A stretch of 53,073 nt of DNA from an uncultured Clostridia bacterium (GTDB lineage Bacteria > Bacillota > Clostridia > TANB77 > CAG-508), in the NCBI GenBank assembly GCA_944387425.1, contig CALXEV010000007.1:1-53073 (forward strand), given 5' to 3'. Both the position numbers and the translations under genes were made by a program. This document shows, in pieces, positions 1-53,073 of the stretch (its first letter is position 1; the number at the start of each line of letters is the position of its first letter). The notes beneath the pieces were generated by a model, which saw only the letters and a list, made by a program, of their open reading frames with translations, made no database searches and was not told where the DNA came from.

Positions 1-80
1 ACTTAGTGCTTTTGTTTTTCTATATTTTTTCAAAATTTTTTATATCTATTTTCCCCAGATTATTTAACTCATATTTTTAT

Positions 81-119
81 AAAAAAAAAGCAATTAAGGC
101 TCAATGACCTTAACTGCTT
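81..119 (-). terminator. Rho-independent terminator of the DUF84 gene
   Basis: A 12-bp stem (88-99 with 108-119) has an 8-nt loop and is followed on the minus strand by a run of T. The single imperfect pair is a G-U only in minus-strand RNA, which fits termination of the leftward gene just upstream. Positions 1-80 to its left are AT-rich and show no recognisable gene. Confidence 0.85.
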
Positions 120-126
120 TTACGAG

Positions 127-627
127 TTAGCCTAATCTTCTAGATGCAAACGCCAACTCAGTGGCTTCTGCTACGGCTAATCTCCGCGAATGGGATGTGC
201 CAAGAAGTTCTTCAATACTGTGAATCCCTTTCCCCCTAAGATAGGTATCAAGATTACTTTTCTTAATAATCTCGATATTTTTAGTGGGAATTGACCAGCC
301 AGAGCTTTTCCCCCAAAAAAGACTTTGGGATTTCTCTTCGAGAACACATACAACCTGTACATTAAAGTACTGGTTGAAAGCCTTTTCTATACCAGCTTCA
401 CAGCTAATATAGAAGTCCATCTTCGGAAATTTCTCCCTAATGCCACATACTCTGTTCTGAGCTCCTTCATAGGTTTCATCACCAAAAGGCTGATCAGAAA
501 CTCCAGAATTTGTGGACATACAGTTGAACTCCACTTCAGGCTCTTCTAAGTTGAAGAACCGAAGTACTGCCATCTTCACTCCTGCAATCTTTTCAGGAGA
601 TGTTGTTGCAATTGCAACCTTAAGCAT
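127..627 (-). CDS. DUF84/YjjX-family inosine/xanthosine triphosphatase (non-canonical NTPase)
   Basis: The 166-residue product matches the YjjX/DUF84 family, which hydrolyses ITP and XTP to keep deaminated purines out of nucleic acids. Visible marks are the N-terminal ATTSPEKIAGVK nucleotide-binding stretch, the SGVSDQPFGDE segment followed by GAQNR, and a mid-protein SCEAGIE. The start at 627 is chosen because AGGAGGT lies 8 nt upstream (636-642); an in-frame ATG at 648 has no such site. The gene is monocistronic, with its own promoter and terminator. Codon use is clearly less AT-biased than in the neighbours, which suggests a foreign origin. The family call is firm; the exact substrate is inferred. 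Confidence 0.85.
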   Translation of the reverse strand: MLKVAIATTSPEKIAGVKMAVLRFFNLEEPEVEFNCMSTNSGVSDQPFGDETYEGAQNRVCGIREKFPKMDFYISCEAGIEKAFNQYFNVQVVCVLEEKSQSLFWGKSSGWSIPTKNIEIIKKSNLDTYLRGKGIHSIEELLGTSHSRRLAVAEATELAFASRRLG

Positions 628-669
628 ACTGGTTGACCTCCTCTTCAAAAAAACTTTGAATATACTTAT

Positions 670-698
670 ATTATAACATTTTATGACATTTTTTTCAA
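670..698 (-). promoter_or_regulatory. Sigma-A promoter of the DUF84 gene
   Basis: On the minus strand TTGAAA (693-698), a 17-nt spacer and TATAAT (670-675) lie about 45 nt upstream of the start codon. A small TTCAAA/TTTGAA dyad follows just before the RBS. Confidence 0.75.
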
Positions 699-711
699 TA
701 GTGCCTGTATT

Positions 712-1815
712 CTATGACCCATCATAAATTTCTCCCCAATCACGTGTAAGTTCTTTATATGGAATGAATTCTGGGTCTTCTCTATGTAATTCTTCCTCAT
801 CAAAATCGCGCAAAATTGCTTTATCAACATCAAGAAGATATCTTTGATTATCTATGTCTAAAACTAGGCATCTTATATATCTTGTCTCTCTATCGTCTTT
901 TCCTTTTAATTTTTTCCATATTTTCTTTCTTGCTTCTGGTCCCAATTTGATATCTACTATTTCTTTCATATATTCATATAAACCTTGTGAATCAATTCCA
1001 TATTTTTGTGTTAATATTTCTAAGGCATTTCTAATGAATGTTACATCTTCATTTCCTTCCGTTTGAAGATTTAATTGATTTTCTCCATCAGAAGAAGCAT
1101 TATCTTTCTCACTTTGTACATCACTTTCTATTTTCTTAATAGCATCATTACTTCTATCATTATTAAATCTATCAAGTGCATCCTTAAATTTTCCTTTTTT
1201 ATCATCTAATATTACTATACCTTGTGCCGTTAATCCTGCTTTTAACCTAGTAAGATCTTTGATATTATTAAAATCGTCCATATCTAAAGTTACACTATAA
1301 TCACTACATGTTAATGCAACAAAGTAATGCGTATGTCCTTTATCCCATAAAATACAAACATTATAATCTTCATTATATTTAGTTAATTCTGTTAAAGCTT
1401 TTGCAAAATATCTAGACAACTCATAACAAACTCTTCTCCTGTGTGTACTTCTATTTTTTTCCCAATTTTCATCTACTTCTCTACCATACCAATCTGGCAA
1501 ATCATATGCTTCATCATCCAATTTTTGTATGTAAGAGATTAAATTATCATCATATACATATTCTTTACTTATTTCTTCAAAAATTGCTAATATTTTTTCT
1601 TCAGCACTTAACTGAATATTTCTTGCTATTTTTTCAACATATTCTTGAAGTTCATTTGATATTTTCCATTCAGCTTTATCATATAATATATCATCATTTA
1701 AATCTTCTTCATCACCATTTTTGCTTTCAGGATTTAAAATAATTTTATGTTTTCTTCTAAAATGTACACTAACTAGGTTATTTAATTCTAATAGTTTTGA
1801 TTTATCAACACTCAT
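712..1815 (-). CDS. Transglutaminase-like cysteine-fold protein A, function unknown
   Basis: The 367-residue protein has no signal peptide or membrane segment. A Cys-His-Asp arrangement typical of the transglutaminase/papain-like fold is visible: Cys130 in RRRVCYELSR, His163 in HTHYFVAL, and Asp178/Asp180 in the LDMDDF stretch. It is a paralogue of the next gene upstream (1852-2865), with similar spacing of these residues and a shared C-terminal region (QGLYEYM, RYIRCLVLD, RYLLDVD). The region around residues 210-250 is charged and low complexity. It is the last gene of a three-gene leftward operon; the RBS is AAGGAG before ATG 1815. Transglutaminase-like is a fold-level inference; cross-linking, protease, amidase or inactive roles are all possible. 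Confidence 0.6.
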   Translation of the reverse strand: MSVDKSKLLELNNLVSVHFRRKHKIILNPESKNGDEEDLNDDILYDKAEWKISNELQEYVEKIARNIQLSAEEKILAIFEEISKEYVYDDNLISYIQKLDDEAYDLPDWYGREVDENWEKNRSTHRRRVCYELSRYFAKALTELTKYNEDYNVCILWDKGHTHYFVALTCSDYSVTLDMDDFNNIKDLTRLKAGLTAQGIVILDDKKGKFKDALDRFNNDRSNDAIKKIESDVQSEKDNASSDGENQLNLQTEGNEDVTFIRNALEILTQKYGIDSQGLYEYMKEIVDIKLGPEARKKIWKKLKGKDDRETRYIRCLVLDIDNQRYLLDVDKAILRDFDEEELHREDPEFIPYKELTRDWGEIYDGS

Positions 1816-1851
1816 TTTTATTACTCCTTATATTTTTACATTTTTATAAAT

Positions 1852-2865
1852 TTATCCTCCATAATAAGGATACTCATTATCTTCAGGATTAAATACAAAT
1901 ACATTTTTATCAATATCTTCTCTGTTAACTTTGTTTAATGTTTGTTCTAAACTATCTAATAAATAACTATTAGAGTTATAATTAAATAGTAAGCATCTTA
2001 CATATCTTTTTTCGCTTGCGCCTTTTACTTCTTTCCATATCTTTTCTATTTCTATACCTTGTTTTTCAATTTTTGATCTCATATATTCAAAAAATCCTTG
2101 TGCATCAATATTGTATTTTCTGAATATATCTATAATATCATTTAAATATTTTATAACATCTTTTCCATCAAAATTATTTTGTATTTCTTTAACTTCAGCT
2201 AATTCCTCTGGTCTTCCCTCATTGAATTTGTCTAACGCTTTTTTAAATTTATTAGATTCATCTCTTAATATTTTTATCCCCTTAATTGTTAGTCCCAATT
2301 TTAATCTTGTAAGGTCTTTTATACTATTAAAATCATCTAAGTCTAGTGTAATGCTATAATCTTTACCAGTTAATCCTACAAAGTAGTGTAAATTTTCTTT
2401 ATCACCAACCATAACAGCTTCTAAATTATCATTTTCTCCTAATAATTCATTTATTGCTTTTGCATAAAATCTAGCAAATTCATAGCAAATACGTCTATTG
2501 TGTTTTTTTCTATTTTCTATCCATTTTTGACCTACTATTCTACCATACCAATCAACAGCTATATATTTTATATTATTTATATCACTAGTATCTCTTTTAA
2601 AGAAATACAATACATTGACATCATATATGTAATTCAAACATATAAATTTATAAACACTTAATAATTTTTCTTCAAAACTAAGCGAATTATCTTTTATTAA
2701 TGTGTTTACCAAATTTTTAATTGGTTCTTCCATTTCCCATTTTACTTGGTCATATTCAATCCAATCTTCATTAAGTTCTCTTGGCGGTTCTAAAATTATT
2801 TTATAATCTCCTTCGAAGTTTTCACAAATTTCTTTATAAAAATTTTTTATGTATTCATCTTTCAT
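1852..2865 (-). CDS. Transglutaminase-like cysteine-fold protein B, function unknown
   Basis: The 337-residue cytoplasmic protein is paralogous to its downstream neighbour. The putative triad is Cys127 (RRICYEFAR), His160 (NLHYFVGL) and Asp175 (ITLDLDDFNSIKDLTRLK). The block FNSIKDLTRLK..LT is nearly identical in the two paralogues, as are the C-terminal QGFFEYMR and RYVRCLLF segments. An upstream in-frame TTG at 2880 overlaps the ribosome binding site, so ATG 2865, 8 nt after GGAGG, is taken as the start. It lies 36 nt upstream of paralogue A and 24 nt downstream of the 110-aa gene, consistent with an operon. Biological role is not recognised. Confidence 0.6.
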   Translation of the reverse strand: MKDEYIKNFYKEICENFEGDYKIILEPPRELNEDWIEYDQVKWEMEEPIKNLVNTLIKDNSLSFEEKLLSVYKFICLNYIYDVNVLYFFKRDTSDINNIKYIAVDWYGRIVGQKWIENRKKHNRRICYEFARFYAKAINELLGENDNLEAVMVGDKENLHYFVGLTGKDYSITLDLDDFNSIKDLTRLKLGLTIKGIKILRDESNKFKKALDKFNEGRPEELAEVKEIQNNFDGKDVIKYLNDIIDIFRKYNIDAQGFFEYMRSKIEKQGIEIEKIWKEVKGASEKRYVRCLLFNYNSNSYLLDSLEQTLNKVNREDIDKNVFVFNPEDNEYPYYGG

Positions 2866-2889
2866 TTCAAATTCCTCCAAAACACCCTA

Positions 2890-3222
2890 TTAATTTTTTC
2901 TTTTAAATAAATCATTAGAATTATAAATTTTATATTTAACAATTAAATTTTCATCATCTTCTTTTATTTTTCCTCTATTTAATAAGTCATAAAATACATC
3001 TGAAGAAATAAGTTTTTGATATACATTTTCTAAACTTTCTTGTTTTACTCCGACATTTTTCAAAATTTGATATGCATCTGATTTGCTTATCTTAAAAAAA
3101 ATAGCTTCATCTTCTAACATTTTTTTGATTTTTAAATTATTATCAAATTGAGCATTTTTATCTTTCAATAATTTTATCATAGCTTCATTCATAACAACTA
3201 TAACATTAAATTCATTCACCAT
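2890..3222 (-). CDS. Small cytoplasmic protein of unknown function
   Basis: The 110-residue protein is rich in Lys, Asp and Glu and predicted largely helical, with no membrane segment or metal-binding motif. I do not recognise the family. ATG 3222 is preferred over an in-frame start at 3243 because AAGGAG lies just upstream. It is the first gene of the operon with the two transglutaminase-like paralogues, so it may be their partner or regulator; that is inferred from position only. Upstream, 3223-3433 is an AT-rich intergenic region shared with the divergent coat-like gene. Confidence 0.55.
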   Translation of the reverse strand: MVNEFNVIVVMNEAMIKLLKDKNAQFDNNLKIKKMLEDEAIFFKISKSDAYQILKNVGVKQESLENVYQKLISSDVFYDLLNRGKIKEDDENLIVKYKIYNSNDLFKRKN

Positions 3223-3376
3223 TTTTTCTCCTTTTCTTACCAATTAATTAATATATATATTATAACATAAAAACATTGAAATGTCACAAAATTAACATAA
3301 ATTTCTTATTTTATTTTCAATTTTTTATATTGGATTATATATTGTTTTTATTCAAAAAGGATAATATGTTCTTTGT

Positions 3377-3404
3377 AACCACTTTTCTTTCAAAACATAT
3401 AATA
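3377..3404 (+). promoter_or_regulatory. Possible sigma-K/sigma-E type promoter of the coat-like gene
   Basis: An AACC (3377-3380), a 15-nt spacer and CATATAATA (3396-3404) resemble the Bacillus sigma-K pattern (AC, about 16 nt, CATAnnnTA). It sits 30 nt before the start codon of a spore-coat-like gene. AT-rich DNA makes chance matches to the -10 part likely. Confidence 0.35.
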
Positions 3405-3433
3405 GATATTATTAATGAAAGGAATGTGAGAAT

Positions 3434-3946
3434 ATGAATAGTTTATATGAAGAATACATGAGAAGTGTACTTGGATTTGATACTCAAAATACATATAATA
3501 TGTATTCAAGCGACAGTATTGATCAAATGAATGCCATGAACAATATTCAGCAACAAGAATTAGAGAACTGCTATCCTGATATATATAGAATAGTATATCC
3601 AATGGTGCAAAAGGCATGTATGAATAATACAAGAATGGTAAATAAAGAATTAATTGATGAATTAACAGATGAAATATATTTTACGGTTGAAGATAATGAA
3701 CTTACTGAAAATAGAAATTCTAATTCAAAAAACTCAGAAAACAGACAATTAGAAAATAGACAACGAGTCATAAGAAATCCAGGATTAAACAATTTAATTC
3801 GAATTTTATTATTAAGAGAATTTCTTGGAAGACCAGGAAGACCTGGTCATAGACCTCCTATGGGTCCTCCTCGACCACCTATGAGGCCACCTATGGGACC
3901 TCCTCCTAGACCAAGATCTAATATGTATAATAATTTATTTGAATAA
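3434..3946 (+). CDS. Spore coat-like protein with a proline/arginine-rich tail
   Basis: The 170-residue protein has three parts: an N-terminal Met/Asn/Tyr-rich segment, a central conserved-looking block (ENCYPDIYRIVYPMV..C followed by ELIDELTDEIYF, about residues 44-85) and a C-terminal tail of GRPGRP and RPPMGPP repeats (about 131-162). The central block resembles one I associate with small sporulation-related proteins of clostridia; this is recall, not a search. The repetitive P/G/R tail is typical of coat or exosporium surface proteins. A sigma-K-like promoter upstream fits late mother-cell expression. The RBS AAAGGA is rather distant from ATG 3434. It ends about 80 nt before guaA but need not be co-transcribed with it. 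Confidence 0.55.
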   Translation: MNSLYEEYMRSVLGFDTQNTYNMYSSDSIDQMNAMNNIQQQELENCYPDIYRIVYPMVQKACMNNTRMVNKELIDELTDEIYFTVEDNELTENRNSNSKNSENRQLENRQRVIRNPGLNNLIRILLLREFLGRPGRPGHRPPMGPPRPPMRPPMGPPPRPRSNMYNNLFE

Positions 3947-3953
3947 TTCTATG

Positions 3954-3982
3954 TTTACAAGCCCACTAAAATATGATAAAAT
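3954..3982 (+). promoter_or_regulatory. Sigma-A promoter of guaA
   Basis: TTTACA (3954-3959), a 17-nt spacer and TAAAAT (3977-3982) lie about 48 nt before the guaA start. The leader is too short to hold a purine riboswitch. Confidence 0.6.
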
Positions 3983-4029
3983 CGAAAAAAAGCCAATTAA
4001 TGTATTTTTTGGCAAGAAAGGATTTTATT

Positions 4030-5565
4030 ATGAATAAAGAATTAGTTTTAATACTTGATTTTGGTGGGCAGTATAATCAATTAATAGCTCGTAGAGTAAG
4101 AGAATGTAATGTATATTCTGAAGTTGTTCCTTATAATATTTCATTAGAAAAAATTAAGGAAAAAGCTCCAAAAGGAATTATTTTTACAGGTGGTCCTGCA
4201 AGTGTATTCGGAGAAAATGCTCCAAAATGTGCAAAAGGTATATTTGAATTAGGAATACCTGTACTTGGAATTTGTTATGGTATGCAATTAATGGCTTATA
4301 CATTAGGTGGAAAAGTAGCTCATGCTAATACAAGAGAATATGGAGAGACAAATGTTTCAATTGATAATACATCAGATTTATTTAATGGTTTTTCTACTCA
4401 AAATGTTTTCCTAATGAGCCATACTGATTACGTTGAAAATGTTCCAGAAGGATTTAAGAAGATTGCTTCAACACCTGTTTGTCCAAATGCTGCTATGGTA
4501 GAACCTCAAAAAAAATTATATGGAATTCAATTCCATCCTGAGGTAAATAATTCAGTAAATGGTACTCAAGTAATACGAAACTTTTTATATAATATTTGTG
4601 GTTGTTCAGGTGACTGGGTAATGTCATCATTTGTAGAAGATTCTATCAAAACTTTAAAAGAAAAAATCGGAGATAAAAAAGCATTATGTGCTTTATCTGG
4701 TGGTGTAGATTCTTCTGTTGCTGCAGTTCTTTTAAGTAAAGCTATTGGAAAAAATCTTACTTGTATTTTTGTTGATCATGGCTTACTTAGAAAAAATGAA
4801 GGAGACGAAGTTGAAAAAATCTTTACTGAAAATTATGATTTAAACTTTATTAGAGTTGATGCAAAAGATAGATTTTTACAAAAACTAGCTGGTGTTACAG
4901 ACCCTGAAAGAAAAAGAAAAATAATTGGCGAAGAATTTATTAGAGTTTTTGAAGCAGAAGCAAAGAAAATTGGTACAGTGGATTTCTTGGTACAGGGAAC
5001 TATTTATCCAGATGTTATAGAAAGCGGACTTGGAAAAAGTGCTGTTATAAAAAGTCATCATAATGTTGGTGGACTTCCAGATTATGTTGATTTCAAGGAA
5101 ATTGTTGAGCCTTTAAGGAATTTATTTAAAGATGAAGTTAGAAAAACTGGTCTAGAACTTGGAATTCCAGAAGAACTAGTTTATAGACAACCATTTCCTG
5201 GTCCAGGATTAGCTATTAGAATTATAGGTGATATTACAGAAGATAAATTGAATATATTAAAAGATGCTGATAGTATATTTAGAGAAGAAATTGCAAAAGC
5301 TGGATTGCATAAGAGTATAAATCAATATTTTGCTGTTCTTACTAATTTAAAGTCTGTTGGTGTTATGGGTGATGAACGTACATATGATTATACTATAGCT
5401 CTTCGAGCTGTTGAAACAACTGACTTTATGACTGGTGTTTGGAGTAAAATTCCATATTCAGTGCTTGAGAAGGTTTCTAGTAGAATTGTTAATGAAGTAA
5501 AACATGTTAATAGAGTTGTTTATGATATAACTTCTAAACCACCAGCAACTATTGAGTGGGAATAA
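4030..5565 (+). CDS. guaA: GMP synthase (glutamine-hydrolysing)
   Basis: GuaA converts XMP to GMP using ATP and glutamine in the cytoplasm. The 511-residue protein has the usual two-part layout. The N-terminal class I glutamine amidotransferase has nucleophile Cys82 in GICYGMQ and His169/Glu171 in FHPEV. The ATP pyrophosphatase domain has the PP-loop SGGVDSS at about 223-229, and the C-terminal dimerisation domain ends in the conserved PPATIEWE. The start at 4030 is preferred over an in-frame ATG at 3973: it begins directly with the amidotransferase strand ([20 protein letters not shown]) and has AAAGGA upstream, and the earlier start would overlap the -10 region. Function is certain from motifs and length. 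Confidence 0.97.
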
Positions 5566-5569
5566 AACA

Positions 5570-5612
5570 AATAGAAACCTGTATTTAATCTACAGGTTTC
5601 TATTATTTTTTT
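5570..5612. terminator. Bidirectional terminator between guaA and the phosphatase gene
   Basis: A perfect 14-bp stem (5570-5583 with 5591-5604) with a 7-nt loop is followed by a T-rich tract on the plus strand. It overlaps the stop codon of the convergent gene ending at 5603. Confidence 0.85.
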
Positions 5613-6754
5613 ATAATTATAACAGGAACTTCCATTTCCTCTTTGGTTAATCCACAATGTGTAGATTTTTTTAATTTTTTTCCTTCAGTTAAGTAATTTT
5701 CTAATTTTATTATACTATCTGATATTGACAAAGCAATATAGTTTCCAATAAAATCGTCTATCTTAGGATGCTTTTTTCCAAATCCTAACATATTCTTTTC
5801 CAAAAATTCTTCTTTTGTCATTAGCCAAAAATCATTTTCAAAATTTTTATTGAAATTTTTAACAAATTCCTCTTTCATATCTTCCTTTACCCAAAATGTT
5901 ACTACTCTTGATTCTAATGAAGGTAGTGAAATTAGACATTTTTGAATTTCTGGATAATCTAATATAGAGTATGCTTTATTTATGTCTTTATGACCATGGT
6001 CTGCAGATATTATAACAACTGTATCTTCTGTAAGATTTTTACACATATCTTCTATTTTTCTTTCTGTATTTTCTATGAATTCTTTTACCTCTTCAGAATC
6101 TGTTCCAAATTTATGTAATAATCCGTCTGGATTATCACAATATGCTAATATAAATTTTTCATCCGGATTTTTACATAATGTTTCTATATTCATAATTATT
6201 TCATCAATTGAATCCGCTCTAATGCTTCTTTTTGCTCTTTTGTCTGAATAAGATGGTGTTATTTCATAAGCTTTTATATTAGGTAATGCCTCTTCAATTT
6301 GTTCAAATACACTTTTATATTTTACAATAGTATCAAATACATTTATTCTTGCATTTTTTAAATCTCTAGATGTATATGATTCTCTATGTGATAACATGTC
6401 TATATCTCTTCCATATTCCTTAAAATATTGTGACCATGCAATCCAACCCGTCTCATATGGTGGTTTTCCGGAATAATATGTTGTTAATGCTGCTGTTGTT
6501 GTTGATGGATATACTGAAGTTATACAATCTATTTCTTTTTTTCTAAAATATCCTGCTGGAGATACTTTTTCTAAAATATGTTCTCCCATTCCATCAAGTA
6601 TTATAAAAACAACATTTTTGTATTTATTATTTAATATATTATCCATACTTTCTAATGATTTATGTTTTGTTTCTACATTATAATTTTTTAATATTGATGT
6701 TATTAAATTTAATATACAATGCTCGTAATTTGGTAATATTATACTTTTTTCCAT
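5603..6754 (-). CDS. Alkaline-phosphatase-superfamily hydrolase (nucleotide pyrophosphatase/phosphodiesterase type)
   Basis: The 383-residue protein has the two-metal site pattern of the superfamily: FIILDGMGE (Asp54), a PSTTTAA motif with the likely nucleophilic Thr at about 85-87, DNPDGLLHKFG (metal Asp/His), ISADHGH, and a late HCGLTKEE. Family members cleave phosphodiester or phosphomonoester bonds. No signal peptide is seen, so it is likely cytoplasmic and not a PhoA-type exported enzyme. It is monocistronic, with GGAG upstream of ATG 6754 and a shared terminator with guaA. The natural substrate cannot be read from the sequence. Confidence 0.8.
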   Translation of the reverse strand: MEKSIILPNYEHCILNLITSILKNYNVETKHKSLESMDNILNNKYKNVVFIILDGMGEHILEKVSPAGYFRKKEIDCITSVYPSTTTAALTTYYSGKPPYETGWIAWSQYFKEYGRDIDMLSHRESYTSRDLKNARINVFDTIVKYKSVFEQIEEALPNIKAYEITPSYSDKRAKRSIRADSIDEIIMNIETLCKNPDEKFILAYCDNPDGLLHKFGTDSEEVKEFIENTERKIEDMCKNLTEDTVVIISADHGHKDINKAYSILDYPEIQKCLISLPSLESRVVTFWVKEDMKEEFVKNFNKNFENDFWLMTKEEFLEKNMLGFGKKHPKIDDFIGNYIALSISDSIIKLENYLTEGKKLKKSTHCGLTKEEMEVPVIIIKK

Positions 6755-6824
6755 TTTTGATTCTCCTTTCTATTAAATTATACATATTTTTATTAAATTT
6801 TGCAAGTTTTAACAACATATTTTA

Positions 6825-6853
6825 TTGACATAACTATTGAATTGTTATATAAT
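6825..6853 (+). promoter_or_regulatory. Consensus sigma-A promoter of the HIT gene
   Basis: TTGACA (6825-6830), a 17-nt spacer and TATAAT (6848-6853) match the housekeeping consensus exactly. The start codon lies about 90 nt downstream, leaving a leader of about 85 nt. Confidence 0.85.
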
Positions 6854-6877
6854 ACGTACTATATACTTTTGTATGTG

Positions 6878-6891
6878 GCGTTTATAAACGC
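6878..6891. promoter_or_regulatory. 14-bp perfect palindrome in the HIT gene leader
   Basis: GCGTTTATAAACGC begins 24 bp downstream of the -10 box. It could be an operator near the transcription start or a short RNA hairpin. There is no second copy nearby to distinguish these. Confidence 0.4.
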
Positions 6892-6944
6892 TTCACCAAT
6901 ATTATTTAAAAATTTTAATCGTTTTTCAAGGAGGTAAGCTCATC

Positions 6945-7997
6945 ATGATCACACGGCGTAAATCTTTAATTATTGTATCCGGGAAAAATCAGTTCAAAGT
7001 AATGCCAATTCTCGCTAATCACGAAGGATTGGTAGAAATTAAAGATTCGTCCGAAATCGAAAATATTTGGCGTCATAACAAAACGCCAATTATTAAAATG
7101 AGGTCATTTCAAAAACTTTCCCCTTCGTATGCTGGGGATGTAATCGTTTTCAACACTGATGAACTTTTGCCGAGTTTGGAACAAAATGTGGTAACTGATG
7201 TTATCACAAAGTTATGCTATGGATTCAAAATTGAACCTGGTGAGTTCAAAGTGAAAAACACTGCTAATAATAGCAGTGACGGATGTTTGTTTTGTGAGAT
7301 TACAAAGCATCCGGGAATGTCGACCTATGAGCACAATTTGAAATGCAAAACGGTCGATATGATTATTTACGAATCGGAACACTTCGTTGTGGTTCCTGGT
7401 CTTGGTCCTTTAGCCCCTGGCTATTTAATGATTATGACTAAAGACCACTATCTTTCATTGGCACAGATTCCAGTAAGTTGGCTACCTGAATATTATACGG
7501 TGGAAGAGGATGTAGCAGATATCTTAACAAAGATGTATCATCTTCCGGTAGCATTTTATGAGCATGGAACTGGTCCGAATGGTGCAGTTGGATTGAAGTC
7601 CATTGTGCACATGCACATTCACGTCATGCTGGATGCACCTCTTAAAGAAGATTACAAGAAGATGTTCTGCATGGAAAAAATCCGTAGCATTACAAGTTTG
7701 AGGCCCATTAGCTACTTTACGTACAAACTCTCCAGCCATGGAGACCTTTGGGCTACAACCGATCCTGATGTGTATCTGCAAAGGCAAGTTCATCGGCAGA
7801 TTTATGCTGAAGAACACAATCTGGCATTCGGTCAGTTCAACTGGCGCAAAGTCGCGTTCGAAGATCAGACCGAGACAAATGTATGGCAGCTTTACAGCTA
7901 CCTGAGCTCTCCCGACAACGTGGCACCTGGAACCGGACGTTACGAAAGTTGCGAAGCCTTCATCAAGGCTGGTAAAGAACGTTTTAAAACGTTTTAA
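6945..7997 (+). CDS. HIT-domain (histidine triad) protein with an extra N-terminal domain
   Basis: The 350-residue protein has two parts. About 105 N-terminal residues match nothing I recognise. The remainder is HIT-like: CLFCEI (Cys114, Cys117), a hydrophobic VVVPGLGPLAPGYLMIMTKDHY segment, and the histidine triad HMHIHVM (His222, His224, His226). HIT proteins are nucleotide hydrolases or transferases acting on AMP-linked or dinucleoside substrates. Length is two to three times that of a minimal HIT protein, with about 120 residues after the triad. The RBS AAGGAGGT is 9 nt before ATG 6945. Codon use becomes strikingly balanced toward the 3' end (CTG, CGC, ACC, GAC codons), unlike all neighbours. 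The single-gene unit has its own promoter and terminator. Confidence 0.8.
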   Translation: MITRRKSLIIVSGKNQFKVMPILANHEGLVEIKDSSEIENIWRHNKTPIIKMRSFQKLSPSYAGDVIVFNTDELLPSLEQNVVTDVITKLCYGFKIEPGEFKVKNTANNSSDGCLFCEITKHPGMSTYEHNLKCKTVDMIIYESEHFVVVPGLGPLAPGYLMIMTKDHYLSLAQIPVSWLPEYYTVEEDVADILTKMYHLPVAFYEHGTGPNGAVGLKSIVHMHIHVMLDAPLKEDYKKMFCMEKIRSITSLRPISYFTYKLSSHGDLWATTDPDVYLQRQVHRQIYAEEHNLAFGQFNWRKVAFEDQTETNVWQLYSYLSSPDNVAPGTGRYESCEAFIKAGKERFKTF

Positions 7998-8037
7998 TTT
8001 TTAAATAGTGAGTTTTGTCCTAAAATTTAGGGCGAAT

Positions 8038-8086
8038 AAAGCAGGAATAGCAAGACTTTATTGTTCTTGCTATTTCTGCTTTTTAT
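8038..8086 (+). terminator. Terminator of the HIT gene
   Basis: A 17-bp stem (8038-8054 with 8066-8082) with one G-U or mismatch is followed by T-rich sequence on the plus strand. It also separates the convergent murD. Confidence 0.85.
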
Positions 8087-8094
8087 TATAATAA

Positions 8095-9498
8095 TTAAAA
8101 CTTATTAACTTCTTCTTTAAATTTATCTCCTCTATCATACATATCTTTAAACATATCAAAACTTGTGCTTGCAGGTGAAAACAAAACCACTTGCCCTGGC
8201 TTAGCAATTCTCTTAGCCAATTCCAAGCTTTGAATAAAAGTTTCACACATATGAATATCTAAGCTCTTATGTTGTTCTTCAAGCTCTTTTTTTACTGCAT
8301 CAAAAATTTTAGGTGCTGTTTGACCTATCAAAATTAATGATTTAACTCTGTCTACTATAGACTTCCCTATAGGTGTATAATCAAGATTCTTATCAGCCCC
8401 ACCTGCTATCAAAATTATTTCTTTATTTGCAAATGCATTAAGTGCTGAGATTCCTCTTGTTGGACTCGTACTAGCAGAATCATTGTACCATTCCACACCA
8501 TTTAATGTGCGTACTAATTCTAATCTATGAGGCACTCCAGAGAACTGTTTTATTGTTTGAATTGCTTTATCCTCATCAACAAGACCTTTTGTAAGTGCTA
8601 ATACTGTGCATATATTTTGATAATTATGTATTCCTTTTATTTTTAAATCTTTTGTATCTATAATATGTCTTCTAATTCCGTCTTCACATTCTTTTATTAT
8701 TCCATCATCAACAATAAAGCCATTATCAAGTTTTTGTGTACTACTAAACATTATAACTTTTCCATTTGCTTCTTTTTGACATTCTCTTGTTATTTCGTTA
8801 TCAGCATTTAATACAAGAATTCCATTTTCATCTTGATATCTAAAGATATTTTTCTTTGAATCAATATATTCTTGATAATCTTTATGAACATTTAAATGAT
8901 TTGGTGTTATATTTGTAATTGCTGCTCTTTCTGGACTTATATCCATTCCCATTAGTTGAAAACTACTTAGTTCTAATACAATTATATCTTTTGGTTTTAT
9001 TTCATTTAATTTTGTGAATAATGGTATTCCAATATTTCCTCCTAGATGAACTGTAAAACCTGCGTCTTTTAGAACATTATATGTTAATGTAGTTGTTGTA
9101 GTTTTTCCGTCACTTCCTGTGATTCCTATTATTGTGCATGGTGCCATTTTCATTAATTGTTCGATTTCTGTTGTTACTATTGCTCCTCTATTTTTTTCTG
9201 CAACTAACTCAGGTTTTGTTGGCAAACAACTTGGAGATCTAAAAATTATGTCAAAACCTTTTAAATGTTCCAAATTTCCTTTTCCTAAAAATTTTTTAAA
9301 TTTATATGTTGTAATTTTTTCTATTATCTCTGAAGAAATTTTTTCTTCTTCTCTATCATCAAATACTGTTACATCTGCTTGTTTTTCTTTTAAATAATCA
9401 ATTAATGGAATATTGCTTACCCCTAACCCTATTACTGCAACTTCTTTGGTTTTTAGTTCTTCTTCAAATTTTTCAAGTTTTTTGTTTTTAAATTCCAT
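8095..9498 (-). CDS. murD: UDP-N-acetylmuramoylalanine--D-glutamate ligase
   Basis: MurD adds D-glutamate to UDP-MurNAc-L-Ala in the cytoplasmic stage of peptidoglycan synthesis. The 467-residue protein has the N-terminal UDP-binding Rossmann region (VIGLGVSNIPLI), the central ATPase P-loop GITGSDGKTTT, the Mur ligase signature near NITPNHLNVH and NDSASTSPTR, and a C-terminal domain beginning around AGGADKN. The start codon overlaps the upstream cmk-like gene by 11 nt, so translation is probably coupled. It is not located with other mur genes in this window, which is unusual since murD is commonly in the dcw cluster. Confidence 0.95.
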   Translation of the reverse strand: MEFKNKKLEKFEEELKTKEVAVIGLGVSNIPLIDYLKEKQADVTVFDDREEEKISSEIIEKITTYKFKKFLGKGNLEHLKGFDIIFRSPSCLPTKPELVAEKNRGAIVTTEIEQLMKMAPCTIIGITGSDGKTTTTTLTYNVLKDAGFTVHLGGNIGIPLFTKLNEIKPKDIIVLELSSFQLMGMDISPERAAITNITPNHLNVHKDYQEYIDSKKNIFRYQDENGILVLNADNEITRECQKEANGKVIMFSSTQKLDNGFIVDDGIIKECEDGIRRHIIDTKDLKIKGIHNYQNICTVLALTKGLVDEDKAIQTIKQFSGVPHRLELVRTLNGVEWYNDSASTSPTRGISALNAFANKEIILIAGGADKNLDYTPIGKSIVDRVKSLILIGQTAPKIFDAVKKELEEQHKSLDIHMCETFIQSLELAKRIAKPGQVVLFSPASTSFDMFKDMYDRGDKFKEEVNKF

Positions 9499-10177
9499 TT
9501 GATACTAACTCCTTTAAGTTTTCTAATACCAATTGAGTTGATTCTTCTGCATTTTTACAATTTGTTACATCTATTTTTATGGTTTGTGGATAAATTTTAT
9601 AATATCCTGTTTTTTCTTGTAATTCATCTCTTTTTTGAATCATTTCTTTAATTTGCTCTTTTGGTATTTCTTTATTATATTGCATATATTTTCTATTTGT
9701 TCTTTCTTCTAATGATGCATCTATAAAAAAATGATAGGTAACATCTGGATACATTTTTACTATATCTCTTGAAGATAATATTATATTATAATCTTTTCTA
9801 AATCTATCAATTAATTCTTTTCCGAATTGATATAATTTACTATTATCAGCTACATTACTAACTTTTGATACAGCCATTGATGCTTGCTCTGATTGTAAGG
9901 CATCTTCATTTACTTTTTTTCCATTCATATATATTACTGTTTCTCGTTCTTCGACTTTTATTTCAATTCCTAAATCTTTCATTATTTCAAATGCATCTAG
10001 ATTTTTACTTGTATCTATATGTGTTTTATGTGTTAACATTCCATATACTATTGCTCTATATATATTTCCTCCATGTAATATAATTGAGTTTTCTATTTTA
10101 TCTAATAAACATCTACAAATTGATGTTTTTCCTGCTCCTACAGTGCCTTCAATTCCTATAACTATATTTTCTTTCAT
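9488..10177 (-). CDS. Cytidylate kinase-like P-loop NMP kinase (divergent)
   Basis: The 229-residue cytoplasmic kinase has Walker A GTVGAGKTS near the N-terminus, a middle segment with KVN and VSNVA, and a C-terminal block SSRDIVKMYPDVTYHFFIDASLEERTNRK. That block corresponds to the GRDIGTVVFPDA..FLDAS..ERAxRR region of bacterial CMP kinases. Cmk phosphorylates CMP and dCMP to the diphosphates. The usual GRDIG is changed to SSRDI, so the nucleotide specificity may differ. It overlaps murD by 11 nt and lies upstream of it, an uncommon pairing. Whether it is the cell's main Cmk cannot be decided from this window. Confidence 0.7.
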   Translation of the reverse strand: MKENIVIGIEGTVGAGKTSICRCLLDKIENSIILHGGNIYRAIVYGMLTHKTHIDTSKNLDAFEIMKDLGIEIKVEERETVIYMNGKKVNEDALQSEQASMAVSKVSNVADNSKLYQFGKELIDRFRKDYNIILSSRDIVKMYPDVTYHFFIDASLEERTNRKYMQYNKEIPKEQIKEMIQKRDELQEKTGYYKIYPQTIKIDVTNCKNAEESTQLVLENLKELVSNGI

Positions 10178-10244
10178 TTTTAATTCCCTTCAACTTTTTA
10201 ATTCTTTTTTATTATAGAACATTTTTTGCTTAATTACAATATTT

Positions 10245-10274
10245 TTGTATATTTCTTTGTTGTTGGGGTAAAAT
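10245..10274 (+). promoter_or_regulatory. Putative promoter of the Asn-rich mini-gene
   Basis: TTGTAT (10245-10250), an 18-nt spacer and TAAAAT (10269-10274) lie 32 nt before the mini-gene start. The match is moderate. Confidence 0.4.
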
Positions 10275-10306
10275 ATTTTTGTAATTTGAAATGGAGGTGT
10301 TCTTCT

Positions 10307-10396
10307 ATGGCAGATAAAAATAATAAACAAAATAAAAACAATAACAAAAATAGAAATAATGAAAATAATAACAACAACCAAAATAATAATAAATAG
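10307..10396 (+). CDS. 29-residue Asn/Lys-rich mini-protein
   Basis: ATG 10307 follows GGAGGT (10293-10298) at 8-nt spacing, and the frame runs 29 codons to TAG. The product starts MADKNNKQNK and then consists almost only of Asn with some Lys, Gln, Arg and Glu. A promoter-like element lies upstream and a terminator hairpin starts 10 nt after the stop, so it forms a complete tiny transcription unit. It is probably unstructured and basic. I do not recognise a family; the low complexity also allows a spurious ORF, but the RBS and terminator argue for expression. Confidence 0.55.
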   Translation: MADKNNKQNKNNNKNRNNENNNNNQNNNK

Positions 10397-10406
10397 TTAA
10401 GAAACA

Positions 10407-10436
10407 AAAACCCTTGGCATAAGTCAAGGGTTTTAA
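10407..10436. terminator. Bidirectional terminator between the mini-gene and clpX
   Basis: A 10-bp stem (10407-10416 with 10425-10434), AAAACCCTTG/CAAGGGTTTT, has an 8-nt loop and U-rich flanks on both strands. It ends 10 nt from the clpX stop. Confidence 0.8.
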
Positions 10437-10446
10437 TTTACATTAT

Positions 10447-11766
10447 CTATGCTGTTTCTTTAGCTTCAACTGCTACACGTGGTGCTTTTATTTTTTTCTT
10501 TTTTTCTGGATTTTCTATTATTTTTGGTCCAGCATTATTTAAAACTGTATCTTTTGTTATAATACATTTTTCTATTTTCTCGTTTGATGGTATATCAAAC
10601 ATTATGTCTCTCATAATTTCTTCAATTATAGAACGCAATCCTCTAGCACCTGTTTTTCTTTCTATCGCTTTATCTACTATAGCATTAAGTGCTTCTGGTT
10701 CAAATTCTAGTTCAACATCATCCATTTCTAGTAATTTTTTATATTGTTTTACTAATGCATTTTTTGGTTCTGTTGTTATTTTTATAAGAGCTTCTCTATT
10801 TAGTTCTCTTAATGTTGCTATTATTGGTAATCTTCCTATAAATTCTGGTATCATACCGAATTTTAATAAATCTTGTGGTAATATTTGTTCAAATACTTCA
10901 TATCTATCTATATCTTTACTACTTTGAATATCTGCACCAAATCCCATAGATTTCTTACCAATTCTATCTCTTATAATATTTTCTAAACCTTCAAATGCTC
11001 CTCCACATATGAATAAAATGTTAGAAGTATCAATTTGTAGAAGTTCTTGTTGAGGATGTTTTCTTCCTCCTTGTGGTGGTACTGATGCTATTGTTCCTTC
11101 TACAATTTTTAATAGTGCTTGTTGAACACCTTCTCCACTTACATCTCTTGTTATAGATGGATTTTCAGATTTTCTAGTTATTTTATCTATTTCATCTATA
11201 TAGATAATTCCTTTTTCAGCTTTTTCTATATCTCCATCTGCGGCTTGAATTAATTTTAATAATATGTTTTCAACATCTTCTCCAACATATCCTGCTTCTG
11301 TAAGTGTTGTTGCATCTGCTATTGCAAATGGTACATTTAATATTTTTGCTAGTGTACTTGCAAGCAAAGTTTTTCCACATCCTGTTGGACCTAATAGTAG
11401 TATATTACTTTTTTGAATTTCTACATCATTATCATCTTGCTCATGCTTTTCTTCTAATTCTTCTTCATGAGCAATTCTTTTATAATGATTATATACTGCT
11501 ACTGCTAAAGTTTTCTTTGCTTCTTCTTGACCTATTACATATTGGTCAAGTGTTTCTTTAATTTCTTTTGGACTTGGTATTTCTTCTAGTCCAGCTAGTG
11601 TATATGTTTCGTCTTCATAATATTCACTTTCAATTATGTCATTACATAATCCTATACATTCATTACATATATATACACCAGGACCTGCAATTATTTTTTT
11701 TACATTATCTTGTGTTTTACCACAAAATGAACATTTTACACTTTTTGGTGTATCATTTTTAGCCAT
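10447..11766 (-). CDS. clpX: ClpX, ATPase subunit of the ClpXP protease
   Basis: ClpX unfolds tagged proteins and feeds them to ClpP. The 439-residue protein starts with the Cys4 zinc-binding domain (CSFCGK...CNECI), followed by the AAA+ module with Walker A GPTGCGKT, Walker [11 protein letters not shown], and the IGF-type ClpP-binding loop at about [13 protein letters not shown]. Sensor residues lie near GARGLRSI. The C-terminal extension is Lys/Ala-rich. It lies 29 nt downstream of clpP in the same direction, with AAAAGGAG before ATG 11766, giving the conserved order tig-clpP-clpX. Confidence 0.97.
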
Positions 11767-11795
11767 TTATTTTTCTCCTTTTTATTTTATTTTAA

Positions 11796-12407
11796 TTAAC
11801 TTCTTTTTTCCATAATTCCATCAATTAACCCATATTCTAAAGCTTCTTGTGCTGTCATATAATGATCTCTTTCTGTGTCTTTTTCTATTTGCTCTATTGG
11901 TTTTCCTGTTCTTTCACTTAAGAATCTGTTTAATTTTTCTCTTGTGCGAACCATATGGTCTGCATGTATTTTTATTTCTGTTGTTTGACCTTGTAGTCCT
12001 CCACCACCAATTAATGGTTGATGTATTAGTATTTCTGAATTTGGCATTGCAAATCTTTTTCCTTTTTCTCCTGCTGTTAATAATACTGCTCCCATACTTG
12101 CTGCCATTCCAACACATACAGTTGATACTGGACATTTGATATAATTCATTGTATCTACTATTGCCATACCATCTGTTATTGATCCTCCTGGTGAGTTTAT
12201 GTAGAAGAATATTTCTTTATCTGGATCTTCTGACTCTAAGAATAGCATTTGTGCTACTATTAGACTTGATGTTGTTGCATTTACATCTTCTCCTAAATAT
12301 ATTATTCTATCTTTTAATAAACGTGAGAATATATCATATGATCTTTCTCCTCTACTTGTTTGTTCTATAACATATGGTACTAAACTTGATTTTTCTTTTT
12401 CTAACAT
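11796..12407 (-). CDS. clpP: ClpP, proteolytic subunit of the Clp protease
   Basis: ClpP is a self-compartmentalised serine protease. The 203-residue protein carries the complete triad: Ser104 in [11 protein letters not shown], His129 in [20 protein letters not shown], and Asp177 in EKDTERD. The N-terminal axial-loop region ([18 protein letters not shown]) is typical. RBS AAGGAGG precedes ATG 12407. It is followed by clpX and preceded by tig, from which it is separated by a hairpin terminator, so clpP probably also has its own promoter in the 100-nt gap. Confidence 0.97.
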
Positions 12408-12454
12408 AAAATTTTCCTCCTTATTTATTTTGGCCTTTTTTGGCTTTTATAGTC

Positions 12455-12504
12455 AAAAAGCTAGGTAAAAGATTTTTATTTTCAAAACTTCCCCCTAGCT
12501 TTTT
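12455..12504 (-). terminator. Terminator or attenuator between tig and clpP
   Basis: An 11-bp stem AAAAAGCTAGG (12455-12465) pairs with 12494-12504 around a 28-nt loop, and minus-strand U residues follow. It ends 7 nt from the tig stop and probably limits read-through into clpP. Confidence 0.65.
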
Positions 12505-12510
12505 AATAAA

Positions 12511-13794
12511 TTATTTTATTTTTGCATTTTTTACTATGTAATCTATTGCTTTTTCTGTTTCGATTCCTTCTTCTATGTAGTTCTTTAAGTTTTCATTATC
12601 ACTTATTTCTTCTACTTTTTTGCCATAGCTTTTAGCCATTTCTTCCATTTTTTCTTTTATTTCTTCTTCAGTTGCTTGGATTTTTTCTGCTTTTATAATA
12701 GCTTCTAAAGTAAGTCTTGATTTTATACCTTCTATTGCTTGTGGTTCATATTCTTTTTTCATTTCTTCTTCTGTCTTACCAATCATTTTTAAATATTGTT
12801 GCATATTTAGTCCTTGATATGAAAGTCTTTGTTCAAAGTCTTTCATCATATGAGTTACTTCCATTTCAATCATTCCTGATGGGATGTCTACTTTTACATT
12901 TTTGCAAACTGCTTTTATAGCATTTTCTTCTATTTCGTATTTTGCTCTTTGTTCGTTTGATTTTTGTAATCTTTCTTTTATGCTTGCTTTAAGTTCATCT
13001 AGTGTGTCGAATTCACTTACGTCTTTTGCAAATTCGTCATCTAGTTCTGGTAATTCTTTTTTCTTGATTTCATGTAGTTTTACTTTAAACATTGCTTCTT
13101 TTCCAGCTAAATCTTTTGAGAAATATTCTTTTGGGAATGTAACTTTTATTTCTTTTTCGTCATCTATTTTCATTCCAACTAATTGGTCTTCAAATCCTGG
13201 TATGAATGACCCACTTCCTATTTCTAGTTCATGTTTTTCAGCTTTTCCACCTTCAAATGCAACTCCATCTACAAATCCTTCGAAATCTATTGTTGCTATA
13301 TCTCCATTTTGAAGTTCTCTATCATCAATGCTTACTAGTCTTGAATTATGTTCTTGCATATGTCCTAATTCATGTTCAACATCTTTGTCTTCTACTGGAT
13401 ATTCAACTTTTTTGATTTCTACTCCTTTATATTTTCCAAGTTCAACTTCTGGTTTTGTTTGTACTGTTGCTGTGAAAATTAGGTCTTTTCCTTTTTCCAT
13501 TTGGATTACATCAACTTCTGGTCTGCTTACAGCTTCTATTTTGTTTTCTTCTAATGCTTTGTCATAATATTCTGTTGCTACATCATTGAATGCATCTTCA
13601 TAGAATATTTCTGCACCATAATATTTTTCTACTATATTCATTGGTGCTTTTCCTTTTCTGAATCCTGGTATATTAAAATATTTTGCATTTTGGAAATACA
13701 CTTTCTTCATTGCATTTTCAAATTTTTCTGCTTCTATTGTTATTTCTAATTTTACTTCATTTGCGTTTTTTGTTTTTTCAACTTTACAATTCAT
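12511..13794 (-). CDS. tig: Trigger factor, ribosome-associated chaperone and prolyl isomerase
   Basis: Trigger factor binds nascent chains at the ribosome exit tunnel. The 427-residue protein has the N-terminal ribosome-binding domain with the signature region (NIPGFRKGKAP, about residues 41-51), a central FKBP-type PPIase domain (GDIATIDFEGFVDGVAFEGGKAEKHELEIGSGSFIPGFEDQLVGM region), and a helical, Glu/Lys-rich C-terminal chaperone domain. Length is normal for the family. RBS AAAGGAAG precedes ATG 13794. It heads the tig-clpP-clpX cluster, as in many Firmicutes. Confidence 0.96.
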   Translation of the reverse strand: MNCKVEKTKNANEVKLEITIEAEKFENAMKKVYFQNAKYFNIPGFRKGKAPMNIVEKYYGAEIFYEDAFNDVATEYYDKALEENKIEAVSRPEVDVIQMEKGKDLIFTATVQTKPEVELGKYKGVEIKKVEYPVEDKDVEHELGHMQEHNSRLVSIDDRELQNGDIATIDFEGFVDGVAFEGGKAEKHELEIGSGSFIPGFEDQLVGMKIDDEKEIKVTFPKEYFSKDLAGKEAMFKVKLHEIKKKELPELDDEFAKDVSEFDTLDELKASIKERLQKSNEQRAKYEIEENAIKAVCKNVKVDIPSGMIEMEVTHMMKDFEQRLSYQGLNMQQYLKMIGKTEEEMKKEYEPQAIEGIKSRLTLEAIIKAEKIQATEEEIKEKMEEMAKSYGKKVEEISDNENLKNYIEEGIETEKAIDYIVKNAKIK

Positions 13795-13851
13795 TATAAT
13801 CTTCCTTTCTCGTCTTTTCTTATAGCTTATACATTATATCATATTTTTTTG

Positions 13852-13868
13852 TTTTTGCAAGGCTTTTT
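13852..13868. repeat. Left copy of a 17-bp direct repeat flanking the AAA_14 gene
   Basis: TTTTTGCAAGGCTTTTT occurs here and again at 15237-15253 in the same orientation, on either side of the ATPase gene. Confidence 0.6.
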
Positions 13869-13875
13869 CAAATAA

Positions 13876-15183
13876 TTACATTAGATTTTTTATATATTCT
13901 GTCAAAAATAATGGTATATTTAAAACTTTTTCATCTTTGTTCAAATTATTCATAGAAAATCTTATAGATATTTCATTGTCATATTTTTGATTATATTTAG
14001 ATAGACTGATGTTTTTTGTTGACTTATTAGATTTTACTTCTATTGGAATAATTTTATTTTTATATTGAATAACGAAATCTATTTCATTTCTGTCAAATGT
14101 AAAGTAATTTGGCACTTCATCAAATACATAATTTAACATTGTTAATATGTAATTTTCTGTAAATGCTCCTTTAAACTCTTCAAATAATCTATCTCCTTCT
14201 ATTACAATTTTGCTATCTAGATTTGCCATTCTTCTTAATAAACCTACATCATTCATATAAATTTTGAAAGAGCTTAAATCATGATATGCTTTTAGCGGAA
14301 AATCTGGTTTAGTTATATTATAAATCTTATAAATTAAATTAGCATCATTTAGCCAGTTTAATGCATTTTCATATTCTCTTGCTCTTGCTCCCTCTTTTAT
14401 AACTTGGTATAAGAATTTTTTATTTTCTTTTGCTAATTGTGATGGTATACTGTTCCATATAAGAGAGATTTTATTAGCTTCACTATTTTGCGTATGTTTA
14501 GAAAAATCACTTTCATAAGCTCTTAATATGTTTTCTTGTACGTGATTTACAAGTTCAATATTTTTTTCATTTACCCATACATTAACTGCTTCTGGCATTC
14601 CACCAATTATAAAATATGCTTTCAACTTTTCTTCTAATTGATTGAAAAAGATTTCAGGTATTTTTTCTATTGTTTTAATGGATTTCATGTATTCTACTAA
14701 ATTTTCACAATTATCAGCAATTAAAAATTCGCTAAATGTCATTGGATACATGTTTAAAAAGTCTACTTTGCCTACAGGAAATGATGTATGTGATAATCTA
14801 ATTCCTAATAAACTACCAGCACAAGCAATGTGATATTCATTAGCCTCTTCTTGAAAATATTTTAAGCTATTTAATGCATTTGGACATTCTTGAATTTCAT
14901 CAAAAATTATAAGTGTTTTTTCTGGTAGAATTGCTTTTCCATATATAAATGATAATTGTTCTAGTATTCTTTTGGGTGATTTAGTGTTCACAAATATATT
15001 TTGTAAATCTTCATCATGATCAAAATTGAAATATGCCACTCCTTCATAATTTTCTTCTCCAAATTTTTTTAAAATATATGTTTTCCCTATTTGTCTTGCT
15101 CCTTTTAATATTAATGGTTTTCTATATTTGCTTTCTTTCCATTTTAATAATTCATCAAATATAAATCTTTTCAAATCAACCAT
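13876..15183 (-). CDS. AAA_14/DUF4143-type P-loop ATPase
   Basis: The 435-residue protein belongs to the stand-alone AAA_14 plus DUF4143 family, common and often multicopy in anaerobes. Walker A is GARQIGKT (residues 28-35) and Walker B TLIIFDEIQECP; the AGSLLG sensor-like motif is followed by the typical SFPVGKV..LNMYPMTFSEFL region. The C-terminal part (FDRNEIDFVIQYKNKIIPIEVKSNKST) has the DUF4143 restriction-nuclease-like Asp..Glu-Val-Lys pattern. Its molecular role is not established; toxin-like, mobile or regulatory roles have been considered for relatives. It is monocistronic, with GGAG before ATG 15183, an unusual repeated upstream region, and a 17-bp direct repeat on both sides that suggests insertion as a unit. 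Confidence 0.85.
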   Translation of the reverse strand: MVDLKRFIFDELLKWKESKYRKPLILKGARQIGKTYILKKFGEENYEGVAYFNFDHDEDLQNIFVNTKSPKRILEQLSFIYGKAILPEKTLIIFDEIQECPNALNSLKYFQEEANEYHIACAGSLLGIRLSHTSFPVGKVDFLNMYPMTFSEFLIADNCENLVEYMKSIKTIEKIPEIFFNQLEEKLKAYFIIGGMPEAVNVWVNEKNIELVNHVQENILRAYESDFSKHTQNSEANKISLIWNSIPSQLAKENKKFLYQVIKEGARAREYENALNWLNDANLIYKIYNITKPDFPLKAYHDLSSFKIYMNDVGLLRRMANLDSKIVIEGDRLFEEFKGAFTENYILTMLNYVFDEVPNYFTFDRNEIDFVIQYKNKIIPIEVKSNKSTKNISLSKYNQKYDNEISIRFSMNNLNKDEKVLNIPLFLTEYIKNLM

Positions 15184-15216
15184 CTCCTATAATTACTATA
15201 TATTTATCCTATAACA

Positions 15217-15245
15217 ATTATATCAGCTTAATCACATTTTTGCAA
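15217..15245 (-). promoter_or_regulatory. Sigma-A promoter of the AAA_14 gene
   Basis: On the minus strand TTGCAA (15240-15245), a 17-nt spacer and TATAAT (15217-15222). The -35 box overlaps the first copy of the TCACATTTTTG repeat, so a protein bound there could block or recruit polymerase. Confidence 0.65.
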
Positions 15246-15327
15246 GGCTTTTTTGCATTTTTATCACATTTTTGCAGACTTTTTTTGAGTTTTTTTCACA
15301 TTTTTGTTGATGTGATGTAAACTCATT
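15232..15327. repeat. Three phased 32-bp repeats starting TCACATTTTTG upstream of the AAA_14 gene
   Basis: TCACATTTTTG begins at 15232, 15264 and 15296, exactly 32 bp apart, which is about three helical turns. The third copy is followed by ATGTGA (15310-15315), making a TCACAT-8-ATGTGA dyad. The layout suggests a multi-site operator. The second copy of the 17-bp flanking repeat (15237-15253) lies within the first unit. Confidence 0.6.
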
Positions 15328-15346
15328 TTCTATTTTTTGTAAAAAG

Positions 15347-15440
15347 CAAAAAAATACAACTACATTAATATTTCTAAAGCAAAGACTAGGATTGTTACAC
15401 CCTAGCTATGTTTTTGCTAAGAAATATTAAAGTAGTTGTA
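15347..15440 (-). terminator. Long hairpin terminator of the spoIIQ-like gene
   Basis: An imperfect stem of about 21 bp (15355-15375 with 15420-15440) continues inward to a second CTAGG/CCTAG stem, giving an ~85-nt hairpin. A T7 run follows on the minus strand. It begins just after the stop of the leftward gene ending at 15444. Confidence 0.8.
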
Positions 15441-15443
15441 AAT

Positions 15444-16328
15444 TTATTTTAAATAAATTGTAGGGTCCAAATACTCCCCATCCTTAAGCAATTCAAAATG
15501 CAAATGGCAATCCATACTACTCTCAAAAGAAGCAGTATTTCCAGCAGTTCCAATAGTTTGTCCTTGAGAAACCTCTTCACCCTCAACAACAAACTCAGCA
15601 GTCAACAAATTAGAATAAACAGTTTCATAACCATCATCATGTTCAATTATAACTGTCAATCCGTATCTTGGGTCATTCACAATTGACTTAACAATTCCAT
15701 CTGCAGATGATTTAATAACACTTGTTTTATCAGCCTTAATATCAACAGCTGTATGTGTTATCCATTCTTTTAGTGTTTCTGAATAAATCAAATTATCTTT
15801 TGCAAATTCTCCAATAATTTCTCCATCTGTAGGCTTTATGAAAGTCACTTCTTGTTTTGTTTCTGTAACTTGCTCTTGAGTTTCTGTAGTTTCATTTTTT
15901 GGTTCTTCTTTAGGTTGTTCCTCATTTTGTGCATTTTGTGCATTTGTTGTATTTGTTTCATTAGTATTTGCTTCACTTGTAGCCGTATTTGTGGTTGATG
16001 TATTTGTAGTGTTTTCTGTATTAGAAGTGCTTGCATTATTTGTTGTATTTGTATTTGCTGTTTCATTTTCTTCAGAATCTTCTTTAATAAGTGTGCCTTG
16101 TTCAGTTTGTTCTTCTACTGTTTTTCCAATGCTTGTACTAGCATTTTCTGTATTTTCCTCCTTTTGTGTTTCTTCTGTTACATTGCTAGTTCTTTCACTA
16201 ATTTCTAAATCCTTTTTAGTTGACATGTACATTACAATTCCAATAGAAACTGCTAAAATAAAAAATATTGCTGTTCCAACATATATGATTAAGCGTTCAT
16301 TATCAAAAAATTTTTTCTCTCTTTTCAT
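15444..16328 (-). CDS. spoIIQ: SpoIIQ-like M23 (LytM) peptidase-domain membrane protein
   Basis: SpoIIQ is a forespore membrane protein that spans the intermembrane space during engulfment and contacts SpoIIIAH. The 294-residue product has a short cytoplasmic N-terminus, one membrane segment (about 12-35), a long Thr/Asn/Glu low-complexity linker (about 45-160) and a LytM domain (165-294). The zinc ligands His192 and Asp196 (THTAVD) and His277 (HLHFEL) are all present, as in clostridial SpoIIQ and unlike the degenerate Bacillus protein. It lies 58 nt after spoIID in the sporulation cluster. The LytM fold is certain; SpoIIQ identity rests on context and topology. Confidence 0.8.
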   Translation of the reverse strand: MKREKKFFDNERLIIYVGTAIFFILAVSIGIVMYMSTKKDLEISERTSNVTEETQKEENTENASTSIGKTVEEQTEQGTLIKEDSEENETANTNTTNNASTSNTENTTNTSTTNTATSEANTNETNTTNAQNAQNEEQPKEEPKNETTETQEQVTETKQEVTFIKPTDGEIIGEFAKDNLIYSETLKEWITHTAVDIKADKTSVIKSSADGIVKSIVNDPRYGLTVIIEHDDGYETVYSNLLTAEFVVEGEEVSQGQTIGTAGNTASFESSMDCHLHFELLKDGEYLDPTIYLK

Positions 16329-16386
16329 AAATTCCTCCTTGTTATTTGTTAATACAAGTATTTACTTTTTTTCAAAGATTATTCAT

Positions 16387-17415
16387 TTAAAGAGAATTTA
16401 CTTCAACAATTTCCACATCTGTATAAAAATGTTTAATTATTTCTTCACAATTTGAACCACTTTTTGCAAGAGCATCAGCACCTGTTTGGCTCATTCCAAC
16501 TCCATGACCATATCCTATTACTGAGAATATGATTTCATCTTCCGAAATTGTAAATGTAAAATTTGTTGACCTAAGCTCTAAAATAGTTCTTGCTTCTGTA
16601 CCAGCGATTTCTTTATTTCCAAATTTGATTGTTTTTACTCTACCACTTGTTGTATATTCTAATATTTGAATACAGTTTTCTTGTGAATAATCAATTTCAC
16701 AATCTTCATATTTTTCTTTCAATTTATTAAGTAATTCTTCTTTTGTAAATTTTGCCTCAGAACTATATTGTGTATATCCTTCTTCTCCTGCTGTTTCAAC
16801 AGACTTTAAATATGGATAATCAATCCCTCCCCAAATGTTTAATGAACTTTCTGTTTTTCCACCACTATTTGAATGGAAAAATGCATTAATAGGCTTGTTT
16901 TGATATGTTATGATTTTTCCACTAGTTGAATTTACGGCATCTACAATTTTATTCCAATTACTTTCCGCTTCTTCTGGTGTCCACTTTGAAAGCCTCTCAT
17001 CTTTGCTTATCCATGCTTGGCAACATGAAGAATTATCACATATATCTGCACCTGGATGTTTTCCTGAATTGTTCATAATTTGATAAATTGTATATGTTCT
17101 TGCAACAATTGATTGTGCTTTTAATGCTTCAATTTCAAAATTTGCTGGCATTTCACTTGAAACTACACCATATAAATACTCATCTATTGGAAGTTCTTCT
17201 ATTTGTCCACTTCCAGAATGAAATAATTTTATAGTTTTATATTTTTGATAATCATAAATTGTTGTTTCTACTTCTTGTTCTGGCTGTTCTTGTGTTACAT
17301 TTTCTATATTACTCACAACCTCCTCTGTTTCAGCTTTAGGCGTTATTGTAAATATTATAGGTAATATAAAAAATAAAATAATAAAGCTTAAAATATAGAG
17401 TAATATTTTTTTCAT
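16387..17415 (-). CDS. spoIID: SpoIID, lytic transglycosylase of the engulfment machinery
   Basis: SpoIID cleaves glycan strands during engulfment with SpoIIP and SpoIIM. The 342-residue protein has an N-terminal signal anchor (residues 4-26), then the SpoIID domain: LPIDEYLYGVVSSEMP with catalytic Glu at residue 88, ALKAQSIVARTY, FFHSNSGGKTESS, and the C-terminal GYGHGVGMSQTGADALAKSG. Its ATG overlaps the sigF stop (ATGA), with AGGAGG inside the sigF end, so it is probably translated from the spoIIA transcript. That is unusual, because SpoIID acts in the mother cell and is normally under sigma-E; an internal promoter inside sigF was looked for but not convincingly seen. Confidence 0.93.
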   Translation of the reverse strand: MKKILLYILSFIILFFILPIIFTITPKAETEEVVSNIENVTQEQPEQEVETTIYDYQKYKTIKLFHSGSGQIEELPIDEYLYGVVSSEMPANFEIEALKAQSIVARTYTIYQIMNNSGKHPGADICDNSSCCQAWISKDERLSKWTPEEAESNWNKIVDAVNSTSGKIITYQNKPINAFFHSNSGGKTESSLNIWGGIDYPYLKSVETAGEEGYTQYSSEAKFTKEELLNKLKEKYEDCEIDYSQENCIQILEYTTSGRVKTIKFGNKEIAGTEARTILELRSTNFTFTISEDEIIFSVIGYGHGVGMSQTGADALAKSGSNCEEIIKHFYTDVEIVEVNSL

Positions 17416-18140
17416 ATTATAAGTTTCCTCCTCATATTATCTAGGACTTTTCTTTCTATTCTTGATACCTGTACTTGTGTAATTCCTAATATTTTTGATA
17501 CTTGCATTTGAGTTTTTTGCTTATAATACCTAAGCATTATTATTTCTTTTTCTTGTTTATTTAGTTCATTTATTAAATTCTTGATGGCAATTTTATTTGT
17601 TATTTCTGTTTGCTCATCTCTTCCTGTTGATATATTTTCTAATATACTTATTGTTTTGTCTGTTTTATTATCTCTATATTTTGCATCTTCGATTGAATCT
17701 ACAGGTCTTGTAGAATCCATTGCCATTGTAATTTCTTCTTTTGAAGTTCTTAAATCTTTGGCTATTTCTTCTAATGATATTTCTTTTCCGTATTTGTTAA
17801 AATATTCTTTTTGTAATTCTACTATTTTTGCATTTAGTTCTCGTATACTTCTACTTACCTTTATTGGTCCATCATCTCTTATATATCTTTTTATTTCTCC
17901 TAAAATGTATGGTACTGCATATGTTGAAAGTCGAACTTCAAAACTTGTATCAAATCTTTGGATTGCTTTTATTAAACCTATACATCCAATTTGATATAAA
18001 TCTTCAATTTCATATCCTCTTCCACTAAATCTTCGAACAATGCTCCAAACTAAACCACTATTGTCCTCTATTAGTTTTGTCATTTCTTCTTTGTTTCCGT
18101 TTTGAGCTTTTTCGATTTTCTTCATATCATTATCATACAC
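17412..18140 (-). CDS. sigF: RNA polymerase sporulation sigma factor SigF
   Basis: SigF directs early forespore transcription. The 242-residue protein has region 2 (GLVWSIVRRFSGRGYEIEDLYQIGCIGLIKAI), the region 2.4/3 stretch (STYAVPYILGEIKRYIRDDGPIKVSR) and region 4 with a helix-turn-helix (LGITQVQVSRIERKVL). The start is GTG at 18140, sharing one base with the TAG stop of spoIIAB, with AAGGAG upstream; this indicates tight coupling. An internal ATG at 18125 is possible but has a poorer site. Context right after spoIIAA and spoIIAB fixes the identity as SigF, not SigG. Confidence 0.95.
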   Translation of the reverse strand: MYDNDMKKIEKAQNGNKEEMTKLIEDNSGLVWSIVRRFSGRGYEIEDLYQIGCIGLIKAIQRFDTSFEVRLSTYAVPYILGEIKRYIRDDGPIKVSRSIRELNAKIVELQKEYFNKYGKEISLEEIAKDLRTSKEEITMAMDSTRPVDSIEDAKYRDNKTDKTISILENISTGRDEQTEITNKIAIKNLINELNKQEKEIIMLRYYKQKTQMQVSKILGITQVQVSRIERKVLDNMRRKLII

Positions 18141-18619
18141 TATGCCTCTCTCCTTGTCGTTATAGCAATTTTCTCCTCTTCTTGACTATTATTTTTGATT
18201 TTTTTCTTCATAGTTACTTTTGTTCCAATTCCCAAAACTGATTCAACTTGTACATCATCCATAAAACTTTCCATTATTGTAAATCCCATTCCTGACCTTT
18301 CTAAATTTGCTTTAGTTGTGAATAATGGTTGTTTTGCTATTTCTACATTTTCAATTCCTTTTCCTGAGTCTGATACTTCTATGAATACTTCATCTTTGGT
18401 TATCTTACAGTTTAGTTTCACTATCCCTGTTTTTTCTTCATATCCATGGATTATTGAATTTGTTACAGCTTCTGATACTGCTGTTTTTATGTCTGCTATT
18501 TCTTCGAGTGTTGGGTCTAGCTGTGCAATAAATGCTGCAACTGAAATTCGTGCAAATGCTTCATTGTTTGATTTACTTAAAAATTCTATTTTCATTTCAT
18601 TGTCATATGTATTATTCAT
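18140..18619 (-). CDS. spoIIAB: SpoIIAB, anti-sigma-F factor and protein kinase
   Basis: SpoIIAB binds and inhibits SigF and phosphorylates SpoIIAA. The 159-residue GHKL ATPase shows the N-box ([15 protein letters not shown]), the G1 box (VSDSGKGIE) and the G2 region ([16 protein letters not shown]). The start ATG 18619 follows AGGAGGT and overlaps the end of spoIIAA by 8 nt. Its stop overlaps the sigF GTG by one base. The C-terminal 20 residues are charged and extend a little past the usual length. Confidence 0.95.
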
Positions 18620-18956
18620 ATTGCACCTCCTTTTTGTTCTTATATTCTTCCTTGGTTTCTGGGATTATTCTCAATATTCCACTCATTTCAAATATTTTTC
18701 TGATTGATGTATTTATGTTTGAAACTTTTACATTTCCTCCTAACATTCTAGCAAATTTGTACCTTCCTATTAAAAGCCCTATTCCTGCACTGTCCATAAA
18801 AGAAACATTACTAAAATCAAATATAATTTCTTTTGGCATATATCTCTCAATTTCATTATCTAATCTCCTCCTTATCTTTTGTGCGCAATATTCATCTATA
18901 TCTTCATTTATTTTGAATACTAACTGCTTGTCCTCTTTTTGAAAAAAACTTTCCAT
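18612..18956 (-). CDS. spoIIAA: SpoIIAA, anti-anti-sigma factor
   Basis: Unphosphorylated SpoIIAA frees SigF from SpoIIAB. The 114-residue STAS protein carries the phosphorylation-site motif [13 protein letters not shown] with Ser56. It is first in the operon; ATG 18956 is preceded by AAGGAG. Two Spo0A-box-like heptamers and a sigma-A-like promoter lie upstream, consistent with induction at sporulation onset. Confidence 0.94.
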
Positions 18957-18999
18957 AAGAACTCCTTTCTAAAAATTTTAATAAATTTGCGTTGCTCTT

Positions 19000-19028
19000 A
19001 TTATACTTTTATTTACATATTTTTCCAA
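19000..19028 (-). promoter_or_regulatory. Sigma-A-like promoter of the spoIIA operon
   Basis: On the minus strand TTGGAA (19023-19028), a 17-nt spacer and TATAAT (19000-19005), about 45 nt before spoIIAA. The Bacillus spoIIA promoter uses sigma-H; no sigma-H pattern was obvious here. Confidence 0.5.
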
Positions 19029-19048
19029 GAGAGAAATATAAGAAGTTA

Positions 19049-19074
19049 TGTCGAATGCCAAAAACTTTTCGACA
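19049..19074. promoter_or_regulatory. Two Spo0A-box-like sites upstream of spoIIAA
   Basis: TGTCGAA on the plus strand (19049-19055) and on the minus strand (19068-19074) form an inverted pair 12 bp apart, 21-46 bp upstream of the -35 box. Each matches the 0A-box core exactly. Single matches also occur elsewhere by chance, so the pairing and location carry the weight. Confidence 0.45.
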
Positions 19075-19083
19075 ATTTGTCAC

Positions 19084-19212
19084 AGGGACGGTCCTTTTTG
19101 GCAAATCCTTTTATAAATTTGTCACCAAGGACCGTCCCCCATGGCAAAATTGAGCAAAAAGGAACCGGCACCAAATGCCATTTTGACATTTGAGAACCGG
19201 CACCAATTGCTA
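19084..19212. repeat. REP-like repeat cluster between spoIIAA and mutS
   Basis: It contains an inverted pair GGGACGGTCC (19085-19094) and GGACCGTCCC, followed by two direct copies of GAACCGGCACCAA. Similar units occur at 21868-21923 and 49300-49361. The region is intergenic; no protein-coding function is seen. Confidence 0.6.
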
Positions 19213-19214
19213 TT

Positions 19215-21851
19215 TTATTTTAATTTTTCTTTTATTTTAACTAATGTATTTAAAGCATCAATTGGAGTTAATTCATTCAAATCTATTTTATCAATTTCAT
19301 GTGCAATTTCTGCAAGTTTGTAATTAAACATATCAAATTGTCCTTCAACAACTTTTTTATTTTCCTTTTCTGGTTTTTTACCACTTAACATACTCTTTCT
19401 TTCTAGACTTCTCAAAATCTCATTCGCTCTTTTTGTTACTATTTTAGGAACTCCAGCCAATCTTGCAACATGAATACCATAGCTTTCGTCTGTTCCTCCA
19501 TCTACAATTTTTCTTAAAAAGATGATGTCTTCACCTTTTTCTTTAACAGCAATTGAGTAATTTTTGATTCCTTCTTGTTTATCTGCAAGCTCTATTAACT
19601 CGTGGTAGTGTGTAGCAAATAATGTTTTTGCCCCACATTTTTCTTTGTCTGCAATATATTCAGCAACTGCCCATGCTATTGAAAGTCCATCATATGTTGA
19701 TGTTCCTCTACCTATTTCGTCTAAAATAACTAAACTGTTTTCTGTTGCTTCTTTTAGGATTGTAGCAACTTCCATCATTTCTACCATGAATGTACTTTGC
19801 CCCATACTTAGGTCATCTGAAGCTCCAACTCTTGTGAATATTTTATCAACTACTCCTATTTGAGCTTCTGTTGCAGGTACAAAGCTTCCTATTTGTGCCA
19901 TCAAAGTTATTAATGCTACTTGCCTCATATATGTAGATTTTCCTGCCATATTAGGTCCTGTTATAATTGCTAATCTGTTTTCGTCTTTATCAAGCATTGT
20001 ATCATTTGGAACAAAATTTCCTACTCCTAGCATTTTTTCTATTACAGGATGTCTTCCATCTTTTATGTTTATAATTCCATTGTCTGTTACAGTTGGCATG
20101 CAATAATTCATATCCTCTGCAACTTGTGCAAATGATGATAATACATCTAATGTTGATACTACTTTTGCAGATTGTTGTAATCTTCTTATGTTTTTAGCAA
20201 TTTCTTCTCTTATTTTTACAAATTCATTATATTCTAGATTTACAACCTTTTCTTCTGCTCCTAATATCTGATTTTCAAGTGTTTTTAGTTCTTCTGTTAT
20301 ATATCTTTCTCCTGTTGTTAGAGTTTGTTTTCTTATAAATCTATCAGGAACTTGTGATACAAATGATTTTGAAACTTCTATGTAATATCCAAATACTTTG
20401 TTGTATCCTATTTTTAATGTTTTTATTCCTGTTTTTTCTTTTTCTTCTGCTTCAAGTTTTATTATCCAATTTTTTCCCTCTGTTGTTGCAGTTTTAAGTT
20501 TATCTATTTCAGGGTCATATCCCATTTTTATTATTCCACCATCTTTTATTGTCATTGGTGGGTCTTCAACAATTGATTTTTCTATTAATTCATACACATC
20601 TTTTAATTCATCTAATTCTTCATATAATTCTTTTAATTTTGAAGATGTGCATTGTGCTAAAACACTTTTTACGTCTGGTAGTCTTTGTAAAGAATTTTTT
20701 AATGTTATCATATCTCTTGCATTTGCATTTCCATATGCCATTTTTCCGGCAAGACGTTCGATGTCATATACTTTTTTTAATGTTTCGATAGCATCTCCTC
20801 TAAGAATTATATTGTCTTTTAATTCTTTTACTGCATCTAGTCTTTCTTGTATTTCTTTTACATCAAGTAATGGGTCATTTAGCCATCTTCTAAGTAAACG
20901 TCCTCCCATTGATGTTGATGTTTTGTCTAATACCCATAGAAGTGTTCCTTTTTTTGACCTGTCTCTCATTTTTTCTGTAATTTCTAAGTTTCTTCTTGCA
21001 TTTACATCTAATGACATATATTTTGAAATATTATATAATGTTATTGTATTAATATGTTCTAAACTTGTCATTTGAGTTTCATTCAAATATTCTAGTAATG
21101 CGTTTATTGATTTTACAGCTAATTTTCTTTCTTTTAAGTTTGTTATCTCTTTTTTGTTTTCTATTATATTATAGTCTAATGATAGATTTCCTTCTTCGTC
21201 TGAGAAAAATTTGTCACTAAATCTACTCATATATATTTGGAATCTTTCTTTGATTTTGTCTAGTTCTTCTTGACATTCAAACATCATTGAATTGGCAATA
21301 ATTTCTGATGGAGAAAATCTTGCTATTTCATCTAATAATAGTTCAAAATTGTTTTCGCCTTTTATTTCACAGCTGTAAAATTCTCCTGTTGATATGTCAC
21401 ATACACTTATTCCAAAATATATTCCACTTTTACAAATACTCATTATGTAGTTGTTTTTCTTTTCTTCTAAGAGGTTGCTTTCTACAATTGTTCCTGGAGT
21501 TAATATTCTGATTACTCCTCTTTCTACAATTCCTTTGGCTGTTTTTGGATCTTCTAATTGCTCACAAATTGCTACTTTATAACCTTTTTCGATTAGCTTG
21601 GCTGCATAACTTTCTGCAGCATGATGTGGTATTCCTGCCATTGGAGCTCTTTCTGTTTGTCCACAGTCTTTTCCTGTTAATGTTATTTCTAGTTCTCTTG
21701 ATGCTGTTATTGCATCATCAAAAAACATTTCATAAAAGTCTCCAAGCCTGTAAAATAAAATACAATCTTTGTATTTTTCTTTGGTTTCTAAATATCTTTG
21801 CATCATTGGTGAGAGTGTTGCTCTATTTATATTTTCTAATGTCATTGCCAT
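19215..21851 (-). CDS. mutS: DNA mismatch repair protein MutS
   Basis: MutS recognises mismatches and small loops. The 878-residue protein has the N-terminal mismatch-recognition domain (LSPMMQRYLETKEKYKDCILFYRLGDFYEMFFDDA, including the wedge Phe-Tyr-Glu), connector, core and clamp domains, and a C-terminal ABC-type ATPase with GPNMAGKSTYMRQ and VILDEIGRGTSTYDG. The C-terminus extends to a helix-turn-helix-like tail. It lies 72 nt downstream of miaB in the same direction, a common neighbour in Firmicutes. No mutL follows within the window; the downstream region holds REP-like repeats instead. Confidence 0.97.
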   Translation of the reverse strand: MAMTLENINRATLSPMMQRYLETKEKYKDCILFYRLGDFYEMFFDDAITASRELEITLTGKDCGQTERAPMAGIPHHAAESYAAKLIEKGYKVAICEQLEDPKTAKGIVERGVIRILTPGTIVESNLLEEKKNNYIMSICKSGIYFGISVCDISTGEFYSCEIKGENNFELLLDEIARFSPSEIIANSMMFECQEELDKIKERFQIYMSRFSDKFFSDEEGNLSLDYNIIENKKEITNLKERKLAVKSINALLEYLNETQMTSLEHINTITLYNISKYMSLDVNARRNLEITEKMRDRSKKGTLLWVLDKTSTSMGGRLLRRWLNDPLLDVKEIQERLDAVKELKDNIILRGDAIETLKKVYDIERLAGKMAYGNANARDMITLKNSLQRLPDVKSVLAQCTSSKLKELYEELDELKDVYELIEKSIVEDPPMTIKDGGIIKMGYDPEIDKLKTATTEGKNWIIKLEAEEKEKTGIKTLKIGYNKVFGYYIEVSKSFVSQVPDRFIRKQTLTTGERYITEELKTLENQILGAEEKVVNLEYNEFVKIREEIAKNIRRLQQSAKVVSTLDVLSSFAQVAEDMNYCMPTVTDNGIINIKDGRHPVIEKMLGVGNFVPNDTMLDKDENRLAIITGPNMAGKSTYMRQVALITLMAQIGSFVPATEAQIGVVDKIFTRVGASDDLSMGQSTFMVEMMEVATILKEATENSLVILDEIGRGTSTYDGLSIAWAVAEYIADKEKCGAKTLFATHYHELIELADKQEGIKNYSIAVKEKGEDIIFLRKIVDGGTDESYGIHVARLAGVPKIVTKRANEILRSLERKSMLSGKKPEKENKKVVEGQFDMFNYKLAEIAHEIDKIDLNELTPIDALNTLVKIKEKLK

Positions 21852-21867
21852 TTAAGTTTTCTCCTTT

Positions 21868-21923
21868 CAATTTGGACCAGTTCTTTTTTTTGCAAAATGA
21901 CAAAAAAGAACCGGTACCAATTG
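21868..21923. repeat. REP-like inverted repeat between miaB and mutS
   Basis: CAATTTGGACCAGTTCTTTTT (from 21868) is an imperfect inverted copy of the sequence ending GAACCGGTACCAATTG at 21923. The hairpin belongs to the same repeat family as the copies at 19084 and 49300 and may work as a partial terminator. Confidence 0.6.
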
Positions 21924-23333
21924 TCAAATTTCTCCTTTCAAATACCACATATGTTCTGAAACTATTTTCAAATCTATTATTTTATCTTTAAGTTCAGCTG
22001 GTCCTTCGAAAATTACAACTTTATTGCTATCTGTTCTTCCTGTTAAAAGTTCTGGATTGTTCTTGCTTGGACCTTCTACAAGTACTTTTTGAATTGTTCC
22101 AACATATTTTTGATTATTTTCTTCTATTTGACTTTCTACTAACTCTTTTAATTTATTAAATCTTTCATGTTTTATTTCTTCTGGTATTTGGTCAGGCATT
22201 TTATCTCCAGGTGTTCCTACTCTTCTTGAATATATAAACATATATACCTGTTCAAAACATACTTTTTTTACAACATCTAATGTGTCTTCAAAATCTTCTT
22301 CTGTTTCTCCTGCAAATCCTACAATTATATCTGTTGATAGTGTTAAGTTTGGAATTCTTGATTTCATCTTGTCTACTAATTCTATGTATTGTTCTTTTGT
22401 GTATTTTCTGTTCATTCTTTTTAATACATTTGTGCTTCCTGATTGAAGTGGTAAATGTACTAATTTACATACCTTTTCACATTCTGCAATTGCATCTATT
22501 ACGTCATCTGTGAAGTCTTTTGGATGTGGTGATACAAAACGAATTCTTTCTATTCCGTCTATTTTGTTAATTGCTCTTAGTAATGTAGCAAATGAGTTTA
22601 TTCCTTGATAATCTATATTTTTTTCTTTCCATTGCTCTACTATTAAATATGAATTAACATTTTGTCCTAATAGTGTGATTTCTTTATATCCTTCTTTTGC
22701 TAGTTGTTCTACTTCTTCTAAAATGTCTTTTGGATGTCTACTTCTTTCTCTTCCACGTACATATGGTACTATACAATATGTGCAAAAGTTGTTACACCCA
22801 TACATTATTGTTACAGATGCTTTTATGTTGCTTGTTCTTTTTATTGGTAATCCTTCATAGACTTCTCCATCTATATCTAATACATCTTGCATTTTTGTTT
22901 TGCTTTGTATTGTTTTATATAAATCTTCTGGAAATTTGTGTAATGTATGTGTTCCAAATATTATGTCTGTATATGGATAACTTTCGTGAATTTTATCTGT
23001 TATGTGTTTTTCTTGCATCATACATCCACCAATTGCTATGATTGTACCTTTTTGTTCTTTTACTCTTTTTAATTCACCTAATTTTCCAAATAGCTTGTCT
23101 TCTGCGTTTTCTCTTACACAGCATGTGTTGAATAATACCAAGTCTGCTTCTTGGTATTGTTCTGTTTTTGCATATCCCATTTCTTCTATCATTCCACATA
23201 GTTTTTCTGAGTCATTTTCGTTTAGTTGACATCCCATTGTTAATATATAATATTTTAAGTTTTTTCCTTTATTTGCTTCTTTTACTTTTTCTATGTATTG
23301 TTTTTGCTTTTCTATTTCTTGTGATGTTTCCAT
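21924..23333 (-). CDS. miaB: tRNA-2-methylthio-N6-dimethylallyladenosine synthase MiaB
   Basis: MiaB adds the methylthio group to i6A37 of tRNAs reading UNN codons. The 469-residue protein has the three-Cys N-terminal cluster domain (MGCQLNENDSE, FNTCCVRENAE, GGCMMQ), the radical-SAM CxxxCxxC (CNNFCTYC) followed by IVPYVRGRERSR, and a C-terminal TRAM domain (KVLVEGPS..LLTGRTDSNKVV). It is co-directional with mutS and addA. The RBS is weaker (AGAGGAA) than in neighbouring genes. Confidence 0.96.
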   Translation of the reverse strand: METSQEIEKQKQYIEKVKEANKGKNLKYYILTMGCQLNENDSEKLCGMIEEMGYAKTEQYQEADLVLFNTCCVRENAEDKLFGKLGELKRVKEQKGTIIAIGGCMMQEKHITDKIHESYPYTDIIFGTHTLHKFPEDLYKTIQSKTKMQDVLDIDGEVYEGLPIKRTSNIKASVTIMYGCNNFCTYCIVPYVRGRERSRHPKDILEEVEQLAKEGYKEITLLGQNVNSYLIVEQWKEKNIDYQGINSFATLLRAINKIDGIERIRFVSPHPKDFTDDVIDAIAECEKVCKLVHLPLQSGSTNVLKRMNRKYTKEQYIELVDKMKSRIPNLTLSTDIIVGFAGETEEDFEDTLDVVKKVCFEQVYMFIYSRRVGTPGDKMPDQIPEEIKHERFNKLKELVESQIEENNQKYVGTIQKVLVEGPSKNNPELLTGRTDSNKVVIFEGPAELKDKIIDLKIVSEHMWYLKGEI

Positions 23334-23399
23334 TTATGTTCCTCTTTCTTTTATTTGTTCTGGGTTATTTTATCATATTTTGTCTAAAAAATAAAGACC

Positions 23400-26300
23400 T
23401 TATGAATTCATATTTATTTCCTTATTTAAAAATGTAGAATATATATATACTTTATCCACTTTTCTTCCCATAGCACTTTCTAATGCTTTTTTATATAGTT
23501 CAAGCTGAGATTTATATTTGTCTACTAAAAATCGTCCTTCATTATTAGGTACATAGTCTGTCTTAAAATCTACAAGAATTAATTCATTATTATTATTTAT
23601 ATAATATAAATCTATAATACCTTGCACAATAACTTCTTCTGTTAAGTTTTCTTGCAATTCATCTGAAACTTTATAAATTTCATTAGCAGGAATACTAATA
23701 TAAAATGGCTTTTCTCTTTGCACTTCTTTAGCTTGTATAATTTCATTCCATAGCGCTGTTTTAGTGAATTGATATACTTTATTTATATTTATTGCTTCCG
23801 CTTCTTTTTGTGAAATAATTTTCTTTATTTGTAGTTCATTAACTAATTTTTTAACATCATCCAATAAATATTCTTTTTTTGTAATATCTAGTTTTTGCAT
23901 ACATAAATGTATTAATGTACCTTTTTCCGCATTTGTGATTTTTGTTTCTTCATCTGTCTGTAAAAATTTTGGCTTAGGTATTTCTATATTTTCATTTTTA
24001 ACCTCTATATACTCATTTTGAGTTTCTACAGCTGATTTCCCGATAGTATTCTCATTTGCACTCTCTTCTTGCATTTTCTTTATTTCTGTAACAGATGTTT
24101 TTGTAGGTATAGTTGTTGCTTTTTTAAATAAGTATTCAAAATTCAAGACATTAGCTATTTTCTTTTCCTCATCTTGAATAATTTCATATTTAGCTAATTT
24201 GTCTAAAATATTTTTATATGAGTTTTCTTCTTTTTCTTCACTTGTTTTGCACATTTTAATAACATCATTTTTGTTGAATGTTTGAATATATGCTATATCT
24301 TGCATTTCATCTTTATTATATATATATACAAGTTTTATCCAATCTAAAAATGTTTTACATTCTTTTAATACAACATGGTTTAATTTGTCATATTTATAAA
24401 TCATTTCATCTAATTTCTTTTGTTTATCTTCAGTTGTATATCCTGTTATTATTAATTTTTCTTTAGCTCTTGTTAATGCTACATATAAAACTCTCATTTC
24501 TTCTGATAAAGTTTCTATTTTTATTTTGTTTCTCAATGCTTGTTTTGATAATGTATCATATTCAATTTGCATATCATAATCAATATATTTTACGCCTATT
24601 CCAATCTCAGGGTGTAATAGAATCTGTGCATTTAAATCTTGCATATTAAATTGCTTTCCTGTTCCAGATAAGAATACTACTGGAAATTCTAGCCCCTTAC
24701 TTTTATGTATACTCATAATTCTTACTACGTCATCATTTTCTCCAATTACTTTTGCTGAATCCATATCTTTACTTGAAGTTTTTACTTTATCAATATAATT
24801 GATAAAATTAAATAGTCCTTTAAAACTTATACTTTCATATTGTTTAGCTCTTTCAAATAACATTTTTAAATTTGCTTGTCTTAGTTCACCATTTGTCATT
24901 AAACCAACATAATTATAATATCCAGTATCATTATATATTTTCCAAATTAATTCATCCAAACTTAAATATTCCTGTTCTTTTCTCCACATTTCTAAGCAAT
25001 TTACAAATTCCTCTATTTTTACTCTTAATGTTGTATCAACATCTTTTTTGGCTTTTAACATTGCATTATAAAAATTATCAAATTTGTCGCTTAGACGAAT
25101 TTGCACAAGCTCATTATCTGTAAATCCGCCTATTGGTGACCTCATTACTGCTACTAGTGGTATTTCTTGTAATGGATTATCTATGATTTTTAACAAGCTC
25201 ATTATTGTTTCTATTTCTATGCTTTGTAAATATTCTGATGACGAGTCACTAAATACTGGTATATTTAATTTTAATAATTCTTTTTCAAATATTGGAGCAG
25301 GCTCTTTTGTTGACCTTAGTAAAATTACTATGTCTTTATATTTTATATTTCTTTTTTCTTGTTTTTTTGCATCATAGATTTGAAATTTGTTTTCTATTAA
25401 TTGTTGAATTCGATTTGCTACAAATTTAGCTTCTAATTCAATGTCTTCTACTCTTTCTTCTTGTGTTTGTTCTTCACTTTCTATACTTTCATCATTTTGT
25501 TCAAAATTGTTTTCTTCTTTTTCTCCAATATCCAAAAGGTTAATTTCTGTTCTTAAGTCTTCTCCTGTGTCTTCATATTTTGCTCCTAAATTTAAATATT
25601 CTTCTTTGGTATAATTTAGTTCTCCTAATTCTTCACTCATAATATTTGAGAAAATTATATTTGAAAAGTCTAATATTTCTTTTCTACTTCTAAAGTTTTT
25701 AAAAAGTTGTATTTTTAAATCGTTTTTTTCTTGTTGCTCTAATTTTAGTTTGTATTTTCTGTATTTATCTAAAAATAAGTCTGGTCTTGCCTGTCTGAAC
25801 TTGTATATACTTTGTTTAACATCTCCTACCATGAATATGTTATTTCCTTTTGAGATTGATGTTAATATGTATTCTTGAACTAGGTTGCTGTCTTGATATT
25901 CATCTATTGCTATTTCACTAAATTTTTCTTTATATTTTTTTGCTATTTCAGTTGGCTCTTCATTATCATTTAATAGGATTTTTAGAGCAAAGTGTTCTAT
26001 ATCACTAAAATCCACGATATTTTTTTCTTTTTTCTTTTTTTCAAAGTTCTTTCCAAATTCTAGTATTAATTTTTCTAATTTATTTAGAACTGTATACATT
26101 GAATTTATATCTTCATTTGCTTCTTTTGAATTGAATATTAATATTTTGTCTTTAATTTTCTTTATCTCGTTTTTCACATCATCTCTTGTTTGTTTTGCTA
26201 TATCTTTTGCTTCTATATTGTTTTTCTTATCTGTTGCCCAAGTTTTGAATTTTAAATTTGTCATCAACTCATATGCTTTGTTCCAAGAATCTAAGTTTAC

Positions 26301-27092
26301 TCTTATTGTTTCTAATTGTTCAATATCATCATTTATTATTAGTGAAAATTTTTCTAATTCTGGATATTTGCTTAAATTCTTTTTTTCAGCTTCTAGTCTT
26401 ACTATTGCATCTTGCAATGTTTCATCTATTTGTTTTAGCAAAAGTTGTCCCCATATTGTATTTGAAAAGTCATTTTCTAATTTGTCTGATAGATTGAACA
26501 TTTCTATTTTTCCATGTAACCATTTTTGTGGAAATGGATTACTTTGTATATAAGTATATATTTTTAAAATCAAGTCCTTTAAAGGAGTATCATCTTTATA
26601 ACTAGTATATGTATTTATTAGTTTTTGAAAGTCTTTATCTTCACTCTCATATTTTTCTTCAAATAAATCTTCTAATACATCTTGTTTTAAGATTTCTATT
26701 TCTGTTGTATCTCCTATTCTAAAGTTTGGAGAAATATCTATTTCGAAGAAATTATTTCTAACAACATCAAGGCAAAATGAATCTATTGTACATATACTTG
26801 CTTTGTTTAATAATGTGATTTGTCTTTGAAGAAGTTCGTTTTCAGGTTCTTCTTCTATTTTTTTATATATTGCATTTAATACTCTTTCTCTCATTTCTGA
26901 TGCAGCAGCATTTGTGAATGTTACAACTAATATTTTATCTATGTCTATTTTTTCATTTAATATTTTGTTTATTATTCTCTCTACTAATACAGCTGTTTTT
27001 CCGCTTCCTGCTGCAGCAGCTACTAATATGTTACTTGCTTTTTCATAAATTGCTTGCTTTTGTTCATCTGTCCATTTTACTTGCTCTGACAT
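23400..27092 (-). CDS. addA: AddA, helicase-nuclease subunit of AddAB recombination complex
   Basis: AddA is the UvrD-like helicase and nuclease that processes double-strand ends for RecA. The 1230-residue protein has Walker A AAAGSGKTAVLVERI, motif II IAIDEYQDSN, VGDVKQSIYKFRQARPD, SIHKSKGLEFPVVFL and ALTRAKEKLIITG, followed by the C-terminal RecB-like nuclease core ILVDFKTDYV. Length is typical for the family. AddB is normally encoded immediately upstream, but here the upstream neighbour is a divergent orphan gene, so addB must be elsewhere or absent. RBS AAGGAG precedes ATG 27092. Confidence 0.95.
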   Translation of the reverse strand: MSEQVKWTDEQKQAIYEKASNILVAAAAGSGKTAVLVERIINKILNEKIDIDKILVVTFTNAAASEMRERVLNAIYKKIEEEPENELLQRQITLLNKASICTIDSFCLDVVRNNFFEIDISPNFRIGDTTEIEILKQDVLEDLFEEKYESEDKDFQKLINTYTSYKDDTPLKDLILKIYTYIQSNPFPQKWLHGKIEMFNLSDKLENDFSNTIWGQLLLKQIDETLQDAIVRLEAEKKNLSKYPELEKFSLIINDDIEQLETIRVNLDSWNKAYELMTNLKFKTWATDKKNNIEAKDIAKQTRDDVKNEIKKIKDKILIFNSKEANEDINSMYTVLNKLEKLILEFGKNFEKKKKEKNIVDFSDIEHFALKILLNDNEEPTEIAKKYKEKFSEIAIDEYQDSNLVQEYILTSISKGNNIFMVGDVKQSIYKFRQARPDLFLDKYRKYKLKLEQQEKNDLKIQLFKNFRSRKEILDFSNIIFSNIMSEELGELNYTKEEYLNLGAKYEDTGEDLRTEINLLDIGEKEENNFEQNDESIESEEQTQEERVEDIELEAKFVANRIQQLIENKFQIYDAKKQEKRNIKYKDIVILLRSTKEPAPIFEKELLKLNIPVFSDSSSEYLQSIEIETIMSLLKIIDNPLQEIPLVAVMRSPIGGFTDNELVQIRLSDKFDNFYNAMLKAKKDVDTTLRVKIEEFVNCLEMWRKEQEYLSLDELIWKIYNDTGYYNYVGLMTNGELRQANLKMLFERAKQYESISFKGLFNFINYIDKVKTSSKDMDSAKVIGENDDVVRIMSIHKSKGLEFPVVFLSGTGKQFNMQDLNAQILLHPEIGIGVKYIDYDMQIEYDTLSKQALRNKIKIETLSEEMRVLYVALTRAKEKLIITGYTTEDKQKKLDEMIYKYDKLNHVVLKECKTFLDWIKLVYIYNKDEMQDIAYIQTFNKNDVIKMCKTSEEKEENSYKNILDKLAKYEIIQDEEKKIANVLNFEYLFKKATTIPTKTSVTEIKKMQEESANENTIGKSAVETQNEYIEVKNENIEIPKPKFLQTDEETKITNAEKGTLIHLCMQKLDITKKEYLLDDVKKLVNELQIKKIISQKEAEAININKVYQFTKTALWNEIIQAKEVQREKPFYISIPANEIYKVSDELQENLTEEVIVQGIIDLYYINNNNELILVDFKTDYVPNNEGRFLVDKYKSQLELYKKALESAMGRKVDKVYIYSTFLNKEINMNS

Positions 27093-27160
27093 TTATACTA
27101 CTCCTTTTATTAAATTAGTATTTGTAGTATATCATAGCCAAAAAAATTTTACAATAAATG

Positions 27161-27189
27161 TTGCATTTTAAATTTTGTAATATTATAAT
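27161..27189 (+). promoter_or_regulatory. Sigma-A promoter of the orphan CxxC gene
   Basis: TTGCAT (27161-27166), a 17-nt spacer and TATAAT (27184-27189). A Spo0A-box-like TTCGACA follows at 27218-27224 in the leader, which could be an operator or chance. Confidence 0.6.
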
Positions 27190-27268
27190 GAGTTTGAAAA
27201 TACTTTTTTCTCCTTTTTTCGACAAGTTGTGACATTGATTATGAAAAATTTTTCAAGGAGGGTCTGAT

Positions 27269-27640
27269 ATGTACGAAACTAATAATACTCGGAAACTTCA
27301 ACCTGTTTCTCGCGATATCACTAATGAATATATCCAAAGGCTCAAAAAGTATTTTGTAATTAGTGAAAGTTTGCAACCTAATTTCTATAATGCTGTTTAT
27401 AGGATTTGTGAAAAACCTTCTCTACTACGAAATGCTACTTCCAAAAGTTTGGGACTTAAAGAACAAAAGAGTTGTCGTTTTTGTGCTGAAATCGTTGATG
27501 GACCAGTAGGCTTAGATATTTATTATGCTCTTCTTTATGCTACCGTTCCTCTTCGTATGCGTTCTGTAAAAGGACTAGTCAAGTTTCTTGCATTGCGTAT
27601 TTTGCTTAGTGAAAATCATATTAAAGATTTTCCTTTCTAA
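27269..27640 (+). CDS. Orphan protein with a HIT-like CxxC motif, unknown function
   Basis: The 123-residue cytoplasmic protein is basic, without signal or membrane segments. A central CRFCAEI (Cys residues around 70 and 73) resembles the CLFCEI stretch that precedes the HIT fold in the gene at 6945, but no histidine triad follows. I do not recognise a family. The RBS is AAGGAGGG; the 13-bp TTTTTCAAGGAGG at 27249-27261 is identical to the HIT gene leader. Codon use is less AT-biased than in the flanking addA and pnp. It is a single-gene unit with its own promoter and terminator, inserted between two convergent-strand housekeeping genes. Confidence 0.6.
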   Translation: MYETNNTRKLQPVSRDITNEYIQRLKKYFVISESLQPNFYNAVYRICEKPSLLRNATSKSLGLKEQKSCRFCAEIVDGPVGLDIYYALLYATVPLRMRSVKGLVKFLALRILLSENHIKDFPF

Positions 27641-27650
27641 TGCAAAAGCA

Positions 27651-27690
27651 AAGATGGAGAACCTATTTGGGTTCTCCATCTTAATTTTAT
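27651..27690. terminator. Bidirectional terminator between the orphan gene and pnp
   Basis: A perfect 13-bp stem (27651-27663 with 27670-27682) with a 6-nt loop and U-rich flanks serves the plus-strand orphan gene and the convergent pnp. Confidence 0.85.
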
Positions 27691-29840
27691 TATTCATTTT
27701 CATTTTCTTCATGAGCTGTTTCTTCTTTTTCTTTATCTAAGTCAACTAAATCTTTCATTGTTAAGTTTATTCTTCCTTGATCATCTATTTCTATGACTTT
27801 TACAGGAACCTTGTCTCCAACTTTAACGTAATCTTCAACATTTTTTACTCTTTCTTTAGAAATTTTTGATATGTGTACTAATCCTTCTTTTCCTCCACCA
27901 ATATCAACAAATGCTCCAAATGTTGTTGTTCTTGTAACTGTTCCATAGTAAATGTTTCCAACTTCAAATTCTCTAACAATGTCTTCTATCATGTCTAAAG
28001 CTTTTTCTGCTTTATCTTGTTCTGTTGAATATATAAATACTTGTCCATCTTCTTCTATGTCAATTTTAACGCCTGTTTCTTCAATAATTTTGTTAATTGT
28101 TTCTCCACCTTTACCGATTACATCTTTTATTTTTTCTACTTTAATTTGTGTTGTAATAATATGTGGTGCATATTTTGATATTTCTTCTCTTGGTTCTGAA
28201 ATAACAGGTTTCATTATTTCATCTAAAATATATTGTCTAGCCTTTCTTGTTCTTGCAAATGCTTCTTCAATTATTTTATATGTTAATCCATCAATTTTGA
28301 TATCTACTTGAATAGCTGTGATTCCTTTTTCTGTTCCTCCTACTTTAAAGTCCATATCTCCAAAGAAGTCTTCTAATCCTTGTATATCTGTTAACATCAC
28401 ATAATCATCTGGATTTTCTGGATTTGTTACTAATCCTGTTGATATTCCTGCAACTGGTCTTTTTATTGGAACTCCTGCATCCATTAATGCTAATGTACTT
28501 CCACATATACTTGCTTGTGATGTTGAACCATTTGATGATAATACTTCTGATACTACTCTTATTGCATATGGAAATTCTGCTTTTGATGGAATTACTGGTA
28601 CTAATGCTTTTTCTGCTAATGCACCATGTCCTATTTCTCTTCTTCCTGGTCCTCTTGAAGTTTTTGCTTCTCCAACACTATATCCTGGGAAATTATATTG
28701 ATGCATATATCTTTTTGCTTCTTCTGTATCTATTCCGTCTAACTCTTGTTCTTCACTAACCATTCCAAGTGTTACAACTGACATAACTTGTGTTTGTCCT
28801 CTTGTAAATAATGCACTTCCATGTGTACGAGGTAATAATCCTACTTCACATGATAGAGGTCTTATTTCATCTATTGCTCTACCATCAACTCTTTTATGCT
28901 CATAATATATCATATCTCTTACACATTTTTTCTCTAATTTATAAATTGCTTCTCCAATTTCTTGTGCTCTTTCTGTTGCTTCTTCTTCTCCTAATTTTTC
29001 TGTAACTGCTGTTGTTATTTCTTCTGTTAATGCTGAAACATTGTTGTCTCTTGTATCTTTGTCAACTTCTTGTACAGCTACTTTCATTTTGTCTGTAAAG
29101 TTTTGTTCTATATATTCATATAGTTCATGGTCTACAGCAAATGATTTGTATTGGAATTTTGGTTTTCCTATTTCATCTTTCATTTTTTGGATAAATGCAC
29201 ATATTTTTTTGATTTCTTCATGTCCTTTTTTAATTGCTTCTAACATTACATCATCTGGAACTTCATTTGCTCCTGCTTCTATCATTGCTACTTTTTCTAT
29301 TGTTCCAGCTACAGTTAAATTTAAATCACTAACTTTTCTTTGTTCTTCAGTTGGATTTATTATTATTTCTCCATCTATTAGTCCTACATTTACTGCTGCT
29401 GTTGGTCCTCCAAATGGGATATCAGAAATTGATAATGCTGCTGATGCTCCTATCATTGATGCAACTTCTGGTGAGTTGTCTTGTTCTACTGATAGTACTG
29501 TTGCTACAACTACTACATCATTTCTAAAATCTTTTGGAAATAATGGTCTTAGTGGTCTATCTATTGCTCTTGCTGCTAAAATTGCTTTGTCACTTGGTTT
29601 ACCTTCTCTTTTTTGGTAAGAACCTGGTATTTTTCCTACTGAATATAATTTTTCTTCGTAATCTACTGATAGTGGAAAAAAGTCTATTCCTTCTTTTGGT
29701 TCTTTTGAAGCTGTAACATTTACCATTACAACTGTGTCTCCATATTTTACTAATACACTTCCATTAGCTAGTCCAGCTAATTTTCCGGTTTCTATTACTA
29801 GCTTTCTTCCTGCTAGTTCTGTTTCATAACTTTTAAACAT
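27690..29840 (-). CDS. pnp: Polyribonucleotide nucleotidyltransferase (PNPase)
   Basis: PNPase degrades RNA 3' to 5' by phosphorolysis. The 716-residue protein has two RNase PH domains (core motifs FFPLSVDYEEKLYSVGKIPGSYQKREGKPSDKA and GPGRREIGHGALAEKAL), a KH domain (IKVEKIKDVIGKGGETINKIIEETG) and a C-terminal S1 domain (VGNIYYGTVTRTTTFGAFVDIGGGKEGLVHIS). It follows rpsO, the conserved bacterial order, with a structured 180-nt leader between them. RBS AAAGGAGAG precedes ATG 29840. Confidence 0.97.
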   Translation of the reverse strand: MFKSYETELAGRKLVIETGKLAGLANGSVLVKYGDTVVMVNVTASKEPKEGIDFFPLSVDYEEKLYSVGKIPGSYQKREGKPSDKAILAARAIDRPLRPLFPKDFRNDVVVVATVLSVEQDNSPEVASMIGASAALSISDIPFGGPTAAVNVGLIDGEIIINPTEEQRKVSDLNLTVAGTIEKVAMIEAGANEVPDDVMLEAIKKGHEEIKKICAFIQKMKDEIGKPKFQYKSFAVDHELYEYIEQNFTDKMKVAVQEVDKDTRDNNVSALTEEITTAVTEKLGEEEATERAQEIGEAIYKLEKKCVRDMIYYEHKRVDGRAIDEIRPLSCEVGLLPRTHGSALFTRGQTQVMSVVTLGMVSEEQELDGIDTEEAKRYMHQYNFPGYSVGEAKTSRGPGRREIGHGALAEKALVPVIPSKAEFPYAIRVVSEVLSSNGSTSQASICGSTLALMDAGVPIKRPVAGISTGLVTNPENPDDYVMLTDIQGLEDFFGDMDFKVGGTEKGITAIQVDIKIDGLTYKIIEEAFARTRKARQYILDEIMKPVISEPREEISKYAPHIITTQIKVEKIKDVIGKGGETINKIIEETGVKIDIEEDGQVFIYSTEQDKAEKALDMIEDIVREFEVGNIYYGTVTRTTTFGAFVDIGGGKEGLVHISKISKERVKNVEDYVKVGDKVPVKVIEIDDQGRINLTMKDLVDLDKEKEETAHEENENE

Positions 29841-29874
29841 ATAATCTCTCCTTTTTTACTTTTTTACACCTATA

Positions 29875-29964
29875 ATAAGTAAACTAGATAGATTGTAACC
29901 TCTATAATATGTTACTATCTGTAACACATTATACAAGCTACTTTTCTATTCTTAGCTTACTTAT
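29875..29964 (-). ncRNA. Structured leader of pnp
   Basis: In minus-strand RNA an outer stem of about 11 bp (29954-29964 with 29875-29885) encloses a 12-bp hairpin (29921-29932 with 29904-29915). In E. coli and some other bacteria a long pnp leader hairpin mediates RNase III-dependent autoregulation. That this one does so is inference. Confidence 0.45.
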
Positions 29965-29974
29965 CTTATTTAAC

Positions 29975-30007
29975 AAATAAGGCGTTGCTTTGTTGCAAAC
30001 GCCTTAT
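29975..30007 (-). terminator. Hairpin after rpsO
   Basis: A 10-bp GC-containing stem ATAAGGCGTT/AACGCCTTAT (29977-29986 with 29998-30007) begins 17 nt after the rpsO stop. The following U-tract is weak, so it is probably a partial terminator or processing barrier that lets some transcription reach pnp. Confidence 0.6.
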
Positions 30008-30023
30008 CATTACAACTTATCAA

Positions 30024-30287
30024 CTATTTTCTTAGACCTAATTTTTCAACTAGTTCTTTATAAGCATTTTCATCTTTTTTTGCTAAGTAGTTTAATAAAT
30101 TTCTTCTTCTTCCAACCATTTTTAGAAGTCCTCTTCTTGAATGGTTGTCTTTTTTATGAACTTTTAAATGCTCTGTTAATTCATTGATTCTTTCTGTTAA
30201 AAGAGCTATTTGTACTTCTGATGAACCTGTATCTTTTTCGTCTCTTCTATATTTTTCAATGATTTCTTGTTTTCTTTCTGTTGTCAT
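30024..30287 (-). CDS. rpsO: 30S ribosomal protein S15
   Basis: S15 binds 16S rRNA early in 30S assembly. The 87-residue protein shows the family signature ([49 protein letters not shown]). The start is ATG 30287, 9 codons' worth of bases after AGGAGGTG being unnecessary; an in-frame start at 30296 overlaps that site. It is followed by pnp. A hairpin in its leader could be an S15-binding regulatory element. Confidence 0.96.
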
Positions 30288-30323
30288 AAATAACACCTCC
30301 TATTTCTTTTTCTCCTTATACCG

Positions 30324-30354
30324 AGCTTCAATAATAGGTGTTTTTTATTGAGCT
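30324..30354 (-). promoter_or_regulatory. Hairpin in the rpsO leader
   Basis: AGCTCAATAA in minus-strand RNA (30345-30354) pairs with TTATTGAAGCT (30324-30334) with one bulge, about 37 nt before the rpsO start. S15 represses its own mRNA in several bacteria through leader structures; assignment here is tentative. Confidence 0.35.
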
Positions 30355-30442
30355 AAGTTTAAGGAACAATTTCTTACAGAACTATTTTACTATATTTTTA
30401 AGTAAAAAGCAAGTGTTTATGGCATTTTTTTCTAGTTATTAC

Positions 30443-30459
30443 AACATTTTTGGTACACT
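30443..30459 (+). repeat. Left arm of an inverted repeat flanking the heptad-repeat gene
   Basis: AACATTTTTGGTACACT here is matched, with one T fewer, by the reverse complement of 30935-30950. The two arms enclose the whole gene and lie about 490 bp apart. Confidence 0.45.
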
Positions 30460-30466
30460 TGTTTCT

Positions 30467-30820
30467 TTATAATATTGCTTTTTCTAATCTTTCTATTCTT
30501 TGTAAATTACTTTTGTACATTGATTCAGTTGAAGTTTGAAAAGACCACAATATTTCTTCAATATCTTCTTTATCTTTATTCAATTTTCTATAAAGTCTAT
30601 CCCAGCGTTTTTCATTTTCTTCCCAACGTCTATCGTTTTCTTCCCAACGTTTTTCGTTTTGTTCCCAACGTTTATCGTTTTCTTCCCAACGTTTTTCGTT
30701 TTGTTCCCAACGCTTATCGTTTTCTTCCCAACGTTTTTCGTTTTGTTCCCAACGTTTATTGTTTTCTTCCCTAAATTCATTGATTGCTCTAAGGATTTGA
30801 ACAGCCATGTCTTCACTCAT
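30467..30820 (-). CDS. Small coiled-coil protein with eight KRWEEN-type heptads
   Basis: The 117-residue protein has a short N-terminal helix (MSEDMAVQILRAINEFREEN), eight consecutive 7-residue units of the form KRWE(E/Q)N(D/E) (about residues 22-76) and a C-terminal helical segment ending RIERLEKAIL. Trp at every seventh position implies a regular coiled coil. The 354-nt frame starts at ATG 30820, 7 nt after GGAGGTGAG; longer in-frame starts lack a site. DNA of the repeat is 21 bp in period. Similar repeats occur in DUF3782-like proteins of other bacteria, recalled not searched. The gene is flanked by short inverted repeats. Confidence 0.7.
   Translation of the reverse strand: MSEDMAVQILRAINEFREENNKRWEQNEKRWEENDKRWEQNEKRWEENDKRWEQNEKRWEENDRRWEENEKRWDRLYRKLNKDKEDIEEILWSFQTSTESMYKSNLQRIERLEKAIL
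30601..30768. repeat. Eight 21-bp tandem repeats encoding the heptads
   Basis: Units beginning CCCAACG recur every 21 bp (30601, 30622, 30643, 30664, 30685, 30706, 30727, 30748), with alternate units more alike, giving a 42-bp higher-order period. Confidence 0.85.
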
Positions 30821-30934
30821 ATGCTCACCTCCTTTCGGATTAAGTTTTAATTTTTGTTTAAATAAGAATAAAAAAATAAAATAATAAAATTTGATTAAAA
30901 AAATATGAAATAACAATTTTGATTAAACGCAAAT

Positions 30935-30950
30935 AGTGTACCAAAATGTT
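30935..30950 (-). repeat. Right arm of an inverted repeat flanking the heptad-repeat gene
   Basis: AGTGTACCAAAATGTT is the inverted counterpart of 30443-30459. The region 30951-31045 is AT-rich, with no gene seen. Confidence 0.45.
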
Positions 30951-31040
30951 ATGCAGTTATTATAATATTAAAACTAATCATTTGTCAAGAATTTTTCATC
31001 TACAAAATTCGACAAACTATGTTATTTGCCATTATACATA

Positions 31041-31094
31041 AAAATATACCCAATGGGAAGACACTCTTTTTCAGTGTCTATTCCATTGGGTACA
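31041..31094 (-). terminator. Terminator of the ABC-2 exporter operon
   Basis: A stem of about 19 bp with one bulge (31047-31065 with 31073-31092) is followed on the minus strand by a T-rich stretch. It lies 28 nt past the permease stop. Confidence 0.85.
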
Positions 31095-31121
31095 TTCTAA
31101 AATAGGTCTCCTCTTTGTTTA

Positions 31122-32540
31122 TTATATTATATCTCTATGATTAAAGCTATCATATGTTGTAATTAGCATAAGTACTGCACAAACAGCTAGCACTGCAAGT
31201 GAGAATTGTAAAGATGTTGATGTTGCAAAACTACTACCCATTATTGCTAAAGGATTATCTGCATTAACAAATATTTTATCTGCAATATTTAAATTATTAA
31301 ATGGTACAAATCTTATCCAATCTTTTTGTATTAATTGATTTATAATTGACATTACAATTCCATTTCCAATATATATTGCTACACTAAAGCTTACTGATAC
31401 AGCTGTGTTTCTAATTAATACAGAAAGCATTAATGCAAATAATGCAAATATTACAACTGGTATTATTTTAGCAAAATACATTTCGAACATATAAATTATA
31501 TTTGGTATTGTTTTTAATACTCCATCTTGTACATAAATATATTCTGTTCCTTGTTCAGTAAAGAACATGTTTGAACATATTATAGTTAGTACAACCATTA
31601 TTAATGTAATCACTATGATATAGAAAAATAGTGATAATATTTTTGCAGTTAATATTTTCCATCTTTTATTAGGAGTCAATGCCCAAAATTTTATTGATCC
31701 TGTTGAAACTTCTGTTGATATTGCTCCTCCTGCAATTATCATTGCAGTAATTGCTATCATTGCAACAACCATACTAGGAGCTAGCAATTCAAAAATTTGT
31801 CTATAATTTTCAGAGTAGCTTAATTCTGGAAAATCATTTTCTAATCTATATTGGTATATTTTTATATTATCTTCATATTCTTGCTTATCTTCTGGAGATA
31901 ATGCTTTTGATGTTCTAGTATCTACTCCTGTTCTAAGGCTTTTTTGTAAATTTTCAATTTGATTTATACATTGAGTTTTCCAATATGGATCATCAACACT
32001 TTCTCCTATTTTACATTTTTCTTTTAAATTTAGTACAAATATTTTGTCATCATATTCTGTTTGACTTATTTCACCATTTTTCAATTCTTGCTCAACTTTT
32101 TGTCTTTCAAAATCTATATATTTTGAAAAATCATTTTTTCTCAACATTGTGTCTAATTCAGTTGTATCTATTCCAAGTTGTTTTGCTTGTATAATCTCAT
32201 TTACAATTTGAGCTTTCCAATAGTCTGAATATATAACTACATTGTATTCTAATGCAAGTTCACATCTTTCTAATTGTTGCATATATTCTTCTCTAGTGCT
32301 TTCATCTAAATTATCATTTCTAAGTGCTTCATTTATATTTTCAATTTCTTTTTCTGTTTGACTTAATAATGCTTCCTCTGTACTAGAATTTGATGAACTA
32401 GAGTTTATGTTTTGCATAAGTTTTACAAATCCTAATGTACCTATTAATGCTAGTAAAATTACAATTAACAATATTTTTGTGGATAACTTTTTCCATGTTT
32501 TTATGTTTTCATTAACAAATAGTTTCCATATTTTACTCAC
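31122..32540 (-). CDS. ABC-2 type transporter permease
   Basis: The 472-residue membrane protein has one N-terminal transmembrane helix (about residues 23-43), a large Glu/Gln/Lys-rich extracytoplasmic domain (about 45-240) and about five further transmembrane helices. Two features are typical of ABC-2 permeases that pair with one ATPase: the pre-membrane segment GGAISTEVSTGSIKFWALTPNKRWKILTAK and the long soluble loop. The start is GTG 32540, overlapping the ATPase stop by 8 nt, with an AAGGTGGTG site upstream; upstream in-frame ATGs lie deep in the ATPase gene. Substrate is unknown; such pairs often export peptides or confer bacteriocin or antibiotic resistance. Confidence 0.85.
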   Translation of the reverse strand: MSKIWKLFVNENIKTWKKLSTKILLIVILLALIGTLGFVKLMQNINSSSSNSSTEEALLSQTEKEIENINEALRNDNLDESTREEYMQQLERCELALEYNVVIYSDYWKAQIVNEIIQAKQLGIDTTELDTMLRKNDFSKYIDFERQKVEQELKNGEISQTEYDDKIFVLNLKEKCKIGESVDDPYWKTQCINQIENLQKSLRTGVDTRTSKALSPEDKQEYEDNIKIYQYRLENDFPELSYSENYRQIFELLAPSMVVAMIAITAMIIAGGAISTEVSTGSIKFWALTPNKRWKILTAKILSLFFYIIVITLIMVVLTIICSNMFFTEQGTEYIYVQDGVLKTIPNIIYMFEMYFAKIIPVVIFALFALMLSVLIRNTAVSVSFSVAIYIGNGIVMSIINQLIQKDWIRFVPFNNLNIADKIFVNADNPLAIMGSSFATSTSLQFSLAVLAVCAVLMLITTYDSFNHRDII

Positions 32541-33477
32541 CTTTAACACCACCTTTTTTACCATTTTCAAAATTTTCACCTTTTGTAGCATCAAAGAATA
32601 TTTCTTCTAATGTATGTTCTTTTGGTATTACAGCTTTGATTTCCACATCAGCTAATGCTAGTTCTTTTATAATTTCTGGTACTTTTTCTGTTTCTACAGT
32701 TATTTCTATATTGTTTTGTTTTAATTTTGATTCTAAGTTAAATTTCTCTTTTAATATTTTTTGTGCTTTTTCAATATTTTTTACTTTTACATCTAATACT
32801 TCAGTTTTTTCTTCTTCTTCGCTTGAAATTTCTTCTATTTTCACAATTTTTCCATTATCAATTACTGCAACTCTATCACACATTAGTTGCATTTCTGATA
32901 AAATATGTGATGATACAAATACTGCAACACCATCTTTATGTGAAATTTCTTTTAGTATATCTCTTAATTTTTTGATTCCCGCTGGATCAAGTCCATTTGT
33001 AGGCTCATCTAATATTAAAACTTTTGGCTTATGTAAAAGTGTTATTGCTAATCCTAATCTTTGTTTCATTCCTAAAGAATATTTTCCAACCTTTTCTTTA
33101 GATCTATTATCCAATTCTACTAGTTTTAATACTTCATCTATTCTTTGTTTAGATACATTTCTTATTCTTGCATGTAATTTTAAATTGTCTATTCCAGACA
33201 TATATTTATACATGTCCGGATTTTCAACAATTGCTCCTATACATTCCATTGCTTTTTCAAATTGTTTTTCTGTATCATATCCATTTACTTTTATTGTTCC
33301 TTCATCATTGTCTATTAATTTCAAAATCATTTTTATTGTTGTCGTTTTTCCTGAACCATTTGGTCCTAAAAAGCCAAATATCTCTCCTTCTTTAACTTCA
33401 AGGCTTAAGTTGTCTATTACTTTTCTTTTTCCAAATGTCTTGCTAACATTTTTTAGTTCCAATACAGTATTTGACAT
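32533..33477 (-). CDS. ABC-2 type transporter ATP-binding protein
   Basis: The 314-residue ATPase has Walker A GPNGSGKTT, the Q-loop region IVENPDMYKYMSG, the signature YSLGMKQRLGLA, Walker B VLILDEPTNGLDPAG and the switch His in SSHILSEM. The C-terminal 90 residues form the accessory domain seen in ABC-2 exporters. It lies 15 nt downstream of the membrane-anchored gene and overlaps the permease, so three or four genes form one operon. Confidence 0.92.
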   Translation of the reverse strand: MSNTVLELKNVSKTFGKRKVIDNLSLEVKEGEIFGFLGPNGSGKTTTIKMILKLIDNDEGTIKVNGYDTEKQFEKAMECIGAIVENPDMYKYMSGIDNLKLHARIRNVSKQRIDEVLKLVELDNRSKEKVGKYSLGMKQRLGLAITLLHKPKVLILDEPTNGLDPAGIKKLRDILKEISHKDGVAVFVSSHILSEMQLMCDRVAVIDNGKIVKIEEISSEEEEKTEVLDVKVKNIEKAQKILKEKFNLESKLKQNNIEITVETEKVPEIIKELALADVEIKAVIPKEHTLEEIFFDATKGENFENGKKGGVKGE

Positions 33478-33492
33478 TTTCTAAATTCCCCC

Positions 33493-34098
33493 TTAATACA
33501 TATTTATTGAATTTTGATATGAATTTTCTGAATAATATATCAAATTAGCATAAACTACCTTCCATTTGCCATTAACTTTTTGCAATGTTATTTCTTCCAT
33601 AGCTATTGGCATTGAATTTTGCTTTTCTTTAATTTCATTATTATCATTCATGTAGTTTGATGCAGTTTCGATTTGACCATTTATTGATACTGTAACCTGG
33701 TCTCCATCAAATGTGAAGCTAGACATTTCAATATTTGTGTGTTCAAATTTTATTCTTGTTTCTCCATCTTGATATCCTGAATTAAGATTAGCTATAGCAA
33801 AATCTTGTTGGATTTTTATTGCATCCTCATTTTCAATCATAACTTTTTCTAATTCGTTATGAAGTTCTTTTATATATTCTTGTTTTTTGTTTTCTAGTTC
33901 TTCACCTGTTAATGTTCTTATTTCTTCTGGAAGAACTGAATATTTATCTGTTATATTCAAAAAATTTTCACAAGCTACTTTTATATCAGCTCTATCTGCT
34001 TTTCTTTGCTTTTCAACTCCTGCTAAATAGATTATTAAAATAATTAACACTATTATAGTTAAAACTAAGCCTTTATTTATTTTCTTTAACTTTTTCAT
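33493..34098 (-). CDS. Membrane-anchored protein of unknown function in the ABC operon
   Basis: The 201-residue protein has a Lys-rich N-terminus, one transmembrane helix (about 10-27) and an extracytoplasmic domain whose last 60 residues resemble an NTF2-like/DUF4878-style fold (EMSSFTFDGDQVTVSINGQIE...LQKVNGKWKV). ATG 34098 is preferred: AAAGGGGG (34122-34129) is 24 nt away, but a perfect 6-bp hairpin (34105-34119) lies between and would bring it to a normal distance. An alternative ATG at 34152 overlaps the DUF4116 gene with a poor site. It may be a sensor or accessory of the exporter encoded next. Confidence 0.6.
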   Translation of the reverse strand: MKKLKKINKGLVLTIIVLIILIIYLAGVEKQRKADRADIKVACENFLNITDKYSVLPEEIRTLTGEELENKKQEYIKELHNELEKVMIENEDAIKIQQDFAIANLNSGYQDGETRIKFEHTNIEMSSFTFDGDQVTVSINGQIETASNYMNDNNEIKEKQNSMPIAMEEITLQKVNGKWKVVYANLIYYSENSYQNSINMY

Positions 34099-34141
34099 AT
34101 TTTTGCCGATTTTATCGACTTCCCCCTTTCTATTTGAACAA

Positions 34142-34672
34142 TTATTGTTCATTTAATATTGCTAATATGTCTTCATCTTTTTTTAAGTTTTCGCCCAAAA
34201 ATTCATAACATTTCTTACTTGTTTTCATTGCTGTTAATCCAATTTCTTTGTCTTCACGTAATCTATTACTTGCAAACTTAATTATAATTGGTTTATTTTT
34301 TACTGCTTCTAAAACTACTTCTTTGTCATCTCTCATTTCTTTACTTGCAAAATAAAGTATTTGACCAGATTGTTTTAGTCCTGCTAATAGCAGTTCTTTG
34401 TCTTGTAATAAATTTTCTTTTGTATAGCAATATGTCCATCCAACTTTACTTACAGAATCATATACCACCTCTCTATCTCCTTTTAGTCTATCACTCACGA
34501 ATTCTAATGCTTCTGGGTTATTATGTACTGCTTCTAATGCTATTTCTTTATCATCTTTTAATTCATCACTTGCAAATTCTAATAATGCTCCTTCTTTTTT
34601 TACATTTTCTAAAACATATTCTCTGTTATTTGCATTTTGCTTCATTTTTGTGACTTCAATTCTTTCTGGCAT
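34142..34672 (-). CDS. DUF4116 repeat protein
   Basis: The 176-residue cytoplasmic protein consists of four helical repeats with the pattern LxxASxxLKxDKEIxLEAVxNxP (around residues 22, 46, 96 and 120), typical of DUF4116. These repeats are found in bacteria, protists and giant viruses, and have no assigned biochemical role; protein-protein binding is likely. RBS AAGGAG precedes ATG 34672. It is first in the run with the membrane protein and the ABC exporter, suggesting a shared function. Confidence 0.8.
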   Translation of the reverse strand: MPERIEVTKMKQNANNREYVLENVKKEGALLEFASDELKDDKEIALEAVHNNPEALEFVSDRLKGDREVVYDSVSKVGWTYCYTKENLLQDKELLLAGLKQSGQILYFASKEMRDDKEVVLEAVKNKPIIIKFASNRLREDKEIGLTAMKTSKKCYEFLGENLKKDEDILAILNEQ

Positions 34673-34708
34673 TTCTAACTCCTTTCTCTCATAATGTAGG
34701 TCAATATT

Positions 34709-34737
34709 ATAAAAAGACCATATTTTGTTTATGGCCT
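34709..34737 (-). terminator. Terminator of recN
   Basis: GGCCATA/TATGGTC stem (34730-34736 with 34716-34722), with a U-tract after it on the minus strand, about 70 nt after the recN stop. Confidence 0.6.
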
Positions 34738-34807
34738 AATTATATCACTCAATTTTCACTTTTTCTATACTTCTTTATTAATACTTTATTAACAATTTAT
34801 TAATATA

Positions 34808-36439
34808 TTATGATGCTTTTTGATTTCTCAATTCATTTGCATATTTAAGTGTTACTTCATTTATTTCTCCTGAAGAAATTCTAGCAATTTCACATATTAC
34901 TTCTTGCTCATTTAATAATTGTACACTTGTAGTAGTTCTTTCATTTTCTACTTTTTTGCTAATGAAATAATTATAATCTGCAATTGCAGCAATTGGTGCT
35001 AAATGTGATACACATATTACTTGATGTTCTTTTGATATACTTTTCATTTTACTTGCAACTGTTCTAGATGCTTTCCCACTAATACCTGTATCTATTTCAT
35101 CAAATATTACTACTGGAATTCTATCAACTTCTGTCAATACTTTTTTGATTGCAAGCATAATTCTTGACATTTCTCCACCAGAAGCTATTTTGCTTAACTC
35201 ACTTTCATTTTCTCCGACATTTGTTTTTATAAGGATTTGTACACTGTCTTTTCCATCTTCGAAAAATTCATTTATTTTATATTCTACTTTTATATTTATT
35301 ATTGCATTTGTCATCTCTAAATCTAATAATTCCTTATTAATTTTAGAACTTAATTTTTGTGCTTCTTCTTTTCTAATTTCACTAATTTTTTCTGCAAGTT
35401 TTGTCATTTCATTTTCTAACTCTTTTTGTTCTTTTTTTAGTTGTTCATTATATTTGTCAACATTTTCTATTTTATCTATTTCTGTTTTTACTTCTTCTCC
35501 ATATTTTAATATTTCTTCTATGTTGTTTCCATATTTTCTTTTTAAATTATAAAGTGTATCAAGTCTTGTTTCTATTTTTTCTATTTCTCGCTCATCAAAT
35601 TCTATATCTTCCATATAATTATTTATATCTCTTGATACTTCTTGAAGATTATAATATGAATTTCTTAAGTTTTCGATTGTTTCTGTATATTTTGAATCTA
35701 TTTCTTCTATTTTTTCTAATGCTCTAATTGCTGAACTTAGCATGTCTATGGTATTTTCTCCAACAGCTTCATTTGCTTCTGACAAGTTTTTAGCTATTTT
35801 TTCAGAATTTAATATAATCTTTCTCTTTTCTTCTAACTTCTCTTCTTCTCCTGTTTTTAATTTTGCTTCTTGGATTTCATTTAGTTGATATCTTAATAAA
35901 TCTAATTTTCTTTGTTTTTCTTTTTCGTCTCCATAATTTTCTCTTAATTCTCTTTTTATTTCATTATATCTAGTATATTTATTTTTATATTCTACTTTTA
36001 AGTCAAAAATTTCTTTTCCTATAAAATTATCTAAATATTTAATATGTGTTTTATTATCAAATAGTTGTTGATTTGCATTTTGTCCATGTATTTCAATATA
36101 ATTACTCATAAAATTTTTTAGTTCTGCTACAGTTACTAATCTTCCATTAATTTTACACATATTTCTACCATTTGAATATATTTCTCTTGTTATTATTATA
36201 TTTCCATCTACAGAATTGATATCGTCTGGTGAATACATACATAGTTCTACATATGAATGATTTTCGCCTTTTCTAATTATTTCTTTAGAAAATCTTCCAC
36301 CACATATAATATTAATTGCATCTATTATTAATGATTTTCCTGCTCCTGTTTCTCCTGTGAATACATTCATTCCTTTGTTTAAATTTATTTCTAAATCATC
36401 TATTATTCCTATATTTTTTATATGTATATTTGAAATCAT
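34808..36439 (-). CDS. recN: DNA repair protein RecN
   Basis: RecN is an SMC-like ATPase that acts on double-strand breaks. The 543-residue protein has Walker A GETGAGKSLIIDAI near the N-terminus, an HGQNANQQLFD motif typical of RecN, two long coiled-coil arms, and the C-terminal signature LSKIASGGEMSRIMLAIKKVL followed by PVVIFDEIDTGISG. Length is normal. The upstream region, between it and uvrA, contains a separate ncRNA transcribed in the same direction, whose terminator lies 120 nt before the start. Confidence 0.96.
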   Translation of the reverse strand: MISNIHIKNIGIIDDLEINLNKGMNVFTGETGAGKSLIIDAINIICGGRFSKEIIRKGENHSYVELCMYSPDDINSVDGNIIITREIYSNGRNMCKINGRLVTVAELKNFMSNYIEIHGQNANQQLFDNKTHIKYLDNFIGKEIFDLKVEYKNKYTRYNEIKRELRENYGDEKEKQRKLDLLRYQLNEIQEAKLKTGEEEKLEEKRKIILNSEKIAKNLSEANEAVGENTIDMLSSAIRALEKIEEIDSKYTETIENLRNSYYNLQEVSRDINNYMEDIEFDEREIEKIETRLDTLYNLKRKYGNNIEEILKYGEEVKTEIDKIENVDKYNEQLKKEQKELENEMTKLAEKISEIRKEEAQKLSSKINKELLDLEMTNAIINIKVEYKINEFFEDGKDSVQILIKTNVGENESELSKIASGGEMSRIMLAIKKVLTEVDRIPVVIFDEIDTGISGKASRTVASKMKSISKEHQVICVSHLAPIAAIADYNYFISKKVENERTTTSVQLLNEQEVICEIARISSGEINEVTLKYANELRNQKAS

Positions 36440-36560
36440 TTTTAACCTCTTCCTGATACATATACTACAAATATATGTTCGTGTTTATTATACAATTCTT
36501 TTTTGTTAATTGTCAATACTTTTTGCGAACTTTTTTTCGTTTTTATTAACTTTAAAAAAG

Positions 36561-36600
36561 TAAAAAGGCGCCCCCCTATCAACTATTGCTGATAGGGGGG
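36561..36600 (-). terminator. Terminator of the ncRNA
   Basis: A perfect 10-bp stem, CCCCCCTATC/GATAGGGGGG (36571-36580 with 36591-36600), is followed on the minus strand by CGCC and T5. Confidence 0.9.
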
Positions 36601-36756
36601 CTACTGTATGCTAGACCACTAGAGCATAAACTCTGGGTCTTAGGATAGGGATTCTTAACGTGAGGAGGTAAAACTCAAGGTTGTGAATCATGAAAAATAT
36701 TTACATGACAGAATCCCTTTTAATGTTACGAGCATGTGCTTATTAGCACTTAATGC
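36561..36756 (-). ncRNA. Unassigned structured ncRNA of about 195 nt
   Basis: The minus-strand unit has a promoter just upstream and ends in a strong terminator. The predicted fold in 5' to 3' order is a hairpin (36745-36749/36736-36740), then a closing stem 36731-36735/36608-36612 around a junction with an 8-bp stem (36710-36717/36648-36655) holding a small hairpin (36704-36708/36688-36692), and a composite hairpin (36636-36640/36613-36617 with inner 36631-36634/36621-36624). A single-stranded-looking ACCTCCT (36663-36669) resembles the 16S anti-Shine-Dalgarno. No long ORF exists. The branched shape argues against 6S RNA; the raiA motif of Firmicutes is a candidate I could not test. Confidence 0.7.
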
Positions 36757-36762
36757 ATTATT

Positions 36763-36791
36763 ATAATACCATAAATTAACATAATTGTCAA
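36763..36791 (-). promoter_or_regulatory. Sigma-A promoter of the ncRNA
   Basis: TTGACA (36786-36791), a 17-nt spacer and TATTAT (36763-36768) on the minus strand. An overlapping TATAAT at 20-nt spacing is the alternative -10. The predicted start of transcription is near 36756. Confidence 0.75.
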
Positions 36792-36833
36792 CATTTTTGT
36801 CGATTTTTTTAGAAAATGTTGATTTTTGAATAT

Positions 36834-39662
36834 TTATTGTTCCAAATATTTTTTTAGGAACTTCCCTGTATAACTTCTCTCATTTTTACAAATTTGCTCT
36901 GGAGTACCTACTGCAACAACTTCTCCTCCTGCATCTCCACCTTCTGGTCCTAAATCAATAATATGATCTGCTGTTTTTATTAAATCTAAATTATGTTCTA
37001 TTACAATAATAGTATTTCCTGTATCTACAAGTCTTTGTAAGATATCTACTAATCTATGGACATCAGCTATATGTAATCCTGTAGTTGGTTCGTCTAATAT
37101 ATAAAGAGTTTTTCCTGTTGCCCTTTTTGATAATTCTGTTGCAAGTTTTACACGTTGTGCTTCTCCTCCAGATAGTGTAGTTGAAGGTTGTCCTAGTTTT
37201 ATATATCCTAACCCTACATCATATAGTGTTTGAATTTTTTGTTTTATTTTTGGAATATTTGCAAAGAATTCTAATGCTTCTTCAACTGTCATATCTAATA
37301 CATCTGCTATATTCTTTCCTTTATATTTAACTTCTAGAGTTTCTCTGTTATATCTTTTTCCTTTACATACTTCACAAGGAACATATACATCTGGTAAGAA
37401 ATGCATTTCTATTCTATGAACACCATCACCAGAACAACTTTCACATCTTCCTCCTGATACATTAAAACTAAATCTGCCTTTTTCATATCCACGCATTTTA
37501 GCTTCATTTGTTCCTGCAAATATATCTCTTATTAAATCAAATGTACCTGTATATGTTGCTGGATTTGAACGTGGTGTTCTTCCTATTGGTGATTGGTCTA
37601 TATTTATTATTTTATCAATATTTTCTAAGCCTTTAACTTGTTTGCATTTTCCTGGTTTTTCATTTGAACCATTCAATTGTTGTGATATATTTTTATATAA
37701 AACTTCATTTATTAATGTACTTTTTCCTGAACCTGATACACCTGTAACACAAATAAATTTTCCTAGTGGAAATTTTACACTAATATTTTTTAAGTTGTTT
37801 TCTGTTGCTCCAACAACTTCAATATTTTTCTTATTTCCTTTTCTTCTTGTTTTTGGAACATTAATTCTTTTTCTTCCACTTAAATAATCTCCTGTTATTG
37901 AACCTGGTATATTTTTTATTTCTTCTGCAGTTCCTTGTGCCATTACTTGTCCACCATGTACACCCGCTCCTGGTCCAATATCTATTATTTGGTCTGCTGC
38001 ATACATTGTATCTTCATCATGTTCTACAACTAATAGTGTATTTCCTAAATCTCTTAATTTTTTTAGTGTTGCTATTAATTTATCATTATCTCTTTGATGA
38101 AGTCCAATACTTGGTTCATCTAATATATATAATACTCCTGTTAATCCTGAACCTATTTGTGTTGCTAAACGAATACGTTGTGCTTCTCCTCCAGATAATG
38201 TTCCTGCACTTCTTGAAAGTGTAAGATACTCAAGTCCAACATCTATTAAGAATTGTAATCTTGCATCAATTTCTTTTAAAATCATATCTGCTATCATTTT
38301 TTGTGAAGATGTTAATTCAAGATTTCTTAAGAATTCTTGTAATTGTCTAATCGACATATCTGTAATTTCGTTGATATTTTTATCTCCAATTTTGATGCAT
38401 AATATTTCTTTTTTTAGTCTTGCACCATTACATTCATCACAATGCATATTACTCATATACATTTCGTAAAAATCTCTCATTCCTTGAGATTTTGTTTCAT
38501 TATGACGTCTTTCTAGTGTTGGTATTACTCCTTCAAATGGTGCTCTAAATTTTCTTATTCCTGCATATGATTCATATTCAAAATCTATTTCTTCAGAACC
38601 TGTTCCATATAATATTTTTTCTATAAAATCTCTTGGTAAATCTTTGATTTTTTTATTTTTTATGTCTATTCCATAATGCCTTCCTACACTTTCAAAGTAC
38701 ATTCTTGCCATTGTGTCGCCTTTTTTCATTGTACTTGAACCAAATGCTTTTACACCATCATATAATGTTTTATTTTTGTCAGGAATGATTAAATCTTCAT
38801 CCATTTTCATTAAATATCCTATTCCTGAACATTTTGGGCAAGCTCCGTATGGATTATTAAATGAAAACATTCTTGGTGTTAATTCTGGAAAACTAAATCC
38901 ACAGTCTGGACAAGCATAATTACAGCTATATAGTACTGGCTTTTTTCCAATAACGTCAATTAATACCATATTGTCCGCTTTTTTTAATGCAATTTCAATT
39001 GATTCTGTTAATCTACTTGTGATATCTTCTTTTATTACTAATCTATCAACAACTACTTCTATTTCATGTTTTTTATTTTTGTCAAGTTTTATCTCATCTG
39101 TTAATTCATATATCTCTCCATCTACTCTAACTCTTGCAAATCCATCTTTTTGTAGTTCTTCAAATAGTTTAGTATATTCTCCTTTTCTACTTCTTACTAC
39201 TGGAGCTAATATTTGTATTCTTGTTCCTGGCTCTAGTTTTAAAACATTATCAACTATTTGGTCTATTGATTGTTTTTCTATTTTTTTACCACAGTTTGGG
39301 CAATATGGAACTCCGATTCTTGCAAAAAGTAAACGTATGTAATCATATATTTCTGTTACTGTTCCTACTGTTGAACGAGGATTTTTAGATGTAGTTTTTT
39401 GGTCTATTGAAATTGCAGGAGAAAGACCATCTATTGATTCTACATCTGGCTTTTCCATTAAACCTAAAAATTGTCTTGCATATGATGATAAACTTTCTAC
39501 ATATCTTCTTTGTCCTTCTGCATATAATGTGTCAAATGCAAGTGAGGACTTTCCTGAACCAGAAAGCCCTGTTATTACTACTAATTTGTCTCTAGGTATT
39601 TCTAAGTTGATATTTTTTAGATTATGTTCTTTTGCCCCTTTTATGATAATTTTGTCATTCAT
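36834..39662 (-). CDS. uvrA: Excinuclease ABC subunit A
   Basis: UvrA detects bulky DNA lesions and loads UvrB. The 942-residue protein contains two ABC modules, each split by a zinc-binding insertion: Walker [13 protein letters not shown] and [10 protein letters not shown], zinc fingers CPNCGKKI.. / [14 protein letters not shown] and [14 protein letters not shown], and two signatures [20 protein letters not shown] and [19 protein letters not shown]. Length is standard. It follows the transglutaminase-like gene with 15 nt between them. uvrB is 3.7 kb away on the opposite strand, so the genes are not an operon here, unlike in most Firmicutes. Confidence 0.97.
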
Positions 39663-39677
39663 TTTTTATTCCCCCTA

Positions 39678-40784
39678 CTAGTCGTCTAATGAAATTCCAT
39701 CTGTTTTTGTTTTTCCGTTTATATATTGCTCTAATTTCTTTTTTCCAAATTCACTTTTTGGTCTCATCATAGTTTTTAGGTCTTTATATCCTATATGTAA
39801 ATTTGTTTCTAGAAATTTCTTTAAAAGTTCAGGTTCTATTCTTTCAACAGCACCTTTTTGATTTGAATATAAAAATATGTCATTTATATCTGTATCTGAA
39901 TAGTAAATTATATATGAATGTGAAACTTTTTCTTCTCCTTGTGAATTTTCTCTTGTCAAATAACAAGGCAATAAGAATATTTTATCTGTACTATCAAAGT
40001 GTGAATTTGATAATTTTACCAAGAATTTTTCATAGAACTCATATGATGCTACTACCCCAGCTGTTTCTAATGCTTTTTTTATCTCTGGATCATTCATAAA
40101 TTCTTGCATTTTTTCATATTCTGATTTATCTGTTGCATTTAAATCTTTTACTAATTTATGGGCATAATCATCTAAATATTTTTCTCCTTCTTTTAAATAT
40201 CCTACTGTTCTCATTATTTTATCAATTTCTTCATCTTCTTGTGTAAACATATATTCACTGCTTATTCTAGCTCCTAAATTTCTTGGTCTTCTTTTTGTTT
40301 TTAATGCTTTTGCTTCATCTTGGACATCTATTTTTACTTCTTCACCTGATTTAAGCTTTACTATTGCATATAAGTGTTCTTCTATACCTGTTGCATATAG
40401 TTGAAAATATTCTGAATATTGATATGTACCAAATCCTCTTTCTACACCTTCCAATATTACATTTAATCCATTTTTATCTGCAATATATTTATATACCATT
40501 GCTAACATTTTGCATGTTGCTTCAGGTGAAATATCCATTTCTCCAACATCTTCTATTGTTACTTTTTCACCTTTTGAATTGCTTTTTAGTCTTTCTTTAA
40601 ATTCTTGATGCATTTTCCCCTCACTTTTAGTGTGAAAGAAAAAATTTGGGTCAAATGCCATTACTTTTAATTGTTCTACTAAAACAGCTATTGCTTTTTC
40701 TTTTTCGGTAAAGTCTCTTCCTATTTCTTGCTCTCTGTTTTGTATATTTTCAGTTACTATTTTTTCAATTTCTTTTATTTTCAT
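39678..40784 (-). CDS. Transglutaminase-like cysteine-fold protein C, upstream of uvrA
   Basis: The 368-residue cytoplasmic protein has a plausible Cys-His-Asp set: Cys91 in [15 protein letters not shown], His137 in [10 protein letters not shown], and Asp153 in [13 protein letters not shown]. The order and spacing follow the transglutaminase-like pattern also seen in the two proteins at 712 and 1852, although overall similarity is low. The C-terminal domain (about 240-345) is distinct. ATG 40784 is chosen because GAAAGGTG lies just upstream; the in-frame GTG at 40793 overlaps that site. It precedes uvrA by 15 nt. Function is unknown. Confidence 0.6.
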
Positions 40785-40886
40785 TTTTATCACCTTTCAT
40801 AAAATTACTCTATTATTATATCAAATGTTTGTTTCTTTTTCAAGGATAATAGACTATTTCTAATTATTCTTATGCATTTACAATAC

Positions 40887-42044
40887 TTATGAAATGTAAT
40901 TATTTATTTTTAAATTTAAATTATCTATTTTCTTATTAATAAACATTATAAATCTTTTTATTAATGATATATGTGTTATTAATTTATATAATCCTCTTCT
41001 TACTAAATCAATAATTAAACATAGTATAAATACAGCAAATATTATAAAGACTATGTAAAGTATCATAAACCAAGAATCAGCATATTTTATTGCATTAAAT
41101 TTTTCCCATATAATAAATCTAAAATTAAAGTTATAATGTATCAAATAAATTGAAAAAACAGATGGTGAAATTATAGTTATTAATTTGGTTAAAAATTTAG
41201 AGTTTATTTTTATGGTTTTAAACTTCATAAATAATAAAACTGTCATTGCAATAACTATCAAATTATAGAACTCTCTAAAATTTGTTAATAATCTATAAAA
41301 TATAGGATGTAAATTATCATCATATATAAATATTTTGTTAAATTTAGTTGTAAGTGTATAACAATATATTAATATAAATGTAAGTATTAAATATTTTATA
41401 ATATAATATTTATCTTTTTTTATACTAGCAAATTTTTTCATGTAAAATCCAATTGAATACATCATAAATACAGGTAGAATTTTTGCTGAAAGTAATTCAT
41501 TTGGATTAATGGTCATACGAACAATGGATAATAAAAAGATCCATAGTATAAGCATAAATTTGAATTGCTTTTTAGACAAAATGTTTAGCCACATATTTAA
41601 TATTGGTGAAAACATATATAATATAAAATATGCGTTTACAAACCAATAACTACCAGATGAAATTGGAAAAAATGCTGAAAACTTATTTGTTTTTATATTT
41701 ATTAATGTCCCTATAAAATATAATAATAAAGAATAAAATACTACTCTTCCATATAAAAGAAATATTTTTTTCAAGTTAATTTTATAACTAGACATATAAT
41801 AACCTGATATTATAAAAAATGTTGGTACGGCTACTAAAGATAATGTGTCTAATATTCTAATACCAGCTAAATTATAAGTAGGTATTTTTGAATTTCCTAA
41901 AAGATTACCATTTCCTAAGCAATGAATTGTAATTACCATTAACATTGCAATAATTCTTAATAAATCAATATTTGTATCTCTTGTTTTTGGTTTATTTGTA
42001 GTGAACTTTTCTTGTTCTACTCTTTCTTTTGTATAAGTATTCAT
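40887..42044 (-). CDS. Acyltransferase 3 (OafA/YrhL-type) membrane protein
   Basis: The 385-residue protein starts with a charged N-terminus, then IDLLRIIAMLMVITIHCLG (the conserved family opening with a catalytic-type His) and about ten transmembrane helices. Family members transfer acyl groups to surface polysaccharides, peptidoglycan or lipids. ATG 42044 is preferred because CAGGAGG lies 9 nt upstream; the ATG at 42053 overlaps that site. The C-terminus is Lys/Asn-rich. It is monocistronic, with a near-consensus promoter. The acceptor substrate is unknown. Confidence 0.85.
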   Translation of the reverse strand: MNTYTKERVEQEKFTTNKPKTRDTNIDLLRIIAMLMVITIHCLGNGNLLGNSKIPTYNLAGIRILDTLSLVAVPTFFIISGYYMSSYKINLKKIFLLYGRVVFYSLLLYFIGTLINIKTNKFSAFFPISSGSYWFVNAYFILYMFSPILNMWLNILSKKQFKFMLILWIFLLSIVRMTINPNELLSAKILPVFMMYSIGFYMKKFASIKKDKYYIIKYLILTFILIYCYTLTTKFNKIFIYDDNLHPIFYRLLTNFREFYNLIVIAMTVLLFMKFKTIKINSKFLTKLITIISPSVFSIYLIHYNFNFRFIIWEKFNAIKYADSWFMILYIVFIIFAVFILCLIIDLVRRGLYKLITHISLIKRFIMFINKKIDNLNLKINNYIS

Positions 42045-42066
42045 TATAAACATCCTCCTGATAAAT

Positions 42067-42096
42067 ATTATAATATTTATAATATTTCATTGTCAA
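42067..42096 (-). promoter_or_regulatory. Sigma-A promoter of the acyltransferase gene
   Basis: TTGACA (42091-42096), an 18-nt spacer and TATAAT (42067-42072) on the minus strand, about 20 nt before the RBS and start. Confidence 0.7.
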
Positions 42097-42132
42097 CATT
42101 TTAAAGCTTACATTATCTAAACATGTAATTAC

Positions 42133-42161
42133 TTGTTTTTTAAAGAAAAATATGTTATAAA
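42133..42161 (+). promoter_or_regulatory. Putative promoter of the kinase-uvrB run
   Basis: TTGTTT (42133-42138), a 17-nt spacer and TATAAA (42156-42161), 38 nt before the small partner gene. Confidence 0.45.
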
Positions 42162-42199
42162 TATTATTAAGTTATATAAAAACATTAAGGGAGTTTTTT

Positions 42200-42424
42200 A
42201 TGAATTTAAATTATAGTGATAATATTTTAGAAAAATGTCTTCCAAAATATCTAGAAGAGGATTTAAAAAAATTAAAAGATGGAATAAAAAATAAAGTAAG
42301 TTATTTAGATTGTTTAATTAATGAATTACAAGGCTCTGTAAATAGTGCATTTGTAGATGGAGATATTACAGAAGAACAGTGTAATTATTTTTATAAAAAA
42401 TATATTTACGGTGGATTAGTTTAA
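42200..42424 (+). CDS. Small acidic partner of the HipA-like kinase
   Basis: The 74-residue acidic protein is predicted all-helical (LEKCLPKYLEEDLKKLKDGIKNKVSYLDCLINELQGSVNSAFVDGDITEEQCNYFYKKYI, given here as a region, about residues 10-70). It has no evident helix-turn-helix, so it does not look like a classic HipB antitoxin. It lies 34 nt before the kinase gene in the same direction with RBS AAGGGAG; the two likely form a module. I do not recognise the family. Confidence 0.65.
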   Translation: MNLNYSDNILEKCLPKYLEEDLKKLKDGIKNKVSYLDCLINELQGSVNSAFVDGDITEEQCNYFYKKYIYGGLV

Positions 42425-42458
42425 TAAACAAGATTATTATGTTAATAGGAGGCTAATT

Positions 42459-43337
42459 ATGATAGATTTTACAAATTGTGAAATAAATAAATTTAAATAT
42501 TATGGTGGAAAAAATGGAGGAAAAATCTGCATTAGCTACAATAATGAAGATTACATGTTAAAATTTCCTGGAATTAATGAAGGAATATCTGAACATGGAT
42601 ATTCAAATAATTGTATTTCAGAATATGTAGCTTGTAACATAATAAAAACATTAGGACTTAAAGTGCAAGATACATTATTAGGTTTATATAATTTAAATGG
42701 TTCAGCAAAAATTGTTGTAGCGTGCAAGGATTTTACTTCAAACGGAACTGTGTTAAAACAATTTGCAGAGCTTAAAAATAGTCAAGTAGAAACATCTAAA
42801 AATGGTTATGGAACAGAATTAGATGAAATAGAAAAAACTATAGATGAACAACAAATATATGATGTAAAAGATTTAAAAGATTTCTTTTGGGATATGTTTA
42901 TAGCAGACTGCTTAGTAGGAAATTTTGATAGACATAATGGTAACTGGGGATTCTTAATAAACGAAGGTTTTAAAGAAATAGAAATCGCTCCTATCTATGA
43001 TTGTGCTTCTTGTTTATATCCTCAATTAACAGATGAAAGAATAGCACAAATAATAAATGATGAAGCAGAAATGGAAGCTAGAGTATTTGTATTTCCAACT
43101 TCTGCTCTAAAAATAAAAGACAAAAAAATTAACTATTTTGAATATATAAGTAGTTTAGAGAATGAAAATTGTAATACAGCTTTACTTAAAATTTTTCCTA
43201 AAATTAATTTAGAAAAAATTAATAGTATTATTGATAAAACTCCATTTATCTCAGATATTAGAAAAGAATTTTATAAAAAGATAATAAATATGAGATATAC
43301 TAAAATATTAAAATATAGTTTTGAAAAATGCAAATAA
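42459..43337 (+). CDS. HipA/CtkA-like Ser/Thr kinase
   Basis: The 292-residue protein has kinase marks of the HipA superfamily, as in HipA C-terminal and CtkA-type proteins. These are Lys35 in the nucleotide-binding strand (YMLKFPG), a Ser/Asn-rich loop at 45-52, the catalytic motif NFDRHNGNWGF (Asp157, Asn162 region) and the metal-binding PIYDCAS (Asp181). HipA toxins phosphorylate tRNA synthetases; CtkA relatives phosphorylate host or other proteins. The N-terminal HipA subdomain is absent, so it is a short form. It follows a 74-aa gene and precedes uvrB by 17 nt. A toxin role is inference only. Confidence 0.8.
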   Translation: MIDFTNCEINKFKYYGGKNGGKICISYNNEDYMLKFPGINEGISEHGYSNNCISEYVACNIIKTLGLKVQDTLLGLYNLNGSAKIVVACKDFTSNGTVLKQFAELKNSQVETSKNGYGTELDEIEKTIDEQQIYDVKDLKDFFWDMFIADCLVGNFDRHNGNWGFLINEGFKEIEIAPIYDCASCLYPQLTDERIAQIINDEAEMEARVFVFPTSALKIKDKKINYFEYISSLENENCNTALLKIFPKINLEKINSIIDKTPFISDIRKEFYKKIINMRYTKILKYSFEKCK

Positions 43338-43354
43338 TTTAGAAAGAGGGACTT

Positions 43355-45313
43355 ATGTTTAAATTACATTCAGAATATAAACCAACAGGCGACCAGCCTA
43401 AAGCAATCGAATACTTATCAAATGGAATAAAACAAGGAAAAAAATATCAGACACTACTTGGTGTTACAGGTTCTGGTAAAACTTTCACTATGGCAAATAT
43501 AATACAACAAGTTCAAAAGCCTACTCTTGTTTTAGCTCATAATAAAACACTTGCAGGACAATTATATTCAGAATTCAAAGAATTTTTTCCTGAAAATAAT
43601 GTTGAATATTTTGTAAGTTATTATGATTATTATCAACCAGAAAGCTATATCCCTCAATCTGACACATATATTGAAAAAGATGCATCAATAAATGATGAAA
43701 TTGATAAATTAAGGCATTCAGCTACTGCCTCTTTATTTGAGACCAAAGATGTTATAATTGTAGCTTCTGTATCATGTATATATGGATTGGGTGACCCTAT
43801 AGATTATGAACATATGATAGTTTCTTTGCGTCCTGGAATGCAAGTTGCTAGAGATACAGTTTTAAAAAAGCTTGTAAATATGCAATATTCAAGAAATGAA
43901 ATAGACTTTAAAAGAGGTACATTCCGTGCAAAAGGTGATATTGTTGAAATCTATCCATCTGACAAAGGAGAATCTGCAATTAGAGTAGAATTTTGGGGTG
44001 ATGAAATAGAAAAAATCAGTGAAATTAATCCTCTAACTGGAAAAAGCATTGGAACTAGACAACATGTTATGATTTTCCCTAATTCTCATTATGTTACTAC
44101 TTCTGACAAAATGGAAAGAGCTATTCAAACTATTGAACAGGAAATGGAAGAACGTGTAGAATATTTCAAAAGTCAAAATAAACTTATTGAAGCTCAACGT
44201 ATTCAAGAAAGAACAAATTTTGATATTGAAATGATGAAAGAAACTGGATTTTGTCAAGGAATTGAGAATTATTCAAGACATATAAGTGGTAGAGCTCCTG
44301 GTAGCCCACCATTTACCCTATTTGATTATTTTCCAAAAGACTTTTTGTTGCTTATAGATGAATCTCATGCAACAATTCCTCAAGTTAGGGCAATGTATAA
44401 TGGTGATAAAGCTCGTAAAGATTCTTTAGTTAAATATGGATTTAGATTACCTTCTGCTTATGATAATAGACCTTTGACTTTTAAAGAATTTGAAGAAAGA
44501 ATAAATCAAGTTGTTTTTGTAAGTGCTACACCTGCAGAATATGAAAAAGAACACTCTGGTGATAATGTTGTAGAGCAAATAATAAGACCAACTGGATTAT
44601 TAGATCCTAAAATAGAAGTTCGTCCAGTTACAAATCAAATAGATGATTTATTAGAACAAATTAGAATTCGTGTAGAAAAAAATGAAAGAGTTCTTGTTAC
44701 AACTCTAACCAAAAAGATGGCAGAAGATCTAACATCTTATTTGAAAAACTTAGATATAAAAGTAAATTATATGCATTCAGATATTAAAGCTCTTGAAAGA
44801 ATGGAAATAATTCGAAATTTACGTTTAGGTAAATTTGATGTTTTAGTTGGTATAAATCTTTTAAGAGAAGGTTTGGATATTCCAGAGGTTTCTTTAGTAG
44901 CAATACTTGATGCTGACAAAGAAGGATTTTTGCGTTCTGAACGTTCATTAATTCAAACAATTGGACGTGCTGCAAGAAATACTGATGGAACAGTTATCAT
45001 GTATGCAGATGAACTTACAGATTCTATGGAAAAAGCAATTAAGGAAACTAATAGAAGACGTAGAATACAAGAAGAATATAATGAAGAACATCATATTACA
45101 CCTAAAACTATTCAAAAATCTGTTAGAGATTCTATTAAAGCTATTCAAACAGAGGATATTGGTGTTGAATATAAACTTGAAAAAGAAGAAGATATTAAAG
45201 ATACTATTTCTAAACTTACTGATGAAATGCTTGAATTTGCAAGCAAAATGGAATTTGAGCAAGCTGCTGAAGTTAGAGATAAAATAAAAGAATTAGAAAA
45301 ATTATTGAATTAA
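43355..45313 (+). CDS. uvrB: Excinuclease ABC subunit B
   Basis: UvrB is the damage-verifying helicase of nucleotide excision repair. The 652-residue protein has Walker [10 protein letters not shown], the beta-hairpin region [21 protein letters not shown], motif [27 protein letters not shown] and a C-terminal UvrC-interacting UVR domain ([25 protein letters not shown]). The RBS is AAAGAGGG. Only 17 nt separate it from the kinase gene, so it probably shares that transcript; no closer promoter was recognised. Confidence 0.97.
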
Positions 45314-45320
45314 GCATAAA

Positions 45321-45350
45321 AGGAGGAGTGCATTGCACTCCTCCTCAAAC
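45321..45350 (-). terminator. Hairpin between uvrB and the small orphan gene
   Basis: A perfect 10-bp stem, AGGAGGAGTG/CACTCCTCCT (45321-45330 with 45336-45345), has a 5-nt loop. U-rich sequence follows on the minus strand; on the plus strand it is weak, so it mainly terminates the leftward orphan gene. Confidence 0.7.
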
Positions 45351-45368
45351 TATTTGGGGCTACTTACA

Positions 45369-45572
45369 TCATTTCTTCTGCTTTGTAACCTCGCAGGTAT
45401 AAAGGTTCCCTTTGTAGATTCCTTTTTTGGTAATCACGATGCCATGATATGCCTTTTGCAAGGACATAACTTCACGGCTGTACAGCCGGAGAGTCAAGCT
45501 CTCACTGTCAGAAGCCATAAATTTTTCGATCATTTCACCATGTTTTTCGGACCGACTCGGATAACCTCTCAT
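45369..45572 (-). CDS. Small orphan protein of unknown function
   Basis: The 67-residue protein, starting MRGYPSRSEKHGEM, is basic with no motif I recognise. ATG 45572 follows GGAGGT (45580-45585) at 7 nt; an in-frame ATG at 45587 overlaps that site. Codon use is visibly less AT-biased (CGG, GAG, CTC, GCC codons) than in uvrB or the ABC genes on each side. It is a single-gene unit with its own consensus-like promoter and hairpin terminator, like the other three distinct-composition genes in the window. Confidence 0.6.
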   Translation of the reverse strand: MRGYPSRSEKHGEMIEKFMASDSESLTLRLYSREVMSLQKAYHGIVITKKGIYKGNLYTCEVTKQKK

Positions 45573-45618
45573 AATTGTTACCTCCATTGCAATAGTTTTT
45601 AGCTAAAAGCTGACTTAT

Positions 45619-45647
45619 ATTATACACCTTTTTTCAAAAAATGTAAA
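45619..45647 (-). promoter_or_regulatory. Sigma-A promoter of the small orphan gene
   Basis: TTTACA (45642-45647), a 17-nt spacer and TATAAT (45619-45624) on the minus strand. Confidence 0.75.
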
Positions 45648-45664
45648 TACTTAAAGCATATTTT

Positions 45665-47551
45665 CTAGTCAAGTTCTAATGCTCCTGTATATAATTGATA
45701 ATATGTTCCTTTTTGAGCAATCAAATCATCATGTTCTCCACGCTCAATAATATTACCATGTTCTAGAACCATTATAGCCTTTGCATTTCTAATAGTAGAT
45801 AATCTATGTGCGATAACGAATACTGTACGTCCTTGCATTAAACTATCCATACCATCTTGAACAATTTTCTCTGTACGAGTATCTATACTTGATGTTGCTT
45901 CATCTAATATTAAAACAGGTGAATTTGCAACTGCTGCTCTTGCTATTGCTAACAATTGTCTTTGTCCTTGTGAAATTTGTTCTCCATCTCCAGTTAACAT
46001 TGTATTATATCCATCTGGTAGTAATTTAATAAATTGGTCTGCATTTGCAAGTTTTGCAGCCTCATATACTTCTTCATCTGTTGCATCCAATTTACCATAT
46101 CTAATATTTTCCATAATTGTTCCTGTATATAGATGTGTATCTTGTAATACCATTCCTAAACTTCTACGCAAATCTGCTTTTTTAATTTTTTTAATGTTTA
46201 TACCATCATATCTTATTTTACCTTTTTGGATTTCGTAAAATCTATTAATCAAGTTTGTTATTGTAGTTTTTCCAGCACCTGTTGAACCAACAAATGCTAT
46301 TTTTTGACCTGGTTTTGCATATAATGTTAAATTATGAAGAACTTCTTCTCCCTCATTATATCCAAAGCTCATATTTTCAAATCTTACATCTCCAAGTAAT
46401 TGAGTATATGTAACTGTTCCATTTTTGTGTGGATGTTTCCATGCCCATATTCCTGTTCTTTCTGGTGTTTCAACTAGTTTACCTTTTTCATCAAATTTGG
46501 CATTTACTAATGTTACATATCCTTCATCTGTTTCTGGTTCTTCATCTATTAATTTAAATATACGTTCCGCACCTGCTAATGCCATTAATACAGAGTTTAA
46601 TTGTTGTGAAATTTGACTAAATGGTAAGTTAAAACTACGTGTAAATTGTAGGAAAGAAGCTATTTGACCTAATGTTAGTCCTCCAATTCCATTTAATGCA
46701 AGAATTCCTCCTAATATTGCTGTTAATACATATTGTAAATATCCTATATTTCCCATTACAGGCATTACGATATTTGCATATCCATTAGCTTTAGCAGAAC
46801 TTTCTCTAAGTGCTTGATTTAATTTGTCAAATTGTTCTTTTGTTTCTTCTTCATGGTTAAATACTTTTATAACTTTTTGACCATTAAGCATTTCTTCTAT
46901 ATATCCATCTACATCTCCTAATGCTTTTTGTTGTTTAATAAAGTATTTACCACTTTTTCCTCCAATAAATTTAGTTACAATTGACATTACTATTATCATT
47001 AATACTGCTAGACCTGATAGAGGTATACTTATAGTTAACATCATAATAAAGATTGTTATTACTGTTACTAATGCTGAAAATGCTTGTGGAATACTTTGGG
47101 TAATCATTTGTTCTAATGTGTCTGTATCATTTGTATATAAACTCATTATTTCTCCATGTGGATGTGTATCAAAATATCTAATTGGCAATGATTGCATATG
47201 ACTAAACATTTCATCACGAATACGTTTTAATACTCCTTGGCTAATATTTACCATTAATCTATTGTAAATATATGTACATACAACACCTACAATGTATATT
47301 CCTCCCATTGCAAGAACTGCATAAAATAAGCTTGTGAATTCTGGATCTTGCTGTCCCATTAATGGTGTAATATAATCATCTATTAAATACATTAAAAATA
47401 ATGGTCCTGCTGTTCCTGCAAGTGCACTAATAATGATTGCTATAAAAACTATTGCTATTTGTAATTTAAATGTGCTTAATACATATCCTAATAATCTTTT
47501 AGCTGTTTTAAAATAATGTGGTTTTGGTTGTTGTTCATTATTTTGCTTCAT
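45665..47551 (-). CDS. Heterodimeric ABC exporter subunit (canonical ATPase site half)
   Basis: The 628-residue half-transporter has six transmembrane helices in the N-terminal half and a C-terminal ATPase domain: Walker A GSTGAGKTT, signature QISQGQRQLLAIARA, Walker B VLILDEATSS with catalytic Glu, and a switch His in IAHRLST. An insertion of about 45 residues precedes the ATPase domain (WAWKHPHKNGTVTYTQLLGD). ATG 47551 follows GGAGGT and overlaps the upstream partner by 14 nt. Such MsbA/BmrCD-type pairs export drugs, lipids or peptides. The substrate is unknown. Confidence 0.9.
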   Translation of the reverse strand: MKQNNEQQPKPHYFKTAKRLLGYVLSTFKLQIAIVFIAIIISALAGTAGPLFLMYLIDDYITPLMGQQDPEFTSLFYAVLAMGGIYIVGVVCTYIYNRLMVNISQGVLKRIRDEMFSHMQSLPIRYFDTHPHGEIMSLYTNDTDTLEQMITQSIPQAFSALVTVITIFIMMLTISIPLSGLAVLMIIVMSIVTKFIGGKSGKYFIKQQKALGDVDGYIEEMLNGQKVIKVFNHEEETKEQFDKLNQALRESSAKANGYANIVMPVMGNIGYLQYVLTAILGGILALNGIGGLTLGQIASFLQFTRSFNLPFSQISQQLNSVLMALAGAERIFKLIDEEPETDEGYVTLVNAKFDEKGKLVETPERTGIWAWKHPHKNGTVTYTQLLGDVRFENMSFGYNEGEEVLHNLTLYAKPGQKIAFVGSTGAGKTTITNLINRFYEIQKGKIRYDGINIKKIKKADLRRSLGMVLQDTHLYTGTIMENIRYGKLDATDEEVYEAAKLANADQFIKLLPDGYNTMLTGDGEQISQGQRQLLAIARAAVANSPVLILDEATSSIDTRTEKIVQDGMDSLMQGRTVFVIAHRLSTIRNAKAIMVLEHGNIIERGEHDDLIAQKGTYYQLYTGALELD

Positions 47552-49277
47552 TATCGTCACCTCCGTTTACTTGTGAGTTATATACTTCTTGATAAATTTT
47601 ATTTGTTTTTAGTAAATTAGCTGGAGTGTCAAATGCAACAATTTCTCCATTATCTATTACAATTACTCTATCAGCATCTTCTACAGAAGAAATTCTTTGA
47701 GCTATGATAAGTTTTGTTGTTCCTGGTATTTCTTCTCTAAATGCCTTTCTTATTAAACTATCTGTTTTTGTATCTACAGCACTTGTTGAATCGTCTAATA
47801 TTAATATTTTTGGTTTCTTTAAAAGCGCTCTAGCTATACAGATTCTTTGTTTTTGACCTCCTGATACATTTGTACCACCTTGTTCTATATATGTATCATA
47901 TCCGTCTGGGAATGTTTGAATAAAGCTATCAGCTTGAGCTTGTTTACAAGCTTTAATCATTTCTTCGTCTGTTGCATTTTTCTTTCCCCAACGTAGGTTA
48001 TCTTTTATTGTTCCAGAGAATAACACATTTTTTTGTAATACCATTGCAACTTCATCTCTTAATGTTTCGATATCATAATCTCTTACATCTCTTCCACCAA
48101 CTTTAACACAACCATTTGTTACATCATATAACCTAGGTATTAATTGTACTAATGTTGATTTTGCACTTCCTGTGCCTCCTATAATTCCTATTGTTTCTCC
48201 TGATTTTATATGTAAGTTAATTCTTTTTAATGTTAGTTTTTTCTTGTCTCCAACATAGCTGAAGTCTACATTATTGAAATCTATACTTCCATCTTTTACT
48301 TTTCTTTTTGCATTTTTCTTGTTTTGTATTGTACTTTTTTCATCTAATACTTCTACAATACGTTCAGCAGAGCTTCTTGATATTATTATCATTACAAATA
48401 CCATTGAAATTATCATTAAACTTGATAGTATTTGTGTTGCATATACTATAACACTTGTTAATTGTCCTGTTGTCATTGAACCACTTACAATTAATTTTGC
48501 TGATACCCATGATATTATTAAAATACTCATATATACTGTAAATTGCATTAATGGGCTATTAAATATTACGATTTTTTCTGCTTTTCTAAATAAATTGTAG
48601 ATTTTATTTGATATGTTCCCAAATTTTTGTATTTCATAATCTTCTCTTACATATGATTTTACAACTCTTATTGAGTTTACATTTTCTTGTACAACATTAT
48701 TTAAATTATCATATGTTTTAAATACTTTTTCAAAATGAGGATGTGCTTTTATTGCAATATAAAATAATCCTACTCCTAATACTGGTATTGCTACTAGAAA
48801 TATTGTTGATACTTCAATATTAATTCTGATTGTCATTATTAATGCAAATATTAACATTAATGGCCCTCTTATTAATACACGAATTATCATTTGGTATGCA
48901 TTTTGTACATTTGTAATATCTGTTGTTAATCTTGTAACTAGACTAGAAGTTGAGAATTTATCTATATTTGAGAATGAAAAGTTTTGAATATTATAAAACA
49001 TATCTTTTCTTAAGTTTTGGGCAAATCCTGCTGATGCTTTTGCTGCAAATCTTCCTGATAATATTCCGAATGTTAGTGATAGTCCTGCTAATACTATTAA
49101 TAGTATTCCCATTTTAATGATGTATTGCATATTTCCATTTGTTATTCCTTTGTCTATTATGCTTGCCATGTAAAATGGAATTAGTATTTCCATTATTACT
49201 TCTAATACTACAAATATTGGTGCTAAAATTGATTGTTTTTTATATTCTCTAATTGATTTAGCTAGTTTCTTGATCAT
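47538..49277 (-). CDS. Heterodimeric ABC exporter subunit (degenerate ATPase site half)
   Basis: The 579-residue half-transporter has six transmembrane helices and a C-terminal ATPase. Walker A is GGTGSAKST, the signature NVSGGQKQRICIARAL is intact, but Walker B reads ILILDDSTSAVD with Asp in place of the catalytic Glu, and the switch region is IAQRISS with Gln in place of His. This is the known degenerate half of asymmetric exporters such as TM287/288 and BmrCD. It is upstream of and overlaps its partner. RBS AGGAGG precedes ATG 49277. Confidence 0.9.
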   Translation of the reverse strand: MIKKLAKSIREYKKQSILAPIFVVLEVIMEILIPFYMASIIDKGITNGNMQYIIKMGILLIVLAGLSLTFGILSGRFAAKASAGFAQNLRKDMFYNIQNFSFSNIDKFSTSSLVTRLTTDITNVQNAYQMIIRVLIRGPLMLIFALIMTIRINIEVSTIFLVAIPVLGVGLFYIAIKAHPHFEKVFKTYDNLNNVVQENVNSIRVVKSYVREDYEIQKFGNISNKIYNLFRKAEKIVIFNSPLMQFTVYMSILIISWVSAKLIVSGSMTTGQLTSVIVYATQILSSLMIISMVFVMIIISRSSAERIVEVLDEKSTIQNKKNAKRKVKDGSIDFNNVDFSYVGDKKKLTLKRINLHIKSGETIGIIGGTGSAKSTLVQLIPRLYDVTNGCVKVGGRDVRDYDIETLRDEVAMVLQKNVLFSGTIKDNLRWGKKNATDEEMIKACKQAQADSFIQTFPDGYDTYIEQGGTNVSGGQKQRICIARALLKKPKILILDDSTSAVDTKTDSLIRKAFREEIPGTTKLIIAQRISSVEDADRVIVIDNGEIVAFDTPANLLKTNKIYQEVYNSQVNGGDDNEAK

Positions 49278-49299
49278 GTTTTTTCCTCCTTACTTTTGA

Positions 49300-49361
49300 C
49301 ATTTGGTGCCGGTTCTTTTTTGCTATTTTGGCATTTGGTGCCGGTTCTTTTTTGCTATTTT
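49300..49361. repeat. REP-like direct repeat between the ABC gene and dxs relic
   Basis: A 30-bp unit beginning CATTTGGTGCCGGTTC occurs at 49300-49329 and 49332-49361 without mismatch (32-bp period). It is the inverted form of the GAACCGGCACCAA units at 19.1-19.2 kb. Confidence 0.7.
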
Positions 49362-49370
49362 TGTAATGAA

Positions 49371-49402
49371 AAAAATTTCTAAATATTCTTTAGAAATTTT
49401 TT
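49371..49402 (-). terminator. Original dxs terminator, now cut off by the insertion sequence
   Basis: A perfect 13-bp stem (49371-49383 with 49389-49401) with a 5-nt loop lies 15 nt after the relic dxs stop codon. Confidence 0.7.
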
Positions 49403-49416
49403 CCGTAATGTATATT

Positions 49417-49469
49417 TTATAACTTTATTTTTAATTTGTCAAGAATTTTTTCTTCACTTACCCCATATA
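49417..49469 (-). pseudogene. dxs: Severed 3' end of dxs, beyond the insertion sequence
   Basis: Reading leftward through the left target duplication in the dxs frame gives ...GVSEEKILDKLKIKL and a TAA stop at 49417-49419, a typical Dxs C-terminus. This is the original gene tail, separated from dxs by the 1563-bp insertion. The first 27 bases (49443-49469) are duplicated at 51033-51059. Confidence 0.85.
49443..49469 (+). repeat. Left 27-bp target-site duplication
   Basis: Identical to 51033-51059. It was originally a single stretch of dxs coding sequence encoding the residues around GVSEEKI. Confidence 0.92.
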
Positions 49470-49570
49470 TATGATTCATTTATGATAATGTCTTAATCAA
49501 TCATTTAGGAAAATGTCTTAATTTTAAAATTTATGATATAAGTATGTCTAATAAAATATTGGAGGTACTT

Positions 49571-50956
49571 ATGAGAAAGGTTGAATTAAGAATGAATGAA
49601 GAATATAACTATAAAATAATAAAAAAATTAGTTGAAACAAATGGTAATAAAAAAAGAGCTGCTGTTACATTGAAAAGATCCATCAGACAAATTGATAGAA
49701 TGATAGCTGGTTATAAAGAGTTTGGAAAAGAATTTTTTGTACATGGAAATCGTGGTAGAAAGCCTAAAAATGCTCTTACAGATGAATTTAAAACAGAAAT
49801 AGAGTTGCTATATACTAACAAGTATTTTGACTGTACTTACACTAAATTTAAAGAATTTTTAGAAACACGAGAAAATATAAATTTATCTATTGATGAGGTT
49901 AGAGTTATTTTAAGAGATAGATATATCTTCTCTCCTAGAACACATAAATCAACAAAAAGAAAATTTAGAAAAAAACTTGAAAATCAAATAAAAACTGCTA
50001 AAAAGAAAGAACTAGAACAATTAAAATCAAAATTAGTTCTTGCTGAAGATGCTCATCCAAGACAACCTAGATGTATTAATTTCGGTGAAGAGCTTCAAAT
50101 GGATGCATGCATACATCTTTGGTTTGGTAAAGAAAAAACTGCTCTTCATGCTGCTATTGATGATGCAACAGGTCAAGTTGTAGGTTTGTTTTTTGATAAG
50201 CAGGAAACTTTAAATGGCTATTATAATATTACTTATCAAATACTATCTAAATATGGTATTCCTTATCTAATTAAGACAGATAAAAGAACTGTTTTTGAAT
50301 ACAAAAAGAAAGCATCTTCCAAGGTTGAAGAAGACACTTTCACTCAGTATGCCTATGCCTGCAAGCAACTAGGCATACATATTGAAACTAGTTCTGTACC
50401 TGAATTTAAACCTCGTGTGGAAAGACTATTTCAAACATTACAACAAAGACTTCCACAAGAACTTAGAATAGCTCAAATCACCACCATTGACGAAGCTAAC
50501 GAGTTCTTAAAACAATTTATAATTCAGTACAATAACAAGTTTGCTCTATGTATTAATCATAACAAATCTGTCTTTGAAAAGCAACCTTCTAAAGAAAAAA
50601 TAAATTTAACTTTAGCTGTATTGTGTCAAAGAGTAGTTGATAGTGGGCATTCTATAAAATTTAATAATAAATATTATAGATTTATTAATAAAATTGGTAA
50701 CCCTATTTATTTTAATAAAGGAACCAAATGTATTGTTATAAAAGCTCTAGATGGACAATTATTTTCTACAGTAGATGAATCTATATTTGCTTTAGAAGAG
50801 ATATCAGAAGTACAAGCAAAATCGGAAAATTTTGATGAAATCGAAAAAACAAAAGAAAGAAAAATCTATATTCCTAGAATGATACACCCTTGGAAAGGAA
50901 AATCATTCGAAGAATTTGTTAAAAAACAAGAACACAGATTAGAAGATGTCGCATAA
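49571..50956 (+). CDS. IS1202-family (ISNCY-like) DDE transposase
   Basis: The 461-residue protein has an N-terminal helix-turn-helix (NKKRAAVTLKRSIRQIDRMI), a GNRGRKPKN linker, and a DDE integrase core: EELQMDACIHLWFG (first Asp), AAIDDATGQVVGLFFD, IKTDKRTVF (second Asp region) and PEFKPRVERLFQTLQQRLPQEL with the Glu. ATG 49571 follows GGAGGT (49561-49566); an in-frame start at 49544 lacks a site. The frame is unbroken, so the enzyme may be active. It is closed by a terminator at 50961-50993. Confidence 0.92.
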   Translation: MRKVELRMNEEYNYKIIKKLVETNGNKKRAAVTLKRSIRQIDRMIAGYKEFGKEFFVHGNRGRKPKNALTDEFKTEIELLYTNKYFDCTYTKFKEFLETRENINLSIDEVRVILRDRYIFSPRTHKSTKRKFRKKLENQIKTAKKKELEQLKSKLVLAEDAHPRQPRCINFGEELQMDACIHLWFGKEKTALHAAIDDATGQVVGLFFDKQETLNGYYNITYQILSKYGIPYLIKTDKRTVFEYKKKASSKVEEDTFTQYAYACKQLGIHIETSSVPEFKPRVERLFQTLQQRLPQELRIAQITTIDEANEFLKQFIIQYNNKFALCINHNKSVFEKQPSKEKINLTLAVLCQRVVDSGHSIKFNNKYYRFINKIGNPIYFNKGTKCIVIKALDGQLFSTVDESIFALEEISEVQAKSENFDEIEKTKERKIYIPRMIHPWKGKSFEEFVKKQEHRLEDVA

Positions 50957-50960
50957 AAAT

Positions 50961-50993
50961 ATTAGCACTAAACTATAAAAATTTAGTGCTAAT
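50961..50993. terminator. Terminator inside the right end of the insertion sequence
   Basis: A perfect 12-bp stem (50961-50972 with 50982-50993). It terminates the transposase gene and, in the other direction, overlaps the new dxs stop codon at 50989, so it probably ends dxs transcription too. Confidence 0.8.
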
Positions 50994-52863
50994 AAATAAA
51001 ATTTTTTAAGACATTTTCAAAAATGATTGACAGAATTTTTTCTTCACTTACCCCATATAAATCTTCCAATTCTTGTACTGAACCATGTTGAATAAATTTA
51101 TCAGGATAAGAAAATTCTCGCATTTCTATACCATCTAATTTGTTATCTACAATTAGTTCTTTTATTGCTGTTCCTAATCCGTCTATACTTGTGCCATCTT
51201 CAATTGTAATAACATTTTTTGTTTTCTTTATGCTTTCTATTACTGTTTTTTCATCTAATGGTTTTAAAAATCTTGCATTAATTACCTCTACACTTGTCCC
51301 ATTACTTTCTAGCTTTTTAGCTATTTTCATGGCTTTTGCTACCATTTTTCCAATTGCAATTATACTTAAATCTTTGCCTTTTTGCAAAACTTCTGCTTGT
51401 CCTAACTTTATTTGTTCATGTTTTTGGAATTTTATTTCTTCATCTTCTCCACCTCTAGGATATCTTATTACAATTGGGCTTTTACCCTCTACTGCAAATT
51501 CTAACATATCTTCTAATTCTTTAAAATCTTTTGGTGCTAAAATTGTTAGGTTTGGTACAAGTCTAAAAAATGCCATATCTAAAGTTCCTTGATGTGTTTC
51601 ACCATCTGCACCTACAACTCCAGCTCTATCTACACACATTATTACAGGTAAATTTTGCATTGCAACATCATGTATTACTTGGTCATAAGCTCTTTGATAA
51701 AAAGATGAATATATAGGGACTACAGGCAACATTCCTTCAATAGCCATTCCAGCAGCCATTGTAACAGCATGTTGTTCAGCTATTCCCACATCAAAAAATC
51801 TCTTTGGAAATTCTTTTTGAAATTGTGAAAGCCCAGTTCCATCTTTCATTGATGCAGTGATAGCTACAATTTTTGGATTTTTCTTTGCTAATTCTACTAG
51901 TTTATTTCCAAAAACTTTTGAATAGTCTGTTTTCTTTTCTTTTTTACTTTTTCCCGTTTCTAAATCAAATGGTGCTGTTGCATGATATTTATCTGGCTCT
52001 TTTTCAGCAATTTCATAGCCTTTACCTTTTTTTGTTAATACATGTATTAAAACAGGTCCATTTACTTGTTTACTAAGTGTTAATATACTCTCTAGTTTTT
52101 CTATATTATGACCATCTACTGGGCCTAAATATGTAAATCCAATATCTTCAAAATACATTTTATGAATTACTAGTTGCATTATTGCTCTTTTTATATTTTG
52201 AACTAGCTTGACTATAGGTTTTCCAATAACAGGCACTTTGGAAATTTCTCTTTTTATTATTTTATTTATTCTTGTATATGCTCTTTTAGTTCTTAATTTA
52301 CCCAAAAATTTGTTTAATCCTCCTACATTTGGAGATATACTCATTTCGTTATCATTTAAAATTACTGTTATTTTTGACCTACTACAGCCTGCATCATTTA
52401 AAGCTTCTAATGCCATTCCTCCTGTTAAAGCACCATCACCTATAACTGCGACTACGGAATTATTTTTGCCCTCTAAGTCTCTTGCTCTTGCCATTCCTAA
52501 AGCTGCTGATATTGATGTACTACTATGTCCTGTATTAAAACAATCCGCTTCTGATTCATTTGTTTTTGGAAATCCTGCTATTCCATTTAATTTTCTTATA
52601 TTTTTTAATTCTTTTTTCCTACCTGTTAAAATTTTATGAACATAACTTTGATGACCAACATCCCATATTATCTTGTCATCTGGCACATTAAATATAGAAT
52701 GTATAGCTATTGTTAATTCAACAACTCCTAAATTTGAAGCTAAATGTCCTCCATTTTTCGATACAACATCTAGTATATATTCTCTTATTTCTTGTGCAAG
52801 TTCTTCTTTTTGCTTTAGTGTTAGTTTTTTTAAGTCCTCTGGTGAATTGATTTGTTCTAACAT
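50989..52863 (-). CDS. dxs: 1-deoxy-D-xylulose-5-phosphate synthase with IS-derived C-terminus
   Basis: Dxs condenses pyruvate and glyceraldehyde-3-phosphate with thiamine diphosphate, the first step of the MEP isoprenoid pathway. The 624-residue protein has the N-terminal HLASNLGVVELTIAIH region, ThDP-binding GDGALTGGMALEALNDAG and NDNEMSI, DVGIAEQHAVTMAAGMA and DRAGVVGADGETHQG. The final 13 residues (after KIL) are encoded by the inserted element and replace the original seven (DKLKIKL), which survive beyond the element. The core is intact, so the enzyme is probably functional. It starts 45 nt after the hydrogenase stop. Confidence 0.96.
   Translation of the reverse strand: MLEQINSPEDLKKLTLKQKEELAQEIREYILDVVSKNGGHLASNLGVVELTIAIHSIFNVPDDKIIWDVGHQSYVHKILTGRKKELKNIRKLNGIAGFPKTNESEADCFNTGHSSTSISAALGMARARDLEGKNNSVVAVIGDGALTGGMALEALNDAGCSRSKITVILNDNEMSISPNVGGLNKFLGKLRTKRAYTRINKIIKREISKVPVIGKPIVKLVQNIKRAIMQLVIHKMYFEDIGFTYLGPVDGHNIEKLESILTLSKQVNGPVLIHVLTKKGKGYEIAEKEPDKYHATAPFDLETGKSKKEKKTDYSKVFGNKLVELAKKNPKIVAITASMKDGTGLSQFQKEFPKRFFDVGIAEQHAVTMAAGMAIEGMLPVVPIYSSFYQRAYDQVIHDVAMQNLPVIMCVDRAGVVGADGETHQGTLDMAFFRLVPNLTILAPKDFKELEDMLEFAVEGKSPIVIRYPRGGEDEEIKFQKHEQIKLGQAEVLQKGKDLSIIAIGKMVAKAMKIAKKLESNGTSVEVINARFLKPLDEKTVIESIKKTKNVITIEDGTSIDGLGTAIKELIVDNKLDGIEMREFSYPDKFIQHGSVQELEDLYGVSEEKILSIIFENVLKNFIY
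51033..51059 (+). repeat. Right 27-bp target-site duplication, within dxs
   Basis: Exact copy of 49443-49469. This copy is still read as dxs codons. Confidence 0.92.
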
Positions 52864-52908
52864 CTTGCTCCAACATCCCTTCTTTCATATCAAGCAATGG
52901 TAATTTTT

Positions 52909-53073
52909 TTAGTCTATATTATATTTTGGTCTTTCTACATAGTGTGTATGTAATAATTTATGAGCTAAGTGGCTTCCTGGAGCCTCTAAATATTCCGCAT
53001 ATATTTGTTTTAAAATTGGGTTTTCATGTGATTTTCTAATTTTGCTCTTTTCGTCAATTGAATATAAGGCTTC
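52909..53073 (-). CDS. [FeFe]-hydrogenase large subunit, C-terminal fragment
   Basis: The gene enters from the right edge; 54 codons and a TAA stop (52909-52911) are visible. The residues IRKSHENPILKQIYAEYLEAPGSHLAHKLLHTHY (described as a region, about 12-45 of the fragment) match the conserved small C-terminal tail of monomeric or NAD-linked [FeFe]-hydrogenases. The family catalyses reversible hydrogen formation in fermenting anaerobes. Subtype cannot be decided without the cluster-binding part. It was identified by translating the minus strand at the edge. Confidence 0.75.
   Translation of the reverse strand, partial: EALYSIDEKSKIRKSHENPILKQIYAEYLEAPGSHLAHKLLHTHYVERPKYNID

Follow-up and report, generated by a model that had tools for sequence, protein, structure and literature searches.

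The window analysed here, a 53,073-nucleotide stretch of DNA from an uncultured Clostridia bacterium, contains between uvrA and recN a small RNA gene which, judged from its sequence, is real, orphan, lineage-restricted and of a known general kind, with a predicted transcript. The initial annotation had called it an autonomous RNA gene. This autonomy is well supported by a promoter, a terminator, the folding and a syntenic homologue, transcription itself being deduced, and it is qualified by possible read-through from uvrA.

Results

Transcription signals and coding capacity

The RNA gene is located on the minus strand. Its candidate promoter, TTGACA-17-TATTAT with TG before the -10 element (36763..36791), is an 11/12 match of the sigma-70 type and agrees with the near-consensus promoter described in the initial annotation. 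From the promoter position the transcription start was predicted at approx. 36757. The predicted small RNA of approx. 195 nt (36561..36757) has a single copy in its own genome. The GC-rich terminator described earlier was recovered by the terminator scan as a 14-bp hairpin with 9 GC pairs and a U tract (36560..36601, minus strand); this hairpin, at 36601-36563, was the sole terminator-like site in 36400-36900, while shuffled sequences gave a mean of 0.3. The higher local GC content was also reproduced, 37% in the RNA segment as compared with 28% in the window.

The segment had further been described as free of ORFs, and no credible one was found. The longest minus-strand ORF has 26 codons and is without a Shine-Dalgarno sequence, and none of the minus-strand ORFs was convincingly conserved in comparison with the homologue described below. 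A small plus-strand ORF (18-27 codons) at the site was dropped, since that strand is without a promoter. Because uvrA, 43 nt upstream, is without a terminator of its own ahead of the RNA promoter, transcription from uvrA into the RNA is possible. Elsewhere in the window, the minus-strand ORF at 30467-30916 carries a 14-residue repeat, WEENDKRWEQNEKR, encoded by a 42-bp DNA repeat.

Folding of the RNA

The minimum free energy of the predicted RNA was -69.7 kcal/mol, versus -40.8 +/- 4.0 for dinucleotide shuffles (z -7.29). Since a z value of -4.35 persisted after removal of the terminator hairpin, the folding signal exceeds that of the terminator alone. On the minus strand, the 5' hairpin GUGCUAAUAAGCAC (36736..36749; pairing probability 0.9-0.99) is followed by P2, a long branched hairpin with AGGGAUUCU/AGAAUCCCU as its closing helix (36647..36718; 0.87-1.0), by the 11-mer UAUCCUAAGAC (36637..36647) and by the bulged hairpin P3, GACC-C-AGAG(UUUAUG)CUCU-A-G-U-GGUC (36614..36639). 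These three hairpins and the terminator had pairing probabilities of approx. 0.9-1.0.

The initial annotation had joined mutually compatible helices into a closed multi-branch fold, and this part of it was not sustained. The helix AUGCU/AGCAU, which would enclose P2 and P3, had a base-pair probability of about 0.1, the form closed by it was one among several nearly isoenergetic structures, and no such closing helix was present at the corresponding place of the homologue. The RNA is a string of separate hairpins, of which P3 alone shows evidence of conservation.

The homologue in a sister species

One homologue was found, in genome G029 of the same genus, where it lies in the same uvrA-recN gap and on the same strand. 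Identity between G029 and the window is 74% for recN and 94% for uvrA. The promoter in G029, TTGACA-17-TAAAAT (L026:3630-3602), matches that of the window, UAUCCUAAGAC is identical at 11 of its 11 positions, and after it stands the counterpart of P3, the hairpin GACAC-G-GGAG(UAUA)CUCC-A-C-G-GUGUC. On the covariance-model alignment 18 of the 18 P3 cells were paired, with two pairs changed on both sides, and 33-50% of the cells were paired in the slid controls. These two compensatory changes support P3 without proving it: the covariation is thin because the alignment consists of two sequences, and 128 of 500 shuffles equalled the observed values.

The covariance models R1 and R2 were based on a 47-nt core (36608..36654, minus strand). 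R1, made from the window only, recovered the G029 homologue with 21 bits (E 0.078 over 347 kb); on 8.5 kb the match had an E value of 0.0019 at the correct place and strand. The G029 core by itself was modestly more stable than its shuffles (z -1.53). The position of P2 is taken in G029 by a different hairpin, the 5' hairpin GUGCUAAUAAGCAC was looked for there and not seen, and the 3' end contains long hairpins without a U tract, so that the window terminator is not conserved. The segment lengths of the two RNAs differ as well, and outside the promoter, the 11-mer and P3 the divergence is past recognition by blastn.

Distribution among relatives

Covariance searches with R1 and R2, the two-sequence model included, covered the genus (211 genomes), the order (385) and the class (391) and yielded only the window and G029, under strict filters by which weakly similar relatives were possibly overlooked. 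All listed weak additional matches were inspected and judged to be due to chance; they fell on terminators, on coding DNA or on a glmS ribozyme that precedes glmS. The last of these, at L254:1501-1542 (G029:C2), is a glmS-ribozyme-like element directly 5' of glmS, which matches the core model by chance resemblance (CUCUAGUGGUUUAGCUU). Comparison by blastn with relatives, phages and plasmids gave generic promoter matches at most, or nothing. The promoter matches were rejected as RNA homologues, since they precede unrelated accessory genes or T-boxes; at L056, where the promoter only is matched, an ORF occupies the place. The exact pattern TATCCTAAGAC..GTC matched the window alone in 195 genomes of the family. 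In viral contigs, the many listed matches of this pattern and of a second one were judged by inspection or model score to be chance, mostly in coding DNA.

Adjacency of uvrA and recN was found in few relatives. Among the 30 closest genomes, the RNA was present 3' of uvrA in the window and G029 only; in the other close relatives the site is either empty or occupied by different small genes or by repeats, and in G385 (L204) the recN promoter stands directly after uvrA. Since no third member was found and the other close relatives differ at the site, the RNA gene is, by its distribution, accessory and fast-evolving, and it would most simply be read as a recent accessory gain.

Two further features of these loci were recorded. 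Promoters of the type TTGAnAATTATGTTAATTTATGGTATAATA, to which that of the RNA gene belongs, recur genus-wide before many small accessory genes (L003-L024, L207, L209-L211, L214), whose codon usage is often GC-richer than that of the host. Short interspersed repeats, GGGGACTGTCCCC and TTTGGTGCCGGTTCTCTTTTTTCC, are found near the 3' end of uvrA in many relatives (L202, L203, L206, L209-L211 and L214).

Search for known RNA families

In an Infernal cmscan of the whole window against Rfam 15, no family matched the RNA at the gathering cut-off. A permissive scan of the window RNA returned chance-level matches only (E 1.3-3.3, far under the cut-offs and on the wrong strand), and the same scan of the G029 RNA likewise gave chance-level matches far under the cut-offs. 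The opinion of the initial annotation, that the RNA is not a tmRNA, RNase P RNA, SRP RNA or T-box, was supported by the gathering and the permissive scan alike. Its dissimilarity to 6S RNA was also borne out: there was no match to RF00013, and the real 6S RNA of the genome was found on another contig (G000:C1:28979-29171, 88.7 bits).

Discussion

The explanation which we tentatively prefer, with somewhat less than even confidence, is that the gene encodes a single-copy, independently transcribed small RNA which acts in trans by base pairing; the ancestor of the two sister species would have acquired this gene between uvrA and recN, with fast evolution thereafter. An exposed UACCUCC would pair with the Shine-Dalgarno sequences of target mRNAs, both pairing and targets being predicted, and would in this way block their translation, whereas P3 and the terminator may confer stability or serve as a contact site for a protein or another RNA. 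A trans-acting blocker of this kind is favoured because the motif is exposed in both RNAs and because masking of ribosome-binding sites through an unpaired C-rich motif is an established mode of action of Gram-positive small RNAs (PMC3961350). In the window UACCUCC lies in the inner loop of P2 (36664..36670, minus strand; unpaired probability mostly 0.8-0.9), and in G029 it is unpaired after P3; thus it is not positionally conserved. ACCUCC occurred in dinucleotide shuffles of the two RNAs with frequencies of 0.028 and 0.014, and 7-mers common to two RNAs often arise by chance. Many duplexes are possible, since GGAGG precedes the start in 30% of the 1198 predicted genes of the genome. The best predicted duplexes, of 12-13 bp, involve two ribosome-binding sites, one belonging to an ArsR-type repressor gene and the other to a polysaccharide-type tyrosine kinase gene (identities read off the translations). 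Because the motif suits any strong ribosome-binding site, these target predictions are non-specific.

The CCUCC stretch would be a matter of chance if the RNA had a protein-binding or an unrelated structural role. This alternative is somewhat unlikely, though it accords with the fact that the sole part with evidence of conservation, the bulged P3 and the flanking 11-mer, resembles a recognition site for a protein or ligand; no protein gene travels with the RNA, however, and uvrA and recN occur without it in most relatives. It is improbable that the segment is a non-functional, decaying insertion (the remnant of a mobile element or a lost accessory gene) whose promoter and hairpins are accidental. 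The variability of the site 3' of uvrA, which often harbours accessory genes under similar promoters, the presence of the RNA in 2 of 211 genomes of the genus, and the differences in P2, terminator and lengths between the window and G029 would be consistent with decay. But the promoter, the 11-mer and P3, with its two compensatory changes and its unaltered arrangement of bulges, were kept while the rest diverged, and the strong folding of the window RNA (z -7.29) also argues against it. A similarly low probability is given to a cis-acting attenuator, a leader or its relic, which once regulated recN or still limits read-through into it. The RNA and recN are indeed on the same strand, with the terminator 122 nt ahead of the recN start codon. 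However, recN has a perfect promoter of its own, TTGACA-18-TATAAT (minus strand, 36516-36487), between this terminator and its start codon, followed by the box CGAACATATATTTG (36468-36481), which is LexA/DinR-like by the Bacillus consensus. Since the gene downstream is recN with this arrangement, which is kept in relatives, including those without the RNA, the attenuator and T-box readings fail. In addition, G029 is without a U-tract terminator, and neither a conserved leader peptide nor a common alternative antiterminator was found between the window and G029. In L055, approx. 150-400 nt before recN, a tandem duplicate is seen of an element which measures about 95 nt and has long inverted ends (TAGTTATATATTAATATTTTTTGGACAAAACATAGCT...GTCCTGCAAAATATTnATATATAACTA).

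Binding of the anticodon arm of tRNA-Leu(UAG) by UAUCCUAAGAC, by which the RNA would sense or sequester this tRNA, is very unlikely. When the whole RNA was compared with the 21 tRNAs found, the longest complementary stretch measured 10 nt and fell in this anticodon arm; the pairing UCCUAAGACC / GGUCUUAGGA spans the entire 7-nt anticodon loop, and G029 has an identical arm. Of the conserved 11-mer, 9-10 nt are complementary to the arm; 6 of 5000 shuffled 11-mers reached 9 nt against the 21 tRNAs. On the other hand, the match was spotted post hoc in a list of 9-mer matches, and a 10-nt match of the whole RNA to some anticodon arm arises in approx. 2% of shuffles, a share that would rise with a full tRNA set. 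Moreover, the GACC part of UAUCCUAAGAC sits in helix P3, the G029 element is sequestered by UUAGGAU at a cost of about 5 kcal/mol to open, and the RNA has neither a T-box sequence nor an Rfam T-box match. That the RNA represents a new family which uses its conserved core to bind the anticodon loop of tRNA-Leu(UAG) in trans is hardly to be expected; such binding, if true, would mean tRNA sensing or titration outside the T-box architecture.

For the gut Clostridia of this large uncultured lineage, the finding means one more well-delimited small RNA, an orphan that Rfam lacks. The G029 copy has diverged so fast that its recognisable remains are the promoter, the 11-mer and one hairpin, and the case shows lineage-restricted small RNAs arising at variable spots between housekeeping genes. 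The consequences outside the lineage are limited unless a tRNA or translational role holds.

Comparison with known systems

The RNA resembles 6S RNA (RF00013) in its similar length and its autonomous gene, and differs from it in having no match to the model and in not forming a single long bulged rod. With the T-box leaders (RF00230) it shares the order of promoter, hairpins and terminator, and a codon-like CUA triplet in the element whose complement is the anticodon loop of tRNA-Leu(UAG). In contrast to them, it is without Stem I motifs, T-box/antiterminator sequence and cmscan match, and the gene downstream is recN with its own promoter instead of an aminoacyl-tRNA synthetase or amino-acid gene. 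Like tracrRNA it is short and autonomous, with a 3' end of hairpins and terminator, but since no CRISPR array was seen in the 1.36 of 1.42 Mb (approx. 96%) of the genome searched, this identity is unlikely. From RNAIII and RsaA of S. aureus and LhrC of Listeria the RNA is set apart by the lack of an Rfam match, by a C-rich stretch which is not conserved in position and by its far narrower distribution. It is similar to these RNAs in its independent promoter and terminator, its chain of hairpins and its unpaired C-rich anti-Shine-Dalgarno stretch, CCUCC in the window RNA and UCCC in the known ones.
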